NCBI GenBank assembly: GCA_030068145.1
Contig: JAPJBO010000010.1
Location: 248,001-312,000, forward strand
Direction: 5' to 3'
Source: Diplonema papillatum
Taxonomy: Eukaryota; Euglenozoa; Diplonemea; Diplonemida; Diplonemidae
DNA length: 64,000 nt
Shown here piece after piece: positions 1-64,000 of this stretch. Every line of letters starts with the position of its first letter. Position 1 is the first letter of the stretch. The position numbers and the translations under genes were made by a program. The notes beneath the pieces are model-generated. The model had not been told where the DNA came from, ran no database searches, and was given only the letters and a program-made list of their open reading frames with translations.

Positions 1-121
1 ACTTGGTTTAGCACTGAGTTTTGCAGGCCTCAGTGCTAAACCAAGTGGTTGTGGACAAGTGCAAGTGCCACGAAGGCACGCGAGCACTGGTTTGGCAGGC
101 CAAGATCGTGGCTTCAGCGAA

Positions 122-333
122 TGGAAAATACTCGGAGGGGCCGCCTGGTGCCTACTTTCGACGGGAGGCTAGATGCAACTGCAGATGGGTCTTTTCGTTG
201 AACGCTTCCGTCCGACACTAAACCCAGATTTACCTGTGTTTCGCGTGGGCTACAGCATATTTCCCCCCCCCCCTCCTCCTTGCAACGAGTGGTCTCCGAG
301 TATTTCCTACATAGCAGGTGCTTATTCGGGAAA
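122..333 (+). repeat. R1 repeat, copy 1 (diverged)
   Basis: This is a diverged member of the roughly 230-bp R1 family. It starts with the AAATACTCG motif, passes through GTTGAACGCTTCCG and CTAAACCCAGATTTACCTG, and ends in the TTTCCTACATAGCAGGTGCT motif. A C-rich expansion interrupts its middle. Confidence 0.75.
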
Positions 334-445
334 ACCCCCACTTCAGACGGTGCACCAGAGGCTGCTGGCACTTGGTCACGCATGCCACTTTACCTCCCCG
401 CTTTTCGGTTGGTGTTGTTCCTGGGTTTTTCACGAAGCACAGTAC

Positions 446-960
446 GCGAACATTTCCGGCCTTGGAGCTTGTACGGATAAAGCAACGGACGACGATGGCA
501 TCAACTGTATCAATTATGATGAAAATCCTCGAGGGACGGCCTTGTGCTCATTTCGAAGGAGGCTAGAGGGGGAGAAAACAACACAACTACAAAGTGGGTC
601 TTTTTTGTTGAACGCTTACGCCCGCCACTAAACCCAGATTTACCTGTGTTTCGTGTGGGCTACAGCACACTTACCTCCTTTGATCTATCGCAACTGGCAG
701 TCTCCTCCAGCATTTCCTACAAAGCAGGTGCGTATACAAAAAATACGATATGAGAAAAGGCTGCAGCAAGAAGACTTTCTTGTTTCTCGCGTACAGGGTG
801 TCGCCGGGTGAAGGTCTTGAGTCTTCTTCTTGGACTGTTTCCTGCACTGTCAGCCTTTCCTCGGCTTCGTTCCAACTTTCATGCGCAACCGTTGTTCCGG
901 AAATGTTCGATTCACAAAAAGCTGAAACAGCTTACAAAGAGGCACTCGCAGCGTCACGCA
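446..960 (+). repeat. R15 repeat, interrupted by R1 copy 2
   Basis: The left part (446-523) and right part (about 746-960) match one continuous stretch at 59332-59540, sharing ACATTTCCGG, GCAACGGACGA, ACTTTCTTGTT and TTCCGGAAATGTTC. A third partial copy lies at about 27262-27345. The 59-kb copy therefore acts as an empty site for the R1 element inserted here after GATGAAAAT. Confidence 0.65.
524..745 (+). repeat. R1 repeat, copy 2
   Basis: This is a near-full R1 copy inserted in R15. It runs from CCTCGAGGGACGGCC to GCAGGTGCGTATACAAAAAA. It matches copies 4, 7, 8, 10 and 14 closely across its length. Confidence 0.85.
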
Positions 961-3831
961 AAAACACAAAAAAGGAACAAAAAAAATGTGAGAAGCGTGG
1001 TTGCCAGCTAAAAGAATGTCGAGTATTGTTCTGGTGTGTGTCCGGAGACCCGTCGATTCGCGTCTCGGCTGGGACTCTCAGTCGGGGGTACAGGTGGGTG
1101 GCGCAAGTTGGATATCGATCCTCCTGGCTTGCGGGAGCGCGCAAAGCCGAGCTTTGGTCGGGCGAGCCCTTCTGGAGAACGGCCCACTCACACACGCGGA
1201 ACACACGCCTTTTCGTCGTTTTTCAGTGTTGTGCACTGAGCGACGGCCTCTGGGCAGTGTGGACGGGCCTCCGCGCACTCACACGACATCCGCACACCCC
1301 CTTCGTAGGAACAACAGAAGCCTGAACTTTCAGCGTTTCCAACTGCGACATTCCGGCGCTGCGTGTAGTGGGTCTGGTCGGCGTGAAGCTCTGCACGAAG
1401 CCGCAGAGAAACTGACGCGGCAATCGGTTTTCGCGCTTTCACGATCACCAGCCGAGAGGTACTTCTGATAACCCCGCGCATTGCAGCAAGCGGATTCCCA
1501 ATCTTTCTGGTGGACGGCGGAAGGTAACGAAAAGTGGCTGAGTCGCAGCTCTGGATAGTCGGAGAGAAAAAGGAAACACCTGTTCTCGCGTTTCTTCGCT
1601 TTTTCTCACGAAAAGAGGGGTATATGTCTGACGACGTACCCATGAATCGCGCACCAGACACACGGGAGGAACAGCTCGCTGACAACGTCTCTGCGGCACG
1701 TCGCAGTACCATTTGGATGTGGCGCAGCAGCTCTGCCTGCGCTGGCTGCGCACAAGCAAGGACCATTCGGGGCCTTCAATGGGGCCACAAGTCCGGAAAA
1801 CGAGAGGGCTCGTATAGTGTACATGATCATTTTGGACGTCTCGACACCCGAAAATGCTTCCCAAGTCCCAATTGAGGGCATTGCGCACACTCGTTCAAAT
1901 GAGAGGAACAAGAAAATCACCCGGGCACACGCACGATATCGCTTCGTTTCAAATACATGCAGCACGGGGTCTGCGAAGGAATTTTTGGAGAAGGAGGGGG
2001 TGGTGGTGGGGAAGAATAATTCAAGTGGTAGCCGCTGAAGGAGAAGGCCCGGAACCATGAAAAATGGAAGAAAGGCATTCGGAGGTCGAAAGGAAAAAAA
2101 AAAAGGAAAGAAGGGGGGAGAGTCGAGGAGATAACAGGGCAGACGCAGAACATTGCAGCTCGCGATGGTCACTCCGGCCGGCGGTCAACCGATCGCGGAC
2201 CTCCGACGGCCGTTGTCTTTTCCTTCTCATATTTCTTTTTGCGACAAAGCAACGTAATCAGGGTATTAGCTTCGACTTGCTGGAGGGCTTACAAATTCGG
2301 ACTGCTGTTGGCGGCAGTGTATTGAGCTTGGCTCGGTTGCCAGACCCGTGCCCTCGACGAATGCGGAAGTCGTTGGTGCTGCGCACTTCCCACCAAGCGG
2401 TACTGTTGGTCAGCAGTGACTTGCGCCTACTAAGCATTCCTCATTCAAGGAGAATTGCAGTCATCGATCCTCATCACGACACAAGTTCAAAATATTTCCC
2501 ATCTCTTCAAGAAAGGTAGCCGGAAGGCTCTCAAACTCGTTTAATGCGTCATTGTAGTGCGCGTGCAGCCGCTCCTTCGCATGGTCCCCCCGGCATAAAA
2601 AGAGCAACTTTTTTTGCCTCTCGGCGGTTTGCAGATTCGGAACTTCCAACGTCCAAAACAGCAATGTGAAGCTAATACCGTGCCGTAGTAGGCTGAGCTA
2701 CTGGTTGAAACAGAAGAGCCGAAAGCTCTCCTCCGGAAGTGCACAGTCCCACCTCCCTCATATGAGTATCTCAAAAATACCTTAGAAACTGTGCCCATTT
2801 TTAATTTGCGACCAGGCGTTGCCATCAGTATAGACTTTCTCCGACGTGCTGCAATTCCTGCTTGGGGGGACACAAACCCCCATAAAATCAAAAATTTTGG
2901 AGACATAGAAGCCTCGCGGGAGTCATCGACTGGCCAATCCGAGCTCAGAAACTTCGTGTAGGAACGGTACGGGTCAGCGACACCCGCGTGGCAACGCCGT
3001 TGTCGCGAATTAAAAATTTCGTTGACCGCACTACCCTGAGCCCAAAACCTGGACGGTTTCAGGTGGCAAATTTGCAAATGATCATGATCAGAAGGTCCTA
3101 CTTGGGCGGTTCAGTTTCCTCACACATTGCATGTGGCTAACAATTTCTGAGGTATTTTTGAGACGTACTCATATATCTTCCCTTCCCACCACGAGTGTAC
3201 TGAGTGGGCCGTTAAAAGCTCAGCATCGTTTCACACTGCGCAAACCCTTCAGGTCTCGAAAAGGACGAAAACGGGCAGGGTCTCGAATGCCGTGCTAACC
3301 TTGCAGCCTTTTTCGTCTTGTTTCTTTTTGCGTGATTGTAGTACTGCCCATCCCCCCCCGAGAAAGCCTTGTGCGGGATTTTCACGACCGGCCTTCCGTG
3401 CAGAGGGGGAAGAATGAAGTAGCGAGATGCTTTGCCAAAAGGCAAAACGGGTGAGCACACGCTTCTGTCGTCCCCACCCCCTTTTTGCTGGTCCCCTCCA
3501 CGCCCTCCCAATATGCTGTTGGCTGACAGTCGGGTTGCGGGCTCTTGCCGAGCCCCCGAGCCCATTGGGAACTGACCCCGCCAAAGAGCTGAGCGCCCCA
3601 CTGGCAGCTGGAACGCGGAAAATGGATGACGCCCGCCTCGCGTCCTTATGCGCGATTTTCACTCGTTGCCTTCTGGATTCCGGCCAGTAAGTTTATCGTT
3701 TCGGATCCGGGATGCTGGTATCCGCGCCGGCTCTGCGTGCGCGCACGCAGAGATCCGTTGGAGGCGTTTAGCACACGGGAGAGAAGAAAAAGAGGCAGAG
3801 AGAGAGAGAGAGCTTATGAAGACTCGCAGCC

Positions 3832-6800
3832 TTACTTCTCGAACAACGCAGCCAAATCCGCCAGAGCTTGGTGGATCTGCTTCTGCATGCGAGCGGAGTC
3901 GGTGGTAGAGTGCTTCTTCTTAGACGACACGTGGAAGAAGAATCGCAGCTCACCGCTGATGCTGTACGAAACGCCGTACCCATCGTCGGCGACAGGGCCG
4001 AAACCGCCGGAAGGCGAGTAGTAGACGTCGCCGCTGTCGTTGTTCGGCCAGAGGCCGCTCGGCGTCTGCCTTTGCGGGACCTGCGACGTTGACAGCTTCC
4101 ACGGCGAGGTGAGGGCCTTCTTCAAGAAGGGCGCTTCGATGTTTTTACCGACCGCGACGACGTAAAGAGCGAACAAGTGCCTGTCGACTCCATGGCCCGT
4201 CATCGCCAATCGGCTGGTGTTGACGTGCCTCTCGGAAGAGGCCTTCAGCAGCTTGATGCACTCCTCTTTTGTAGACGACTTGTTTTCCATCGCCCTCACG
4301 AATGCGCACGACTCGGCGGAGCATGATCGGATGGTTTCGGTCCTGCCTTCGTAGAACAACCTGGTCATGCTGCTCTCGTACGTGAGGTCGAAGCGCCCCT
4401 GGTCACGGAAGTACGCCAGTTGCAACGCAGCCTGGATCCAAGCGTCTGGCGACACACCTGCCTTCTTGACGAGGTTCTTCCCGTACTTGTCGTGCATCGT
4501 CACCTTCAAGTCGAGGTCGTTCATCGCGGCAACCGCGCCAGCTTCGGCCTTGTCGATTTCTGCCTGCAACTCCGGTGTGATGCGCCACTGCAGCAGCTGC
4601 GTGGCACGCATGTTGGCCGTGTCAGGCATGGTTCTCGGGCCCCACGGGATGTCGGACCACTTGAACGTCCCCTTCGGCGAGATTTCACTGTTCAGGTCTC
4701 CCGACTTGGTGTACAGCATGTGGCTCGACTTGGCTTCGCACGCCAGGCACCACTCAAACAAGTGGGCGATGACGGGTGCGTCGGCCCACGTGTGCTCGGT
4801 GTGGATCCCCGCCTTTCCATTCCTGTGTCGAAAGTTGTTCATCAAGTTTGCCTACACCTAACCATATACGCGTGGACACACTCTCGCTAAGGGGGGACAC
4901 CTAACCCTATACGACCTTTTGATGATAGGACATTTTCCACACAGAAAAAGAGTCGTTCAGCAAAGTGGTGATTCTGTGTAACCGACGGTCTCCCCTCCCA
5001 GGGGGTTGACGTGTCGTCTGCCTCATCTTGTGTCGAGATGCTGAATTTGATAGCGGCGTGTGCATACTTGAAGACGACAAACGAGAACGATTTGTCGCAC
5101 CACCTGTCGGTACCGTCGCTGCAGAAGAGACCCATGGCGGCGTCGTCGAAGGTCTTTGGCGAGTTGTCATCCAGGTTGACGATGAACATCGCACGCTCGA
5201 TGTGGTCCAGCGTCTGCCTGTTGTGGCGAGAGCCCAAGTCAACCAGATGCTCCTCACGGACGGCCGCCCAGGTGGCTCTGTCGAGGGTCGTCAAAGCCGC
5301 GATCTTCGTCGGCTGAGGTTGCGAGTCTTCGTGGCTCTCCACGATGCCTTGCAGCAAGCTCATGATTTCCGTCGGAGTGAGAATGCGCCTCGTGTCGTCC
5401 GTGAAGGGCACAAGCGAGTAATACACTCCCCTGTGCGTGTGGGTGTTTATACGGACCGGCTTATTCAATGGAAGTTAGAGGGGAAGCACACTACAACTAC
5501 AAACGGGTTCTTAATGGTCAGAAGTACCTGTTTCGTGATGGCTCCACACCACATTCCCTCCTTTGAGGTTTTGCAACTGGCGGCCTCTAGTGATTCCTAC
5601 AACACAGCTTACTCACAGAAATAGGTCTTTGCAACGACCGTATTTGACGCTGCATTACTCCCTGTCTAGAGGTATAGTTCGCTTGAGAATCCGGGATTAT
5701 AGAGTCTCCGGGTGACCTTCGTCGAATGGGTTCTTTTAAAGTTAATACGCACTGGGTGGGTTTGGGGGGCATGCATGGCTTCTTTCGTGTACACTTTACT
5801 TGCTCGCTTGGCAAGTCAGGTTCGAAAATACTCGAGGGACTGCCTTGTGCTTACTTCGAAGGAGGCTAGAGGGGGAGAAACAATACAACTACAAAATGGG
5901 TCTTTTTTGTTGAACGCTTACGCCCGCCACTGAACCCAGATTCACCTGTGTTTCGTGTGGGCTACAGCACATTTACCTCCTTTGATCTTTTGCAACTGGC
6001 AGCCTCCTCAAGTATTTCCTACAAAGCAGGTGCTTATACAAAACAATTTGTTGTGACCGACACCAAGTTCTCCCAGGATAGATTTTTGGGGTCGTTCTGC
6101 TGTGCGGGCGGCTGTTTGTGGGAGCACAGATTCGTGTCTTTCGGCAATGCTATCGAGTGGCCATTGACCTTTTTCCGTTGAAACTTGTCGCAGCCGCCCT
6201 GGGCGAGAGAGTTGAAGTATGGTTGAAGATGAAATAGCGGTGAGAAAATTAGAGGGCGTACTTGTAGATGACAACGATGTGGCGCGATTCGTCCATGTCC
6301 CAGCAGCGCAACGTGTCGCACTCCCGCCCCGGAATGCGAACGCAGTTGAATGCCATGGTGTACTGGTCCATGCACAGGGGGACCAGGTTGTTGATGCGGT
6401 ACGGAGGGAGCCTCTCCCTGTCAATGAGCTGTCGGGCGAGAAGCCAGTGGTGGATGATTACAGCCGCACGGGGCAGCTGCTTGTTGGTCGGGATGACGTC
6501 GAAGTTGCCATCTGCGATTCCGTAGAAGTTCGAGTTCACGAACAGCGAAGAACGGCCGCGCAGGTAGACGAACCGAATCCACCAGTCCGTGACGTAGTTG
6601 CGGCTGAGGAGCGACTTAGTCCACAGGTAAGACTGCAGCGTAGAGGCGGTACCTGTCTTCACGAACGCGTGCGCCTCCTCGGTGAGCTCAGCGAATTCGC
6701 TTTCGGACATCACAGGCTTCATGCTCACCAGAAACTGGTCGACTGTTTCCTGAACACGCGGGGGCTTCAAGCTTGGAAGCGCGTATTGGAACGCAAACAG

Positions 6801-7364
6801 CAGCGGCTTGCCGGCAACCAGGCCTCTGTTCAAGTAGCCGTACTTCAAGCACGCGGCCCAGATCTTGGTCATGTTCGAAGTCTGGCCTCTCTCCTCGAAG
6901 AGCCACCCGTGGTACGACAGCAGCATGCGCAGGAAGCATTTTTGGATGAAGACCGTGACCAGAATCACTGCCGAAGCAGTGGTCGTCGCCAGGTACGCCA
7001 CGCGCACGGGCGTCGGGAGGAGCTTCGTGAAGGGGAGCAGGCTGTCAACAGACCAGATGACGTCAGCGAGGCGCCCGGAGCGCAGCCAGTGTTCGGTCGG
7101 TCTGCCGGAGACGTACGCCGCGAAGCCGGCGATGAAGCCGATGACGAAGCGGGGGCGCAGGGGCCACAGCAGTGTCTGCACCTGCGTCCGGGTTTCGTGG
7201 ACGAGCCTCTTCAGACTCTTCCACAAGAAGTACGGGTGCGGCACGTAGAGCACGAACCCGTCCGAGCTCATCGCGACTTGCGTCGTGTGCAGCGCAGGGT
7301 CCACTCTGAACGAGTGCAGCCCGATGGCTGGCACCGGGCGGCATGCTGCACGCGCTTCTGCCAT
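3832..7364 (-). CDS. CPT1: Carnitine O-palmitoyltransferase 1 (CPT1), three exons
   Basis: CPT1 moves long-chain acyl groups from CoA to carnitine at the mitochondrial outer membrane, the entry step of fatty-acid import. I place exons at 7364-6262, 5430-5068 and 4822-3832, which gives 818 residues; animal CPT1 has about 773. Both introns are phase 2 and join AA|GTACGC or AA|GTATGC to CACAG|G. The joins read RHIVVIYK-GVYYSL and FVVFK-NGKAGIH, as in the family. Residues about 72-88 and 120-140 are the two membrane segments that mark CPT1 rather than CPT2. The block MLLSYHGWLFEE follows them, then NYVTDWW..YLRGR. The catalytic histidine is in the EHTWADAP motif (about residue 499). Further motifs are YESSMTRLFYEGRTET, TGHGVDRHL and GGFGPVADDGYGVSY. 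Intron 1 carries two antisense R1 copies. Confidence 0.95.
4823..5067 (-). other. CPT1 intron 2 (245 bp)
   Basis: The boundaries are AA|GTATGC and CACAG|G, phase 2. I see no recognisable repeat inside. Confidence 0.85.
5468..5622 (+). repeat. R1 repeat, copy 3 (degenerate, intronic)
   Basis: It keeps CACTACAACTACAAACGGG, ACCTGTTTCGTG, CCTCCTTTGAGGTTTTGCAA and a decayed TTCCTACAACACAGC end. The middle is deleted. It lies in CPT1 intron 1, antisense to the gene. Confidence 0.65.
5822..6043 (+). repeat. R1 repeat, copy 4 (intact, intronic)
   Basis: This is a full-length copy in CPT1 intron 1, antisense to the gene. Its 5' end GAAATACTCGAGGGACTGCC is inverted near the 3' end as GGCAGCCTCCTCAAGTATTTCC. 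A constant tail, TACAAAGCAGGTGCTTATAC plus A's, follows. Confidence 0.9.
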
Positions 7365-8936
7365 GGCAACGCTTTTGTAATCCCCGCTCTGCTCACGTGT
7401 TCGTGTATTGTGTTTACATAGAAATGCAAAGAAATGGAAATGGGGGAGCGTAAGGCTTCACGTACGGGATTGCAGTCTATCGTCACAGATTGTTGCTGCA
7501 TAACATGGACTAGTGGAACCTTGCAGAAACTGGTCCTCTGTGCTCTTTTTTCTTCACCCGCGGTGTTGTGCGCACCTCGTTCTTCGTTTCTTGTGGAAAC
7601 TCGGACAACATATCGCTTTGACCAACATCTGTTCTGTCCTGCCTGCGTTGTGGCCGGACTTGAGAAGAAATGCGTAGTTTTGTCTTATTCTAGACTGTTT
7701 CTTTTACTTGTTAGTTGTCGACAACTCTTTTTGTATTGCGGTGTCATTCAGATGTAAATCCAAAGCCGCCCACGTCAAAATTTGTTAAGCATTGAGTTCT
7801 TTTAAGTACATGAACCACATGGATTAGCATGCCCTGTTAAGCAGCGGCTGCCAAAAATTGCCTGACCCATGATCAAAGAAAAGGAGGAGAAAACGAGAGT
7901 ATGGACGCACGCCGTGCGCGAGACTACCAGCTGCTTGCCGACGGAAATCGTGAGGGGATGGGGTTCCTCTTCCTTTTCTCCTCATTGATTGTGTGCGCGA
8001 AAAGGGGGAAACAGACTGAAACGAGAACAAAGAAGCAGGGCAAGCTGATGCGGAAAGTGATGGGGTCGTCGAGAAGAATACCAAGGCAAGCGGGGGAGGT
8101 ACAATGACAAAAGAAGAACAAAACGAAAATAAAAGGGGGAAGAGGGGGAGTAGAGGTGACGTATTTTTGGTTTACTCTTTTTTTTTTTTTTTTTGCTCTT
8201 TTTTTGTCGTCGACTACTCGTTGCGAAGCGCGCTGATGATATCGTGTTTTCTTTGGGAGGGCTAGAATGCTTGCTTCGTAATTGTACGCCGCGAAATGGA
8301 GCGCAACCAAGGTTTACGTCGTGTGCGGCTGAAAAGTCAAAACTTGATTTTACGGAGGTCGAATAAAGTGGTCCACGCGTTTATGAAATCACTGCGCCAG
8401 AAATCGCACAAAAGCTCCCAATCGCGACAACAAGTAGCTGTAAAACCGAAAGAGAGCCCTGGCAGTATATGGGAGGCCAACGATCATGTACACTCAGCAA
8501 CAGGCTAACTTACTCCGGCACGTTCAAACCGTGGATACTGGATTCTTCAGCTCGAGAATTCAGTGCTCGATCGAGCACTCGAGCTTCCCGAATATCTCAA
8601 CGTCGAGCGTGCCAAACGACCGAGCTCCTCCATCGCAGACGGGTAGTACCAGATAGCCAGAACAGGAGTTGGTGCAGGTCTCCGGGTATTAAAACAGGCA
8701 GCCGGAACGCGCTGACGACATCGTGTTTCTTCTTTGGGGGAGGGCTACAGCGGTGCGGGATGGGCTCGATGGACACCGAAGTGCAGGTGGGTCGAGCCAG
8801 CCAAGAGAGCGGCCACGGGAAGTCGCGCATGTCCGCAGGCATGAGCAATCCGCAAACCGGTCACACGCGAGCTGAGATGGCGACGACGATCCCTTTCTGC
8901 GCTGGGCCTCAGCAGGCCGTGCACAACTCCGTATAG
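7365..8936. other. Intergenic, CPT1 5' side
   Basis: This lies between the DDX56 3' repeats and the CPT1 start. Apart from a poly-T run (about 8178-8194) I see no gene, RNA or named repeat. If transcription is polycistronic, a trans-splice acceptor should lie between 7365 and about 7500, but I cannot assign it. Confidence 0.5.
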
Positions 8937-9515
8937 GTTTTCCCGACAGGCTTACCAACCAATGCAATAGTTGAACCGGGACCTGGACGGCACGAGGGTG
9001 TCCCGTACGACGAGCTTATCCAAATGAAAACACGAATCGAACGGCTGAAAACTTATGCCTTGGTCGCCGACTTCGAGCTTTTCTCGACAGGCTTGTTCCT
9101 AACAACTCGTTGTTCGACGAGTAAGACCTAGTCTGGACGGCACGTTGTGTCGCCCTTTTTGCGGTTGAGGATTCTTCTTGACGAGGTTCATCCAACGGCA
9201 AAGCACGAAGCGAACGGCTGAACACACATGTTCTGGTCGCCTTTTTCGAGTCCTTTTTTCTCGACAGGCTTGTACCTAACAACTTGTTCGACGACCTTCG
9301 CACTCGAACCGAGCCTGGACGGCACGTGGTGCCGCCCTGTGCGGTGACGAGGTTCATCCAAACCAACGCACGAAGCGAACGGCTGAAAACCCGTGTTCTG
9401 GCCGCCTTTTCCGAGTTATTTTCTCAGGCTTCGTTCCTGGCAAACCTTCGCCCGTAGCAAACATCCTCCGAACCGAGCCCTGGGACGGCACGCGGCGCGG
9501 CCCTCTACGGCTGCG
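8937..9515. repeat. Imperfect tandem repeat, about 165-bp unit, 3.5 copies
   Basis: Units start near 8937, 9079, 9250 and 9419. Each reads CGACAGGCTT, then CCTGGACGGCACG, then GACGAGGTTCATCCAA, ACGAAGCGAACGGCTGAA and a GTTCTGGTCGCC end. The last unit runs into the final codons and stop region of the DDX56 gene. The array thus forms that gene's 3' flank. Confidence 0.75.
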
Positions 9516-11415
9516 CGGGGCTTTTTCTAACGACCTTCCTCCTGATGATTCTCTTCTTCTTCGCCGGCGGCTCGGCGTCGGCGTCGTCGAGGGGCTTGAG
9601 CAGTTGGAGGGGGTCGCGGCGGCGGCGCTTCTTCGTCTTCGGCAGTTTGGCGGCGTCGCCCGAGTCGCTGGAGTCCTCTTCGGTCGGGTGCGCGACAGCG
9701 GACTGCGTCGTCTCTTCGAGGGACGGGCATGTGGTCGAGATGTAGTCGGGGATGTACGAAAGGCTGCTCGCCTGGGTGCGCTGCGCCTTCGACTGCGGGG
9801 CCAGGTGCTTCAAGGCCGCGAGATCCTTCGGATTCGCGGCGAAGTGCCGCTTAAGGGCTTCCGACGTGATGGCCTCCTGCACCAGCTCCTGGACCTTGGC
9901 TGATTTCACCTCGCGCTTGGTGATGGACGTGAGGACGCTGTCGGTCCGGTAGAGCAGCTTGAACGCCTCGGTTTTTTTTTCGCCGTCCGCGATGGGGTGC
10001 AGCGTGATGCTCTGCCCCCGCGACTGCAGGTAGTCGTTGAGGTACGAGACCCACCCGCGGTCGGTCGCGTCGTCGTGCGTCACGAACGTGACCGCCAGCC
10101 CGTGCTTCCCAGCCCGCCCGGTGCGGCCGATGCGGTGCACGTAGCTCTTGCACCCCGCCTCTGTCATCTCGGTACCCTCAAACGTGTCGAAGTTCACGAC
10201 GCACGCCACCTCCCGGAAGTCGATCCCCCGCGAAACCCCGTAATCGCCCGCCGCCGCGGCGGCGGCGGGGGGGGCGCTGCCTGCCGGCGCGTCCGGCGCC
10301 GCGGGCTGCTTCTTCTTCTTCTTCTTCTTCGACGGCGCCGCCGCCGCCGGCTCCGCGGCCTGCTGCCGCGCCTGCTGCTGCTGCTGCTGCTGGACCTCGC
10401 GTTTGAGCGACTCGTCCGTCGCGATCAGGAGGTGGAACTCGCCAGTGTTGAATTGCGCGACGATGTGGTTCCGGCTGTTGACGGGCACCTCGGCGTTGAG
10501 CACGGCCGCGCGGTATGCGAAGCGGTCGAGGAAGATTTTGAGCTTGTACGCCTTGTCGATCGAGTCGACGAAGATGAGCGTCTTACCGCCCATGTACCCG
10601 AGCCGGAGAAGCGCGTAGAGCAGGCAGTGCGCTTCGGACGCGTCATACACGGGTACGAACCGCTGGTCGATGAGGGGCGCAGACGCACCGGTCTCCTGCA
10701 AAGGGGCGGCGTCGGTGGGCTGGTCGTCGTCTTCTTCTTCGAGCTTGACGACGACGGGTCGGTTCAGGATCAGCCTTTTGAGTTCGAGAACGCCGGGAGA
10801 GAGCGTGGCGGACATGAGAAAGGATTGTGTCGTCGCGGGGTATGCGCAGCGAAGGCGGCGTACGACTGGCTGGGAGAGGAGGGCGTCAGCTTCGTCGATG
10901 ACGCAGACTTCGAGCTGGGAAAGGTCGACAAGCTTCTCCTTCAGGTACGCCTGGGCGGTCGCGGGAGTCGCCACGCAGATCTCGCAGCGGCCGCCGGACC
11001 AGTCGGCGGGCTCGGTGTTGCCGAAGTCTGCGACCTGCAGTTCTCCCTCGCAGAACTTGAGCAGCTCCCGGAAGTGCTGCGCGACTTGGTAGCAGAGCTC
11101 CTTCGACGGCACCAGCACCATGCCGCGGGCCGCGCTGCCGGCGCCGGCTGCCTTTGCCCGCTTGCCCCGCGCCGCGGTCGCCAGCAGCTTGTGGCACATC
11201 GGCAGGCTGTACGCCGCCGTCTTCCCGCTGCCCGTGCTGGCCCTCGCCAGGATGTCCTTCCCAGCCATCGCCAAGGGTATCGCCGACGCTTGGATCAGCG
11301 TCGGCGCCTTGAACCGCATCTTCTGCACGCCCTGCAGCAGCCGCGCGTCGAGCCCGAAGTCCTTCCAGCTCGCGGTCTTCTCATCTTCCTCCATGATAAG
11401 AGAAGAGAGAGACAT
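9505..11415 (-). CDS. DDX56: DEAD-box RNA helicase, DDX56/Dbp9 family
   Basis: A single exon of 636 codons encodes an ATP-dependent RNA helicase. DDX56/Dbp9 proteins act in the nucleolus in large-subunit ribosome assembly. The motifs run in order: aromatic/Q motif (WKDFGLDARLL..APTLIQ, about 17-42), Walker A ASTGSGKT (59-66), PSKEL (103-107), DEAD (174-177), SAT (202-204), TLIFVDS, then SRGIDF and HRIGRTGRAG. Between the helicase-domain-2 ATDE segment and SRGIDF sits a Q-, A- and K-rich insert. Human DDX56 and yeast Dbp9 also carry a charged insert at this point, which is why I assign this subfamily. The C-terminus is a basic KKRRRR/KKKR tail that suits nucleolar targeting. A pyrimidine-rich CCCGCAG about 65 nt upstream of the start could be a trans-splice acceptor. 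Confidence 0.93.
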   Translation of the reverse strand: MSLSSLIMEEDEKTASWKDFGLDARLLQGVQKMRFKAPTLIQASAIPLAMAGKDILARASTGSGKTAAYSLPMCHKLLATAARGKRAKAAGAGSAARGMVLVPSKELCYQVAQHFRELLKFCEGELQVADFGNTEPADWSGGRCEICVATPATAQAYLKEKLVDLSQLEVCVIDEADALLSQPVVRRLRCAYPATTQSFLMSATLSPGVLELKRLILNRPVVVKLEEEDDDQPTDAAPLQETGASAPLIDQRFVPVYDASEAHCLLYALLRLGYMGGKTLIFVDSIDKAYKLKIFLDRFAYRAAVLNAEVPVNSRNHIVAQFNTGEFHLLIATDESLKREVQQQQQQQARQQAAEPAAAAPSKKKKKKKQPAAPDAPAGSAPPAAAAAAGDYGVSRGIDFREVACVVNFDTFEGTEMTEAGCKSYVHRIGRTGRAGKHGLAVTFVTHDDATDRGWVSYLNDYLQSRGQSITLHPIADGEKKTEAFKLLYRTDSVLTSITKREVKSAKVQELVQEAITSEALKRHFAANPKDLAALKHLAPQSKAQRTQASSLSYIPDYISTTCPSLEETTQSAVAHPTEEDSSDSGDAAKLPKTKKRRRRDPLQLLKPLDDADAEPPAKKKRIIRRKVVRKSPAQP

Positions 11416-12577
11416 TTCGTGTTTCTTTTTGTTGGTCCTCCCCTTTTTCTTGATCCTGCTTTTCGTAGTTTTTTTGAAACTGCGGGAAAGTAAAGCCGCG
11501 GGGGGTGACCTTTCGGTGATTGAAGCTACCTCTTATTCGCGACCTCGAAGCTACTGTAGTGGGTTTGAGATCGCGCTGCTCAAAAGACCCCCCCTTTCCC
11601 GACTCCTGTGGAATCCCTCCCTTGCGTCAAGGTCTGCCGTGTCTCGCGAACCGGCTACAGGAGTACCGGACCTGAGTTTTGTCTGGGAAAGGTGGAGCAC
11701 CACCCCGCCTTGCACAACAGGATGTCGAGCCCGGTTGCCAGATCGTTGTTCCGGACGTCTGTACAGTACGCATTGTCGGCCTCCTTAGCAGAGGAATACC
11801 TGCCGGTCAGCTCAGCATTCCCAAACTGACCGACTCGTGCCCCTCATTGAGGAAATAAGGGAGTCGCCCTGCCCTAGGATACCTCCCATTCCCAGACCAT
11901 TACCTCGACGCCAGTTGCGTCCTCAAACAGCTTGCGCTCTATTCCGAACGTCCGAGACGCCCTCGTACCGATAGGCGAATAGGGGGGGGGCACACGTCAC
12001 ACAGCGTTGCTCGTTGTATCGAAGTCGCCGGGCCTACCGCAGACACTCAACTAAACCGAGAAACCTGGGCCACCTGCACCGAGTACTCATGTCCCCATCG
12101 TTTTTCCACTGCGGCCTGCCGCCGCCGCCTGTATCCGCTTCCGCTTTATTGTTTCGTCGGCCGACGGCTGAACGCAAAAAGTAACCCCGAGCGTTTAACT
12201 AAAAAACACGGACAACAGAAGCAAGGGGGGAGGGGACGGATACGAAACGGGTCCACTGTTTCAGAACCTCTCATTAGTCTAGAAATTGGCAGTTTGACGT
12301 CGCCCGCGATGGGCAACTGCTCGCGCCGCACTGACGCCGTTTGGAACACGTTGGGGTTCGTGTGGCATGCGCGAAACGGGAGCTGTCTGAGCTGGCCGCG
12401 CCCCAAAAAACGCCAAGTTGTGTACACGACGGCAAACTGAATACGCCCTGGATGGCAGTAGCGGGCTTCTCGTGTATTCGGGCTGGAAACTCCCTTCCGA
12501 TTAACCATCAAACACGCCTTCTTGAATTCAACCTGCACAATGCACGCGAGAGCCCGTCATTCGCAAAGGCTTGACGG
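11416..12577. other. Intergenic, IFT74 to DDX56
   Basis: No gene is supported. An R14 repeat copy (about 12395-12555) shares GTTGTGTACACGACG, GCAAACTG and GATTCGGGCT-type segments with 18440-18610. Confidence 0.5.
12395..12555 (+). repeat. R14 repeat, copy 1
   Basis: It matches 18440-18610 through GTTGTGTACACGACG, CAAACTG, ATTCGGGCT, GAAACT and a TTCAACCT end. I cannot define its borders. Confidence 0.55.
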
Positions 12578-15500
12578 CTAGAATCCCTTTCCGCGCGCGC
12601 CCCGCTCGAGCCGCTTCGGGTCCTTGAGGTAATTGTTGATTTCCTCCATCATGCGCATGCACTCCGCTTTGATGGGCAGGTACGCAGCCTCCGCGGTCTT
12701 CTGCTTGATGAAGTCTTCGAGCTGGTAGAGGTTCTGCTTCAGCTGCCTGATCTTCTGCTCTTGCAGCTGCAGAGGCTGGTGGATGTCGTTGGCCTGCAAT
12801 TCGTCTCGGGTGGACTCGTACTCGGTATTGAGCTGTTGCACCTGCTTCTTGAGAGCGACGGTTTGCTCGGACAAGACCGCCTTCCGCTCTGCAAGGTACA
12901 CTCGCTTGTCCTCGTGCTCTTTGCGCAAACCGTTCAGGTCGTTGAACTTGTTCATCGCGGCTTCGTTCTCCGCGATCCTCCTGTTCGTAGCTTCCAGTTC
13001 GCTTGTAATCTTCTCGTCGAGGTTGTTGACCTTCTTCAGCTCATTCTTCCGGTCCTCGAGCTCCTTCTCCAGCCGCTCGTGCGTCGACGTGCTCTCGTTC
13101 ACCGTTTGCACCTGGCCCTGCAACGCTTGCTGCATCTGCTGCAACCTGAGGATCGGGGCGTGGGTAAAATGGAGACTCTTTCTTACTTTTACTGTTCGGC
13201 CGGGGTGGAAGCAATTCTACCGTGGTGCACGAAGGAAATGCTGCGTTTCGTCTCTATAACCTGAGGACACGACCTTGGGTGAGACAGTGCAGTGTGTGTG
13301 GTTCCTTTGAAGCGTGGATGATGCCTGCTCTTCCGCAGCCTCCCCTTGAGATTCCTGCTTAATAGATAGAATTCATGCCAAAGCTCCGCCGCCCGGGTTA
13401 AGGGTTGCGGCGTGGGCCAGGGCCGGGGAGGCTGTTCGGAGTGTCACCATCCCGTTCGCGGGCTTCGTTACTTCACTGCCCCCGGGGCTCCCCCCTGCCT
13501 TCCTCGTCTCCAGGGAGGGTTCCACGGCCATCCCCCCCGCGCGGCCAACCGGCTGTGTCCCGTCTCATTGAAACAAAACGAGTACAGTACAAGAACTGTG
13601 GGACACCTTCTGTTTCAGCCGGGGGTTCTGGGACTTTTCTCTTGTCTTGAACCGAGAACGAATACTCCTCGAAAACTGTCGGCCGCCCGGTACTTGGCCT
13701 GGCGGTGAACTTCAACCCCGCTACGCCTCCACGTGATGCCTTTGGGGTTTCTCGCCAAGCGTGAACATTTGTGCATTGCGTCTCGTGGTTCCTGTACTTC
13801 GGCGCGCGCTTCGTTTCTCGACTCCCGTTTTGTATTCGGGTTCGGGGTTCTCATCAACCATTAGAACATGCTGCCCTCACGAAACAATGCAGGACAACAC
13901 GCAAGATTGTGGGTACATACAGAAAATAAAGGAAGGAAAGCAGACCTGCCGCTGGCGCTACCGGACTTCAGGGTTTCCCCGATGTGCTCCAAAAGGTGGA
14001 CAATGCGGTCCTCCGTTTCGCGGTTTTGGTTCAGCTGCTTTTGCTTCTCGCTGTCGAAGTTGTCGATGAACGCTTGCATCTCGTGGTCACGCTGCTCCAG
14101 CTGCTTGAACTTCCCCATTTTGTCTCCTGTGAGCTCCTGCAGGTCGGCTTCGAGCGACTTCAGCTTGGTCTGCGATGGGGGTTAATTTGCTCTGGCAACA
14201 ACAAAGTATCCGTCGTCAAAACGATGGGAGGTGGCCGAGAACGATGAGGCAACACTGGACTTCCGGAACAAAGACAAAGCCGAACACGTGAGCGAGGTTA
14301 AGATTGTCAAACCGTTTGTCAAACTGAAAAGGAGGTGGACCGCCTGTTGAGTTCGGCACCACAACATGCTGATTCATGCAGGATCTACCCGAAAAGGGTT
14401 TTGAGGTCATACCCGAAAAGGGTTTTGAGGTCAAAGTACACCCACCCGCGGCCTTTCCCGCCACGACCGCTGGGTGAACCCAGATACACCGCGCGAGTCG
14501 CGTCACTTGCAGCTGCGCAGAGGAGGGAGACACAGTGACACTTTCTTGACACACCTTCGCTTCGTCCAACTCCAGCTTGCTCTCGCGGATGCCTGCTTGG
14601 ATGGTGTCGATGGCGTTGACGTCCGCCTTCACCTGGGCCAAGAGCTGCTTTTTCTCCGCCTCTAAGTCGCCCTTGAACTCGTTCTCAAGCGACTGCGCCT
14701 CTTGCTCCAGCTTGAACAACCGCTCCTGCTGCTGGAACTGCAAAGCTTTCTGGGGATCAGCTTTCATTTGAAGGTGCAAAGAGTCGTATCTGCAGGTAGT
14801 TTGCGGGTGTGTGCGCTTGGCGCTCCAGTTGGGGCTGATGGCCTCGGTGACCCCGTTGCCGTGAAGAGATCCTCAAGAGCTTCTATTGACACGTGCGCAG
14901 TGATTGAGCCCTGCATGGCCCTGCTTACACCTGCACACACCCCCTGTCTGTGCAGTGGAAAATCGCGACAGCTTTTCTTCTAGCGTGTGATGAGTTTCGA
15001 AGGTCGCGTCGGCCGCTTGCAGGTCATCTCCTAACACTCGGGGATCGTGTGTGCAACTTGTATTCCAAATACTCAAATACTTTGTCTGAAGCCAGTTAGT
15101 GTCATCCATACTTTTGATTCAGCATCGCCAGGTCCTTCTCTTTCATGTACACAGCAGACGCCATGTTCGCGCTCTCCTCTCGCAATCGGTAGTATTCCTG
15201 TGTTGTTTTGGTGTGTCGAACAGCAAGGGGGGCAAAAGGTCTGCACGCCGTGTTGTGCCATTGGAGAGACAGACCGCAACTTGCGGAACACACGACCGCA
15301 TCCCTTTTCTATGAAGCACAGCCTTTGCAGAGTCCTGGTAAGGTTGGTCATCCGCGCTAAAAACTTCTTTTTCTTTTGAAGGGGTCAGAAAGAAGTTGCG
15401 TACCGATCTCTTGTGCGGCTCTTCTGCAAACTTTGTCTCGAGCTTTGTCGTAAGCTCTGCGACCTGCATTGAGACAAGCTTGTGCTTTTCTTCGGCCTTC

Positions 15501-16537
15501 TGCCGCTCCATGAACTTGAAGTCGATTTGCGCCTTCTGGTGCTTTGCCATCTCCTTGAGCTCCGCCGCCTCATCGTTGATTTTCTCCATATTCACGCCAC
15601 CGGCACTTTTTTCGACGGCGTAGTTCAGGTCGGACAAGTCGCCTTTGAGCTTTTGAACATCGGACTCCAGCGCTTTAAGTCTGTGCAGGGGTGGCTGTTG
15701 CTAGAGAAGAAGCTTCGTACCCAAGGACCGTGCTTCTTTCGACGGAAGCTAGAACGGAGAAAGAAGCAACACAACTACAAACGGGGAGAGGGTTTCTACT
15801 TTTTTTGCTGGGAGCTTGCGCCCGGCGATAAACCCAAATGTTAACAACCCCAAAGGGAGAAAGGGAGAAAGGGAGAAAGGGAGAAAGGGAGAAAGGGAGA
15901 AAGGGAGAAAGGGAGAAAGGGAGAAAGGGAGAAAGGGAGAAAGGGAGAAAGGGAGAAAGGGATAAAGGGAGGAATCAACAATTTTGGACCAACATACCAC
16001 GCCTAGGGCATGTCAGTAACATGAAGAAAGTGGCAGCGTTGGACTACCTGCCAGGTAAAGATACACTACAGATCTTTCGCGCGTACAAATACTTCGGGCT
16101 CGATCAGCGAAAATGAAGCAGGAACAAGACATTGAATGCACATACTTGCCGCCGATGGCGTTCATCTGTCCCGCGTTTTTGTTCAGGCGCTGCTCCTCCT
16201 CTCGGAGGCGCGCCAGCTCGGCGGACAGCTCAGAGTTCTTCGATCGCAGCTGGCCCAGGTAGTACGACCTGTCCATGACAGTGCGGCGGGAGCCGGTCTG
16301 CTGCGACGGCAAGTGCATGCCTTTGACACCCTCTCGCATGACCACCGGCCGAGCGGTGACCTCGACCGACGTGTTCAAGCTGACGCCCATGCCCGCCGTC
16401 GGCTGCGCTCCCGTCCACGGCGACTGCTGCCTCCTGGCTGTTCCCGGCGCGCCGAACCCGGCTCCGCCGGCAGCGCTTGTCGGCCTGTTGTGCGCCCCGC
16501 TGGTGGGCGGCCGGTTTCCGAAGCTTCCTTGCTGCAT
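12578..16537 (-). CDS. IFT74: Intraflagellar transport protein IFT74, six exons
   Basis: IFT74 is the IFT-B core subunit that pairs with IFT81 to carry tubulin along the axoneme. Exons are 16537-16146, 15680-15404, 15197-15112, 14789-14555, 14169-13967 and 13145-12578. They give 586 residues (human about 600) and all phases agree. The basic Pro/Gly/Arg-rich N-terminus (about 1-80) is typical of the tubulin-binding head. It is followed by the family signature RTVMDRSYYLGQLRSKN (about 85-101). The rest is coiled coil, including ADLQELTGDKMGKFKQ..DHEMQAFIDNF and a QQQERLFKLEQEAQSLE stretch. The tail QLEDFIKQKTAEAAYLPIK..MEEINNYL matches the C-terminus of the family. I chose the first ATG. The frame stays open nine codons further, so an upstream exon is possible. 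Confidence 0.93.
13146..13966 (-). other. IFT74 intron 5 (821 bp)
   Basis: The boundaries are AA|GTCCGG and CTCAG|G, phase 2. No repeat family recognised inside. Confidence 0.75.
14170..14554 (-). other. IFT74 intron 4 (385 bp) with short direct repeat
   Basis: The boundaries are AAG|GTGTGT and CGCAG|A, phase 0. Inside, TACCCGAAAAGGGTTTTGAG occurs twice in tandem (14385-14433). Confidence 0.75.
15702..15845 (+). repeat. R1 repeat, copy 5 (5' part, diverged, intronic)
   Basis: It keeps GACCGTGCTTCTTTCGA, GGAAGCTAGAACGG, CACAACTACAAACGGG and the GCGCCCGGCGATAAACCCA block. Its 3' part has been replaced by the adjoining minisatellite. Confidence 0.65.
15850..15975. repeat. GGGAGAAA minisatellite, about 14 units
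   Basis: A nearly perfect 8-bp tandem repeat lies inside IFT74 intron 1. On the gene strand it is a long TTTCTCCC polypyrimidine tract of about 120 nt. The tract lies in the 5' half of the intron, away from the acceptor. Confidence 0.95.
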
Positions 16538-17069
16538 CTTCGCCCAGTTCGCGTTGCGGGTCACGCAGACACTCCCCCTTTGCCCTTCTTTTCCCCCTGA
16601 AGGTTTCCTGCGGGGTGTGGAAACGGGTGTTTAGAGTAGGTCCCGCCCCTCAGCCCACGGGGGTGGCACGGTGTCTTCGTGGGCGGAAGGATACGCCTCT
16701 GGGTCTAATAATAAGGGTCCGGCCCCGGCGTTCGGCGTCAGCCTATTTTTCTGGAGTTTCGTCAGTATATGGGTGACCATTTGCACTTACAGAACTGCCG
16801 GAGACCTGTAAAGTGTCGCCCATTCTTCTCCTCGTGAAACTGATTCTTGAGCTTACGAAACGTGCAAACCAGCAGATTCGTGCTGCCAAAGTGCTTACAT
16901 GGACGTGCGACTGCCCAAGAAGGAGGCAAAAGCTCTGCGCGAAAAAGCGAACGCCACGGACGAGATGCATGGAAAGCATCTTGTGATCTTGTGACCGTGC
17001 AGAGGCGGCCACGGGCCTAAATGAGGAACTGGCCGCCTACATGCTGCCGAAGAGGGGATAAGGTCCAAA

Positions 17070-17515
17070 CCAGTACATAGGCCCAAGTTTGTGCCCAAAA
17101 CAGTACGCTTCCCAAGTTTGTGCCCAAAACAGTGCTTTCGCCAAGTTTGTGCCCAGAAACAGTACGTTTCCCAAGTTTGCGCCAAAATCAGTGCGCTTCC
17201 TTCGTTTGTGCCCAAAACAGTACCTTTTCCTAACTCAGAGCCGGTCCGTCCTATCTCTTGAAACTGCATCGAAGTGCCTGCCGCTGTGTATCACAGTGAA
17301 TCACGGTCCACCACGGTCTATCAGTTCCATCCCTAGTCCCTAGTCCCTAGAGCTGCATCGAATTGCCCGGTGCTGTATCGGTCTATCACGGTCTATCAAG
17401 AGGGGATGGACCGGCTCAGAGGTTGTGTCCAAAAGAGTACTTTTTCCCAAGTTAGTGCCCAAGAGTACTTGTCCTGAGTTTGTGTGCTCAAAAGAGTACT
17501 TTCTCCAACTTGGGT
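17070..17515. repeat. Tandem array (about 32-bp unit) split by a MITE
   Basis: Units of the form CCCAAGTTTGTGCCCAAAAC followed by AGTACGCTT repeat about five times at 17070-17235. They resume, diverged (AAAAGAGTACTTT..CCCAAGTTAGTGCCC), at 17425-17515. The 180-bp inverted-repeat element sits exactly between the two blocks, so it inserted into the array. Confidence 0.75.
17238..17417. mobile_element. 180-bp MITE-like element, copy 1
   Basis: The ends are inverted repeats: GAGCCGGTCCGTCC on the left and GGATGGACCGGCTC on the right. A second copy of exactly 180 bp lies at 52801-52980 with about 90% identity by eye. Both contain ATCACGGTC..CACGGTCTATCA motifs and CCTAGTCCCTAG. I see no open frame. 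Target duplication is unclear. Confidence 0.8.
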
Positions 17516-18439
17516 GAGTCCAGATTTTGGATCCTAGTTACCTCATCAGCATGCCAGGGCATGCAGATGACGCATGCCCTGTCTCCTCGCTTCGCAACAA
17601 AAGCCCAAGTTCCTTGTGCCGGGCGTCAGCGCCGAACAATGACGGGCGGAAGGGTTCTTCGTGTCTTTTGGGCGTTCGAATGTTCATATTCACCGAATCC
17701 TCGTCCGGCCCGGGAATTTCCGACTCTCGAAATCCCTTTCATATTCTGAGCTTCTGTTACAGTTTATTTCGATGCATCGGTCAAAGGCTCACCAAAATGA
17801 GTACCCATGGCTTTCGGAGAACCCAAATGAAAGGGTATGGGCCTCCACCGTCAGGTGGGCTCCCACCGTCAGGTGGGCAGGCTAGTTTCGGGATGCACTT
17901 GGCAGCCCTGGTCCACACACACACCGCCTAGTCCTTGCGCCCAACGCACACGGCGCAACTTCTACTTCGCACACGCGTTTGAGGCGGCCGCGCAGTAAAG
18001 AGCCCGGAATAGCGGGCCCTTTCCGATATAATCGACAACTCTAGGAAACCCGTACTATAATCGACAACTCTAAAAAAGACCTACGACCAGGGGTACTACC
18101 TTGGGTATTCTACTTCGAAATAGCATGAAGGATGGTGCAACCGGTATGATCGTCACCGACAAGATCACCATGAACTGCACACCGCCTGAGCCACCACGTG
18201 GGTTTGCGAAGCGCTTGCAAATACATGGAAGATGAGGGCAAGACAACAAAGCGGAAGAGAGGCAGGAACAGCAAATGTCCCCAAGCATGGACATCCGATG
18301 CTTCGCTTTCAACTGAACCGGGGCTGGAGATACACCGTCAATTCGACAAGCTGAGCTCGCCGCCAGCAACGCGTTGCACCATTCGACAGAGGAGCAGTCT
18401 TTACAACTGCAACAACTTTAACCAAAGAGCATCGTTTAA

Positions 18440-18610
18440 CGCCGCCGCCCAGCAGGATCGGTCAGAAATACGTCGAGTTGTGTACACGACGCAAACTGCA
18501 GACGCCCCGTGTAGCGGTGGTGGGCTCCTCATGGATTCGGGCTAGAAACTACGATAAACCACCACTCACGCCTCCTCTGTTCAACCTTTACAAGAAGTGC
18601 ACGCGTGATG
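18440..18610 (+). repeat. R14 repeat, copy 2
   Basis: This is the partner of 12395-12555 (GTTGTGTACACGACG, GATTCGGGCTAGAAACT, TTCAACCTTTACA). It lies in intergenic sequence. Confidence 0.55.
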
Positions 18611-18933
18611 TGCAATGTTTGGGAGACCAAATTTGAGGCATGTTTAGCGGCAAGAGAGAAAAAGAGGGAGCGAGAGAGGGACGCGTTCAAGTGCGGGGAG
18701 CCATCTCTCCGGGGAGTTTCCGGTCTCCTCACGTCTCATGGAACGAAGCAAGGTGAGTAATCTTGGCAACGCTGCTCTACATTGGAATCCAGTCGTCTTT
18801 GAAGGGAGGGAGAGTGCACTTCTTCGGGCGACTTTCGTCGATCCCGTACCTCAGGTGTTAAGTTTTTCCGTTGTACCGGTGACTTGTTTTAGACCAGTTG
18901 TGTCAGACAAGCCTAACGTCCGCCACTGCTTCT

Positions 18934-19962
18934 TCATTGCAAGGTGACCACCATCTTTCCCGTGTTTTCTCCGGTGAACAGCCCGATCAAAGCGTCGGGA
19001 ACCTTCTCGAACCCGTTCAACACCGTTTCCTTTGCGACCAGCTTCCCATCTGCAACCATTTGGGTCAGTTCCTTGCCAGCCGACACGTACTGGTCGAGGT
19101 GGTCGAAAACCATGAACCCCTGCACCTTCAATGTCTTGAGGACGATCATAACCGAGTTCTTCAGGCCGTACGCCTCTGACGCGTCTTTGTTGTTGTATTG
19201 CGAGATGGCACCGCAGGCAACGACACGGCCATGCCCTGCCATGCAGGCGAGTGCGGCATCCAACGTGCGACCGCCGACGTTGTCGAAGTAGATGTTCAGT
19301 CCCTTCGGCGCGAAGTCCGTCAGTGTCTTCTCCAGCTCGGGTCCCGTTCCCACCTTTTTGTAGTTGAACGCCGCCGTGGCGCCGAGATCCTTGCACATCT
19401 GCACTTTGTCGTCGGTCCCCGCGCTTGCAATGACCTTGACGCCTTGTGCTTTCAAGAGCTGGATGACCGCTGAGCCGACGGCTCCAGCGCCACCGCTGAC
19501 GAAGGCGTAGTCGCCTTCTTTCGGAGCCGCGATGGTTTTCAACGAAATGAAGGCGGTGATGCCGGGCATCCCGGCAGCGCCGACGAAGTTCGACAGCTTC
19601 ACTTTCTCCGAAGGAAACGCCGGAAACAGCTGCGAGTCCTTTGCCACCAAGCGGCGGCGGAAAGGCAGCGAGCCGGTGACGAAGGCCCCCACCTTGTACT
19701 TCGAGCTTTTACTCGCTACGACCTTGCCGGCCACGAAGCCCGACATCGCCTCGTTCAGCTTGTAGTTCGGCGCGTACGTTTCCTTCGGCGACATCAGGCC
19801 CCGCAGGTACGGGTCGACGCTGATGACTTCCAGTTCCAGCATGACTTCTCCGTCTTTCAGATCTCCTTCCTTCGGGTCACTGACGTCGGCGCACTTCATG
19901 CATTCCTTCGTCAACATACCCTCCGGGTACTTCACCATCTGCCACTCTTGGTTGCTCGGCAT
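18934..19962 (-). CDS. MDR-family NADP-dependent oxidoreductase (prostaglandin/alkenal reductase type)
   Basis: A single exon encodes 342 residues of the medium-chain dehydrogenase/reductase family. The N-terminal GroES-like half contains VDPYLRGLM (about 49-57), the mark of the zinc-free leukotriene/alkenal double-bond reductase branch. The Rossmann half begins with the nucleotide-binding SGGAGAVGSAVIQLLKAQG (156-174). Later come the YFDNVGG strand and the GAISQYN loop typical of this branch. The catalytic zinc ligands of alcohol dehydrogenases are absent. Known relatives reduce the double bond of enones and alkenals with NADPH, but the substrate here cannot be read from sequence. The length is normal for the family and there is no targeting peptide. 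It is the only clearly intronless gene besides DDX56. Confidence 0.9.
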   Translation of the reverse strand: MPSNQEWQMVKYPEGMLTKECMKCADVSDPKEGDLKDGEVMLELEVISVDPYLRGLMSPKETYAPNYKLNEAMSGFVAGKVVASKSSKYKVGAFVTGSLPFRRRLVAKDSQLFPAFPSEKVKLSNFVGAAGMPGITAFISLKTIAAPKEGDYAFVSGGAGAVGSAVIQLLKAQGVKVIASAGTDDKVQMCKDLGATAAFNYKKVGTGPELEKTLTDFAPKGLNIYFDNVGGRTLDAALACMAGHGRVVACGAISQYNNKDASEAYGLKNSVMIVLKTLKVQGFMVFDHLDQYVSAGKELTQMVADGKLVAKETVLNGFEKVPDALIGLFTGENTGKMVVTLQ

Positions 19963-20597
19963 AGTTGCGGGTTTCTTTTTGTCTTTGTCTTTTGTGCAAA
20001 AGCCTGTTTGCTGGAACTTTCGAGAGACGTAGGTGCAATCAAGGGGCCCGGTGAAAAGTTGGACGAAGCCGATGATCGAACGAACTTGGACCGTAGTTCG
20101 CCGAGTGTCTACTTCTGCTTTTAGAAGAAGCTAGTCTTTTTAATTCCTGCCTTTCGCAGGGCCAGGTGAAGTTCTTGACAGCACGAGAACATAACAGAGG
20201 CGTCGGGTTTTTGCTCCGCTCTTCGTTTCGCAGGGGGTGCCGTAGCGGGGCGGGAGGCCGTTCATGCCTCATGAGGGGTGCGGTGGGAAACATCGCCGCA
20301 GGCACTGCAATCGGGGAGTTGACCGTTCAAGCTCTTGAAGGAATAATGGTTATGGCAAGCTGAAGCCATAAGCATTCGTCCCCAAGACGAGAGCGCAGGG
20401 CGAGCGACGGCCAAATCGTACGGAATGAACTGCGTCAACGCACGGACAAAGCTCGGAGATGAAGCAACGGCCGTCTCAACAACAGGCATAACTGGCGAAC
20501 AGACAGGCGTTTGAAGCCGTGATGCGTGCGTACAAAAACTGGCAAAGGTACGAAGTCGATGCAATACGCACACGGACGCGCAAGCCGAAACAATCAG

Positions 20598-20718
20598 ACT
20601 ATCAGGAAAGTTCACAGGACAGACAGAGGGGAACGTTCGGCAGTGAAGTACCGAGCCCAACGGCTGTGTCGTTGCAATACCGGTGCTAGCGTCCTGCAAG
20701 AGCAACGAAGTGTCTGAG
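20598..20718 (+). repeat. R13 repeat, copy 1
   Basis: It shares AGGGGAACGTTCGGC, CCAACGGCTGTG, GCAATACC.GGTGCTAGCGTCC with 43588-43742 and 48345-48505. Confidence 0.65.
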
Positions 20719-21424
20719 GCCTGACTCCACCGTGTATAAATAAAAATTCTTTTCTGAGTCACCAGCTAGAGTTCGGAAAGGTTTTCGAGCTGAAGTCTTT
20801 CCGAATCTGGTGCTTTGTTGTCACACATTCTGAACGCACGAAGTACGCAATCCCCCTCCAAGTGCGCGCACTACCTCCCTCCGGGTTTATGACACCTTCT
20901 ATATTCCGTGAAAGTGTCACCCTTTGGCCTGAGAAGCAACACTCTCTGCGTAACTCAATGGGATCCTATATTATGTTAACCTGGTGCGTCCTAGCAAAGG
21001 TCCACACCCCCAAGAAAAATGGGATTTCGACCGAGAAAATACGGCGGATTTGACCCGCCCGAAACTACAGATTCAAAAATGTTAGCCACGTTAGCCACAG
21101 GATGTTGCTAGAGCGGCTATTCTAGCCACAATGTGGCCATCAGCCCTAGGCAACCCCGCGGTTGGTTACAGCGCCCGCCTCCTCTTTCGTTCAACCGCCA
21201 GCAACGCTGCCCGCGTCGTTTAGCATGTACCTCGGCGAGGACTGCAGGTTCTGATGGGAAAGAAACGTGCATGGGCAACGAGCCGAGCCGCGCGGAAACT
21301 AAGCAGTCAGCTTCATGTGTGGCCATCGGCTTGGAATGGGGCACGTCTGGCCCCAGTCAACGAGACGCTAGGGATTTTCGAAAAGCGCATGCAGAACGGA
21401 CGCCCAGCAGATGAAGTGTGTAGT

Positions 21425-21705
21425 ACGGCTCAAACGCTAAGGTGTGCTTTTTGCGCCAGAAAAATATGCCTTCGCTCTTTTGCTATCCTTTCAAAAACTT
21501 TCTTTTTTTTTTTTTGAGCAGGCCGAGTTCCAGGCCATCTCTTCAAGTTGTTCTTCTTCTTTTTCACCTGGTATGTCTTGAGTTAGGGATCTCCGTGTGA
21601 AGCACGGATGTAAACTGTGACAGTGACATGATCTTCAGTTTGGTGTTGGTTCGCTCATTGCTCAGGCTTACATTTTTGGAACACATTGCAATGTCTCGGG
21701 AAAAA
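21425..21705 (+). repeat. R8 repeat, copy 1
   Basis: It shares ATATGCCTTCGCTCTTT, GGTATGTCTTGAGTTAGGGA, TAAACTGTGACAGTGACATG and GGTTCGCTCATTGCTCAGGC with 41868-42185. A broken copy lies around 58595-58885. Confidence 0.8.
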
Positions 21706-22429
21706 AAAAGAAACGGTCGCCCGTCCCGTGCAAGTCCTGCAACAAGTTCCGCAACCCCACCAATGACATAACGGTGTTCAATCGCAGTTCTCCATGAGCC
21801 CTTCTGATGTATGCAGCATGCATTGCTGGTAGCAGGGGTGTAACGATTGGCATTTCCCTTTTGAGTGCGGTTTGTCGGCTTAAGCCCCCTTGTTTCAACA
21901 CGGGTGGTAGTAGAGAACGCTGTGCCACAGGTCTGCGAGCGAGCCATGTCAGGCCGGTGGGAGCAGAGCGTCGCCAAAAGGCGCCGACACGTACCCTTAC
22001 ACCTGAGATGCCGCGGGGAGTTGCGGTCCTGTTTATGTTTGCGAAAAAACCGCAAGCTATGAACTGCCTGGCGGCTTCAAAAACGAGGATAGTGGCAGTG
22101 AGACGGAGAAGCCATGCAGAAAGGGTCTCACGGGCTGAGGGCAAAGCGCAGCCCGCGCGGGTGGCAGATCGGCGGGAGAATCTCGTAGTTTAATGTTCAG
22201 GCAGGACACTGCCTCGCATGCATGCTTGATGCTCGCATCGAGTTTTCTTCGAAGAAGGCGTTGTATAGAAAAGGAATGCAAAAAGGCAAAGGAAGTGTAC
22301 AGCCCAAAAAGCATGACGCCTTGAGGGACTTTCCCCTGCATTCTTTTTCACCGCGGTGTCGTGCGCACCTCGCTTTTCGTCTCGGGTTTCGCTCTCGAAC
22401 GCAGACCACTCCAAAGTTAGAGCTCAAAA

Positions 22430-22650
22430 GGCGGGGAGTTTGCAAGAACGTGCTTGGAATGGGTATGTGCTCAACACCGCATCGGCTGGTCCCGTCTGCG
22501 CCGTGTTTCGGTCCTTTAAGCCCGGACACACAAGGCGGACCATCATCAGCGCGGAACCTGAGTGTCTGCAGACAGGACAGCGGTGTGAGTCTGGTTTGTC
22601 AGGCGGCAGTTCGTAGCTCGTCACAGCCAGGACCATCCGTGCTACTAGAG
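22430..22650 (+). repeat. R5 repeat, copy 1
   Basis: Shared segments are GTGCTTGGAATG, GTGCTCAACACCGC, GGTCCCGTCTGCGCCGTGTT, GTCTGCAGACAGGACAGCG and GTCTGGTTTGTC. Other copies are near 26690-26810, 36918-37100, 51155-51310 and 63180-63665. Confidence 0.75.
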
Positions 22651-23471
22651 CACAGGCGAATCCGTCACAGGGAGGAGCGTCAAAAGGCGGAGAAGGGAAA
22701 CAGCGGCGGGATGCTGAAGAAGACCGGCCGGAATGCCGCGACAACCCGCAGGCCGCCCGTCCGAATCCAAGCCGCGCGCCCTTTTCGCGGAACGCTGCAA
22801 CTAAACCGCGCACAGTTGCACTCGAGCCTGCCAAGTGGACCTAGTGCTCGCTCCCCCGAAAGAATGGAAGAAGAGACAATGCGGCGAGGACAGGTCGCAG
22901 TGCCGCAGTGACCGGGTGCGGTGACGCGGTTTTTCTTGCAAGGAAGCACCTGCGTACGCAAGATCCCCGGGCCACCTCTGATACTTTGCTGTTCCTCTCG
23001 GCGCATGTCACCCTCTTTTTCTTTTCTGAGGAGACTCGATGCTGCGTGAGTTGCAGTGCACTGCCTGAATTAAACTTAGATTCTCCCCTTCGAGCTGAAG
23101 GCTGCATGCGGCAAGTACCCTCCTGGTATTGGGGAAATGCATGAACGGTTCTGTGAAAGCAATATGGGACTGGGTTGCGTGGGGTGGGGGTGGTTCTGTT
23201 GGGCGCAAGCAGGCGTTGATCGATGGCATGGAAAGGTGTCAGTGCTTTCTGAGATGCCAGAGCATCAATGTGCTGCGCCAAGGCAAACCGCACGAGGCGT
23301 CGGGCGGACGCCTCGAATGCTGCAAAAACAGCCGTTGAGACCGAAAGAAGTGCCAGGAGCCTTTACAGTTTCCGGACACTCTTTGAGGTTTGCGCAGGGG
23401 AAGAAGAAGCTGACCAATGCGTCCCGCCGTAGCTCTCGGGTGAAGGGCGGATGCTCTGCGATCCACTACGT

Positions 23472-25293
23472 TCACATGCTGACTTCGGACGGGAAACCAG
23501 ATGTTTGGCCGCCGACCTTCTGCACGACTGAAAGCAGCGATGCGATGTGGATGTGCAGGTTCAAGCGGGGCAACGCGCAGCCTTTCCCGACGTCGGTAAA
23601 AGAAACGCGGTTGTTTCCGTCGGAAGCAACTTTGGTGAATCCAGGTCTCGGTTCGCCGTTGACGGAGTACTGCACTTTTTTAGCCTCCACATCCGCGTAG
23701 AAGGAAAGCGTGTTCCCGGAGTTCGGGTCGACGCATGAGAAGAAGGAGACGTCGATGGTCGGTACTTTGAGCTTGAATCCTTCCGTCGCGACGTTCGCTC
23801 GTGCAGCCATGGTCACGAGCTTCGCGATGATTTCATCTTTGTGCTCCGCCGGCAGCGTCACCGCCTTGCCGATGGTGGGGAACGCGAGCTTGCTCCCGCC
23901 GTCGGACAGCATTTTGTCAAAGCACGGCCGGTCTTCGCCGTTGACGGAAAACCGCATCGTCGTCTGCACCGCGAACCGCACTGCATTGCCGCTGCCCGCG
24001 TCTTTGAACTCGACGGCGTCGGAACCCGCCGCGGTGTTCCCCGCTGTTGCAGGAGCCGCCGAAGCCGCCGGCGCGGCTTCTTTTTTGCCCGGAGTCGGCG
24101 GGGCGCCGTCCGCGCTGCTGTGCGCGTCGAGCGCCGCCGCCAGCTTCGACTTCAGCACGTCTTTGCCGGCCAGCCTTTCGACGAGGGCTCCGTTCTTGTA
24201 CACGATCAGGTACGGAAGCCCGTTGACCTCACTTGCAGCGGCCATGTCCTCCAGTTCATCGACGTCAACTTTGAGGAACTGCGCCGACGGGTAGTTCGCG
24301 CTCAGCTCTTCGTAGTCGGGCATAAATTTCTGAGGGGAGTCGTTGTTGTTGGTGCTGGTTTTGAGGGATAAGGAAACATCAGAAATTTTTGCGGTGGTCT
24401 CCGCTGGCCCGGTAGTTTGTGCTACCGCCAACTTCTTTTACACTCGTTCTCTTCTCTTGTCGCTTCTGTACGTACTCTTTCACTCTTTTTCTCACTTTGG
24501 CAGCTCTTCGTAGTCGGGCATAAATTTCTGAGGGGGGGTTTTGCGTGTTTTGGTGCTTTTGGTTGTCGGCGCACGTGTAAGTTCTTCGAACGTGCCTGGA
24601 AGCGAGATCAAAGGGAAGGCGTGTTTTCCATTTTCTTCTTTTTGTGACAGACGCGCAAAGCCTTCTCTCTCTCTCTCTCTCTCTCTCCTTCGCGTCTTAT
24701 TAATCTGGTTGTTTGCCAGTAATAGTAGTATGTGTCGTCTGCCGAAGCAGCCGCAGACAGCAGGCGCAGGGGGCAGGTCTTGCTTTACTTTTCTCTTCTT
24801 CATGGAGACCCGCCCCCGGCATTCCGACTGTCCAATCACTGTCAAGAAAGTTTGCGCCTATTGTGATGAGGTGTCTGCCGTTCGACGACTGCTAATTAGT
24901 GTATACGTGGCGCTTGACAACTGCCTGCTTTATGGTAGAATGAAGTCTTCCTCGTGGAAATACTCGAGGGGCTGCCTCGTGCTTACTTCGAAGGAGGCTA
25001 GAGGGGGAGAAACAATACAACTGCAAAGTGGGTCTTTTTTGTTGAACGCTTACGACACTGAACCCAGATTCACCTGTGTTTCGTGTGGGCTAGAGCACAT
25101 TCTTCATCTTTTGCGGCCACCTCATGTATATTTTCTACAAAGCAGGTGCTTATACACAAAACAAATGGATCGGGCAAGGAAACGAACATACTTTGCACGC
25201 CCCGCACCAGGGCGCGTAGAAGTCAGCCACCGAGAGCCCCTTGCTGATGAGCTTTGCCATCTCGGCCTCAGACTGGACGTCGTGCGGCGCCAT
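23472..25293 (-). CDS. Thioredoxin fused to a duplicated uncharacterised domain (paralogue 1)
   Basis: Two exons (25293-25192 and 24329-23472) give 319 residues. Residues 1-104 form a thioredoxin fold: VADFYAPWCGACK (active site 29-34, Ala replacing the usual Pro), KFMPDYEEL, VDVDELEDMA and the cis-Pro loop GLPYLIVYKNG. An Ala/Pro/Gly linker (105-136) follows. Then come two copies of one unit. Unit A (about 139-194) reads SGNAVRF..FSVNGEDRPCFDKM.SDG..FPTIGKAVTLP. Unit B (228-288) reads SGNTLSF..YSVNGEPRPGFTKV.SDGNN..SFTDVGKGCALP. A C-terminal LHIHIASLLS..KVGG stretch ends the protein. I do not recognise the unit; a beta-rich lipid- or protein-binding fold is only a guess. The single phase-0 intron splits the active-site CK from KFMP, exactly as in the paralogue at 27.6-29.5 kb. 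Confidence 0.85.
24303..24535 (-). mobile_element. R3 intronic element, copy 1, with 35-bp direct duplications
   Basis: Identical 35-bp sequences at 24303-24337 and 24501-24535 each contain the 3' splice site (CCCCTCAG on the gene strand) plus the first 27 nt of exon 2. The 163 bp between them match 37396-37532 in the TFIIIC-like gene, sharing CCAGCGGAG.CCACCGCAAAA, TTATCCCTCAAA and CAGCACCA on the gene strand. Using the distal acceptor would read KFMPDYEELPK and then a stop. Confidence 0.8.
24664..24688. repeat. CT microsatellite
   Basis: About 12 CT dinucleotides in the Trx-fusion 1 intron. Confidence 0.9.
24955..25160 (+). repeat. R1 repeat, copy 6 (intronic)
   Basis: It is full length but internally altered near CATCTTTTGCGGCC. 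It lies about 30 bp inside the 5' end of the intron and is antisense to the gene. Confidence 0.85.
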
Positions 25294-27562
25294 TCTTCTT
25301 CGCTTGGGAGCGGACGTTGCGACAGACACAGCACTTAGGGGATGCCTGTTGTGCTTTTTGTCTTGAATATGTCCAACCTTTGTGGAAAATACCAGCATAT
25401 CAGTCGTGAGCGACGAAGAAGGAGAGCGCATCACAGCACTATGCTGCACGCTCTGTCCGGATATCTAGAGTCGTGGGCTCGAGACCGCACGACAAAATTG
25501 GCAACTGGCGTTTAGACTTGGCCACCTTCGAGTCTCCCCGCAGCTTCTTGCTATGGCACCGTGAATTCGCTTGCTATCTTCGCTCTTCCACCAGATTTCC
25601 AGCCCGAGGCATCCGCGCAATGTGACCGGCCAGACGCGAGCGCGACGGGTAGAAGCGTGCGTCCCCGCAATCTCCGCTGGTGCACGGTGGGGCATGGTCC
25701 GTTGAAGAAGAGAGAAGAGAGAGAGAGAGATGAGTTAGAGTGCAGAAGACATCTTTCATCTGCTGCCTTGAGTCGTCTCTCGCGAGTTGGGCGGAGCCTG
25801 ACCGACGAGCGGGACACAACTAGGTACTCATGCACATTTCACCAGTCCTGTGGATCTCTGACTTCTCGTTTGCCATGCCAATTGGAAGGTACTTCATCGA
25901 AAAGAAAGCAAGAATAGCCACACAGGGTGGAGAGTGTTACGAGCCGAACCACAATTTCGAAATGGTGAGCAAGAACCTCAGCAGAAGGCACCGGTTGCGC
26001 AGCGTAGCCCGCTAACGGACAGAAAATCGGTACGCCCGACCTTCTGCGGAAGTTTCGCCTTGGCTGGCGAGGCACAAGAAACATGAGCAGAGGTGGAGAT
26101 GCTGCAAGAAGAACAAACCCGGCCACGCCCGACCGTTCACGACCATCCCGTGGGGCAGAGGCGTTTCTGCCTGGATCAACCTTGGCCGCCAGATCGAGCC
26201 GAAACTCCCGTGGTCTGTTCAGATGCTAGTGAAGCACTTGGAAGTTCTTTACGACCTGCAAACGCAAATCCGTCCAGGCCAATTCTAACTTACCTACCCC
26301 TCCCCCCGTGCATGAGATGGATAGCCAAACCCCCTTGATTAAGATGGATAACGGGCGAGAATGCCAATCCATCTTAAACACGCTCCCGTGTAAGGCGACT
26401 ACACTGTAGTGCCCCCGTGTTTAAGATGGACACCCCCCTTGATTAAGATGGATACCGCCAAAACCCGAGTTTTTCATTCATCTTATGCACGGGAGGGGGT
26501 AGGTAACCGAGAATCTAGTCCTTGAAGGGAGCAACCCGGAAAGCGTTCGTCGAAGTCGTTCGCGCAAAGCGTACGCCCGAACGACAGAAGCGACTTGTTT
26601 TGTGTCGAAGGGTGCGGAAAGAAAGGGAACGGAGGTGTGCAAGTGCTTGGAAAGTATTGCGCCGCGTCCTGTCCACTTCGGTCCTTTTTCTCTTGGGTGT
26701 ACCACCATCAGCACGCCTGAGTGTGTGCAGACAGGACAGCGATGTCAGCAATGTCAGTCTCGTTTGCCGAACGGCTTCTCGTAGCTCGTCACAGTCGGAA
26801 CACCCAAGGCCGGGCAAATCACCGGGTGAGAGGGCGAACACAACAAAGGCAGCGATGCGAGGCGGGGGACCGCTGAGGCCACCAGACCTAAATGGAGAGA
26901 GGGGAGCGGCGGGCGTATCTGAGACCTGGGGAAAAAGTTGCAACGGGCCGTGGAGGGGGTCGATGCCGAGATAGTAAGGCAGCGCGGAGACGGAATGTGT
27001 CAGCTGCGAGAGTACAGGAGCCCCCGTTTTGGCGGCCGCCCTACATGTGACTGCGTTTTGGATGCTGCGCCGTACCACCAGACCGACACCGCTTGGTGGC
27101 GGCCAAAAAGCCGTGCTTCGAGAAGCCGTTTGGCCGCTCGTCTAAGGAAAGAAGCAAGATCTTTTGCAGAGTTGTTTTTTTTTTAGGTTCAAAGAACCAG
27201 TACTTTGGAGTAACTGGTTGACCGTTAAGTGCGTGCTAAGAGGATGCGTTGGTTTCAACCTGGCCCAAGAACATTTCCGGAGTTTGGGTTTGCACTAATG
27301 CGAAGCAACTTTTCGTTGGTTTTTTCATGTGCAACCGATGTCGGGAATGTTTGGCCTTCGCGTTCCAAGCATTGTGGCTGTTTTGTCAACAACCGGCTCA
27401 ACTTGTGTGCCACTAACACTATAATCCAGGGTGTATGAGCGCCAGGCCGCCACCAAGCTGTGACTTTAATATATTACATCTTGGTTGTGCCGACGGTGTC
27501 TCTGTCTCCTCCAGACTGGCACAGCACAGATCGGAACCCAAGTCGGGGAAGTAGAAGCGAGT
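25294..27562. other. Intergenic, Trx-fusion 2 to Trx-fusion 1
   Basis: No gene is supported. It contains a GA microsatellite (about 25708-25730), a 217-bp MITE-like element (26290-26506), an R5 segment (26690-26810) and an R15 fragment (27262-27345). Confidence 0.55.
26290..26506. mobile_element. 217-bp MITE-like element
   Basis: The ends form an inverted repeat of about 28 bp with few mismatches: TTACCTACCCCTCCC..GTGCATGAGATG on the left, and CATCTTATGCAC..GGGGGTAGGTAA on the right. Inside, the direct repeat CCCTTGATTAAGATGGATA occurs twice, and related TTTAAGATGGA and CATCTTAAAC motifs recur in both orientations. There is no coding capacity. Confidence 0.75.
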
Positions 27563-29514
27563 TTACGCTTTGACTGTTGACGGGAACCCGGATGCCTTGC
27601 CGCCCACCTTCTTGACGAGGGACAGCAACGACGCGATGTGAACATGAAGGTTGACCTCGGGCAACGTGCATCCTTTTTGGACGTCCACGAAGCTGACACG
27701 GTTGTACCCGTCAGATTGCACGGTCGCGAAGCTGGGCCCATATTTGCCGTTGACCTGGTACCGAATTTTCTCCGCATCCATGTCGGCACTGAAGGCGAGA
27801 GTGTTGCCGGATTCCGGGTCGACGAATGAGAAGTAGCTGACGTCGACATCGGGAATCGCGACATTGAAGCCGTCGGTGCGGACGTTCGCTTTGCGGGCGA
27901 GCGTGATGAGCTTCGCGTTGATGGCTTGAGCCTCGGCAGGGGGAAGCGTCACTGCTTTCCCGATGGTCGGGAACGCCAGCTTCGAAGCGCCGTCGGAGAT
28001 CATCTTGTCGAAGGGCGGCCTGTCTTCGCCGTTGACCGCGAACTGCATGGTGGTCTGCACCTTCATCCTGACGGTGTTGCCGCTGCTCGGATCCACGAAC
28101 TGCACGAAATCGTCGCCGAACACGGGTTGCGCGGCTTCCGCGCTCGCGGCGCCGCCGGGTGCGGCTCCGCTCGCGAGCTTGGCGAGCTGTTCGTCCAAGC
28201 TCTTCTTCGTGACGTCCCTGCCCCCGAGCCGGGCTGTGGGTTGCCCGTGCTGGAAGAACACCAGGTGCGGCAAGCCGCTGACTTCGTACTTGGCGGCCAG
28301 GTCTTCGAACTCGTCGACGTCGACCTTCAAGAACTGAACGTCCGCATGCTCGGCAGAAGCCGCTTCAAAGTCGGGCATGAACTTCTGTGGTTTCGTGGAC
28401 GAGGCGGTTTCGTGCCTTCGATACCCTTCGGATGGTCAGAACCACCGCTGCTATTGCTAGCGTTGGTTCTTTTCCCGGTCGGGAGGTGTATCCACCTCGA
28501 CCCCGCGGTTTTAAGGCCACGGAGTTGAATCGAGTTGGATTCTTCGGACATGTATAAGCAATGGAGTTACCATTGTTATCCAACTGGGCCCAAAGGGCGT
28601 AGATTGCCACGGATTTAATGAGCCGCCTGCAGACCCACTGTTAATCTATTTACCATGGCTTAATCCTTGAAACAAGCACATGACTACTGGCAGGATCAAC
28701 CAGGTTTCTTGGCACTCAAACCAGACTGGACCGAGGATAACCTGACGAATCAGAGATTCCCCGATACCAGAGATTGTATCGTGTCAAGCCTAGATTGATG
28801 CATGATCATTATTTTCTTTCTTCAGCTTTCAAAGGGGCAGTCCTCGATCGTATCTACGACCGATAGCTTTCCTCGATTGCCTTTTTTGTATTTTACCATC
28901 GTGTCTTCCCGATTACCTTGACCATTCGATCGAGCGTACGAGTCATTGAAACCCCTATTCAAACTCTTTTTGTGTGGACTAAACAAGTGATTCGCATGTC
29001 ATCTGCTACGAAGCAAGACCTACCTCGGCTGGGGGATAACCATCGCAGCAGTTCGTGTGCGTCAAACTGCCAGACTTGACTAAGTATTGAGTCTTGCGTG
29101 ACCCGTTTGTTACGAGGGTGCACATGGTATGCAACGTGTGATCATGCGTAGATACATTTTGAGCCCATGTGATCATATGTTCTCGTCCGAGCTTGCAAGT
29201 ATAAAAAACAATCCAGAACGGCCAACCAAACACACTGAGTTGGAGCCCAAGTCCAAGTTGGGTGTCACTGAACTCTGCGAGGAGTTCTCCTGGTATGCGG
29301 GGCTGAGTGTGCTGTCTTGTGGCTTGTCTACGGTCGGCAATCACGACCACGCGTTCTAAGGTTTCGAATATTTCATCGGCGATGCTCTCTATACAACCAA
29401 ATGACGCAATACCTTGCAAGCCCCGCACCATGGAGCGTAGAAGTCCGCAACGGTGACGGAGCGATCCACGCACTGCTTGAAGTCGCTCTCCGAGGCGATT
29501 GGGTGGGGCGCCAT
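27563..29514 (-). CDS. Thioredoxin fused to a duplicated uncharacterised domain (paralogue 2)
   Basis: Two exons (29514-29413 and 28384-27563) give 307 residues. The design equals that of the neighbour at 23.5-25.3 kb. The thioredoxin part has VADFYAPWCGACK, KFMPDFEA, KVDVDEFEDLA and GLPHLVFFQHG. A shorter linker follows. Two SGN..F..VNG..P.F..SDG..F..LP units come next: SGNTVRM..FAVNGEDRPPFDKM, and SGNTLAF..YQVNGKYGPSFATV..YNRVSFVDVQKGCTLP. The end is again LHVHIASLLSLVKKVGG. Relative to paralogue 1 the linker is shorter and unit B has lost the RP pair after VNG. The intron position and phase are conserved, so the pair arose by tandem duplication of an already spliced gene. Function is unknown beyond the redox fold. 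Confidence 0.85.
28385..29412 (-). other. Trx-fusion 2 intron (1028 bp) containing SSU rRNA sequence
   Basis: The boundaries are AAG|GTATTG and CACAG|AAG, phase 0. The acceptor-proximal third is derived from the 5' end of an 18S rRNA gene, in the sense orientation relative to the intron. No R1 or R3 copy is present, unlike the paralogous intron. Confidence 0.85.
28390..28707 (-). pseudogene. 5' fragment of 18S (SSU) rRNA inside an intron
   Basis: On the minus strand it begins AACCTGGTTGATCCTGCCAG, then TAGTCATGTGCTTGTTTCAA, GGATTAAGCCATG, GGCTCATTAAATC, TTGGATAACAATGGTAA and GCTTATACATG. These are the first conserved blocks of SSU rRNA in the correct order. The match is secure to about 28545. 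It may continue to about 28400 through AAAAGAACCAACGC and GGTATCGAAGGCACG, which resemble the next SSU segments. It stops there, so it cannot be a functional rRNA alone. Confidence 0.85.
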
Positions 29515-30528
29515 TCTGCTTTTCTCAATTTTTATTTGGTACCAAATGTCCTGTAGTTTAAGCCCATGTACTCTGCATCTGAAAGGAACCACAACCACGC
29601 AACAACCCAAGTGGCAGCCGTACTGAAGTGCATCGCACTCGAGAGCTTGCGAACGCCTCGACGTGCGGAGGTCGTTTCTAGGGGAGATGCTCCCCGTTGC
29701 TGACAAGACAGTGAAAGATTTCCGAACCGCGCTGGGAGTTGGTATAATTAACTCGACACTGGATCGCGACTAAACGACTACAGGACGCAGGTGAACCGCC
29801 TTTCGCGGTGGTGGGTGAGCTTTTGTATCTCCTGTAGCAGTGCAAAAAAGTCATGTCTCCGCGTGCGAGACATGAACTCCCCGTCATTTCGACCAGGTTC
29901 ATGACGTCTGCAAGTGCATTCAGCAGGGGGAGCGGCAACTCCCGCAGTTCAGCCATACGCCAGCCATCCACCCCTGACGCGGCTTCTTCCTCAGCAGAAT
30001 TCGCAGCTCCTCCCCGCGATTGTTCCGGCTTCCATCATATGTGGGCCGATGTGATCCTGGAATCGATCGTCCCACCGTGCCAAGCCCAATTCGACAGCTG
30101 CCGCCTCAGGAGGAAGGAAAAAGCAAAGAAGGTGGCGCACGCGGAAGAACGACTACTGTTGGGAAGAGAACGCCCCCTCTGCGAGCCTTCATCTAACACG
30201 TTGATCACCTGAATTGCAGTGGTTGATTGCGATGAAAAAGACGGCTGCGCTAGTGTGCGCCGGTACAAGGTTGAGGTGGGGGGGGATCTGAACAAGACAG
30301 TGCCGGGGAATGCACAGCAGCAGAGGGCTGAGATTCAACCGCGAAGCTACTCGATAAGTCGATATGGACTCGGAAAACTGCTCCCACTCTTCCAGCTACG
30401 ATGGCCCCCCCGCCCGTAGGGCAGTGATGGGTGCGCACGGCATGCCGTACGGCCGTGCGCACTTTTTTTGACAATCGGCGCGCACGCGTCTGCACTTTCT
30501 TCGTGTAGAAGTGTGTGGATGTGCATGG

Positions 30529-30757
30529 GAAATACTCGAGGGACTGCCTTGTGCTCATTTCGAAGGAGGCTAGAGGGGGAGAAAACAATACAACTACAAA
30601 GTGGGTCTTTTTTGTTGAACGCTTACGCCCGCCACTAAACCCAGATTTACCTGTGCTTCGTGTGGGCTACAGCACATTTACCTCCTTTGATCTATCGCAA
30701 CTGGCAGTCTCCTCAAGCATTTCCTACAAAGCAGGTGCTCATACAAAAAAAAAAACA
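30529..30757 (+). repeat. R1 repeat, copy 7 (intact)
   Basis: This is a full-length copy, GGGAAATACTCGAGGGACTG to GCAGGTGCTCATAC followed by 12 A's. It shows the A-rich 3' tail clearly. Confidence 0.92.
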
Positions 30758-30964
30758 GGAGAGATCTCATTATCTTGCATCGGGCCGTACCGTTAACCGC
30801 AATAGGCAGGTAAGGGAAGTCGGCAAACTGGATCCGTAACTTCGGAGAAAAAGGATTGGTTCGGAGGATTGTCAGTGCGGGTCAGGTCTGGGCTCAGATT
30901 GAAGATGCTGTGCGCACCCATCACTGTCCGCGCCCCTCCCCCCGCGTAGCCGCTCCTAAATGTC

Positions 30965-31122
30965 CTAGGCTGCACGCGCACTACACTGACGCATTAAACG
31001 AGTTTGAGAGCCTTCCGGCTACCCATCTTGAAGAGGATGGGAAATCTTTTGAACTTGCGTCGTGATGAGGATCGATGATTGCAATTATTCCCCTTGAATG
31101 AGGAATGCCTAGGAGGCGCAAG
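30965..31122 (-). repeat. R7 repeat (inverted copy of 2424-2580)
   Basis: It reads GCACGCGCACTAC, GACGCATTAAACGAGTTTGA, GAGCCTTCCGGCTACC and GATGAGGATCGATGA, the reverse complement of 2424-2580. A short third piece lies at 54606-54655. Confidence 0.75.
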
Positions 31123-31645
31123 TCATCAGCTTGGGCTGCGTTCGTCGGGGAGTAGGTGGGGCTGGTCACCCGGGCCCACAAAAAAAGCGGGATTCGCCGC
31201 AGCCCGGAACCGGCCACTTCACTGCTCCAGTGCGCCCACACTGCACGAAAGAGAGCTGGTTGATTTGGAAGCAAACCCCGGGAATACCGGGATTCGAGTC
31301 GAAAACGAATGCCGATTCAACCCCCCTGCTTCGGTCGCAGTAGTAGCTGTGGTTTAGAATGTGATAACGCAGCAACAACTTGTGACGATAGACTGCACAT
31401 GGCTGTGGTACATTTGTCGAACTGCACAAGCAGTTGGCCCGGCGGTGGCGCGGAAACAACTTGGTGACTCGATACGGGCGCGAAAATGGTCCCTCCCTGC
31501 ACTTCCAGCATTAAGGCCGGCAAGCCGGCAACCGTTGTCTCGTCACTGAGTGTTTCAAGTAAAACACCAGCGCAGCAAGAAGCCCGCTGAGGAGCATAGA
31601 ACCCCGGGCTTAATTGGCTTACGAGCGGGATAGTGCACACAAACG

Positions 31646-34600
31646 CTAGCCGTCGTCTTGGCGAGACACCCTGTAACCGCAGATGAGACACGTCGAGAGT
31701 TCGGGCACGCAAAGCCAAGGCCAGCGACTCGTGGGTACTGAGGTGGCTGCTGGTGGCGGGATGCAGAGCGTTCCCCTCGGTATTGAAACAGCGGAGCCGC
31801 AGCTGACGCAGACGCCGTGCTGCAGGCCTGTTTGGATGCCTTCGAGTTGCAGCAGGGTGGCGGAGCAAAGCTGGTTGACGTGTCCGTTTGAGCACTTGTC
31901 GCTGAGGGTGTGAACGGTCAGGTCGAACGACATCTTCTCGGAGCAGAGCGTGCACTTGCCCTGGATTCGAAGCGGTCTGACCGCCTTCTGCCACGCTTCC
32001 GCCTGGGCTTCATCCACGGACGGCAGGATCCAACTCGTCAACGTAGCCTTCTCACACGACTGATACACGCGGGCGAGGGCTTGCTTAATCACGACGAGCG
32101 ATTGCAATATTGCCTGTGTGCAAGAAAAATGTGGTTTGGTGCGCATCGTCAAACGTGGACATTCCCACGAGAGGACAACGCCTGCAATTCAGCCGGAAGT
32201 CATGGACAAGCCAACTCAGCACCACGTTACACCCGACGAGTCAATTTCGCCACGCGTTCGTCGTAGTACAACTTGTGACGGTTGCATTCGTTTGAGAGCT
32301 AGGTGAATGAGGGTATGTATAATCAGGAGAGCCAGCATCGCTGTTGCTCGTTTCCGATCAATGAGATTGCAGGTACGGAGCTTAAAACGACCCCGAGCCT
32401 CGAAAGGTTCCCAAAAAGTACCGTAGGAGGCTCGTGGTGCAACTGATGACTAATGCACTCGTTCCGCGAAGTAGTATATGGGTGCAAAAGTCGGATGGGT
32501 TTATGTCCGTCAGCGACAGGCCGGCGGCCGCTGCGGAGCCCCAAGATAGTCGCGGTTGTGCACATGCGTGACGGATAAGAGGTCGGTGCATCTACACAGC
32601 CACTCACGGGATCGCTGTGAGTTGCTGAGAGAACGCTGGAAAAAAGTTGCAGGTAAAGGTGGCAGACCTGGTTTTCGCTAACCGTCGCGATCTTGTTCGC
32701 GAGCTCGAGATCCGTCGCCAGCTTCTTCATGCTTGCAGCCACGTTCGCAGAACCGGCTTTCGGGTTGTAGAACACAGCCGTACTCTGCAATTGGGTGGAA
32801 GTGTGGAAGATTGCTCAAAACCCTTTCGGTTCTCCGCAGGCGGGGATTCGGAATCAAGGGATAAACCAGGGCGTCAACCACCGCCCTTTCGGGATAACAC
32901 CGCCACTTGATGGCATCGTGGCGAGTGACGCCAGATTGATTCGCCCCTGATTGTCCCCGAAGCCGGAAGGCTGCTGTGCGAACAAGACAAAACGCGCACC
33001 TTCAGCTTCGCCTGAATCTTCTGCTCTTTCGTCATGCCTTCGCTGGCACCAAGTCGCGATTCCTCTTCTTGTGAAAGTCCGTGTGTCTGCAGGTGTGTTG
33101 CCCAGGCCTTCTTCGGCAGGGTGCCAAATAAAAAGTGGAGACTTTCCAACAATGTTGTGTATATTTTTTGTGCGGTCGTTGCCTCCAACGGTAGCCAAGC
33201 GGGAAGCCTCAGAGACTTGAGCGAAGGCGACACCTCTCTGGGCCTTGCCTTTAACGACAAGGATAGGCACTGCGCACGAGAATGTAGTACAGAGGCGGGT
33301 CAAGTGGCGTCTGGCAGAGTTAGGCTAGAGCCAGAACTCCAGTCGTGTGCATCAGCCCTGACAACCGCAGTGCAAGAAACTATGAAATCTGGTCGGGCTA
33401 CCGGCCTTAAAGTGAACACTCGCTGGTTCTCGCAAGAAGGAAACAAGGAAGACCCCAATTCTAAAAAATGAGAGAGACGGGCCTGGTTGTTTGGACAATA
33501 AAAACCATCTCACAAAAAAGCTCGCTACGCTTGGGTTTTGCTCAGAATAAACGCATACCCACAGGGCTACGGCCCGAGCGGCCGAGCTGGCGAGAAGCGA
33601 TGCCATGGTGAGTGCGGACTCCATCTCTTGAAGAGGGAAGGACGCTGGCGGGTGCAGGATAAGATACCGCAACGACGCTCGCGCGCAGACCTTGAGAATC
33701 TGTGTGAAGAGCTTTCCTTGACAACTGCGCCGCAAAACAGTAGACTTCAACGTGCCAGCGGACATGAGCCACCTCATATTGATTCGTTGAATTTCAGTTC
33801 AACTCCTGAGGAGAGGGCCCAGACAGGAGAACAGGCCGAAAGTCCATCGTTTTTTCCTTCCGGACACTTTGTGCTGTGATCACTTTCCAGTTTCTTGCCG
33901 GGTTCTACGACGGGATGGGGAACACGCTGGTCAACAGAATTTATGCGTGCCAGTTGATCGTTTTCCCACTTGTGTATTACACCCTGTGTCATTTTCCGGT
34001 TAGGAATTCCGATCAACCACCAAAAAACACACCTCGGTTCGAATGACGGACGCGGAAGCCGATGGCTGGGTCGCCGGGTACGCGGGATCCGGGGTGACGG
34101 GATGGCTCGCCGACGCCCAGGGCGGGACGTAGTGGATGAGTGCGGACGCGAGACGCAGAGGGGTGAGGAGCTCGGCGACCGAAGGATGCCGCAGCTCCCG
34201 GCGCTGCATGTACTTGTGGAGAGCGACCTGGACGGCGGAGAACCAGTCGACTCCCCCGGACCCGCGGAGCTCGCTGGAGTGGCAGCAGGCCCACACAGAC
34301 GACAGGATGCCGCCTGCTCCGAACGTGGCGGCCTCGGACGCCTTTCCGATGGTCGGCGCCTTCAGCATCAACGCCAGCTGGTGCGCCGGCTTGGCCGCGG
34401 ACGAGATGTAAATCGGCAGCAGGTTGTGCGTGCACTTCGGCCGCTGCATCGGCGTCTCGCGCTGGGAGATAACCTTGTACACCAGCAGCACCGTCCTGTC
34501 CGTTTTTGTTATTGTGCTGGCTGTTGGTATCAGAAAACGCAAGTTGGCTGTACTCTGCGATGCGATGCAGGGCTTTGCTCCACCGAAGAGTTCTGGCTTT

Positions 34601-37600
34601 GAGTTCTTCTGCACAGCCGCGGATACAAACGCAGCCGTCCTCACCAGCTTCCCTCCTGCCAGACACAACAGACAATGACAGCGTCGAGGACACCGCCATC
34701 CACCCAACCTTTGTGTCCCCTGCCGACTTAGTGATGTATTGCGTGTGGGGCCTGCCCACCAGATCAACCACCGCATGTTCGTCAGCGATCTTCGACGAGT
34801 AAGCCCAACTTGACACCAGGTGAACACGTACAACAGAAACACGAAAATCATACCCAGTTGGAGAGAAAGCGAGGCTATGAGGCGTGGCAGGCAGAGTGTT
34901 CGCTACCTCGATGCTGGACAGCTGCGGTGGCTTCCTCACGCCGGCTCCATCAACAGAGCAACCTAGGTTGGCCAGCACTTCACCACCGAAGGGGTACAGG
35001 AGGATTTTGCCGTCATGAGCACAGGTGGCTATCCAGTGCGCTGTGGCCGCAATACCTGTGTCAGATTATTTATGAACCTTCAGCGAGAGCACAAAAGTTC
35101 GTATGGCGCTTTCTTTTCTGTGCTCACCTGCTTTGGTGAGTTTCATGTAGTACGCTGTCAACTACTAATTTATAGTGCCAACAACGCATTGTTAACACAA
35201 TAAACACGCTGTATGTCTATGCCACTATGGTATCCTTTTTCTTCTCTGGGATAGTGGCGCCGCAGAGCATCGCTATGGCTTTCTTTTCCACGGGCTTGAG
35301 CTTGGCGTATAGATCCTCAACACCGGATGCTTGCAGAACTCTGCAGAGGTTTCTGATCACCTCCAACTCCTCCTTGTTTTTTCCCGGGATATCGGCGGGG
35401 AGATAACCGCACTCGTGGAAAAGTAATAATCGTCTTAGATCCCAAGCTCGACTTTAAAAAGAAATACTTGGCGTAGCTGCTTTGACTCCGAATAGAAGGG
35501 AGGGAATATAGAGGTAGAGGGCAGAATACAATACAAACACAATCTGATTTGTTCTTCGCTTACACCACCGTGTGTTGTTTTGTCGCTCAGGACTTTGACC
35601 TGTTGTGTTAGTGTGATTTGTCGTGTTGGGGTAGACCCGCATGACCTCACGTCCGTTCGACACGTGGTTCGGTAGTTACAGCACTCGGGATCCCTTCGGT
35701 TCTTTGTCTGGCAGCTATTGTCGAGCATTTCCCTCCAAGCTGGCGCTTATGTAAAAGAAAATCGTCGAATACACACCGGTGATGGGTTTCGTGTGGTTTG
35801 TACGCGTTCGAACGGGGTCCAGCAGCGCACCTTCCTCGTCGACGACGAAGAGGACCAGGTCCAGGTCGTACGGCACCACGACGTGCAGTTTGTCGTTGAG
35901 GGAGAGCGCTTGGATCTTGAGGCAGCTCACGGGGGCCATGCGGGGCGGCTCCAGGTTGAGAGAATGGTCAAGCGTCGCCTCGGGCTGCGTGTCGTCGTCG
36001 GATTCGCGAACCGTGCACGACCAGATTTCGACCCGCCCCCGGCCTCTAAGGACGACCAGGTTGTCCCACAGGATGCCGACCTCCGTCGCCACCCAGTCCA
36101 TTGCGACAACCGCGTCGCCGCGCGGCTTCCGGTGGTCGGTGCTGGGCACATGCCCCGGCGGGGTGATCGTGGTGAGCCGGGCGACGCGCTTCGGGCCGTT
36201 GTCGGACACGGGCACGTTCCGGACGAGCCAGATCGATATCGATCCGGCGAGCGTGCCGGTCGCGAGGAGCGTTTGGATCTTCGGGTCGTCGGCGACCCTG
36301 TCCTTCGCGGGCAGCGGGATGGTGAGGGGCCGCCAGCTCACGGCGGTGGCGTGCCCGCTGACCCGCAGAAACGTGGGCTTCGCTTCCAGCAGGATCGAGC
36401 GCGACTTCCGCTGCACGAGCAGCAGCCCCGCCTTCCCGCTTACCGTAACAAGCGCCAGCGGGGTCACCTCGAGGCCTTCTTGGATGCCGATCACTGGGCC
36501 CCAGGACACCTCCTTCACATGCTCTCGAAAGCCGTTGCTGTAGATGGACCTGCGGGGCACGTGTTTTAGCGTTTATTATGGTTTAAACGATGTACGGTGT
36601 TTTAGGGTCACCGCTTGACCACTGGCGATGGGAGTCGGGTAGTGAACATAATCATTATTATGTTCACTACATCATTAAATCTAGACATATTTGGGCTTCA
36701 TTGCATCCACGTTAACCATGGCTACCCAAGCTTGTGCCTATAATGCGACGGACACCAAGCAACAAATCCGCTGTGAACTCGGATCTCTCATCCATTCGCT
36801 GGATTGTGTGGTATTTCAATCCGATGCGAAGTAAGCATGCGACTACGACGACTAGCGTCACCCAGGCTTCCTGTCGCTCAAACCAGGCTAAAGCGCGCGC
36901 TGCATGCCGCCTCATAATGCGGGTTGAGCCAGCGCAAGCAGAAACGGCTTGGCATGCTGTGTTCAACATCACGCCGTGTCCTTTCTGCGTCGTGTTCCGG
37001 TCCTTCACACGGACACATAGCGGAACCTGAGCGTCCGCAGACACGACAGCAATGTATGCCTGGTATATCGGGCGGCCAATCGTTATTCATAGCTTGCGAG
37101 TCTGGGGGAAAAACTTAGTTTAAAGTTTAGGCAGACACTGCCTCTCATGCATGTTTGATGCTAGTATCAAGTCTTCGTCGAAGAAAGTGTAAAATAAAAT
37201 AGGGGAAAGGGAAAAGGTTCGCAGGGAGTTTCAGACTCCGCAGGTAGGGTAAGAAACCTTGAGCGACTAGTCCTCTTTATTATCCTGTTCCGGTGCTATC
37301 ACAACTTTCTGGTTCCGATGTATATCGCATCCTTCGTTCATCAAATTAAAAAAAAGGGTGGTTCTGGTTTGGGTTGTGGCTCGTAACCGAAGTAGGGGGG
37401 GTCGTTGTTAATGGTGCTGGGTTTGAGGGATAAGGAAAAAGGTCAGAAATCTTTTTGCGGTGGCCTCCGCTGGTCTGGTAAGTCTGTGCTACCTCCGTTC
37501 TTCTACACTCGTACTTTTCTCTACTCACTGCTGTAACTGAAATAGGGAGGGGAGGCGGCATACTTCGAGAGGTTGTCTGTGGGAGTGGCGCGCTCGCGGC

Positions 37601-37907
37601 CGTAGGTGCCCTCCGAGGTGGCTGTTTCCGACTCGAGAATGGCGATCGTGTTCATCGCGGCCAGCGGCTCGCCGAGGGGGTCTGCGATGGCGTCCATGAA
37701 CACGATGGCATCCGTTCCGCTCTTGTCGGCGGAGAACACCGCCGCGACGACGCCTTCCGAAGAATAACTCAAGCTCTGCGGGCCGAGCTGAGTGTATCCC
37801 ACGCTCGGCAGCACCTGCAGCCGGCCCTGCCCGACCAGCGCGCCTGCGTTGACGAGGTTCAAGTCCACCTCGAACGAGACGTCGGGCTTCCCGCGCTTCC
37901 GCTTCAT
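31646..37907 (-). CDS. GTF3C4: TFIIIC 90-kDa subunit-like (GTF3C4) protein, eight exons
   Basis: TFIIIC recruits RNA polymerase III to tRNA genes; GTF3C4 is its WD40 plus zinc-finger subunit. Exons are 37907-37564, 36549-35777, 35055-34554, 34495-34033, 33699-33559, 33233-33000, 32784-32668 and 32113-31646. They give 1013 residues with consistent phases. The first half reads as beta-propeller blades, for example TKPITGIAATAHWIATCAHDGKILLYPF across the exon 2/3 join. The C-terminus is a zinc module: CTLC (912, 915), C.NGH....C (932-941), CVSC (960, 963) and CLIC (1000, 1003). That is the TFIIIC zinc-finger pattern and the reason for the name. It is longer than the human protein (about 822). 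The exon 5 and 6 acceptors and the start codon are the least certain parts. Confidence 0.7.
35217..35446 (-). CDS. Possible alternative terminal exon or captured gene tail
   Basis: On the minus strand this reads AWDLRRLLLFHECGYLPAD, then IPGKNKEELEVIRNLCRVLQ, ASGVEDLYAKLKPVEKKAI and AMLCGATIPEKKKDTIVA, then a stop. The composition is protein-like: amphipathic and charged, without repeats. A CGAG|CT acceptor would join it in phase 1 with exon 2 of the TFIIIC-like gene (T + AWDL). That would make a shortened protein lacking the zinc finger. It could instead be the 3' end of another gene carried in. I recognise no family. Confidence 0.4.
35447..35765 (+). repeat. R2 repeat, copy 1 (intronic)
   Basis: R2 is a diverged, longer relative of R1. 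It starts GAAATACTTGGCGTAGCTGC, has AATACAATACAAACACAATC and TTCTTCGCTTACACCACCG, and ends TTTCCCTCCAAGCTGGCGCT plus TATGTAAAAG. Near its 3' end the start is repeated inverted (GGCAGCTATTGTCGAGCATTT). The second copy is at 55386. Confidence 0.85.
36567..36790 (+). repeat. R4 repeat, copy 1
   Basis: It shares AGCGTTTATT.TGGTTTA, CGGTGTTTTAG.GTC, TGGCTA.CCAAG and GACACCAAG segments with 52380-52560 and 57986-58140. A partial copy is at 61800-61850. This copy alone carries the GTAGTGAACATAAT hairpin. Confidence 0.7.
37381..37547 (-). mobile_element. R3 intronic element, copy 2
   Basis: The core 37396-37532 matches the 163-bp insert in the Trx-fusion 1 intron. It is flanked by imperfect direct repeats GTAACCGAAGTAGGG (37381-37395) and GTAACTGAAATAGGG (37533-37547). 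It lies about 20 bp inside the 5' splice site of the TFIIIC-like intron 1, in the same orientation relative to the gene as copy 1. Confidence 0.75.
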
Positions 37908-38084
37908 TCTTTCGGGCTTCTTCTTTTTGACGTGCGGTCTACGCCCCTTCGATGGCCACCCTGGCAGGCCTCGTTCGGCCCTGCTTTTTCTGTGTTGCCC
38001 ACCTCTCTCCCACCCTCGTGTGACTGCGGGATGGGTTGATCTTGGCGAAGAAGGTGCTTGCACCCGGAGGATCGGTAGGGGGTA

Positions 38085-38310
38085 GCCTTGTATAAGCACC
38101 TGCTTTGTAGGAAATGCTTGAGGAGACTGCCAGTTGCGATAGATCAAAGGAGGTAAATGTGCTGTAGCCCACACGAAACACAGGTAACCCTGGGTTTAGT
38201 GGCGGGCGTAAGCGTTCAACAAAAAAGACCCACTTTGTAGTTGTATTGTTTTCTCCCCCTCTAGCCTCCTTCGAAATGAGCACAAGGCAGTCCCTCGAGT
38301 ATTTTGTATC
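38085..38310 (-). repeat. R1 repeat, copy 8 (minus strand)
   Basis: A full-length copy in sense orientation to the gene cluster, upstream of the TFIIIC-like start. The sequence after GCTTATAC is not A-rich here. Confidence 0.92.
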
Positions 38311-38378
38311 GAGCCAGACCTTTCCCCCAGTATCTCCAGAGAAACGAGTCTCAATTTTTTTTTGTTTTCGCATTGATC

Positions 38379-39308
38379 CAGTGCTCCCGCTAACCTCCGA
38401 AATGCCGGAGGAAGCCTAAGTCTGGAAAAGTTTTTTTTTTGGCGCTGTCGCGGTGTCGCGCTTTTTTTAGCAGCGTCTGTCAGTGCTCCCGCGGTGAGCT
38501 GGAGTTAGAGATGGGTTGCTCCACCACAACCAAAATGCGCGTGAATCTGCACCACACGCGCTTTTTTCACTGAAGCTTTGACAGCTTCTGAGATTGGATC
38601 CCACCGCCAACCCCCCGACATGCCGGAGGAAGCAAACACCAGCAATTTCATGCTGTTCGTGCAGTGCACAAGCTGGGTAGTGGTAGATAGATGCAGATGC
38701 CACTACAGTGTCAGCCGAAGGTGCTGATCCTCACAAGCGAGATCTCATACCGGGATATCACTGCACTCCTACCAGTCATCAGCAGACCTTATAAATTTGA
38801 TATGAATCCTTTGCCGGTGGACACTTTGGACAAAACGAGACAAATGATGACATAGTCCTACATCCTGCGCCGCAGGCGCGGAAAAAAATTGGAGGCCTTG
38901 TCTGGGGCAGTACGAAGATCCCGAAAACTGGCATGGTGTCACACACAGCGGTTTGCCCAAAGAGTATTCGAGAGCACAAAGACTCCTGATAAGCATGAGT
39001 AGACACTGTCCTTCCCTCTTCACAGTTTTGTGTTGGACTCAGTCAGTTTTGATCCCAAACGTGACAACATGCTCGCACCAGCAGCCACATCTTGTGCCCC
39101 AGGCGCGGTTTTTTGAAGCAGTCCGTGCCGCAGGTGAGGTAGAAAGATTCTGTCAAGACTTCATGACCAGTACTAATCGCGAGCTACACCCACACGGGTT
39201 CACTCCTACGCCCCAGGTACCAGGCCGGAGGAATTCCTCCGGGGCATTTTTCAGCACCTTTTTTTTTTTTGAGGAATTCCTCCGGGTTTTTCCTTAGCGG
39301 GAGCACTG
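38379..39308. mobile_element. hAT-like non-autonomous transposon, copy A (930 bp)
   Basis: The terminal inverted repeat CAGTGCTCCCGCTAA is perfect over 15 bp at both ends. The flanks are an exact 8-bp target duplication, CATTGATC (38371-38378 and 39309-39316). An 8-bp duplication and a CAGTG start are the marks of the hAT superfamily. Subterminal CCTCCG.AATGCCGGAGG and GGAGGAATTCCTCC palindromes lie near the ends. No transposase frame is present. Copy B is at 55672. Confidence 0.92.
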
Positions 39309-40262
39309 CATTGATCTCTCTTGCCCTCAACAGCAGCACAGCCCAGCGGGGACATTAGTAGTGATTTTCCACTGTTTTGCTCCGTGCCTTTTTCGCAAAC
39401 ACGGCGAATGCAGGGCGGCCGGTCCGAATGCCTACCTCTCTGCAGTGGTTTCGTGCGCAAAACGGAAAGAAACGATGCGAAGCCGGGATCTGCATAGTCT
39501 CTAAAAGTGCGGATGTACAACAGGAAGACGGCGACGTGTATACCAACTAGACTCACCGATGCTTCATACCGCAGTTGTCCAGACCTGACGGGCGCTGCCA
39601 GTGCGGAGAGAAAAAGAGGAAGAACTCCCACAAACCCTCTGTCGACCTGTGTGGCTTTTTCGCCCTTCTTGCCTCCCCTGTTTTCTCGTCTCAGGAAGTA
39701 CTTTCCGCCCGCACAAAAGTTCGGAACCGTTCTTTTACCAGGAACCAAGCTGGGCTTGGAACCCAAACCCATTGGAACGGACAAACCCAGCCAACCGAAG
39801 TCAGACCACGGAAGACAAGACAGACAAGGAACGCGGTTTCACGGGAGCAAAGGTTCGGCGTTCGGCGACTGCAGAACCGCGGTCATAATCCGAACGTCTT
39901 TAACAGAGCGCCACAACGTGCCGGAGTTTGGTTTGGCTAGTGGGTTGACACGTCTGCTGGAATACTCAAACGCGCAGCTGAATACTATTTGCATCCAGCA
40001 CCCACCACGTAACATGAGCCCAGCGAACAGCCATATGCCGTATTGAGCTGCACTCGGCAGTGAGCAGTGAGCCGTACACGCGGCTGCCCTATTATCTTCG
40101 TCAACACGGATCACCATTCAATTGACTGCAAGATGCTGCCAGACAACCGCTGGAATGAGCGTTGCAGGACATCGCTTTCCTGCTGTCACCACCGACCAAC
40201 GCCGATCAACGACCTCAACACACATTTTCTGCGATGTACCCTGTTGGTACGCTAGCATGAGT

Positions 40263-40781
40263 TCAAAGAACACAGCACTCATCCCCGGCGGTGGACAGGG
40301 CATGCGCCGTGCGCACCAGGCACCGCACGAGCTCGTCGGTTCCATCGAAAGCCGCCGTCAGGCGGTAGAGCTGCAGGGCGCCAACGTGCGCGTTATGGCA
40401 GGCCGCCTCGAGCTGCTCAGCGAACTCGATTTTGAGGGCGCCCGCCCGCGCCGGCGGCGCGGGGCTCCCGGCCGCCGCCGCCGCCCGCCGACCCGCCGCA
40501 TGTTTGCCGCCGCCGCCGCCGCGCCGCCGCCGCTGCTGCTGCAGCGGGCGCGCGTTGCCGTCGCGCTGCGGGAGGGCCGCGAGCGGGCGCCGGGCGGCCG
40601 GAGCCGGGGCGTCGCGCGGGGGCACCGCCGCGTCGACGAGGCCGACCAGGAGCTCCTGCATCCGGCCCTGCCGCATCTTCAGGCGGTCGAGCACCGCGCC
40701 GCCCTCTTCGCGCAAGTCGCGGATTCGGGTGGCGAGCTCGCGGAGCGTCGCCGCGTCGTCCGGCAGGGCATCGTCCGGCAT
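40263..40781 (-). CDS. Hypothetical coiled-coil protein with C-terminal CAAX box
   Basis: A GC-rich frame of 172 codons starts at ATG CCG GAC GAT. Residues about 1-50 form an acidic/leucine heptad helix (LRELATRIRDLREEGG..LDRLKMRQGRMQELLVGLVD). An Ala/Arg/Gly-rich low-complexity stretch follows. A second helical part then reads IEFAEQLEAACHNAHVGALQ. The protein ends ECCVL, so CCVL forms a CAAX motif whose final Leu favours geranylgeranylation. That implies membrane attachment. I recognise no family. It lies in line with the cluster and has third-position GC bias like its neighbours. The upstream frame is open and may add a 5' exon. It could be spurious, since simple GC-rich sequence also opens other frames here. 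Confidence 0.5.
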   Translation of the reverse strand: MPDDALPDDAATLRELATRIRDLREEGGAVLDRLKMRQGRMQELLVGLVDAAVPPRDAPAPAARRPLAALPQRDGNARPLQQQRRRRGGGGGKHAAGRRAAAAAGSPAPPARAGALKIEFAEQLEAACHNAHVGALQLYRLTAAFDGTDELVRCLVRTAHALSTAGDECCVL

Positions 40782-40854
40782 CGGCGCCCCCGGGCACGTG
40801 AGGCCGGTCCACCCCCTGCTTATAGATGGTGATTGCTTGCTTGCAATAGCTTTT

Positions 40855-41395
40855 GATGCACTCTGAGAGTCTGTGCTAGCCTTTGATGAATTCTGATAGC
40901 CTACGATAGCCTGTGTTAGCCTGTGTTAGCCTGTGTTAGCCTGTGTTAGCCTGTGTTAGCCTGTGTTAGCCTGTGTTAGCCTGTGCTAGCCTGTGTTAGC
41001 CTGTGCTAGCCTGTGCTAGCCTGTGCTAGCCTGTGTTAGCCTGTGTTAGCCTGTGTTAGCCTGTGCTAGCCTGTGCTAGCCTGTGCTAGCCTTTGCTAGC
41101 CTTTGCTAGCCTTGTGTTAGCCTTGTGTTAGCCTGTGGTAGCCTGTGGTAGCCTGTGGTAGCCTGTGGTAGCCTGTGGTAGCCTGTGTTAGCCTGTGTTA
41201 GCCTGTGTTAGCCTGTGTTAGCCTGTGTTAGCCTGTGTTAGCCTGTGTTAGCCTGTGTTAGCCTGTGTTAGCCTGTGTTAGCCTGTGTTAGCCTGTGTTA
41301 GCCTGTGTTAGCCTGTGTTAGCCTGTGTTAGCCTGTGTTAGCCTGTGCTAGCTTGTGCTAGCCTGTGCTAGCCTGTGCTAGCCTGCTAGTGGGGG
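40855..41395. repeat. GCCTGTGTTA minisatellite, about 53 units
   Basis: A 10-bp unit, CCTGTGTTAG, repeats without break with a few variant types (CTGTGCTAG, CTGTGGTAG, CTTTGCTAG) grouped in blocks. It lies directly upstream of the CAAX-box gene. Confidence 0.97.
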
Positions 41396-41867
41396 GTCGT
41401 CGTCTCTCGTCTTCGCTTTACCGGCGCTGATGCCTTCCTTGCTGGTGACGGCGTATTGGCGGGGCCGGCTGCAGGGTCAGGTCAAGCTGCGCAGTCCGGT
41501 CTGCATGCTGGCAGCCGTGTCACGTTACCATCGAGCGTATGAATGGAACGTACCGTTAGCAAGCTGGTTCAGCGGTAATCAATAGCGCGATTTGGAGAAG
41601 GCTCCAATTTTTGCGCTTCCGACAATCCCGTGTGGGAGTGCAGATCAGTTCATTTATTTTCTATTGCCTCTCAGCTTGAAAAAGAAGCGTGAAACCTGGG
41701 ACCCGGTATTCTTACGTTCGGAAGCCATCAAAACGCAACGAGGCGCGCAAAAAGAAAAAGCGACGAGAACAAGAAGATAAGGCCGCACGATGCAGCAGAA
41801 TTGAAACAAAGCGGGAAACGCCAAAAGTAAATGAAACGAAAAAGAAAAGATCGACGGGAACGCAAAA

Positions 41868-41947
41868 AACTATGCCTCGAAATATGCCTTCGCTCTTTCG
41901 CTATCCTTTCAAAAACTGTTGCGTTGACGCATCCACACAGAGACCCC

Positions 41948-41979
<32 letters not shown>

Positions 41980-42185
41980 GCAGGACGACTCCTGGACGAG
42001 TTTGGGCCCTCTCTTCAGGTTGTTCTTCTTTTTCACGTGGTATGTCTTGAGTTAGGGATCTCCATGTGAAGCACGGACATGTAAACTGTGACAGTGACAT
42101 GATCTTCAGTTTGGTGTTGGTTCGCTCATTGCTCAGGCATACATTTTTGCACATTGCAATGTCTCGAAAAAACGAAAAATGGGGA
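41868..42185 (+). repeat. R8 repeat, copy 2
   Basis: It matches 21425-21705. The poly-T tract in the middle is expanded, and an extra stretch precedes it. Confidence 0.8.
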
Positions 42186-43218
42186 TCAAAGTTTAATGTT
42201 TAGGCAGAACACTGCCTCTTATTTATGTTGGGAGGGGGGGGGAGAAAAAGAGGAACAACAAAACATCGTTTGCTGAGAGCTCAGAAGTGCAATGTCAAAT
42301 TACGAATGACAAAAGGGAAGAAAAACACGAAAAGTCCCAGCACCACCTAGCAGCGCACGTAGCGCATAACGATACCCCACACAGATTACCACTACGTACC
42401 GGTAGGTCTCACACTAGCTGGGCGTGCGTGGATGGTGATATCGCGCTGTCACCTTATTTCATATTTCACTCGCTATTTTTCGACGCATACTTTGCCCGCT
42501 TCTGTCACTCGACTCCACTCGTCGCAAACTCCACCCCCGTAGCACGCATGGTGAGCGTGTAAATGAAGTGCCAAGTTTGCTCCCTTTAGCGTCGAGGCGG
42601 AAGGTGCCTTTTCCTTTTCACTTTCCCCGGCGGAGAGATCTTGTGGTATCTTGTCCGTACATGTTTGGCAAGAGCTGTTAGGGTTCTCACACGCTACTTT
42701 TTATTCGTGCGCTACCAGCAGCGCTGGGAGTGCCTCGGCTAGAATGGCTGCATGCCATGAGTGATTAGTGATGCCGTGTTCACGCGAGCTGGTGAAAACA
42801 GTTCTTCCAGGGAGGGGGTGTAGCTATTTGACTTCGCGACAATGTTGACGGGAAGGGGGAAGGCCTAGCAAACATCTCAAGTGCAAAAGTGCCGTCGGTC
42901 CAGACAATGTGACCTCGGCTGTTTTGCGAGAGAAAATGAAGGAGCAAAGCCGATGCCCCTCTGTAGGCCACAGGGAAAGAAGACAAACCCATGACAACAG
43001 CACGGGCAATGACTGGCCCTGCGGGAAGCCTCTCAGAGGATGACCTTGGTCTAAATCCGCCTACCTTTGGAGGCTAGCGGGGAGACACGGCACGAATGCC
43101 GAAGATTGGTACGGTGTTTCTTTTGTTTGTATGTTTGTAAAGGTTGGCCAGAATTCCGAGGGCGCCTTCCGCATAACACGGCCACGAAGACGAGGGATGC
43201 AGCCCTGCTATGGCGCAC

Positions 43219-43343
43219 TGTTTTTGTTGAACGCTTACGCCCGCCACTGAACCCAGATTCACCTGTGTTTCGTGACATTTACCTCCTGCGATCTTTTTCA
43301 GCTGGCAGCCTCCTACAAAGCAGGTGCTTATACAAAAAAAAAG
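43219..43343 (+). repeat. R1 repeat, copy 9 (3' part)
   Basis: It starts at TTTTTGTTGAACGC, the point where copies 12, 13 and 15 also start. It lacks the GTGTGGGCTACAGC block and ends in GCTTATAC plus an A run. Confidence 0.85.
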
Positions 43344-43467
43344 GTCGAAGTCTTCTGAGATGGGGTGTTGCGTGACAGTGAAGGAGATTCCCAACCATCA
43401 CGACAAAACCGCACCAATGATCCTTCCAGAGCCACTAGCGAAAGGGCATAGTGTGGCTCTCATGCGC

Positions 43468-43568
43468 ATGCAAATCTCCCCACTAAGGCAACAAAGAGCT
43501 GATACTGCACTTGATAGCGTTTATTGTGGTTTAGAGGTTCTTGATCTTAGCCAAAAGGCCGAGAAGGC
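43468..43568 (-). pseudogene. U2 snRNA-like 5' domain with a 24-bp insertion
   Basis: On the minus strand 43568-43540 reads CCTTCTCGGCCTTTTGGCTA then AGATCAAG, the invariant 5' domain of U2. After a 24-bp insert the sequence resumes ATCAAGTGCAGTATCAGCTC, matching the next U2 block. ATCAAG is repeated on both sides of the insert. The branch-site-pairing GUAGUA is GCAGUA here. A downstream hairpin AGAGCCAC..GTGGCTCT may be part of the same RNA. I take it as a damaged or processed U2 copy. An authentic U2 with an unusual loop is less likely. Confidence 0.6.
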
Positions 43569-43587
43569 AGGGCCTCTCGAAAGGCAG

Positions 43588-43742
43588 AGGGGAACCTACG
43601 GCGGAAGTAACGAAGCTCGCCTGAGTGTCTGGTGAAACCCCTCGTCAATACCATCCAACGGCTGAGACACGCACTGCACAATACCAGGCGCTAGCGTCGG
43701 GCAGGAGCAAGCATGGCACAGCTGTGCGCTATCTCAATCATA
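43588..43742 (+). repeat. R13 repeat, copy 2
   Basis: It shares AGGGGAACCTACGGCGG, CCAACGGCTGAGACACGCA, GCGCTAGCGTC with 48345-48505 and 20598-20718. It begins directly beside the U2-like segment. Confidence 0.7.
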
Positions 43743-45659
43743 CTGTGAAAAACACATGCGCATGTGCAAGGCCTTGGCTGAGAGATGTTGCCAAAATTGA
43801 TGTTGGGCACAATATAGAGTGAAATGGAAACCCTGCTGAGCACAGCTGCCTTTGAACGGCCGTTCGCGGCGGTAAACAAAATTTGTGGGGCACCAACCCT
43901 GAAGTCCCTCTCAGTCAGGATGAGAGCGCGCATTGTTTTTCGTGTATCGAAACTGAGCTTGAGACAGACGTGAATCGACTGCGTGGAAAATCACCGCCAG
44001 GTTCACAGCACCCAGTACTCAGTCATTTAGTTTTGGACTTGTGCTTGTTGAGGCTTCCTTTGTTTCTTGGGTTCTCCTTTTTCTTCCTCGTTGTTTTTGG
44101 GTGGGCGGAGTTGGTTTTTGTGCGAAAAAAGTACTTTTGAAGGCAGCGTAAAGCCGCAATTCTTGGGTGCAATTTCTCCTTTGACCGTAGTCCCATCGGG
44201 GTGAGCTTTCCTGCAGTGGTAGCCTAGCGGGGTGACCACCTGGTTAGTAGGGTTTTTCGTAGTGCCGGGGGAGGATTAGCCTGCTAGTGGATGATAGTGA
44301 ATATGCTCGTGAGACTAATCTTCTCCCAAACACGCTGCCAGCGTTCTCTTTCGTGTTTACAATGCCTTGTTACAACGAAAAAAAGACGGGAACTTCGAAT
44401 CAGTCACAGCTTTTACACGACGTTGCGACATCCGCATCGAAAACGGCGAAAACATGTGCCAATCTTATCAATTCCAGCCTCACGTTAGAAGCTGTTGTAG
44501 GGGCGGCCCTTTGATGCAATACCGAAAGGAATATCAACTGGCATACCGTAAACCGCCAAGTCGAATAACAACACCTGAGTTATCATTCGATTCGTCAAAT
44601 ACGAAAAAGAAATATCTCGGCGAGGCATGATGTGTCGAACACGGTGCGCCTCTGAGGGGCTCGTGCTCCGGGCAAGCGTCAAGCCCCAAGGTACGCCACC
44701 CTTTGACGTTAGGGCCAATCGGTTCCCGAACAGCTTTCCCCGGTACACTTGTGCTCGCAAAAAAAGGGGAGGTGGCGCTGTTCAACGCCAGATCCGTCCT
44801 GAAGTGGAGCTGGTGCAGCCGATCCAGCTGCCCCTCTGTAGAAGAAAACGGACACAGTCCCTGTGCGTCTTTCTATTGTCTTGTTCTCAGCAAAGACGAT
44901 GGAAAAGAAAAACGAGGGGAGGAAGGGGTGTTGTTGGCGTTCAGAACAGGTCATAGCAATACGATCTGGGTTGGCAAGAAAAACGCCGACGGGCTGGAGG
45001 GCCCGAATCGGTAATAGGCACTAGGCACTTCCGGCTCCGCAGACCAATACAAGGTGAACCCCGGGTCAAGGTTTCCGATCTCACTGCTGCCCAGCCGTTT
45101 CCACACTTAGCCTGTAACGTCCATCCCCAGGTCCAGCGGGGTGGCACGAATCTGGCGTTTGCGGCACAGTGTCAGCAATTCTGGCGGCGTTCTCCGGGAT
45201 AGGGCCGAAGCCTTCCTCCTTCTTCTGCCTAAGACGTTTGCCCCGGGTAAGGGTTGAGCTGTGTCTTCCCCTCCCGCTTCGATCCTTGTGGCGATTTTCT
45301 ACTTTTCCCCCCTTTCGGCCTTGCCGAAATCCCCTGCACAAGGTCGACCTCGAGACCCCGCAGTTTTCTTCTTTTTTTTTTCTCTCTTTTCTGTTTTACT
45401 CTGTCGTTATATCTAGGAGCTCTAAGGAACAGTTAAGGAGAACAAGGTCTTCGTTCTTTCACCCACCACCCCCCCCCCGACGACAGCTTATGTGTCGGAC
45501 TAGTCACCCAAGCGGTTGGCCCTGCTAGGCAGGGGCCTCCACGCTATTCTTTTTTGGAATGAAAGAAGACAAGAACTGTGAAAACTGCTTTTTTCGTTTC
45601 GTAATTTTCTTTCTTTTCGTGTTTCCGACGATCCCGTGGGACGTACAGATTTTCTTTTT

Positions 45660-45888
45660 TTTTTTTGTATAAGCACCTGCTTTGTAGGAAATGCTTGAGG
45701 AGACTGCCAATTGCGACAGATCAAAGGAGGTAAATGTGCTGTAGCCCACACGAAACACAGGTAAATCTGGGTATAGTGGCGGGCGTAAGCGTTCAACAAA
45801 AAAGACCCACTTTGTAGTTGTATCGTTTTCTCCCCCCTCTAGCCTCCTTCGTAATGAGCACAAGGCAGTCCCTCGAGTATTTCCCGAC
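45660..45888 (-). repeat. R1 repeat, copy 10 (minus strand)
   Basis: Full length, ending in an A tail of about 13 on the minus strand. AAATACTCGAGGGACTGCC opens the element. Confidence 0.92.
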
Positions 45889-46608
45889 GACAGCAAGTGT
45901 CAGACTAGCCCACCCGAAGGCAGTTGGTTTCTTTAGGCAGGTTTTCTCTACCGGCGGAAGTTGTTTGGGTTAGCATTTTTTTTTTTTTGGTAACCGAGGG
46001 GGGGGATGCCATACGCGCGCCCGCAAGCTGGAGTCAAGACTTGTGAGTGTGGGACTATCCTTCTTTCTGCCGGGAGGGTGCTCTTTATTATTTTTGCTTG
46101 CGTTTCCGGCTTTTTTTTTTTTTTTCGCGCTAACTTCGCATCATTTCCTGCGAGAAATCGAGTTTTTGAGCAACAGCGATGGCGTTCTGCTGGCTACAGG
46201 TAACAAAAGGGAATCGCATCATCTTACGCGATTTATGGCCCTTCTAACAGCGACGACTTTCTGGTGCATGTAAAATTTGTTGCAATAGCTACCATTTCGT
46301 GTTGAGACTGGGATCCGCCTTCGCGCACGGAAGATCGACACCCAGTCGAGCTTAACGATCCGCCTTAAAGGGGGGGTAGACCTATTATCCACCGGGTTTT
46401 TCTCACTTGGTGTGCTGTTGTTACACACACAGCGGGTGGATAGGCCCACTTCCATAAAAATTTTTCGAGACTGGAGGTCCTATGAACATGCAATGTGAAT
46501 AGCCTCTATTCGAGCCAACCCGGCTTTTCTTGCAACAATTATGAAACCGTATTGTTTTTGGACTGGATAATATCGCGGATATAACTTTTATCCCGCCTGC
46601 CAGTAGGC

Positions 46609-46678
46609 AGGGGCGTGGCAGAGTGAGCGGGTGACGGCCTTCAGGCCAGTAGGCCTGGGTTCGAATCCCGCCCTTGAC
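46609..46678 (+). other. tRNA-like segment with Pol III A and B boxes
   Basis: TGGCAGAGTGAG fits an A box. GGTTCGAATCC fits a B box. The flanking AGGGGCG and CGCCCTT would pair as an acceptor stem. The spacing is about two bases short for a regular T arm, and the anticodon arm collapses into GGCCTTCAGGCC. It is therefore a tRNA-derived (SINE-like) or degenerate tRNA sequence, not a confident tRNA gene. Confidence 0.5.
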
Positions 46679-46799
46679 ATTTTCCGGTCGAAGATTGTTT
46701 TCGAGGTTTGTTGCGTTTCGGGGTCAAATGTGCCCGAAAATTGCGTTTTTGCCGGAGTTTCTCAGTATCTCGCGGTATTTGAGCTTGCCATCACAGGCC

Positions 46800-47375
46800 A
46801 AACTTGCTACGAGAACCGAACTTTGCTTCACCAGAACTCAGCTTCGCGCGATTTTTGCTTCGTCCGAACTCAGCTGCCCCCGTACCAGAATTTAGCATCG
46901 CCCGAACTTTGCAGCGCCCGAACTTTGCTTCGCCAGAACTTAGCTTCGCCCGAGCGTTGCTTCGCCCGAACTCAGCTGCGCCCGAACTTTGCTTCACCAG
47001 AACTTAGCTCCGCCCGAACTTAGCATCACTCGAACTTATTATCGTCTGAACTGAGCTTCACCAGAACTTAGCTGCGCCCGAACTTTTGCTTCGCCGGGGG
47101 GCGGCGGGGGGGGCGCCCACCCGGGTACCAGCGCCAAACTTTTCCCGCACTCGGTGGGTCGGGGGGGGTCCGGGGGGGGTGTCCCCCCCCCGGGCACGAG
47201 CACCGACCTTGGCTTCACCCGGACTTTACCACCCTGGCCGAACTTCGCTTCGTGCCCGAACTGTTTTTTAGTACCAGCGCAGCCTGAGCGCTTAGCAACG
47301 CCCGAACTTAGCACCACTCGAACTTAGCTTCACCAGCATTGCCCGAACTTAGCTTCGCCCGAACTTTACTGTTCC
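46800..47375. repeat. Degenerate CGCCCGAACTTAGCTT array
   Basis: Units of about 16-18 bp of the form TTCGCCCGAACT(T/C)AGC recur some 25 times. A G- and C-rich insertion at 47090-47205, with several runs of 5-9 G, interrupts the array. Confidence 0.85.
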
Positions 47376-47837
47376 CCGAACTTTAACTGCTGCCTCCAGT
47401 CTCGCCACGCGCCGGCCTTAGCCGAGCGCACTTAATAACTCGCCGCGGAAAAATTAAAAAGTTAAATTTATCTCCAAAACCAGTCGACCTATTACCGTAG
47501 GATAGTAAGTCTACCCCCCCCTTTAGTTCTTCATGGACGTGCTTCAGCGGGTCGTGGAAGACAGCCACCTCCAGACGCCCGCCGCGTTCGATGCGGTATA
47601 CAGGTCAGGGCTCACAGCAGGGAGAGTGTGGATAATTGTTTTCTCTCGGGTCCGGTGTGGGCACTTGCTCCGGAGCACAGGCGGAAGGGCTGGATCTGCC
47701 GCCAGGCTGGCTCCGCCTGCAGCGACGCTCGGCGCGCACTCGACCGGCAGGGGTAAGGCGGGCACCTGTTGAGAAAATGTGGTGCCCATTTGCGTGCTAA
47801 CAGACCAGGGGCACCCCGGGACGATGGGACGGGACGG

Positions 47838-48277
47838 CAAAAATACTCGAGGGACTGCCTTGTGCCCATTGCGAAGGAGGCTAGAGGACAAAAGACAATA
47901 CAACTGCAAAGTGGTCTTTGTACCCGCAACTGAAACCAGATTTACCTGTGTTTCGTGTGGGCCACAGCACATTTACCTCCTTTGAGATTGGAATATTGTT
48001 GCGATAGTGGGGTGTGCCTGCCTTGCGCTACGTGACGCCGGACGGGTCACTCTTGGCGCGCTTCCGTCGTGGTGCAACCCGCGACGGTTGCAACTGCTGC
48101 TGGTAGCTTGTGACAATGACAGATCCGGAATCGGAGACCTCGTTCTCTCGCTTCCGGCGAGCGGCACGGCGAGATGCGGCAGTCGCCGTTGAGGGGCCGC
48201 AGTTACCTCCTTTGGGATTTCGCAAGTGGCAGTCTCCTCAAGTATTTTCTACAAAGCAGGTGCTTATACAAAAAGAA
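47838..48277 (+). repeat. R1 repeat, copy 11, split by a 215-bp insertion
   Basis: The left half is 47838-47988 and the right half 48204-48277. TTACCTCCTTTG.GATT occurs at both breakpoints. The inserted sequence is GC-rich and unrelated to R1. Confidence 0.85.
47989..48203 (-). other. GC-rich insert with coding-like tail
   Basis: On the minus strand it contains AASRRAARRKRENEVSDSGS, VIVTSYQQQLQPSRVAPRRK and RAKSDPSGVT, then a stop. This is a basic, NLS-like protein tail. The base composition resembles the coding exons rather than the flanking repeats. It may be a captured terminal exon. Confidence 0.35.
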
Positions 48278-48344
48278 AAACAAAGTAGAAGCACGACGAC
48301 GATGCCGTGCCGACACGGACACACCAACCGAGACCAGCCAATCA

Positions 48345-48505
48345 GGAAACCTCCAAGGACAGGGGAACCTTCGGCGGTGATATAACGAACTCGGTCGTGT
48401 GCCCGGCGACACTCCTCGTCGATGCAATCCAACGGCTGTGACACGCATTGCACAACCCGGGCGCTGGCGTCCGGCAGCAGGCAGGAAACAGCCGTATCTC
48501 AAAGA
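48345..48505 (+). repeat. R13 repeat, copy 3
   Basis: It shares AGGGGAACCTTCGGCGGTGA, CCAACGGCTGTGACACGCAT and GGGCGCTGGCGTCCGGCA with the other two copies. Confidence 0.7.
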
Positions 48506-48802
48506 TGAGACGAAAGGGCGTCGGTCCAACTACTCTGTCGAAGAACAAAACCACCAAACGCGACAAGAGGCCGGACCGGTGTCGAAAACCCAAAAGCGTC
48601 ACAAGCGGCAGTCTGCGACAGTTTTTCCTGGGTCTTGACGATTCCAACAGGTATCGGAATTGTGACACGTGGGGGTACAACGGGGGTCCCAAAAAAAAAA
48701 AATCACCGGATGCTCGAAAAACGTTTCTGTACTGCATTTCAAGGTCCGCACTCCATGCTGCACAGAGCCTGTGCACGGTGCGTTTTGATTTTTCCTCCAA
48801 TT

Positions 48803-48921
48803 GGATACGACCATACTCTGGTGAAAGCACCCCATCCCGCCTGATTTGGGAAGTTAAGCACCAGCAGGCCTGACTAGTACTGCGGTGAGTGATCACGTGG
48901 GAACCCCAGGTGTTGTATTCT
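48803..48921 (+). rRNA. 5S ribosomal RNA
   Basis: About 118 nt, starting GGATACGACCATACTCTGGT and ending GGTGTTGTATTC, which pairs with the start. It contains GAAGTTAAGC and AGTACTG.GGTGAGTGATCAC, the internal control region used by TFIIIA. TCTTTT follows as a Pol III terminator. All stems look intact, so I take it as functional. It is the only plus-strand gene recognised, and a single copy rather than a tandem array. I see no spliced-leader RNA gene beside it. Confidence 0.93.
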
Positions 48922-48927
48922 CTTTTC
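48921..48927 (+). terminator. Pol III terminator of the 5S gene
   Basis: A T4 run directly after the mature 3' end. Confidence 0.7.
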
Positions 48928-49505
48928 CCTTGCCCCAATTGTGCACCCCCCAAAGGGAACATCAAACAACAAACACCCTTCTTTCCTTGCTTCCCCCCCT
49001 GGCGAAGAACTGCCTGTGCTTTTGATAACACGGTTTGCTAATTCCGAACCCTCGAGTTTCCAATCGTTCCCGTCCAGCCTTGCTCTAGTGCAAGTGGACT
49101 CGGGGGGCTGAACACCCAGGGGCTGGGCCGTCCAACATACATCTCCTCGCTACAAGTCTTCGGTTCGGCGCACACACCCCGAAACACACCGAAGGTGCTC
49201 AAAGAAGCTTGCTAGAAAGAGAGAGAGAGAACACTAAAACAAGTCAAAATGTGTGGTCACGCCTCAGCAGGCCCGGGGCCTCTCCACCCAGCTGCATGTG
49301 CTCGTCGTCATCGCCACCGCTGACATTCCCGATGGAGAGTTAGAATAGAGGTATCAGAAAGTAGGCGCGAGATCAGGCAAACCTTGTGCGCTAGCTTCGT
49401 TCAACCATGAATCGAATAAACAGGGCTTGCCCCAAATTCTCGCTTTCATTTCATCAACCGTGTGACAGATATTATCTTAACCGTTTTTGCCAACGCGACC
49501 TTTAT

Positions 49506-49513
49506 CGAGAGAC

Positions 49514-49554
<41 letters not shown>

Positions 49555-49575
49555 CAGATAGAGAGAGAGAGAGAC
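49506..49575. repeat. GA microsatellite 1
   Basis: Interrupted (GA)n, preceded by GAGACAGGCAGA. Confidence 0.95.
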
Positions 49576-49987
49576 GCTTTTTCGTGAGCCAGCAAGTCAC
49601 CCCCAAGGATCCCGGTGCGTCGCAGTTTCTCAGGCGGTGGAACTTGAGAACGCACGAACCACACGGAATAACACACATGGAGGTCGATGGCATCAGGCGG
49701 CAGAGAACCGGTTCTTCGCCCCAGGACCCGCCCCACGGAAAACTAGAAACTGTCCGACGAGCGGGCGTGTGCGGCGGAGCGTACGTAGTATTGACAGATG
49801 GGACGGAGCTTGCCCAGGAGGCCGTTGGATAACTCGTCTCCAGCATGCACCCAACATGAGTGTCTGAACCACTGCTCGCGTTCTCGGCGGGGGTACATGA
49901 TCATAAGCAGCAGCATGGGCCCAGACGCGTCGCTGCTGGACACCGAGAAAAGCACTGCTCGCAATGCATTTCCGAAACGAGTTAAAG

Positions 49988-50045
49988 AAAAGAGAGAGAG
50001 AGAGAGAGAGAAGCGAGAGATAGAGAGAGAGAGAGAGAGAGACGA
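49988..50045. repeat. GA microsatellite 2
   Basis: Two (GA)n runs separated by AGCGAGAGATA, in the same orientation as the tract 450 bp upstream. Confidence 0.95.
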
Positions 50046-50671
50046 ACAGACAGACAGAAGCGAACAGAAATTTCTTGAAAGCTGGCATGTGGGTACTCAT
50101 TGGCTTGCCGATGACTCCCATCAAATTAAGGTACGAGCCCGTTTTTCTTTTTGCGGTTTCATTGAACAGCGGAGGGGGGTGTCGGCGGGCGTGTTGGCAA
50201 CGAGAAGAACCGCCAGCGATCGAATAGTCTGACAGCTCGGGCTCCGGGGAGTGCGCGGGCCTCTCCGTGCACTTCGGGGTCGTGGCACTCGCGCAGCTCG
50301 TGGATGGAGGCGGTCGTCTCAAGGTTGGCTGAACCCAAATGATGGGAAGACGGCAGCTGTCTCTGCTCCCCGTGTGGGGGTTGGGTCTTGGGATCCGTAG
50401 CTCATCCGATTCCAGCGACAAACGGGCTTCGGCGTCGCGAATCCTTGTTTGGAAACACCAGGCAGTGGCGGGGAGTTCGGCTGGGGCGGCATATCTGTTG
50501 CTGACCCGAACAACAGCCACTTGTGCGGAGCTCGGTGAGACGGGGTTTCTACAACGGTGGTTCCCCACCAGCCGGGCCTTCCATCGCACCACGCGCTAGC
50601 GCTTGATACTCGGGCTCCAAAAACGGCAGACGCCATCAGCGGCGCGGACCGGAAGGGGAAGCGGAGTACAG

Positions 50672-50823
50672 CCTCAGAAGGCTGGACTTAAAGCTGGAGT
50701 CCCAACAGCGGGCCGTCACACCCGTTTTTCGGGTGTGCATACACACACGCGTTTTGGATCCAGCACGTCCGCTCTTGGAGGAGTGCGAACCGGGCACATC
50801 CTCTTTAACTCCAGCTCCTGAGG
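50672..50823. mobile_element. R16 inverted-repeat element, copy 1 (152 bp)
   Basis: The ends are CCTCAGAAGGCTGGA and TCCAGCTCCTGAGG. CACACCCG..CGGGTGTG lies inside. A related 146-bp element is at 63723-63868. Similar CTGGAGTTAGAG and CAGCTTCTGAG pieces occur inside the hAT-like elements. Confidence 0.65.
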
Positions 50824-52379
50824 CTCGACTTCACTGTGTACGTTCTTGCCTACTCGCCCGTCCCCCACTCACCAGCGCTCGTGAACCGGGATATCAGAGA
50901 CGGCAGCTAGGTTTGCACGAGCGGTCCCTGCACGAAGGAGCTGCTGGCTCAGACCATTGGATCGTCAGGCGCGCGCGCTGCCCTTACTCAAAAAGCAGGA
51001 AAGATGGGAGAAAACGGCTTGTTTGTGTTGGCGGCAAGCTCCAGAGGCAGTGGCCCCCGGCCACGGGATTGGGTTGAATGCGAATGCGCATTCGTCTATA
51101 CTTTCAGAAGGCCGAAGGAAGGTCTTTGTCAGGGTATTTGCAAGAAAGGGTTTGAGTTGGTTTGTGCTGAACCGCCACCGTGCCCCATCTGCGCGATGGT
51201 TCGGCTGTAAATCCAGGCTCGACAGACAAGACAGCGATGGTAGTCTAGTTCTTGATCGAGGCTGTTCGTGGATCGTGACAGCCAGCGACTACCCGTGTTA
51301 GAGGGCACAAGCAATGCTTCCAGAGACCCCCACAATCCCCTGACAAACTTACACTTCTCGCTGCACCCGCCGACTGACTTCTTTGCAGTGAAGAGTTCGG
51401 CAAGAGAATCTCTTTTTCACTCAAAAAGGTGTCTTGCAAGCGGCAGTGCACCTGCTGTTCAGTTGCACTTTGTTCTGCTGTGCTGCGCGTGCTGCAGAGC
51501 CGCGTAGCGTGGTCGCCTAATAGTCACTACAATACTCGTGGATACACGAACTCGAAACCCTCCACGTCCGGCATAGTTGGTGAACACAATTGAATGTTGG
51601 CATGCCTCAAATGTCTCCCGCGGTGACTTTCGGCGAACTGTCCGGGTTTTGCTTTGTGCGCTGGTGAGCGTGTGGACTTGCCTTGCACGCTTCACTGACT
51701 TCTTAGCCGCGAACAGCTTTTCTGAAGAATATCTCCATCACGGTAATAATTTGCTCTCAGGCGCTCGCTGTGAGCCAACTCTTCTGTGGAGCCGGTCCCC
51801 ACCTCTATCCCCTGGAACTGCACGGATTTCTCCTGTCGCTGAGCAGCACGGCCGGACCCAACACGATGGCAGCCGCGTGCATGACAACAACCTCGCGGCA
51901 GGAACACGACCCGGCACTTTCCGAAGGAGAGACGGTCACCTGAGTGCCCAAAATCCGGGGTGTCGCCGCAGTTTCCTTGGCACGCCAACCTCTCACAGCC
52001 ACCACGGCGTGGGCGGACCGGCTCCTCTATTAAGATGCGCCGGCCAGATCAGTTTTCAAGACACTAACAGGCGCACACGAGTGTGCAGGGAAAGTAAGAC
52101 GCGATTCTATGACTGACCATGGGCAGCTAGGTAATGAGACAACGGAAGTTCGACTACGGAATAGCTAATTCTGAGCTGTTGAATCTGGAGAATTGTCTAC
52201 GGGGGGTATACTTTTCTGTGTGATTTTTTTGCAGAGGTCTTATGTTTTTTTGTGTTTAGTTTTTAGAGTGAAAGATTTTTGTACGTCTCAGGCGTGGTTA
52301 CGTGCGCAGATTGGTGTCAGCCGAAGCTGGCAAAGCTTCGACGCCGTTCGTTCGCGTATAAGAATGAACGCCTTCTTTC

Positions 52380-52560
52380 CAGCGTTTATTGTGGTTTAGA
52401 GGTTCGGTGTTTTAGAGTCTCCCGTTGACATTGAGGATGTGAGGCGGGTAGTATGCGGGAAGTAGGTGTGATTATACACTTTACTATGGCTAGCCAAGTT
52501 TGTAAGTGTTGCGACCGACACCAAGAAGAAATTCGCTTTGAACTTCCAGTTCGCTTTTCG
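52380..52560 (+). repeat. R4 repeat, copy 2
   Basis: It begins with AGCGTTTATTGTGGTTTAGA, whose first 24 bp are identical to the insert in the U2-like segment. It continues GGTGTTTTAGAGTCTCC and ends GCGACCGACACCAAGAAG. Confidence 0.75.
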
Positions 52561-52800
52561 TCGCCAGGGGGATCCGTGTCGTGTTTCATTCTTGTAGACG
52601 CGCAAGCATCACAAACTCAAGATGCCTGGTCGGCTTTTCTTTGCAGGAGTTGCTGTTTGTACTTGCGCGCAGAACGCGGGAACATGTTTCCATACGGGGG
52701 TTTCTGAGCACTTCCAACGGTCAGGGTGAAAGAAATCAAAGTGCTCAACACGTTGGGTACAGAGAAAGCCCAAGGCATCCTTTCACGAGGCTCCAGTAGT

Positions 52801-52980
52801 GAGCCGGTTCGTTCCTATCTCTTGAAACTGCATTGAAGTGCCTGCCGCTGTTTATCACAGGGAATCACGGTCCGCCACGGTCTATCAGGTCCATTCCTAG
52901 TCCCTAGAGCGCTGCATCGAATTGCCCGGTGCTGTATTCTTCGGTCTATCACGGTCTATCAAGAGGGGATGGACCGGCTC
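52801..52980. mobile_element. 180-bp MITE-like element, copy 2
   Basis: The ends GAGCCGGTTCGTTCC and GGATGGACCGGCTC are inverted repeats. The length equals copy 1 at 17238-17417. Confidence 0.8.
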
Positions 52981-53871
52981 AATTAGGCTTTTAGGCGCTG
53001 CCGCGAGGACTTAAGACTCGCTGGACACGAACCCGACCCGAGGTTGCGGCATCTCTCCAACGACTCAACCTGACCAGACGATGCTGTTCAATTGCAACCC
53101 AAGTCATGATTGTTCGAGACACGCGTTGCTCGATTAACAGGGGGCTTGAGTGCCGCGAGACCACTGTCAGACCGAAAGCTGAAGATGCTGAACAGTGGTA
53201 AACACAAGGATTCAAAACCTGCGTGAACGAAGAGACGGGTCGACGAGCGTCTTCTGTGGATGGACCAGCCTTGCTGGAGGCAGGATTATTTAAGGTGTGC
53301 AAAAAGCAACAGCAACTACCCGAGCAACTTTCGTTCTGAAGAAGGCGGCAACTTGGGCCGACGCAAGAGTACCTGAGTCTGAGCCCTCTGAACAGTTTGA
53401 AGCAGGCTGAAAGCTAAAGAAATCGACGGAAAGGCACCCTCCCTTCCCCCCACCAGGCGTGAGAAAAAAATATTTGCAAGGTTAGACGTAACTCGTCCGT
53501 GTTACTGTCGCTGGCCTGTCTACAAAGAACGTTTGGGAAGGGGACGCTCACGGTAAGATACTTGCTGCCTTTTGCGTAGGTGATACATGCCCGGTCTTGT
53601 ACCGCAGCTGAAAGAGCGGCAAATGTCAAGCACAGATCAATAAAGCGCTAATTGCCGTCAAAGCAGTGGAGAAGCAGTATCCTTCGTTGATTCCTGTCCG
53701 CTGGTGCACGTCTGGTAGCTAAGGGGTAATTTAGCATACCGCCCTTGCGCACTAGTTCGTGTCTAGTTCAACACGGCCGTCAACAAATAAACGACAAGCA
53801 CCGAGTGATGGAATAGTTGACCAGCGAAAGGCTAAACTGAAGCTGCGTGCGCTGCACTCACAATACTTGTC

Positions 53872-53985
53872 GGACGCTTCCGCCCGGCACTAAACTCAGG
53901 GCTTCCTGTAGTTCGCGTGGGATGCACATATCCTCTCTTGAGATTCAACTGGCGACCTCGAGTATTTAAGCAGGGTACCAGCTTT
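53872..53985 (+). repeat. R1 repeat, copy 12 (3' part, old)
   Basis: GGACGCTTCCGCCCGGCACT, GTTCGCGTGGG, TGAGATTCAACTGGC and CTCGAGTATTTAAGCAGG remain. It is strongly diverged. Confidence 0.6.
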
Positions 53986-55385
53986 GGGAAGGGGGTAATC
54001 TGGTCGCTAGACACTTTCGTTCAGTCAACAACTTCCGCGCCCGCGGCGCATGTACCACTGGCATGTTGTTTATCCCTTCCACTTTTTCATGCGGCCGATG
54101 ATACCGATTGCCCACCAGATTTTTGGCTCGCGATGTGGCCAATAGCCCACCAGTCTATTGGCTCGCAAGGCCAGGTCAGAGCTCGTACCTGCTACAAATG
54201 CTTAGAAAAAGACAGGCGCTTCGTTTTGTTTGTGCGTGCCGGTTGATCGTTTTTTTCCCACTTGTATTTACCCTGTGTATATTCAGAATTCTGATCAGCC
54301 ACCAAAACACGCTGCCTACGTCTTTTTAGCCTCCACACGACATTGAAGGGCAACCCGCAAGATTGTTAGTACTAAAAAAAAGAGGAAGGGGAGATTGTGC
54401 CCGAAGTGAAGGCTTCGCGCTCGTGGTGCATCGGTAGCTTTTCCGCTATTCCCTCCCGTGCTTCTCTCTTTTTGAACGCAGCAGGCGTGCAACCATTGCC
54501 CGGAAGGGCTTGTTTGTGCGTGCCGGTTGATCGACTTTCCCACTTGTTTTTATCATTCAGGATAAGAACTCTGATAACACGCTGTCTACATCTTTTCAGC
54601 CTTTAATTTAATGCGTCAGTGTAGTGCGCGTGCAGCCTAGGACATTTAGGAGCATCACAGACCTGCTATTGGCTCGCTCTTCCGCGCGCTATAAGTCGCG
54701 CGCAGTCCCCTTAAGAAGTAGTGCGCGTCTCGGGTAAGCAGCAAGCCGCCGATGCCAAAAGACACCCCCTACAACGACACGCCCACCTATTTAAGGGTCA
54801 TGCATGGAGGGCAACCCGCAAGATGATAACAACGTAAAAAGACAAATAATTGTGGTGATCCATATCTTCTGCGTCTCGCGTCGTTCCCGGGCAGCAAGCA
54901 CGATGTTATCGCTTGATCTTGAGCTTTGTGTTGGTTTGCTTTGTCTTTGTGTCTTCTTTTTCTTTTCTTTTCCCCCCTGATTTTCGACTCGACTCTTCAA
55001 ATCAGGCGCAACGAAGGCGTTGGCACCCGAGTTGACAGCTTTTGGGTGCTCTTGATGGCTTGGGCCAAGGCTGGTAAATGGAAGGCTCCGGTTCCTGTCT
55101 CTGCCATACCCTTTTCTGGAAAGGCTTCTATGCTCTCCAGGCGTATCACGGTATTTTCCGGTGCTTCGCGCTGTCTGGCATCCGATCGTCCCGATCATGA
55201 CGGGCAGACTTTATCGAAGGGACTGGCTACGCTGAACCTGACTCAAACGCGAAAAGAACGGTTCGCCGGGAATCCCCCAGGCAAATCGCTCCACCACTCC
55301 GTTCACACATTCGATGACATTCGATAAAAGGGCACAAACTACCAAATTCTTGGCGGGCCAGGTCAGAGCTCATACCTGCTACAAT
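53986..55385. other. Intergenic without recognised gene
   Basis: I find a tandem echo of GTGCGTGCCGGTTGATCG..CCCACTTGT at 54232-54260 and 54516-54545. A short R7 piece lies at 54606-54655. Nothing else. Confidence 0.45.
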
Positions 55386-55671
55386 TGCTTAAAAAATACT
55401 CGACGTAGCTGCTTTGACTCCGAATGGAAGGGAGGAAATATAGAGGTAAGGGGAGAATACAGTACAAACACAATCTGATTTGTTCTTCGCTTACACCACC
55501 GTGTGTTCACTCAGGACTTTGACCTGTTGTGTTTGTGTGATTTGTCGTGTTGGGGTAGACCCGCATGACCTCACGTCCGTTCAACACGTGGTTCGGTAGT
55601 TACAGCACTTGGGATCCCTTCGGTTCTTTGTCTGGCAGCTATTGTCGAATTTCCTTCCAAGCTGGCGCGTA

Positions 55672-56767
55672 CAGTGCTCCCGCTAAGGAAAACCCCGGAG
55701 GAATTCCTCAAAAAAAAAGTTGCTGAAAATGCCCCGGAGGAACTCCTCCGGAGGAATTCCTCCGGGGGGCCCTGAGGAATTCCTCCGGCCTGGTACCTGG
55801 GGCGTAGGAGTGAACCCGTGTGGGTGTAGCTCGCGACTAGTCTGAGCATGAAGTCTTTGCAGAATCTTTCTACCTCGACTTTGGCATGTGCGGCACGGAC
55901 TGGCCTAGTGGCCTCAAAAACTTCCGCGCCTGGGGCACAAGATATGGCTGATGGTACGAGCATCTTGTCACATTTGGCGTCAAAACTGACCGAGTCCAAC
56001 ACAAAACTGTGAAGAGGGGAGGACAGTGCTATCTCCATGCTTATCAGGAGTTCATATGCTCTCAAATGCTATACTCTATGGGCAGTTTTCGGGATCTTCG
56101 TACGCCCCTGACACGAAAGCGTCCAATTTCTTTCCGCGCCTGCGGCGCAGGTATTCTTGACTATGTAGGACTATCTCAATATTTGCTCGTTTTGTTCAAA
56201 GTTTCCACCGGCAAAGGATTCATGTCAAATTAACAAGGTGTGCTGATGACTGGCAGAGTGCAGTGGTATCCCGGCATGAGATCTCGCTTTATGAGGATTT
56301 CTAGTGCACAGCCACTGCGGTGGCATCTACTACTATCTAGCTAATGCACTGCACGAACAGCATGAAATTGCTGGCGTTGCTTCCTCCGGCATGTCGGAGG
56401 TTGGCGGTGGGATACAATCTCAGAGGCTGGAGTCCAAGCTGCAGTGAAAAAAGCGGGTGCAGTGCGGATTCACACGAAATTTGGTTGTGGAGCAACCGCT
56501 CTCTAACTCCAGCTCACCCTGGAGCACTGACAGACACTGCTAAAAAAAAAGCGCGACGCCGCGACAGCACTTGGTTGAACGCTTGCGCCCGCCACTAACC
56601 CCAGATTCACCTGTGTTTCGTGTGGGCTACAGCACATTTACCTCCTTTGATCTTTTGCAGCTGGCAGCCTCCTCAGGTATTTCCTACAAGGCAGGTGCTT
56701 ATACAAACAAACAAACTTTTCCTGGTTTAGGCTTCCTCCGGCATTTCGGAGGTAAGCGGGAGCACTG
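55672..56767. mobile_element. hAT-like non-autonomous transposon, copy B (1096 bp)
   Basis: It has the same terminal repeats as copy A (CAGTGCTCCCGCTAA in, reverse complement out) in inverted orientation. The exact 8-bp target duplication is GGCGCGTA (55664-55671 and 56768-56775). It inserted in the tail of an R2 repeat and itself contains the truncated R1 copy 13. The interior matches copy A in long blocks. No transposase frame. Confidence 0.92.
56582..56716 (+). repeat. R1 repeat, copy 13 (3' part, inside hAT copy B)
   Basis: It starts at GGTTGAACGCTTGCGCCC and ends GCAGGTGCTTATACAAACAA. It replaces the A-rich spot of the hAT element present in copy A. Confidence 0.88.
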
Positions 56768-57401
56768 GGCGCGTATGTAAAAAAAAGAGGAAGGAGAGAT
56801 TGTGCCTGAAACGAAGGCTTTACGCTCGTGGTGTATCGGTAGCTTTCCCGCTATTCCCTCCCGTGCTTCCTTTTTTGAACGCAGCAGGCGGAAACTTCAG
56901 ATGCGTACACTGTCGAACCTGGACGAGCAGTTGGAAGAGAAGCGAAGCACCAAGCGCGCGCCTGAGCGCGACGATCAAGACGAGCTGAAGAGGCGAAAGC
57001 ATGACACGTCACGTGCGAAGAGATAACCGCGACGCCGGCGATGCAGATTATCGCCACAGATTATTTGCATTCTAATCCAAACCAGATGCATCCCTCTGAT
57101 CAGGTGAAAGTGGCAATCTTCGGCTTGCAGCGACTGCCCCGCAATTTAGGGTTTCCCTGGGTGTGAGTTGTTGCAGGCCGTTTTCGCGTTGTCAGTTTTC
57201 GAACGAAATTCAGTATAACATGGAACAGTTGGGTTGGGCATTTCTTTTTCGGTTTGGTTGTTGCGAAAAGAGATAGCGCACTGTACGTCGTTGTGGAAAA
57301 CTGGCTGGTTGGAGACTGATCAGAGCACCGTTGCCGGCGTCTAAAACCGCAGCGCGCCCCTCCAAGGAGTAGCGCAGCGTCCCTCGCCGCACGAAAGAAA
57401 T

Positions 57402-57645
57402 ACTCGAAGGCGCCGCCGTGTGCTTCTGGAAATACTCGAGGGGCTGCCTTGTGCTTACTTCGAAGGAGGCTAGAGGGGGAGAAACAATACAACTACAAAA
57501 TGGGTCTTTTTTGTTGAACGCTTACGCCCGCCACTAAACCCAGATTCACCTGTGTTTCGTGTGGGCTACAGCACATTTACCTCCTTTGATCTTTTGCAGC
57601 TGGCAGCCTCCTCAAGTATTCCCTACAAAACAGGTGCTTATACAG
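57402..57645 (+). repeat. R1 repeat, copy 14 (with duplicated start)
   Basis: A partial start (AAATACTCGAAGGCGCCGCC, 57410) precedes a complete copy from 57431. The full copy is nearly identical to copy 4. Confidence 0.9.
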
Positions 57646-57719
57646 TTGAACGGGGTTTGCCGAAAGGCTGCGCAGACCGGAACAATGCGCAGGTTTGTGT
57701 CTGACGAAAGCTGACAAAC

Positions 57720-57912
57720 AGAGGGAACAATGCAACTGCAGAAAGCATCTTCTTTTATTTTGTTGTTTGTTGGACGCTTTTGCAGCCTAGCACTAAACCC
57801 AGGTGCCCCTGTGTTTCGTGCGGGTTCAGGGCACCTTCCTCTTTTGCGATTCGGACAACTGGCAGCCTCCTTCGAATATTTCCTACAACGGCAGGTGCTT
57901 GTCCAAAAAGAC
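57720..57912 (+). repeat. R1 repeat, copy 15 (diverged)
   Basis: CAATGCAACTGCAGAAAG, GTTGGACGCTTTTG, CACTAAACCCAGGTGCC, CAACTGGCAGCCTCCTTCG and TTTCCTACAACGGCAGGTGC are kept. Confidence 0.75.
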
Positions 57913-57985
57913 AACTTTTCTTCTCCGGCGAGCCAAGTTTTCGGGCCTCTCTTCCCGGGGGGTTTTCCTTTCCGCGTGTAGCGCT

Positions 57986-58140
57986 TTTTAGAGTGAATGT
58001 TTGAGGTTTAAAGGTCCGGTGTTTTAGAGTCTCCGGTTGATCATTGAGGTTGGGAGTCAGGTAGTGAAGGAGGTGTAGACATATTCGCACACTTTCACTT
58101 TGGCTTGCCAAGGTTGTGACTAAGGTGACCGACACAAGAC
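57986..58140 (+). repeat. R4 repeat, copy 3
   Basis: GGTCCGGTGTTTTAGAGTCTC, GGTTGA, GGAGTCAGGTAGTGAA and GACCGACAC in the R4 order. Confidence 0.65.
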
Positions 58141-58164
58141 TACATTGGTACCCCCGAAACCCCC

Positions 58165-58465
58165 GTACTGCGTAGTTCTTGCGTATAAGTCGATCTTTGA
58201 GTGCGTGAGCCCCTCCGAAGAAAGGTCCATCACACTAGTTCCAAGCTTCTTAGCCCGGGTCTCTGGGTCGCGTCCCCCTCCTTCTCTTGGTCGCCTGGTC
58301 TTGCTTCTTGTTGATCCGTCCGGGCTGGGGGCTTCGCGCTTCCCCTTCGTCTTGCATCACCTCGTCTCCACTCCCTGCCGCACGGGTTCCTACGTGCGTA
58401 GTTCTTGCGTATAAGTCGATCTTTGAGTGCGTGGGCCCCTCCGAAGAAAGGTCCATCACACTTGC
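58165..58465 (+). repeat. Direct duplication of a 70-bp segment
   Basis: GCGTAGTTCTTGCGTATAAG, TCGATCTTTGAGTGCGTG, GCCCCTCCGAAGAAAGGTCC and ATCACACT occur at 58168-58238 and again at 58397-58465 with one or two differences. The two copies are separated by about 160 bp of unrelated CT-rich sequence. Confidence 0.85.
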
Positions 58466-60699
58466 ATACTTCGGTTGCGTAGTTTGTGCAGTTCTTGCGG
58501 ACTTCGGTTTTTGGGGGGTACCATGCATTCTCTCAGAATGTAGTCTTGGGCTCCCACGCTCTCGTTTTAGGGGGGGCACACATGAGAACCGAACCGATGA
58601 AATTATCTTTAGTATCGTGCTGGTTCGCTCATTGCTGGAGCTTGTATTTTGATAACCCTCTACGGACTGGGCCTCCAGAGGAAAGACACATCAAAAAAGG
58701 ATCAACGTCTGCTGTGAAGAGATGTGTTACAAAACCTTTCCAAGGAGCACCAGGTTTCCACATTTTGGAGTCGTAAAACTCTCTGAGTTTGGCCCATAGA
58801 TTCCCCGGAAGGCTTTCTGCGCGCTGGACAACCTCCGTGGGTACGGGGTCGAGAACACGTTGCAATGTCTCGAGAAACCGTACACCGCGAGAGTAGGAGA
58901 AAGAAGAAGGGAACCCTAGAGCGTGTCATTGACCGCACTGCCCTGAACACAAACACTACTCGGTCAGTTTCTTCATAACATGCGGAAAAAAAACAAGGAA
59001 GCCGTGCCTGTCAACCGCAATAGGTCTCCTCGGCTAAAAGCCTGTGGCCGACCAAACAATGCGGAAAGGGAAGACGGAAAAGATGGACCCAGAGAATGGA
59101 AGGGTTGAATCTATTGAGTCAGGCTGCGTGCGTGCAAAGAGTCGCTCGAACCCGTCCGCGCGATATTGCAGAGAGGTTTAGCTTGACCCTTAGCTCTGCA
59201 GTACCGCCGCTTTGCTGCTCGTGCGTGTAGCAGGCTTCCTCGGTACAGTTCTTGTTCTCGCTTAGGAGAGGTGTCCCTACCCACCTGCCCTGGCCGGATT
59301 CAGCCGCTGCGATAAATTGGGTCCAGGAACATTTCCGGAGTTGGGGTTTGCACTTATAAACGAAGCAACGGACGATCAGCATCAACTGACCGCAGGTGAT
59401 GAAAATGATAAGGCCAAACTTTCTTGTTCTTCGCGTTTACAGGGTATAAACCCCTCTGGGGGAGGGGGGGGTTTCCTGTATTAGCACTTTTTCGTTGGCT
59501 TCGTTTTCTCTTTCATGTGCAACCGTGTTCCGGAAATGTTCCCGTCAGTACAGATGTACTAATAAGAAAAAAATACGTCGTCCGCCCAAGGCCATCTTTC
59601 CGTTCATTGATCGATGCGCTGACGACATCCAATTTGCTTTGCGACGGGATATGTCATCCCAATGGGTTTCGTTCGATAGGGGGGCCACGTAATGTAAACT
59701 TCAGAGAGGCAATTTGGGACAAGAATGATGGGGGACCTTTTGCTGTATTTCCGCTGTGAAATTCGTGCACACCCTCAAAAAACACTCCCCTGGGATAGCT
59801 ACAATGGTAGGAGGGGAGTGCACTTAAGATACAGCAACTTCCGAAGTTTAACCCCTGCCCGGCGCGTTACCTCCTGGCACAATCACGGAGAGAAAAGAGG
59901 AAATCTCACAGGAAAACAGAGCACAGCTCAATCGAGGGAGAACCTAGACCAGTTTTTGAAGAAGCAAAAGCATATTGGCTATTCAGTGGAATCTCGGCGA
60001 GGATGGCTTTTGTCACAACTTTTGTCGGACACCTGGCGGGCGAGACCGCCTGGCGGGTGTGCGCTGACTTGATGTGTCGCGGGCTCCTCTTGTTGGCAAC
60101 CGCACGGCCTGTGGCGGCGGCTTGCATCTCTGACGGGAAATCTTAGTTCCCACTGAATGAAGGGTACGTCTTGCGGATGCTCAGCACCGTTCCAGCACGG
60201 GGGGAATACAGTTTCCTGGTATAACTGCCCAAGGAAGGCCTGATTCTCAACTGGAAGCACGAAAACTAGCCAATGGGACAAGCAAAAGCCCCGAATCCCA
60301 AAGCGGACGTACACTCTAAATCTAGAGCAATTTCTGGGTACACGTTTAAACTTAAAAAGGTGTCCACCAACACGAAAAGCTTGAGCATTAGACTCCCATG
60401 ATTTTTGTCCCAAAAACAAAGTAGGGTTGCGGCCCCCCCCCTACGTTCGAAGGTTTTTGTGTTTCCAGCGATATCCGCGTTTTTTTCTCTTCGTCTTTCT
60501 TTCTTCTTTTTGCGTGCAGACCGTAAGCTTTGTGCGAAGAAAGCCGACAGGGCCAAGAGCAGCGTATGTTTTCTAGAGTAAAAGTTTCTGCCCGTGGTCT
60601 GTGTGCTGTGCACGCCAAGCTCTTGCTGTGTTTTCATATGGGCTCCCTTCGATATATGGGTAATGCGTTTGCGGAGCGGAAGTCCCTTCCCCGATTAGA
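58466..60699. other. Gene-free region
   Basis: It contains a broken R8 copy (about 58595-58885) and an uninterrupted R15 copy (59332-59540). No gene is supported. Confidence 0.5.
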
Positions 60700-61076
60700 T
60701 GGGCTCCTCTGTGGACGATCGAGTTCTTCAAGGCGGTAAGTCCGCTCCGCTTTCCTGTGACGCCGTCAAGGTCTACGGGTTGTGAGCATTCGACATCGGC
60801 AAGCCAACGAGTGCCCGCACCGTGTTGACACCGGAAGGAAGTTGCCGTTCGCCGAAGCTAGTCGGCCCGATAAATCCGAGTGTGCCCTGAGTAACTCACG
60901 CATTCCTCTTGACTGGGTTCTGGCTTAGAGGCGTTCAGCCATAATCCATCCAGTGGTAGCATCACGGCACTGTTCGATCAAACAACCGTGATACCAGGGA
61001 CTAGAAACGAGAGTTCCGCTCGTACTACCCCGTATTGCTGTCGGAATGTCAGTAGGGTAAAACCAACCTGTCTACG
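60700..61076 (-). pseudogene. 3' fragment of LSU (28S) rRNA
   Basis: On the minus strand from 61076 it reads AGACAGGTTGGTTTTACCCT, CAATACGGGGTAGTACGAG, TCTAGTCCCTGGTATCACGG, TTGTTTGATCGAACAGTGCC, CTACCACTGGATGGATTATG and GCTGAACGCCTCTAAG. These are the conserved blocks after the sarcin-ricin region in the right order. It is secure from 61076 to about 60895 and likely to about 60700. Upstream LSU sequence is absent beyond AGACAGG. It is a broken rRNA copy unless LSU is naturally split here. Confidence 0.85.
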
Positions 61077-63179
61077 AATTCTCGCCCGGGGAACTCGCCG
61101 CCGACAACAGGAAATCGTAAGCGGCAACAGAAGCGACAACAGAACATCGTCCACGGCCAGGCTGGGTTGAGATTCGTTTCCTTATTCCTGATGCTTTGCT
61201 TTGCCTTCTTATAATGTCTCATCTGAGGAATTGTGTTGCAACTCAATTCCTTCTGGGTTCGGTACGATCGTTGCGTGTTCGGTATTCGTTCTTTCGGCCG
61301 GTTTGGGCGATCTGGCAAAAATGGATATGCTGCTTTGTTGGTGCACGTTGGGATTGTGGTAACTGAGCAGCAACCATTGGACAAGTTCTTTGTGAGTGCG
61401 TGGGAGTTGCATCGAACTGCCCCCCTATACGCCCTAAGGGGTTTATACGACCAAAAATAGTCCCTTGTCTCTGTTGCGAAATAGGCGTTTGTTGTTCAAT
61501 TTTTCTTTTGCCAAATGTTGGACAAGAAAAACCCAGGCCTGTAGCCCTGTTCGTGTCAGGGTTGTTTGCCAGTGCTTGAAAATGCACGACATCCGTGGCC
61601 ACCTGGCGAGTTTGCTGGCCCTGTACAAGTTAGCCATGCCGTCGGGTGCTTCCGATTGTCCCCTGAACAAACCTGACCTCCGAAGGACGACAACCCTGGA
61701 TCGGAGATATTTCTTTTTGGAGAAGTGACTACGGGAACCACAGCTAATATACCGTAGCATACAAACCCCTGTGAGCGAGAGGGAAGCCTTGCTTGTTGTG
61801 CGAGGTTCAAAGGTCCGGGTTTTTAGAGTCTCCGGTTGACTATTTGTGTTGTACAGAATACGGAACTTGATTCAAATAGCTGGAGCAGTAGTTGTGCTTT
61901 GTTTCTTTGAGAAAGCCGTAGTTGTGGGGTTAAGAGGTTCGAATGGACGACGACGACGCTCAGTCATCACAAACATGACGCATCAGTTGCGGCAGGTATG
62001 ATGGGGATGAAGCATGATGACATGGAAGAGAGAGAGAAAAAGGAAGAAGAGGGGCCGTCTTTCCAACAGCTTTCTTCGGCCCCTGCAACCTCCTAGGTAG
62101 GGGAGAAATGCTTCCCATTGTTCGGAAGTCACCCCTTACCGACCAAATACGCATGTACGTGTGCGGAGAATGTGCAAAACGTAGGTGCCCCTGTGGTTCA
62201 CCACTGTGATTAATCGGCTCTATCTGGCATGTGTCGACAGATGTCATAGCCGTCTTTGCAGCATGAGAGATCAAAACAGAAACGCAAGGTACATCCTATC
62301 ACCCGGGTTCAGTTCAATTTCTTGTCCAGACAATATGTAACATTTTCATGCACCGCAGATTATCAATGCAAACCGGATTCCCGAAAATCCAAAAACGTTG
62401 TCGAGAGCCCCTCGTTGAGTTACACGAGGAAAGAGCTTGAATGCGTGCGACCTTCGGGCCACAGAGGAGAGAATCTCCCTCCTTGCTGCATGTTCTTCCC
62501 AATCTCCCCTCAGAAACCGGAAAGAACTGCGTAGTTTTTCAGGACGAACCCGCGTGTCGACTGTTCGTGCTCGCCACAACGGTGCTCCCTATTCCTTACT
62601 GGCCCGCACCGCCTAGAGAGGTGTTATCACCGTTTTCCAAGGATACGGCACGCATCACCCTCAGGATGTTGTACGCTTGGGGAATTCGACTACGCACCGC
62701 AAAGGGAAACGCTTCTCCTTTCAATGCTGTGGAACAGCTTTGGCTGGAGACTGACTGACTGATTGAAACCAGCGACCGCCGACCTTCTTGTGTTTTGCCC
62801 CCGCTCCTATAGGTGGCGGGCGAGTCGGGTTTGCGGCCCACTGGAGGGACCGGGAACGGTCTAACTTCTTCCTTTCCCCCTTTGTGAGTCCGGTGGCCCA
62901 CTCGTACGTTTTTTCAATAAGCGGGAGCGGGACGTTGGTCTGAATATATGTTCGTTCCGAGGTTTGTTTGGTCAGTTCGCCCCATTCTAATAGTTTGGAT
63001 GAGGACGCGGCGGCAATTGCAGCAAGAAAGGCTTTCACGAGGAAGGCGCAGGTGTGTGAGAGACGCCTCCTCGGTCTTTGCGAGTCCGCGGAGTTCGCTC
63101 GAGAAAGAACAGTTTCCGGGGATCTTGCCAGTGTCAGACTCACGAAACAACGGGCAATCAGCAGTCATGAGGGAGGGGG
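61077..63179. other. Gene-free region
   Basis: A partial R4 (61800-61850) is the only repeat seen. No gene is supported. Confidence 0.45.
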
Positions 63180-63665
63180 ATGCCAAGAACGTGCTTGGAA
63201 TGAAGATGTGCTCAACACCGCGCTGGTCCCGTCTGCGCCGTGTTCCGACGAGCCGGACATTTTTGTTCGGTTCTTAACCCTATTCCAACAGGACACGAAT
63301 TTTGGTCTCCGAGAGGCAATAGAAAGATACTTCACAAACCGTTTCACTCCATATTATTTTGGATTATATTGGTGCCCCCGGCGTACATCCGGCAAGCAGC
63401 GAGGAAAGAACCCCCGATTAAACTGGACATATATCGCTCGTCCTTTCCCCCGTTACGATCCCCATTCGCTTCAGCAAGTGCTTGGGTTGACACCCAAGAG
63501 AATAAAATATTGTCAGCTCCCTTCTTCCTACCTCTCTGTTTCCCTGGGAACCCCCGCGACATGGACGGCTCGTCGGAACTTAGCCTGAGTGAGTGTCTGC
63601 AGACAGGACAGCGGTGTGAGTCTGGTTTGTCACAGACAGCTGTTCGAAACGACGGGCAATCAGCA
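63180..63665 (+). repeat. R5 repeat, copy 5, interrupted by a TIR element
   Basis: AAGAACGTGCTTGGAATG, CTCAACACCGC and GTCTGCGCCGTGTTCC lie left of the insert. GTGTCTGCAGACAGGACAGC and GTCTGGTTTGTCACAG lie right of it. Confidence 0.75.
63242..63579. mobile_element. 338-bp element with 14-bp perfect inverted repeats
   Basis: GTTCCGACGAGCCG at 63242-63255 and CGGCTCGTCGGAAC at 63566-63579 are exact reverse complements. It sits inside an R5 copy at the place where other R5 copies have only GG.CCTT..GGACAC. No target duplication is evident. Confidence 0.7.
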
Positions 63666-63722
63666 GTCATGAAGGAGGGGGTGGTGGCGGTCAGATGGTT
63701 CTTTTTGCTACGCGGTGGTCCG

Positions 63723-63868
63723 CCTCAGAATTTGGAGCTAGAAGAGGGTGTGCTCGAATCACACCCGAAAAGCGGATGTGCTACGATCAAAACGCGTGTA
63801 AATGCACACCCGAAAAGGGGGTGTGAGACCCGCTTTTTTAACTCCAGCCTTAGCTCCAGCTTCTGAGG
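63723..63868. mobile_element. R16 inverted-repeat element, copy 2 (146 bp)
   Basis: The ends are CCTCAGAATTTGGAGCT and AGCTCCAGCTTCTGAGG. CACACCCGAAAAG occurs twice inside. Confidence 0.65.
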
Positions 63869-64000
63869 GAGCTCACCGTGTAGCATTCGTCTGACGTCTC
63901 CCACGTGCAAGCCGATGTTCCGTGAAGATTTCCTTCGTACAACGAGGAAAGTTAGCACCAGAGGAACACAAAGCGAGCGGAGGCATAGATTGCCCTCATC

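Follow-up and report, generated by a model that had tools for sequence, protein, structure and literature searches.

A two-exon thioredoxin gene on the minus strand of the window (the whole stretch of 64,000 nucleotides of Diplonema papillatum DNA analysed here) carries the 3′ splice site of its intron twice, each time with the beginning of the following exon, and a repeat termed R3 lies between the two copies. This raises the question of how the acceptor came to be duplicated around a repeat, and whether the event created an intron, lengthened an existing one or cut the protein short.

The duplicated acceptor and the age of the intron

The gene, the duplicated stretch, the candidate splicing signals and a tandem paralog are placed as follows in the window:

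25192..25293, minus strand: first exon of the thioredoxin-PITH-like gene; its 34 codons end in WCGACK, phase 0, with gt at 25191
24330..25191, minus strand: intron 1 with the downstream acceptor, 862 nt (664 nt with the upstream acceptor)
24577..24581, minus strand: CTTAC, branch-point-like (yUnAy), upstream of the upstream 35-bp copy
24501..24535, minus strand: upstream (proximal) 35-bp copy, with CCCCTCAG at 24535-24528 and nine exon 2 codons, then an in-frame TGA
24338..24500, minus strand: R3, a 163-bp putative 5′-truncated 3′ tail of a retroelement family
24378..24382, minus strand: CTGAT, branch-point-like, within R3 (CTTAT at 24372-24368 is another)
24355..24358, minus strand: CCAG, third candidate acceptor, inside R3 and part of the family's tail pattern
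24303..24337, minus strand: downstream (distal) 35-bp copy, with the acceptor CCCCTCAG at 24337-24330 and the first nine codons of exon 2
23472..24329, minus strand: exon 2 counted from the downstream acceptor, its reading frame open until its stop
27563..29514, minus strand: tandem thioredoxin paralog, exon 1 at 29514-29413 (34 codons) and exon 2 at 28384-27563

Sequence comparison established that the stretches 24303-24337 and 24501-24535, which lie 163 bp apart, form a perfect repeat of exactly 35 bp; no further base matches on either side. Both copies, read on the minus strand, consist of CCCCTCAG followed by AAA TTT ATG CCC GAC TAC GAA GAG CTG, and the frame past the upstream copy runs CCA AAG TGA; the first-pass annotation, which had described two identical stretches with a splice site and nine codons and a reading of KFMPDYEELPK then stop, was thus correct on both points. 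An exact repeat of 35 bases in 64 kb is far beyond chance, by reasoning rather than by simulation. When exon 1 is joined to the downstream copy, the product contains a gapless Thioredoxin domain (PF00085, 78.7 bits, profile 13-101 of 103), the only Pfam call on the gene product, and we take its C-terminus to be PITH-like. A DNA search of the assembly (271 Mb, 2910 contigs) with exon 2 gave four matches, namely the gene itself, the paralog (69%), the upstream 35-mer and a 135-bp piece (95%), and an insert-free allele was absent from the assembly. The 135-bp piece lies apart from the gene (C462:173147-173280) and corresponds to query bases 70-204 of exon 2.

The paralog, located ~3 kb away and encoding a full thioredoxin domain, has an intron at the same codon and in the same phase as the R3-bearing gene (..GCTTGCAAG before gt, and ccacag before AAGTTCATGCCCGAC), and R3 was not found at its acceptor. 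Because the paralog shares this intron and lacks R3, the sequences indicate that the intron predates the R3 insert; in addition, ~660 nt of intron 1 lie upstream of the 35-bp duplication. The paralog's intron at the same codon therefore leads us to read the event as probably the lengthening of an existing intron rather than an introner-type gain, the downstream acceptor being presumed to be used.

Other repeated sequences were noted in these introns and elsewhere in the window. Intron 1 of the R3-bearing gene also carries a repeat at 24715-24850 (minus strand) that ends in TACTACTATTACTGGC, and a relative of this repeat in locus L012 abuts R3 directly at GGCTAG. Intron 1 of the paralog holds a piece of rDNA at 28420-28705 (minus strand; spacer plus 18S 5′ end) that is 87% identical to rDNA copies (query bases 1-263), and scattered rRNA pieces are found at 60901-61048 (minus strand, 28S), 30985-31099 (plus strand, 18S) and 48803-48921 (plus strand, a full-length 5S match). 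The 3′ half of the spliced leader, which we assume to be typical of diplonemids and kinetoplastids, occurs exactly 625 times in the assembly (control 0), none of them in the window.

Choice of acceptor and similar insertions at other genes

Seven YAGs occur from 24620 to 24303. The upstream copy has retained CCCCCCCTCAG, with CTTAC ~50 nt before it, and the downstream copy presents CCCCTCAG after R3, in competition with the CCAG inside R3, which is located 25 nt upstream of the downstream AG and whose use would shift the frame. These sequence cues, i.e., the better tract and the branch-point match, favour the upstream copy, as ordinary scanning rules would. It is thus a serious possibility, if one short of probable, that the upstream acceptor is mainly used, that the gene yields the truncated thioredoxin (KFMPDYEELPK-stop) or a mixture, and that it leans on its tandem paralog. 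Such an outcome agrees with the position of the upstream acceptor, which comes first and keeps the original pyrimidine tract CCCCCCCT besides its branch-point-like CTTAC, with the full-domain paralog close by, and with the reported haploidy of D. papillatum, hence no second allele (PMC10161547). However, exon 2 is still open to its stop although R3 is ~3% off the majority of its kin, and two further loci argue the other way: in L011 a conserved exon stands behind the downstream acceptor, and the upstream match of L067 seems, by eye, to have decayed.

L011 is the clearest parallel to the thioredoxin gene. A CDK-like exon (PF00069, profile 23-92) directly follows CCCCACCTACAG and the next exon corresponds to profile 93-232; the 13-bp duplication includes the acceptor, and this one CDK acceptor is preceded by three successive R3-like stretches (L011:2031-2555), as if each insertion had renewed the target. 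That the kinase exons behind the downstream acceptor are intact suggests that a downstream copy is usable. Duplications of 22 and 23 bp with CAG and an exon-like start occur in L070 and L076, respectively, and no Pfam match was found for these exon-like starts. In L012, a TFIIS zinc-ribbon exon (PF01096, 44.9 bits) comes after ccaccccacag, right after R3, and a target-site duplication was not found at this locus. L067 is a weaker case. Its ABC1-kinase exon (24.0 bits, against a cut-off of 22.9) comes after CCTCACAG, and the sequence upstream of the element (ccaccaag gctgc ggagatct) gives a gapped and altered match by eye that neither anchored scan (see below) called (score 2 in the scan located by the 5′ end); if this is the other copy, two exon bases and the YAG have been lost. 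Taken together, these sequences indicate that relatives of R3 have acted likewise in other genes, as best seen in L011. By analogy with L011, it is likely that the duplicated acceptor of the thioredoxin gene allows R3 to be spliced out together with the intron, leaving the protein unchanged.

The R3 family, its long relatives and its targets

R3 belongs to a family present at about a thousand places and is not a two-copy repeat: in a pattern search of the assembly, its 31-base 3′ end occurred at 1075 places with at most 3 mismatches, versus 0 for the reversed control. The window holds a second member:

37401..37535, minus strand: second, more diverged R3 relative, 82% identical over 137 columns, bordered by a weak repeat of 15 bp whose upstream copy contains CAG and whose downstream copy contains CGG

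When compared to the majority of 23 other copies that are at least 90% identical, R3 departs by 5 substitutions, a 2-nt gap and a single additional base (~3% different). Copies found by BLAST with the whole of R3 have about a common right end (..CACCAAYAACAACGAC, T or C, then C's) and variable left ends, and unrelated sequence lies beyond the right end of the dispersed copies. The Rfam scan of the window gave no match at R3, and the pattern of the exact window junction at up to 2 mismatches was uninformative (8 matches versus 5 in the reversed control). R3 sequence is also found in tandem arrays, with periods of ~168 bp in L016 (contig C74), ~407 bp in L048 (C80) and ~83 bp at C207:246411-246854, the last consisting of six units that each end in CCCCCCACTTACAG.

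Longer relatives were sought from 19 loci fetched with their flanks around a 104-base upstream part of the family. Fifteen of them (the reference L033 plus 14 more) align over 336-1151 columns at 97.6-99.6% identity and share the right end, except L039, whose alignment stops ~50 bases short; their starts are staggered (L034 positions 1435, 2709, 3261, 3279, 3802, 3839, 4182 and others), and L034 and L035 match through 5.3 kb. L034 contains a long reading frame:

L034:178-4632, plus strand: putative long retroelement ORF with N-terminal GIY-YIG, reverse transcriptase (RT)-like motifs and C-terminal ubiquitin-specific protease; near-identical copies exist

This ORF of 1485 codons starts at the sole in-frame ATG after the last stop, and it contains a GIY-YIG domain (PF01541, 25.5 bits, cut-off 22.6) and a ubiquitin-specific protease domain (PF00443 UCH, 84.8 bits); the N-terminal position of the nuclease is presumably the Chlamys/Naiad layout. 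RT-like motifs were recognised by eye (LYGTLKLHK, DFTTMYDQL, LGIPMGANASPDIANL and RFIDDLLC), the part that holds them being not significant by profile (RVT_1 12.2 bits, E 0.15; group II RT E 0.076 on the same stretch). No match to it was found among PDB sequences, its structure prediction had a mean pLDDT of 34, and no relatives were confirmed in the viral contigs scanned. At the DNA level, the 40 scored matches to the RT region (out of 133 candidates) comprise 37 listed at 100% and 3 at 99%, and copies so nearly identical indicate that the long element has been active recently.

Penelope-like traits in this family are the GIY-YIG domain in the ORF and 5′ truncation together with target-site duplication; head-to-tail neighbours occur in L034, L041, L017 and L011, with no pseudo-LTR delimited. 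The hammerhead ribozyme motif, common though not universal in Penelope-like elements, was absent among the 14 Rfam matches (E up to 1) in L034, L010, L022 and L012. We infer from the domain and motif content that the long element is Penelope-like, its RT being assigned by motifs and weak matches. In six copies (L009, L010, L022, L023, L028 and L029), the R3-type tail aligns with the 3′ end of the long element over 257-336 columns at 82-89% identity. Because no R3-type copy with a long ORF was present among those fetched, R3 perhaps forms a separate non-autonomous family and may be either a sister family or a non-autonomous rider of the long element. The same missing ORF, as well as the many LINE-type gene models said to exist in D. 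papillatum (PMC10161547), would also fit an independent SINE moved by an ordinary LINE with no descent from the GIY-YIG element; we nevertheless regard this as unlikely, given the 82-89% identity of the tails and the C-run sites at which both R3 and the GIY-YIG element are found.

Target-site duplications were scored in 97 copies, i.e., loci L009-L108 plus the window with the tail at no more than 4 substitutions, in which the arrays L016 and L048 were excluded, right-flank duplicates were merged and a copy needed at least 400 bases ahead of the junction and 100 behind it to be kept. Eight of the 100 loci have no row (L016, L018, L035, L040, L044, L048, L056 and L060), and the set is non-random, since it combines the top-ranking BLAST and pattern matches with the long relatives. 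In the scan located by the 5′ end, 42 of 91 copies (the 97 minus 6 without a usable 5′ end) scored at least 8, versus 3.5% of mismatched pairs; this count is low, since the 5′ ends of L066, L076 and L067 were misplaced (score 1-2) despite matches by other scans or by eye, and ~3 of the 42 are expected by chance. The scan anchored on C-runs gave a score of at least 7 for 23/97 copies versus 0.6% of mismatched pairs, the C's of the right copy being partly built into the copy-selecting pattern and the C-run of the left copy being independent of it. Both anchored scans supersede an earlier unanchored one (23/97 above a threshold of 12), the null of which was inflated by nested neighbours (99% point 57). 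The other 49 of the 91 copies had no flanking duplication at the score used, and are thus of the kind that the first-pass annotation had named as counting against its reading; decay, nested neighbours and duplications of C's only may account for them.

Duplication lengths in the 42 copies range from 8 to 54 bp (median 14), and the 35 bp of the window ties with L081 for second place behind L042 (54 bp); L066, called by other scans only, has ~59-86 bp with mismatches. The 35-bp duplication is therefore long yet within the family range. The first-pass annotation had called it far longer than those described, which holds against characterised introners (3-9 bp, PMC9860276) and fails within the R3 family. 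Duplications of the same kind flank the long-element copies L032, L033, L036 and L047. In sum, the family of tails and the C-run duplications in many copies uphold the earlier view of R3 as a mobile element and of the 35 bp as its target-site duplication. That a 198-bp unit was instead duplicated locally, in tandem or by slippage, with R3 present beforehand, would find a parallel in the arrays on C74 and C80, but is very improbable and was rejected: the right end of R3 is placed as in the dispersed copies, which adjoin unrelated sequence, and the duplications of other copies likewise begin at this junction.

Concerning the targets, a strict acceptor test (a YAG within 45 nt and coding-like sequence) was passed by 9/97 right flanks versus 20/432 C-runs of the window (Fisher p 0.08), and a strong preference for splice acceptors is thus weakly supported. 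CAG occurred at most 17 bases after CCCC in 32/97 copies versus 96/433 window C-runs (p 0.035, uncorrected for the eight triplets tried), and the seven other triplets showed no difference between copies and window C-runs. Genome-wide, for the 398 exact tails, CAG was matched within 14 in 138 instances and GAC in 55, these being matches rather than copies, with arrays included. The R3 family seeks C-runs, and acceptors are struck at least partly as C-runs; an extra preference for acceptors over other C-runs is possible but weak. An introner-type gain in which the element created the intron, a likeness drawn by the first-pass annotation from a repeated intronic element whose flanking duplication provides a splice site, is ruled out for practical purposes by the intron shared with the R3-free paralog, the ~660 nt of intron upstream of the duplication, the few copies passing the strict test and a C-run duplication resembling target-primed reverse transcription.

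Proposed mechanism, known systems and significance

Altogether, the explanation that we consider best, and hold with good confidence, is that a retroelement tail was inserted at an existing acceptor with a 35-bp duplication, and that the intron was thereby lengthened. R3 would be the 5′-truncated 3′ tail of a Penelope-like retroelement family, or a member of a non-autonomous family using its machinery. In target-primed reverse transcription, one strand would have been nicked within the C-run at the acceptor of the pre-existing intron, the exposed ..GGGG-3′ end would have served as primer on the element RNA, whose 3′ end terminates in C, and an early stop of synthesis would have caused the 5′ truncation. 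A nick of the other strand 35 bp downstream, inside exon 2, would then have produced the 35-bp duplication holding the acceptor and nine codons, as the distance from nick to nick would set the duplication length. The earlier statement that R3 entered exon 2 consequently fits the second nick, which would lie in the exon, and not the first, which would lie in the pyrimidine tract. Two acceptor copies would result, and with the downstream one used, the whole insert would be spliced out and the protein unchanged. The nick order, the priming, the Penelope-like filing and the use of the downstream acceptor are the steps that we infer.

A comparable case is the merle SINE in dog PMEL: it sits at an intron-exon boundary, its 15-bp target-site duplication lies at the original acceptor, and the original or a cryptic acceptor is used according to tail length (PMC7349775). 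The two share a retroposed insert with acceptor duplication, the splicing outcome in merle being a competition between acceptors, but merle lies in inverse orientation with poly(T) at a single locus (PMC7349775), whereas R3 lies in sense at a C-run target and its family in several genes of one genome. Introners are likewise repeated elements spliced out of genes, and some families recruit a splice site from the target duplication; however, they make new introns, with 3-9 bp duplications in earlier DNA-type ones (PMC9860276, PMC7789003), whereas here a retroelement probably lengthens an existing intron. Introner copies each make up an intron; in the window, R3 is one part of a longer one. As for GIY-YIG Penelope-like elements, GIY-YIG and RT in one ORF (RT by motifs in our case), 5′ truncation, partial tandems and some target-site duplications are common to both, and our element differs by its N-terminal nuclease, C-terminal ubiquitin-specific protease, C-run targets and duplications of 8-54 bp versus 8 and 10 bp in rotifer Penelope-like elements (PMC3846280, PMC11167929).

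In D. papillatum, transposable elements within introns and ~3600 scattered 28S rRNA pieces have been described (PMC10161547), and MITE-like transposons have been considered a possible origin of non-canonical introns in other diplonemids (PMC10161547, PMC12621601). The main text of PMC10161547 does not contain the word 'Penelope', and acceptor duplication by a retroelement was not met in the portions of the diplonemid repeat and intron literature covered (PMC10161547, PMC12621601). Literature on diplonemids and Penelope gave nothing related, judged by title, and a ubiquitin-specific protease domain appeared in none among the matches listed from the retrotransposon and GIY-YIG literature. Insertions that duplicate an acceptor are known as isolated cases, merle among them; in the portions of the literature surveyed, they were not met as a recurrent habit of a Penelope-like family.

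Such a habit is what we tentatively put forward, as a conjecture that could well prove wrong: a Penelope-like retroelement with an added deubiquitinase may prefer C-runs, which in this genome frequently serve as the pyrimidine tract of an acceptor, each insertion duplicating the acceptor and regenerating the C-run, so that introns would grow stepwise, through repeated insertion at one acceptor, with the protein intact. The long element is of interest in itself, since a single ORF combines GIY-YIG, RT-like motifs and a ubiquitin-specific protease, and its near-identical copies are numerous. Intron lengthening without harm is usually argued from averages, and the R3 family offers single events, represented here by two identical acceptors that enclose the insert, a paralog lacking it, and L011 with its series of three inserts; RNA data on the family would directly reveal how the spliceosome chooses between identical acceptors. 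If the proposal is true, intron lengthening would be self-tolerated and the competing acceptors would be raw material for alternative splicing; the same RNA data would also show how a C-run-seeking retroelement manages to persist in a protist reported to be haploid (PMC10161547).
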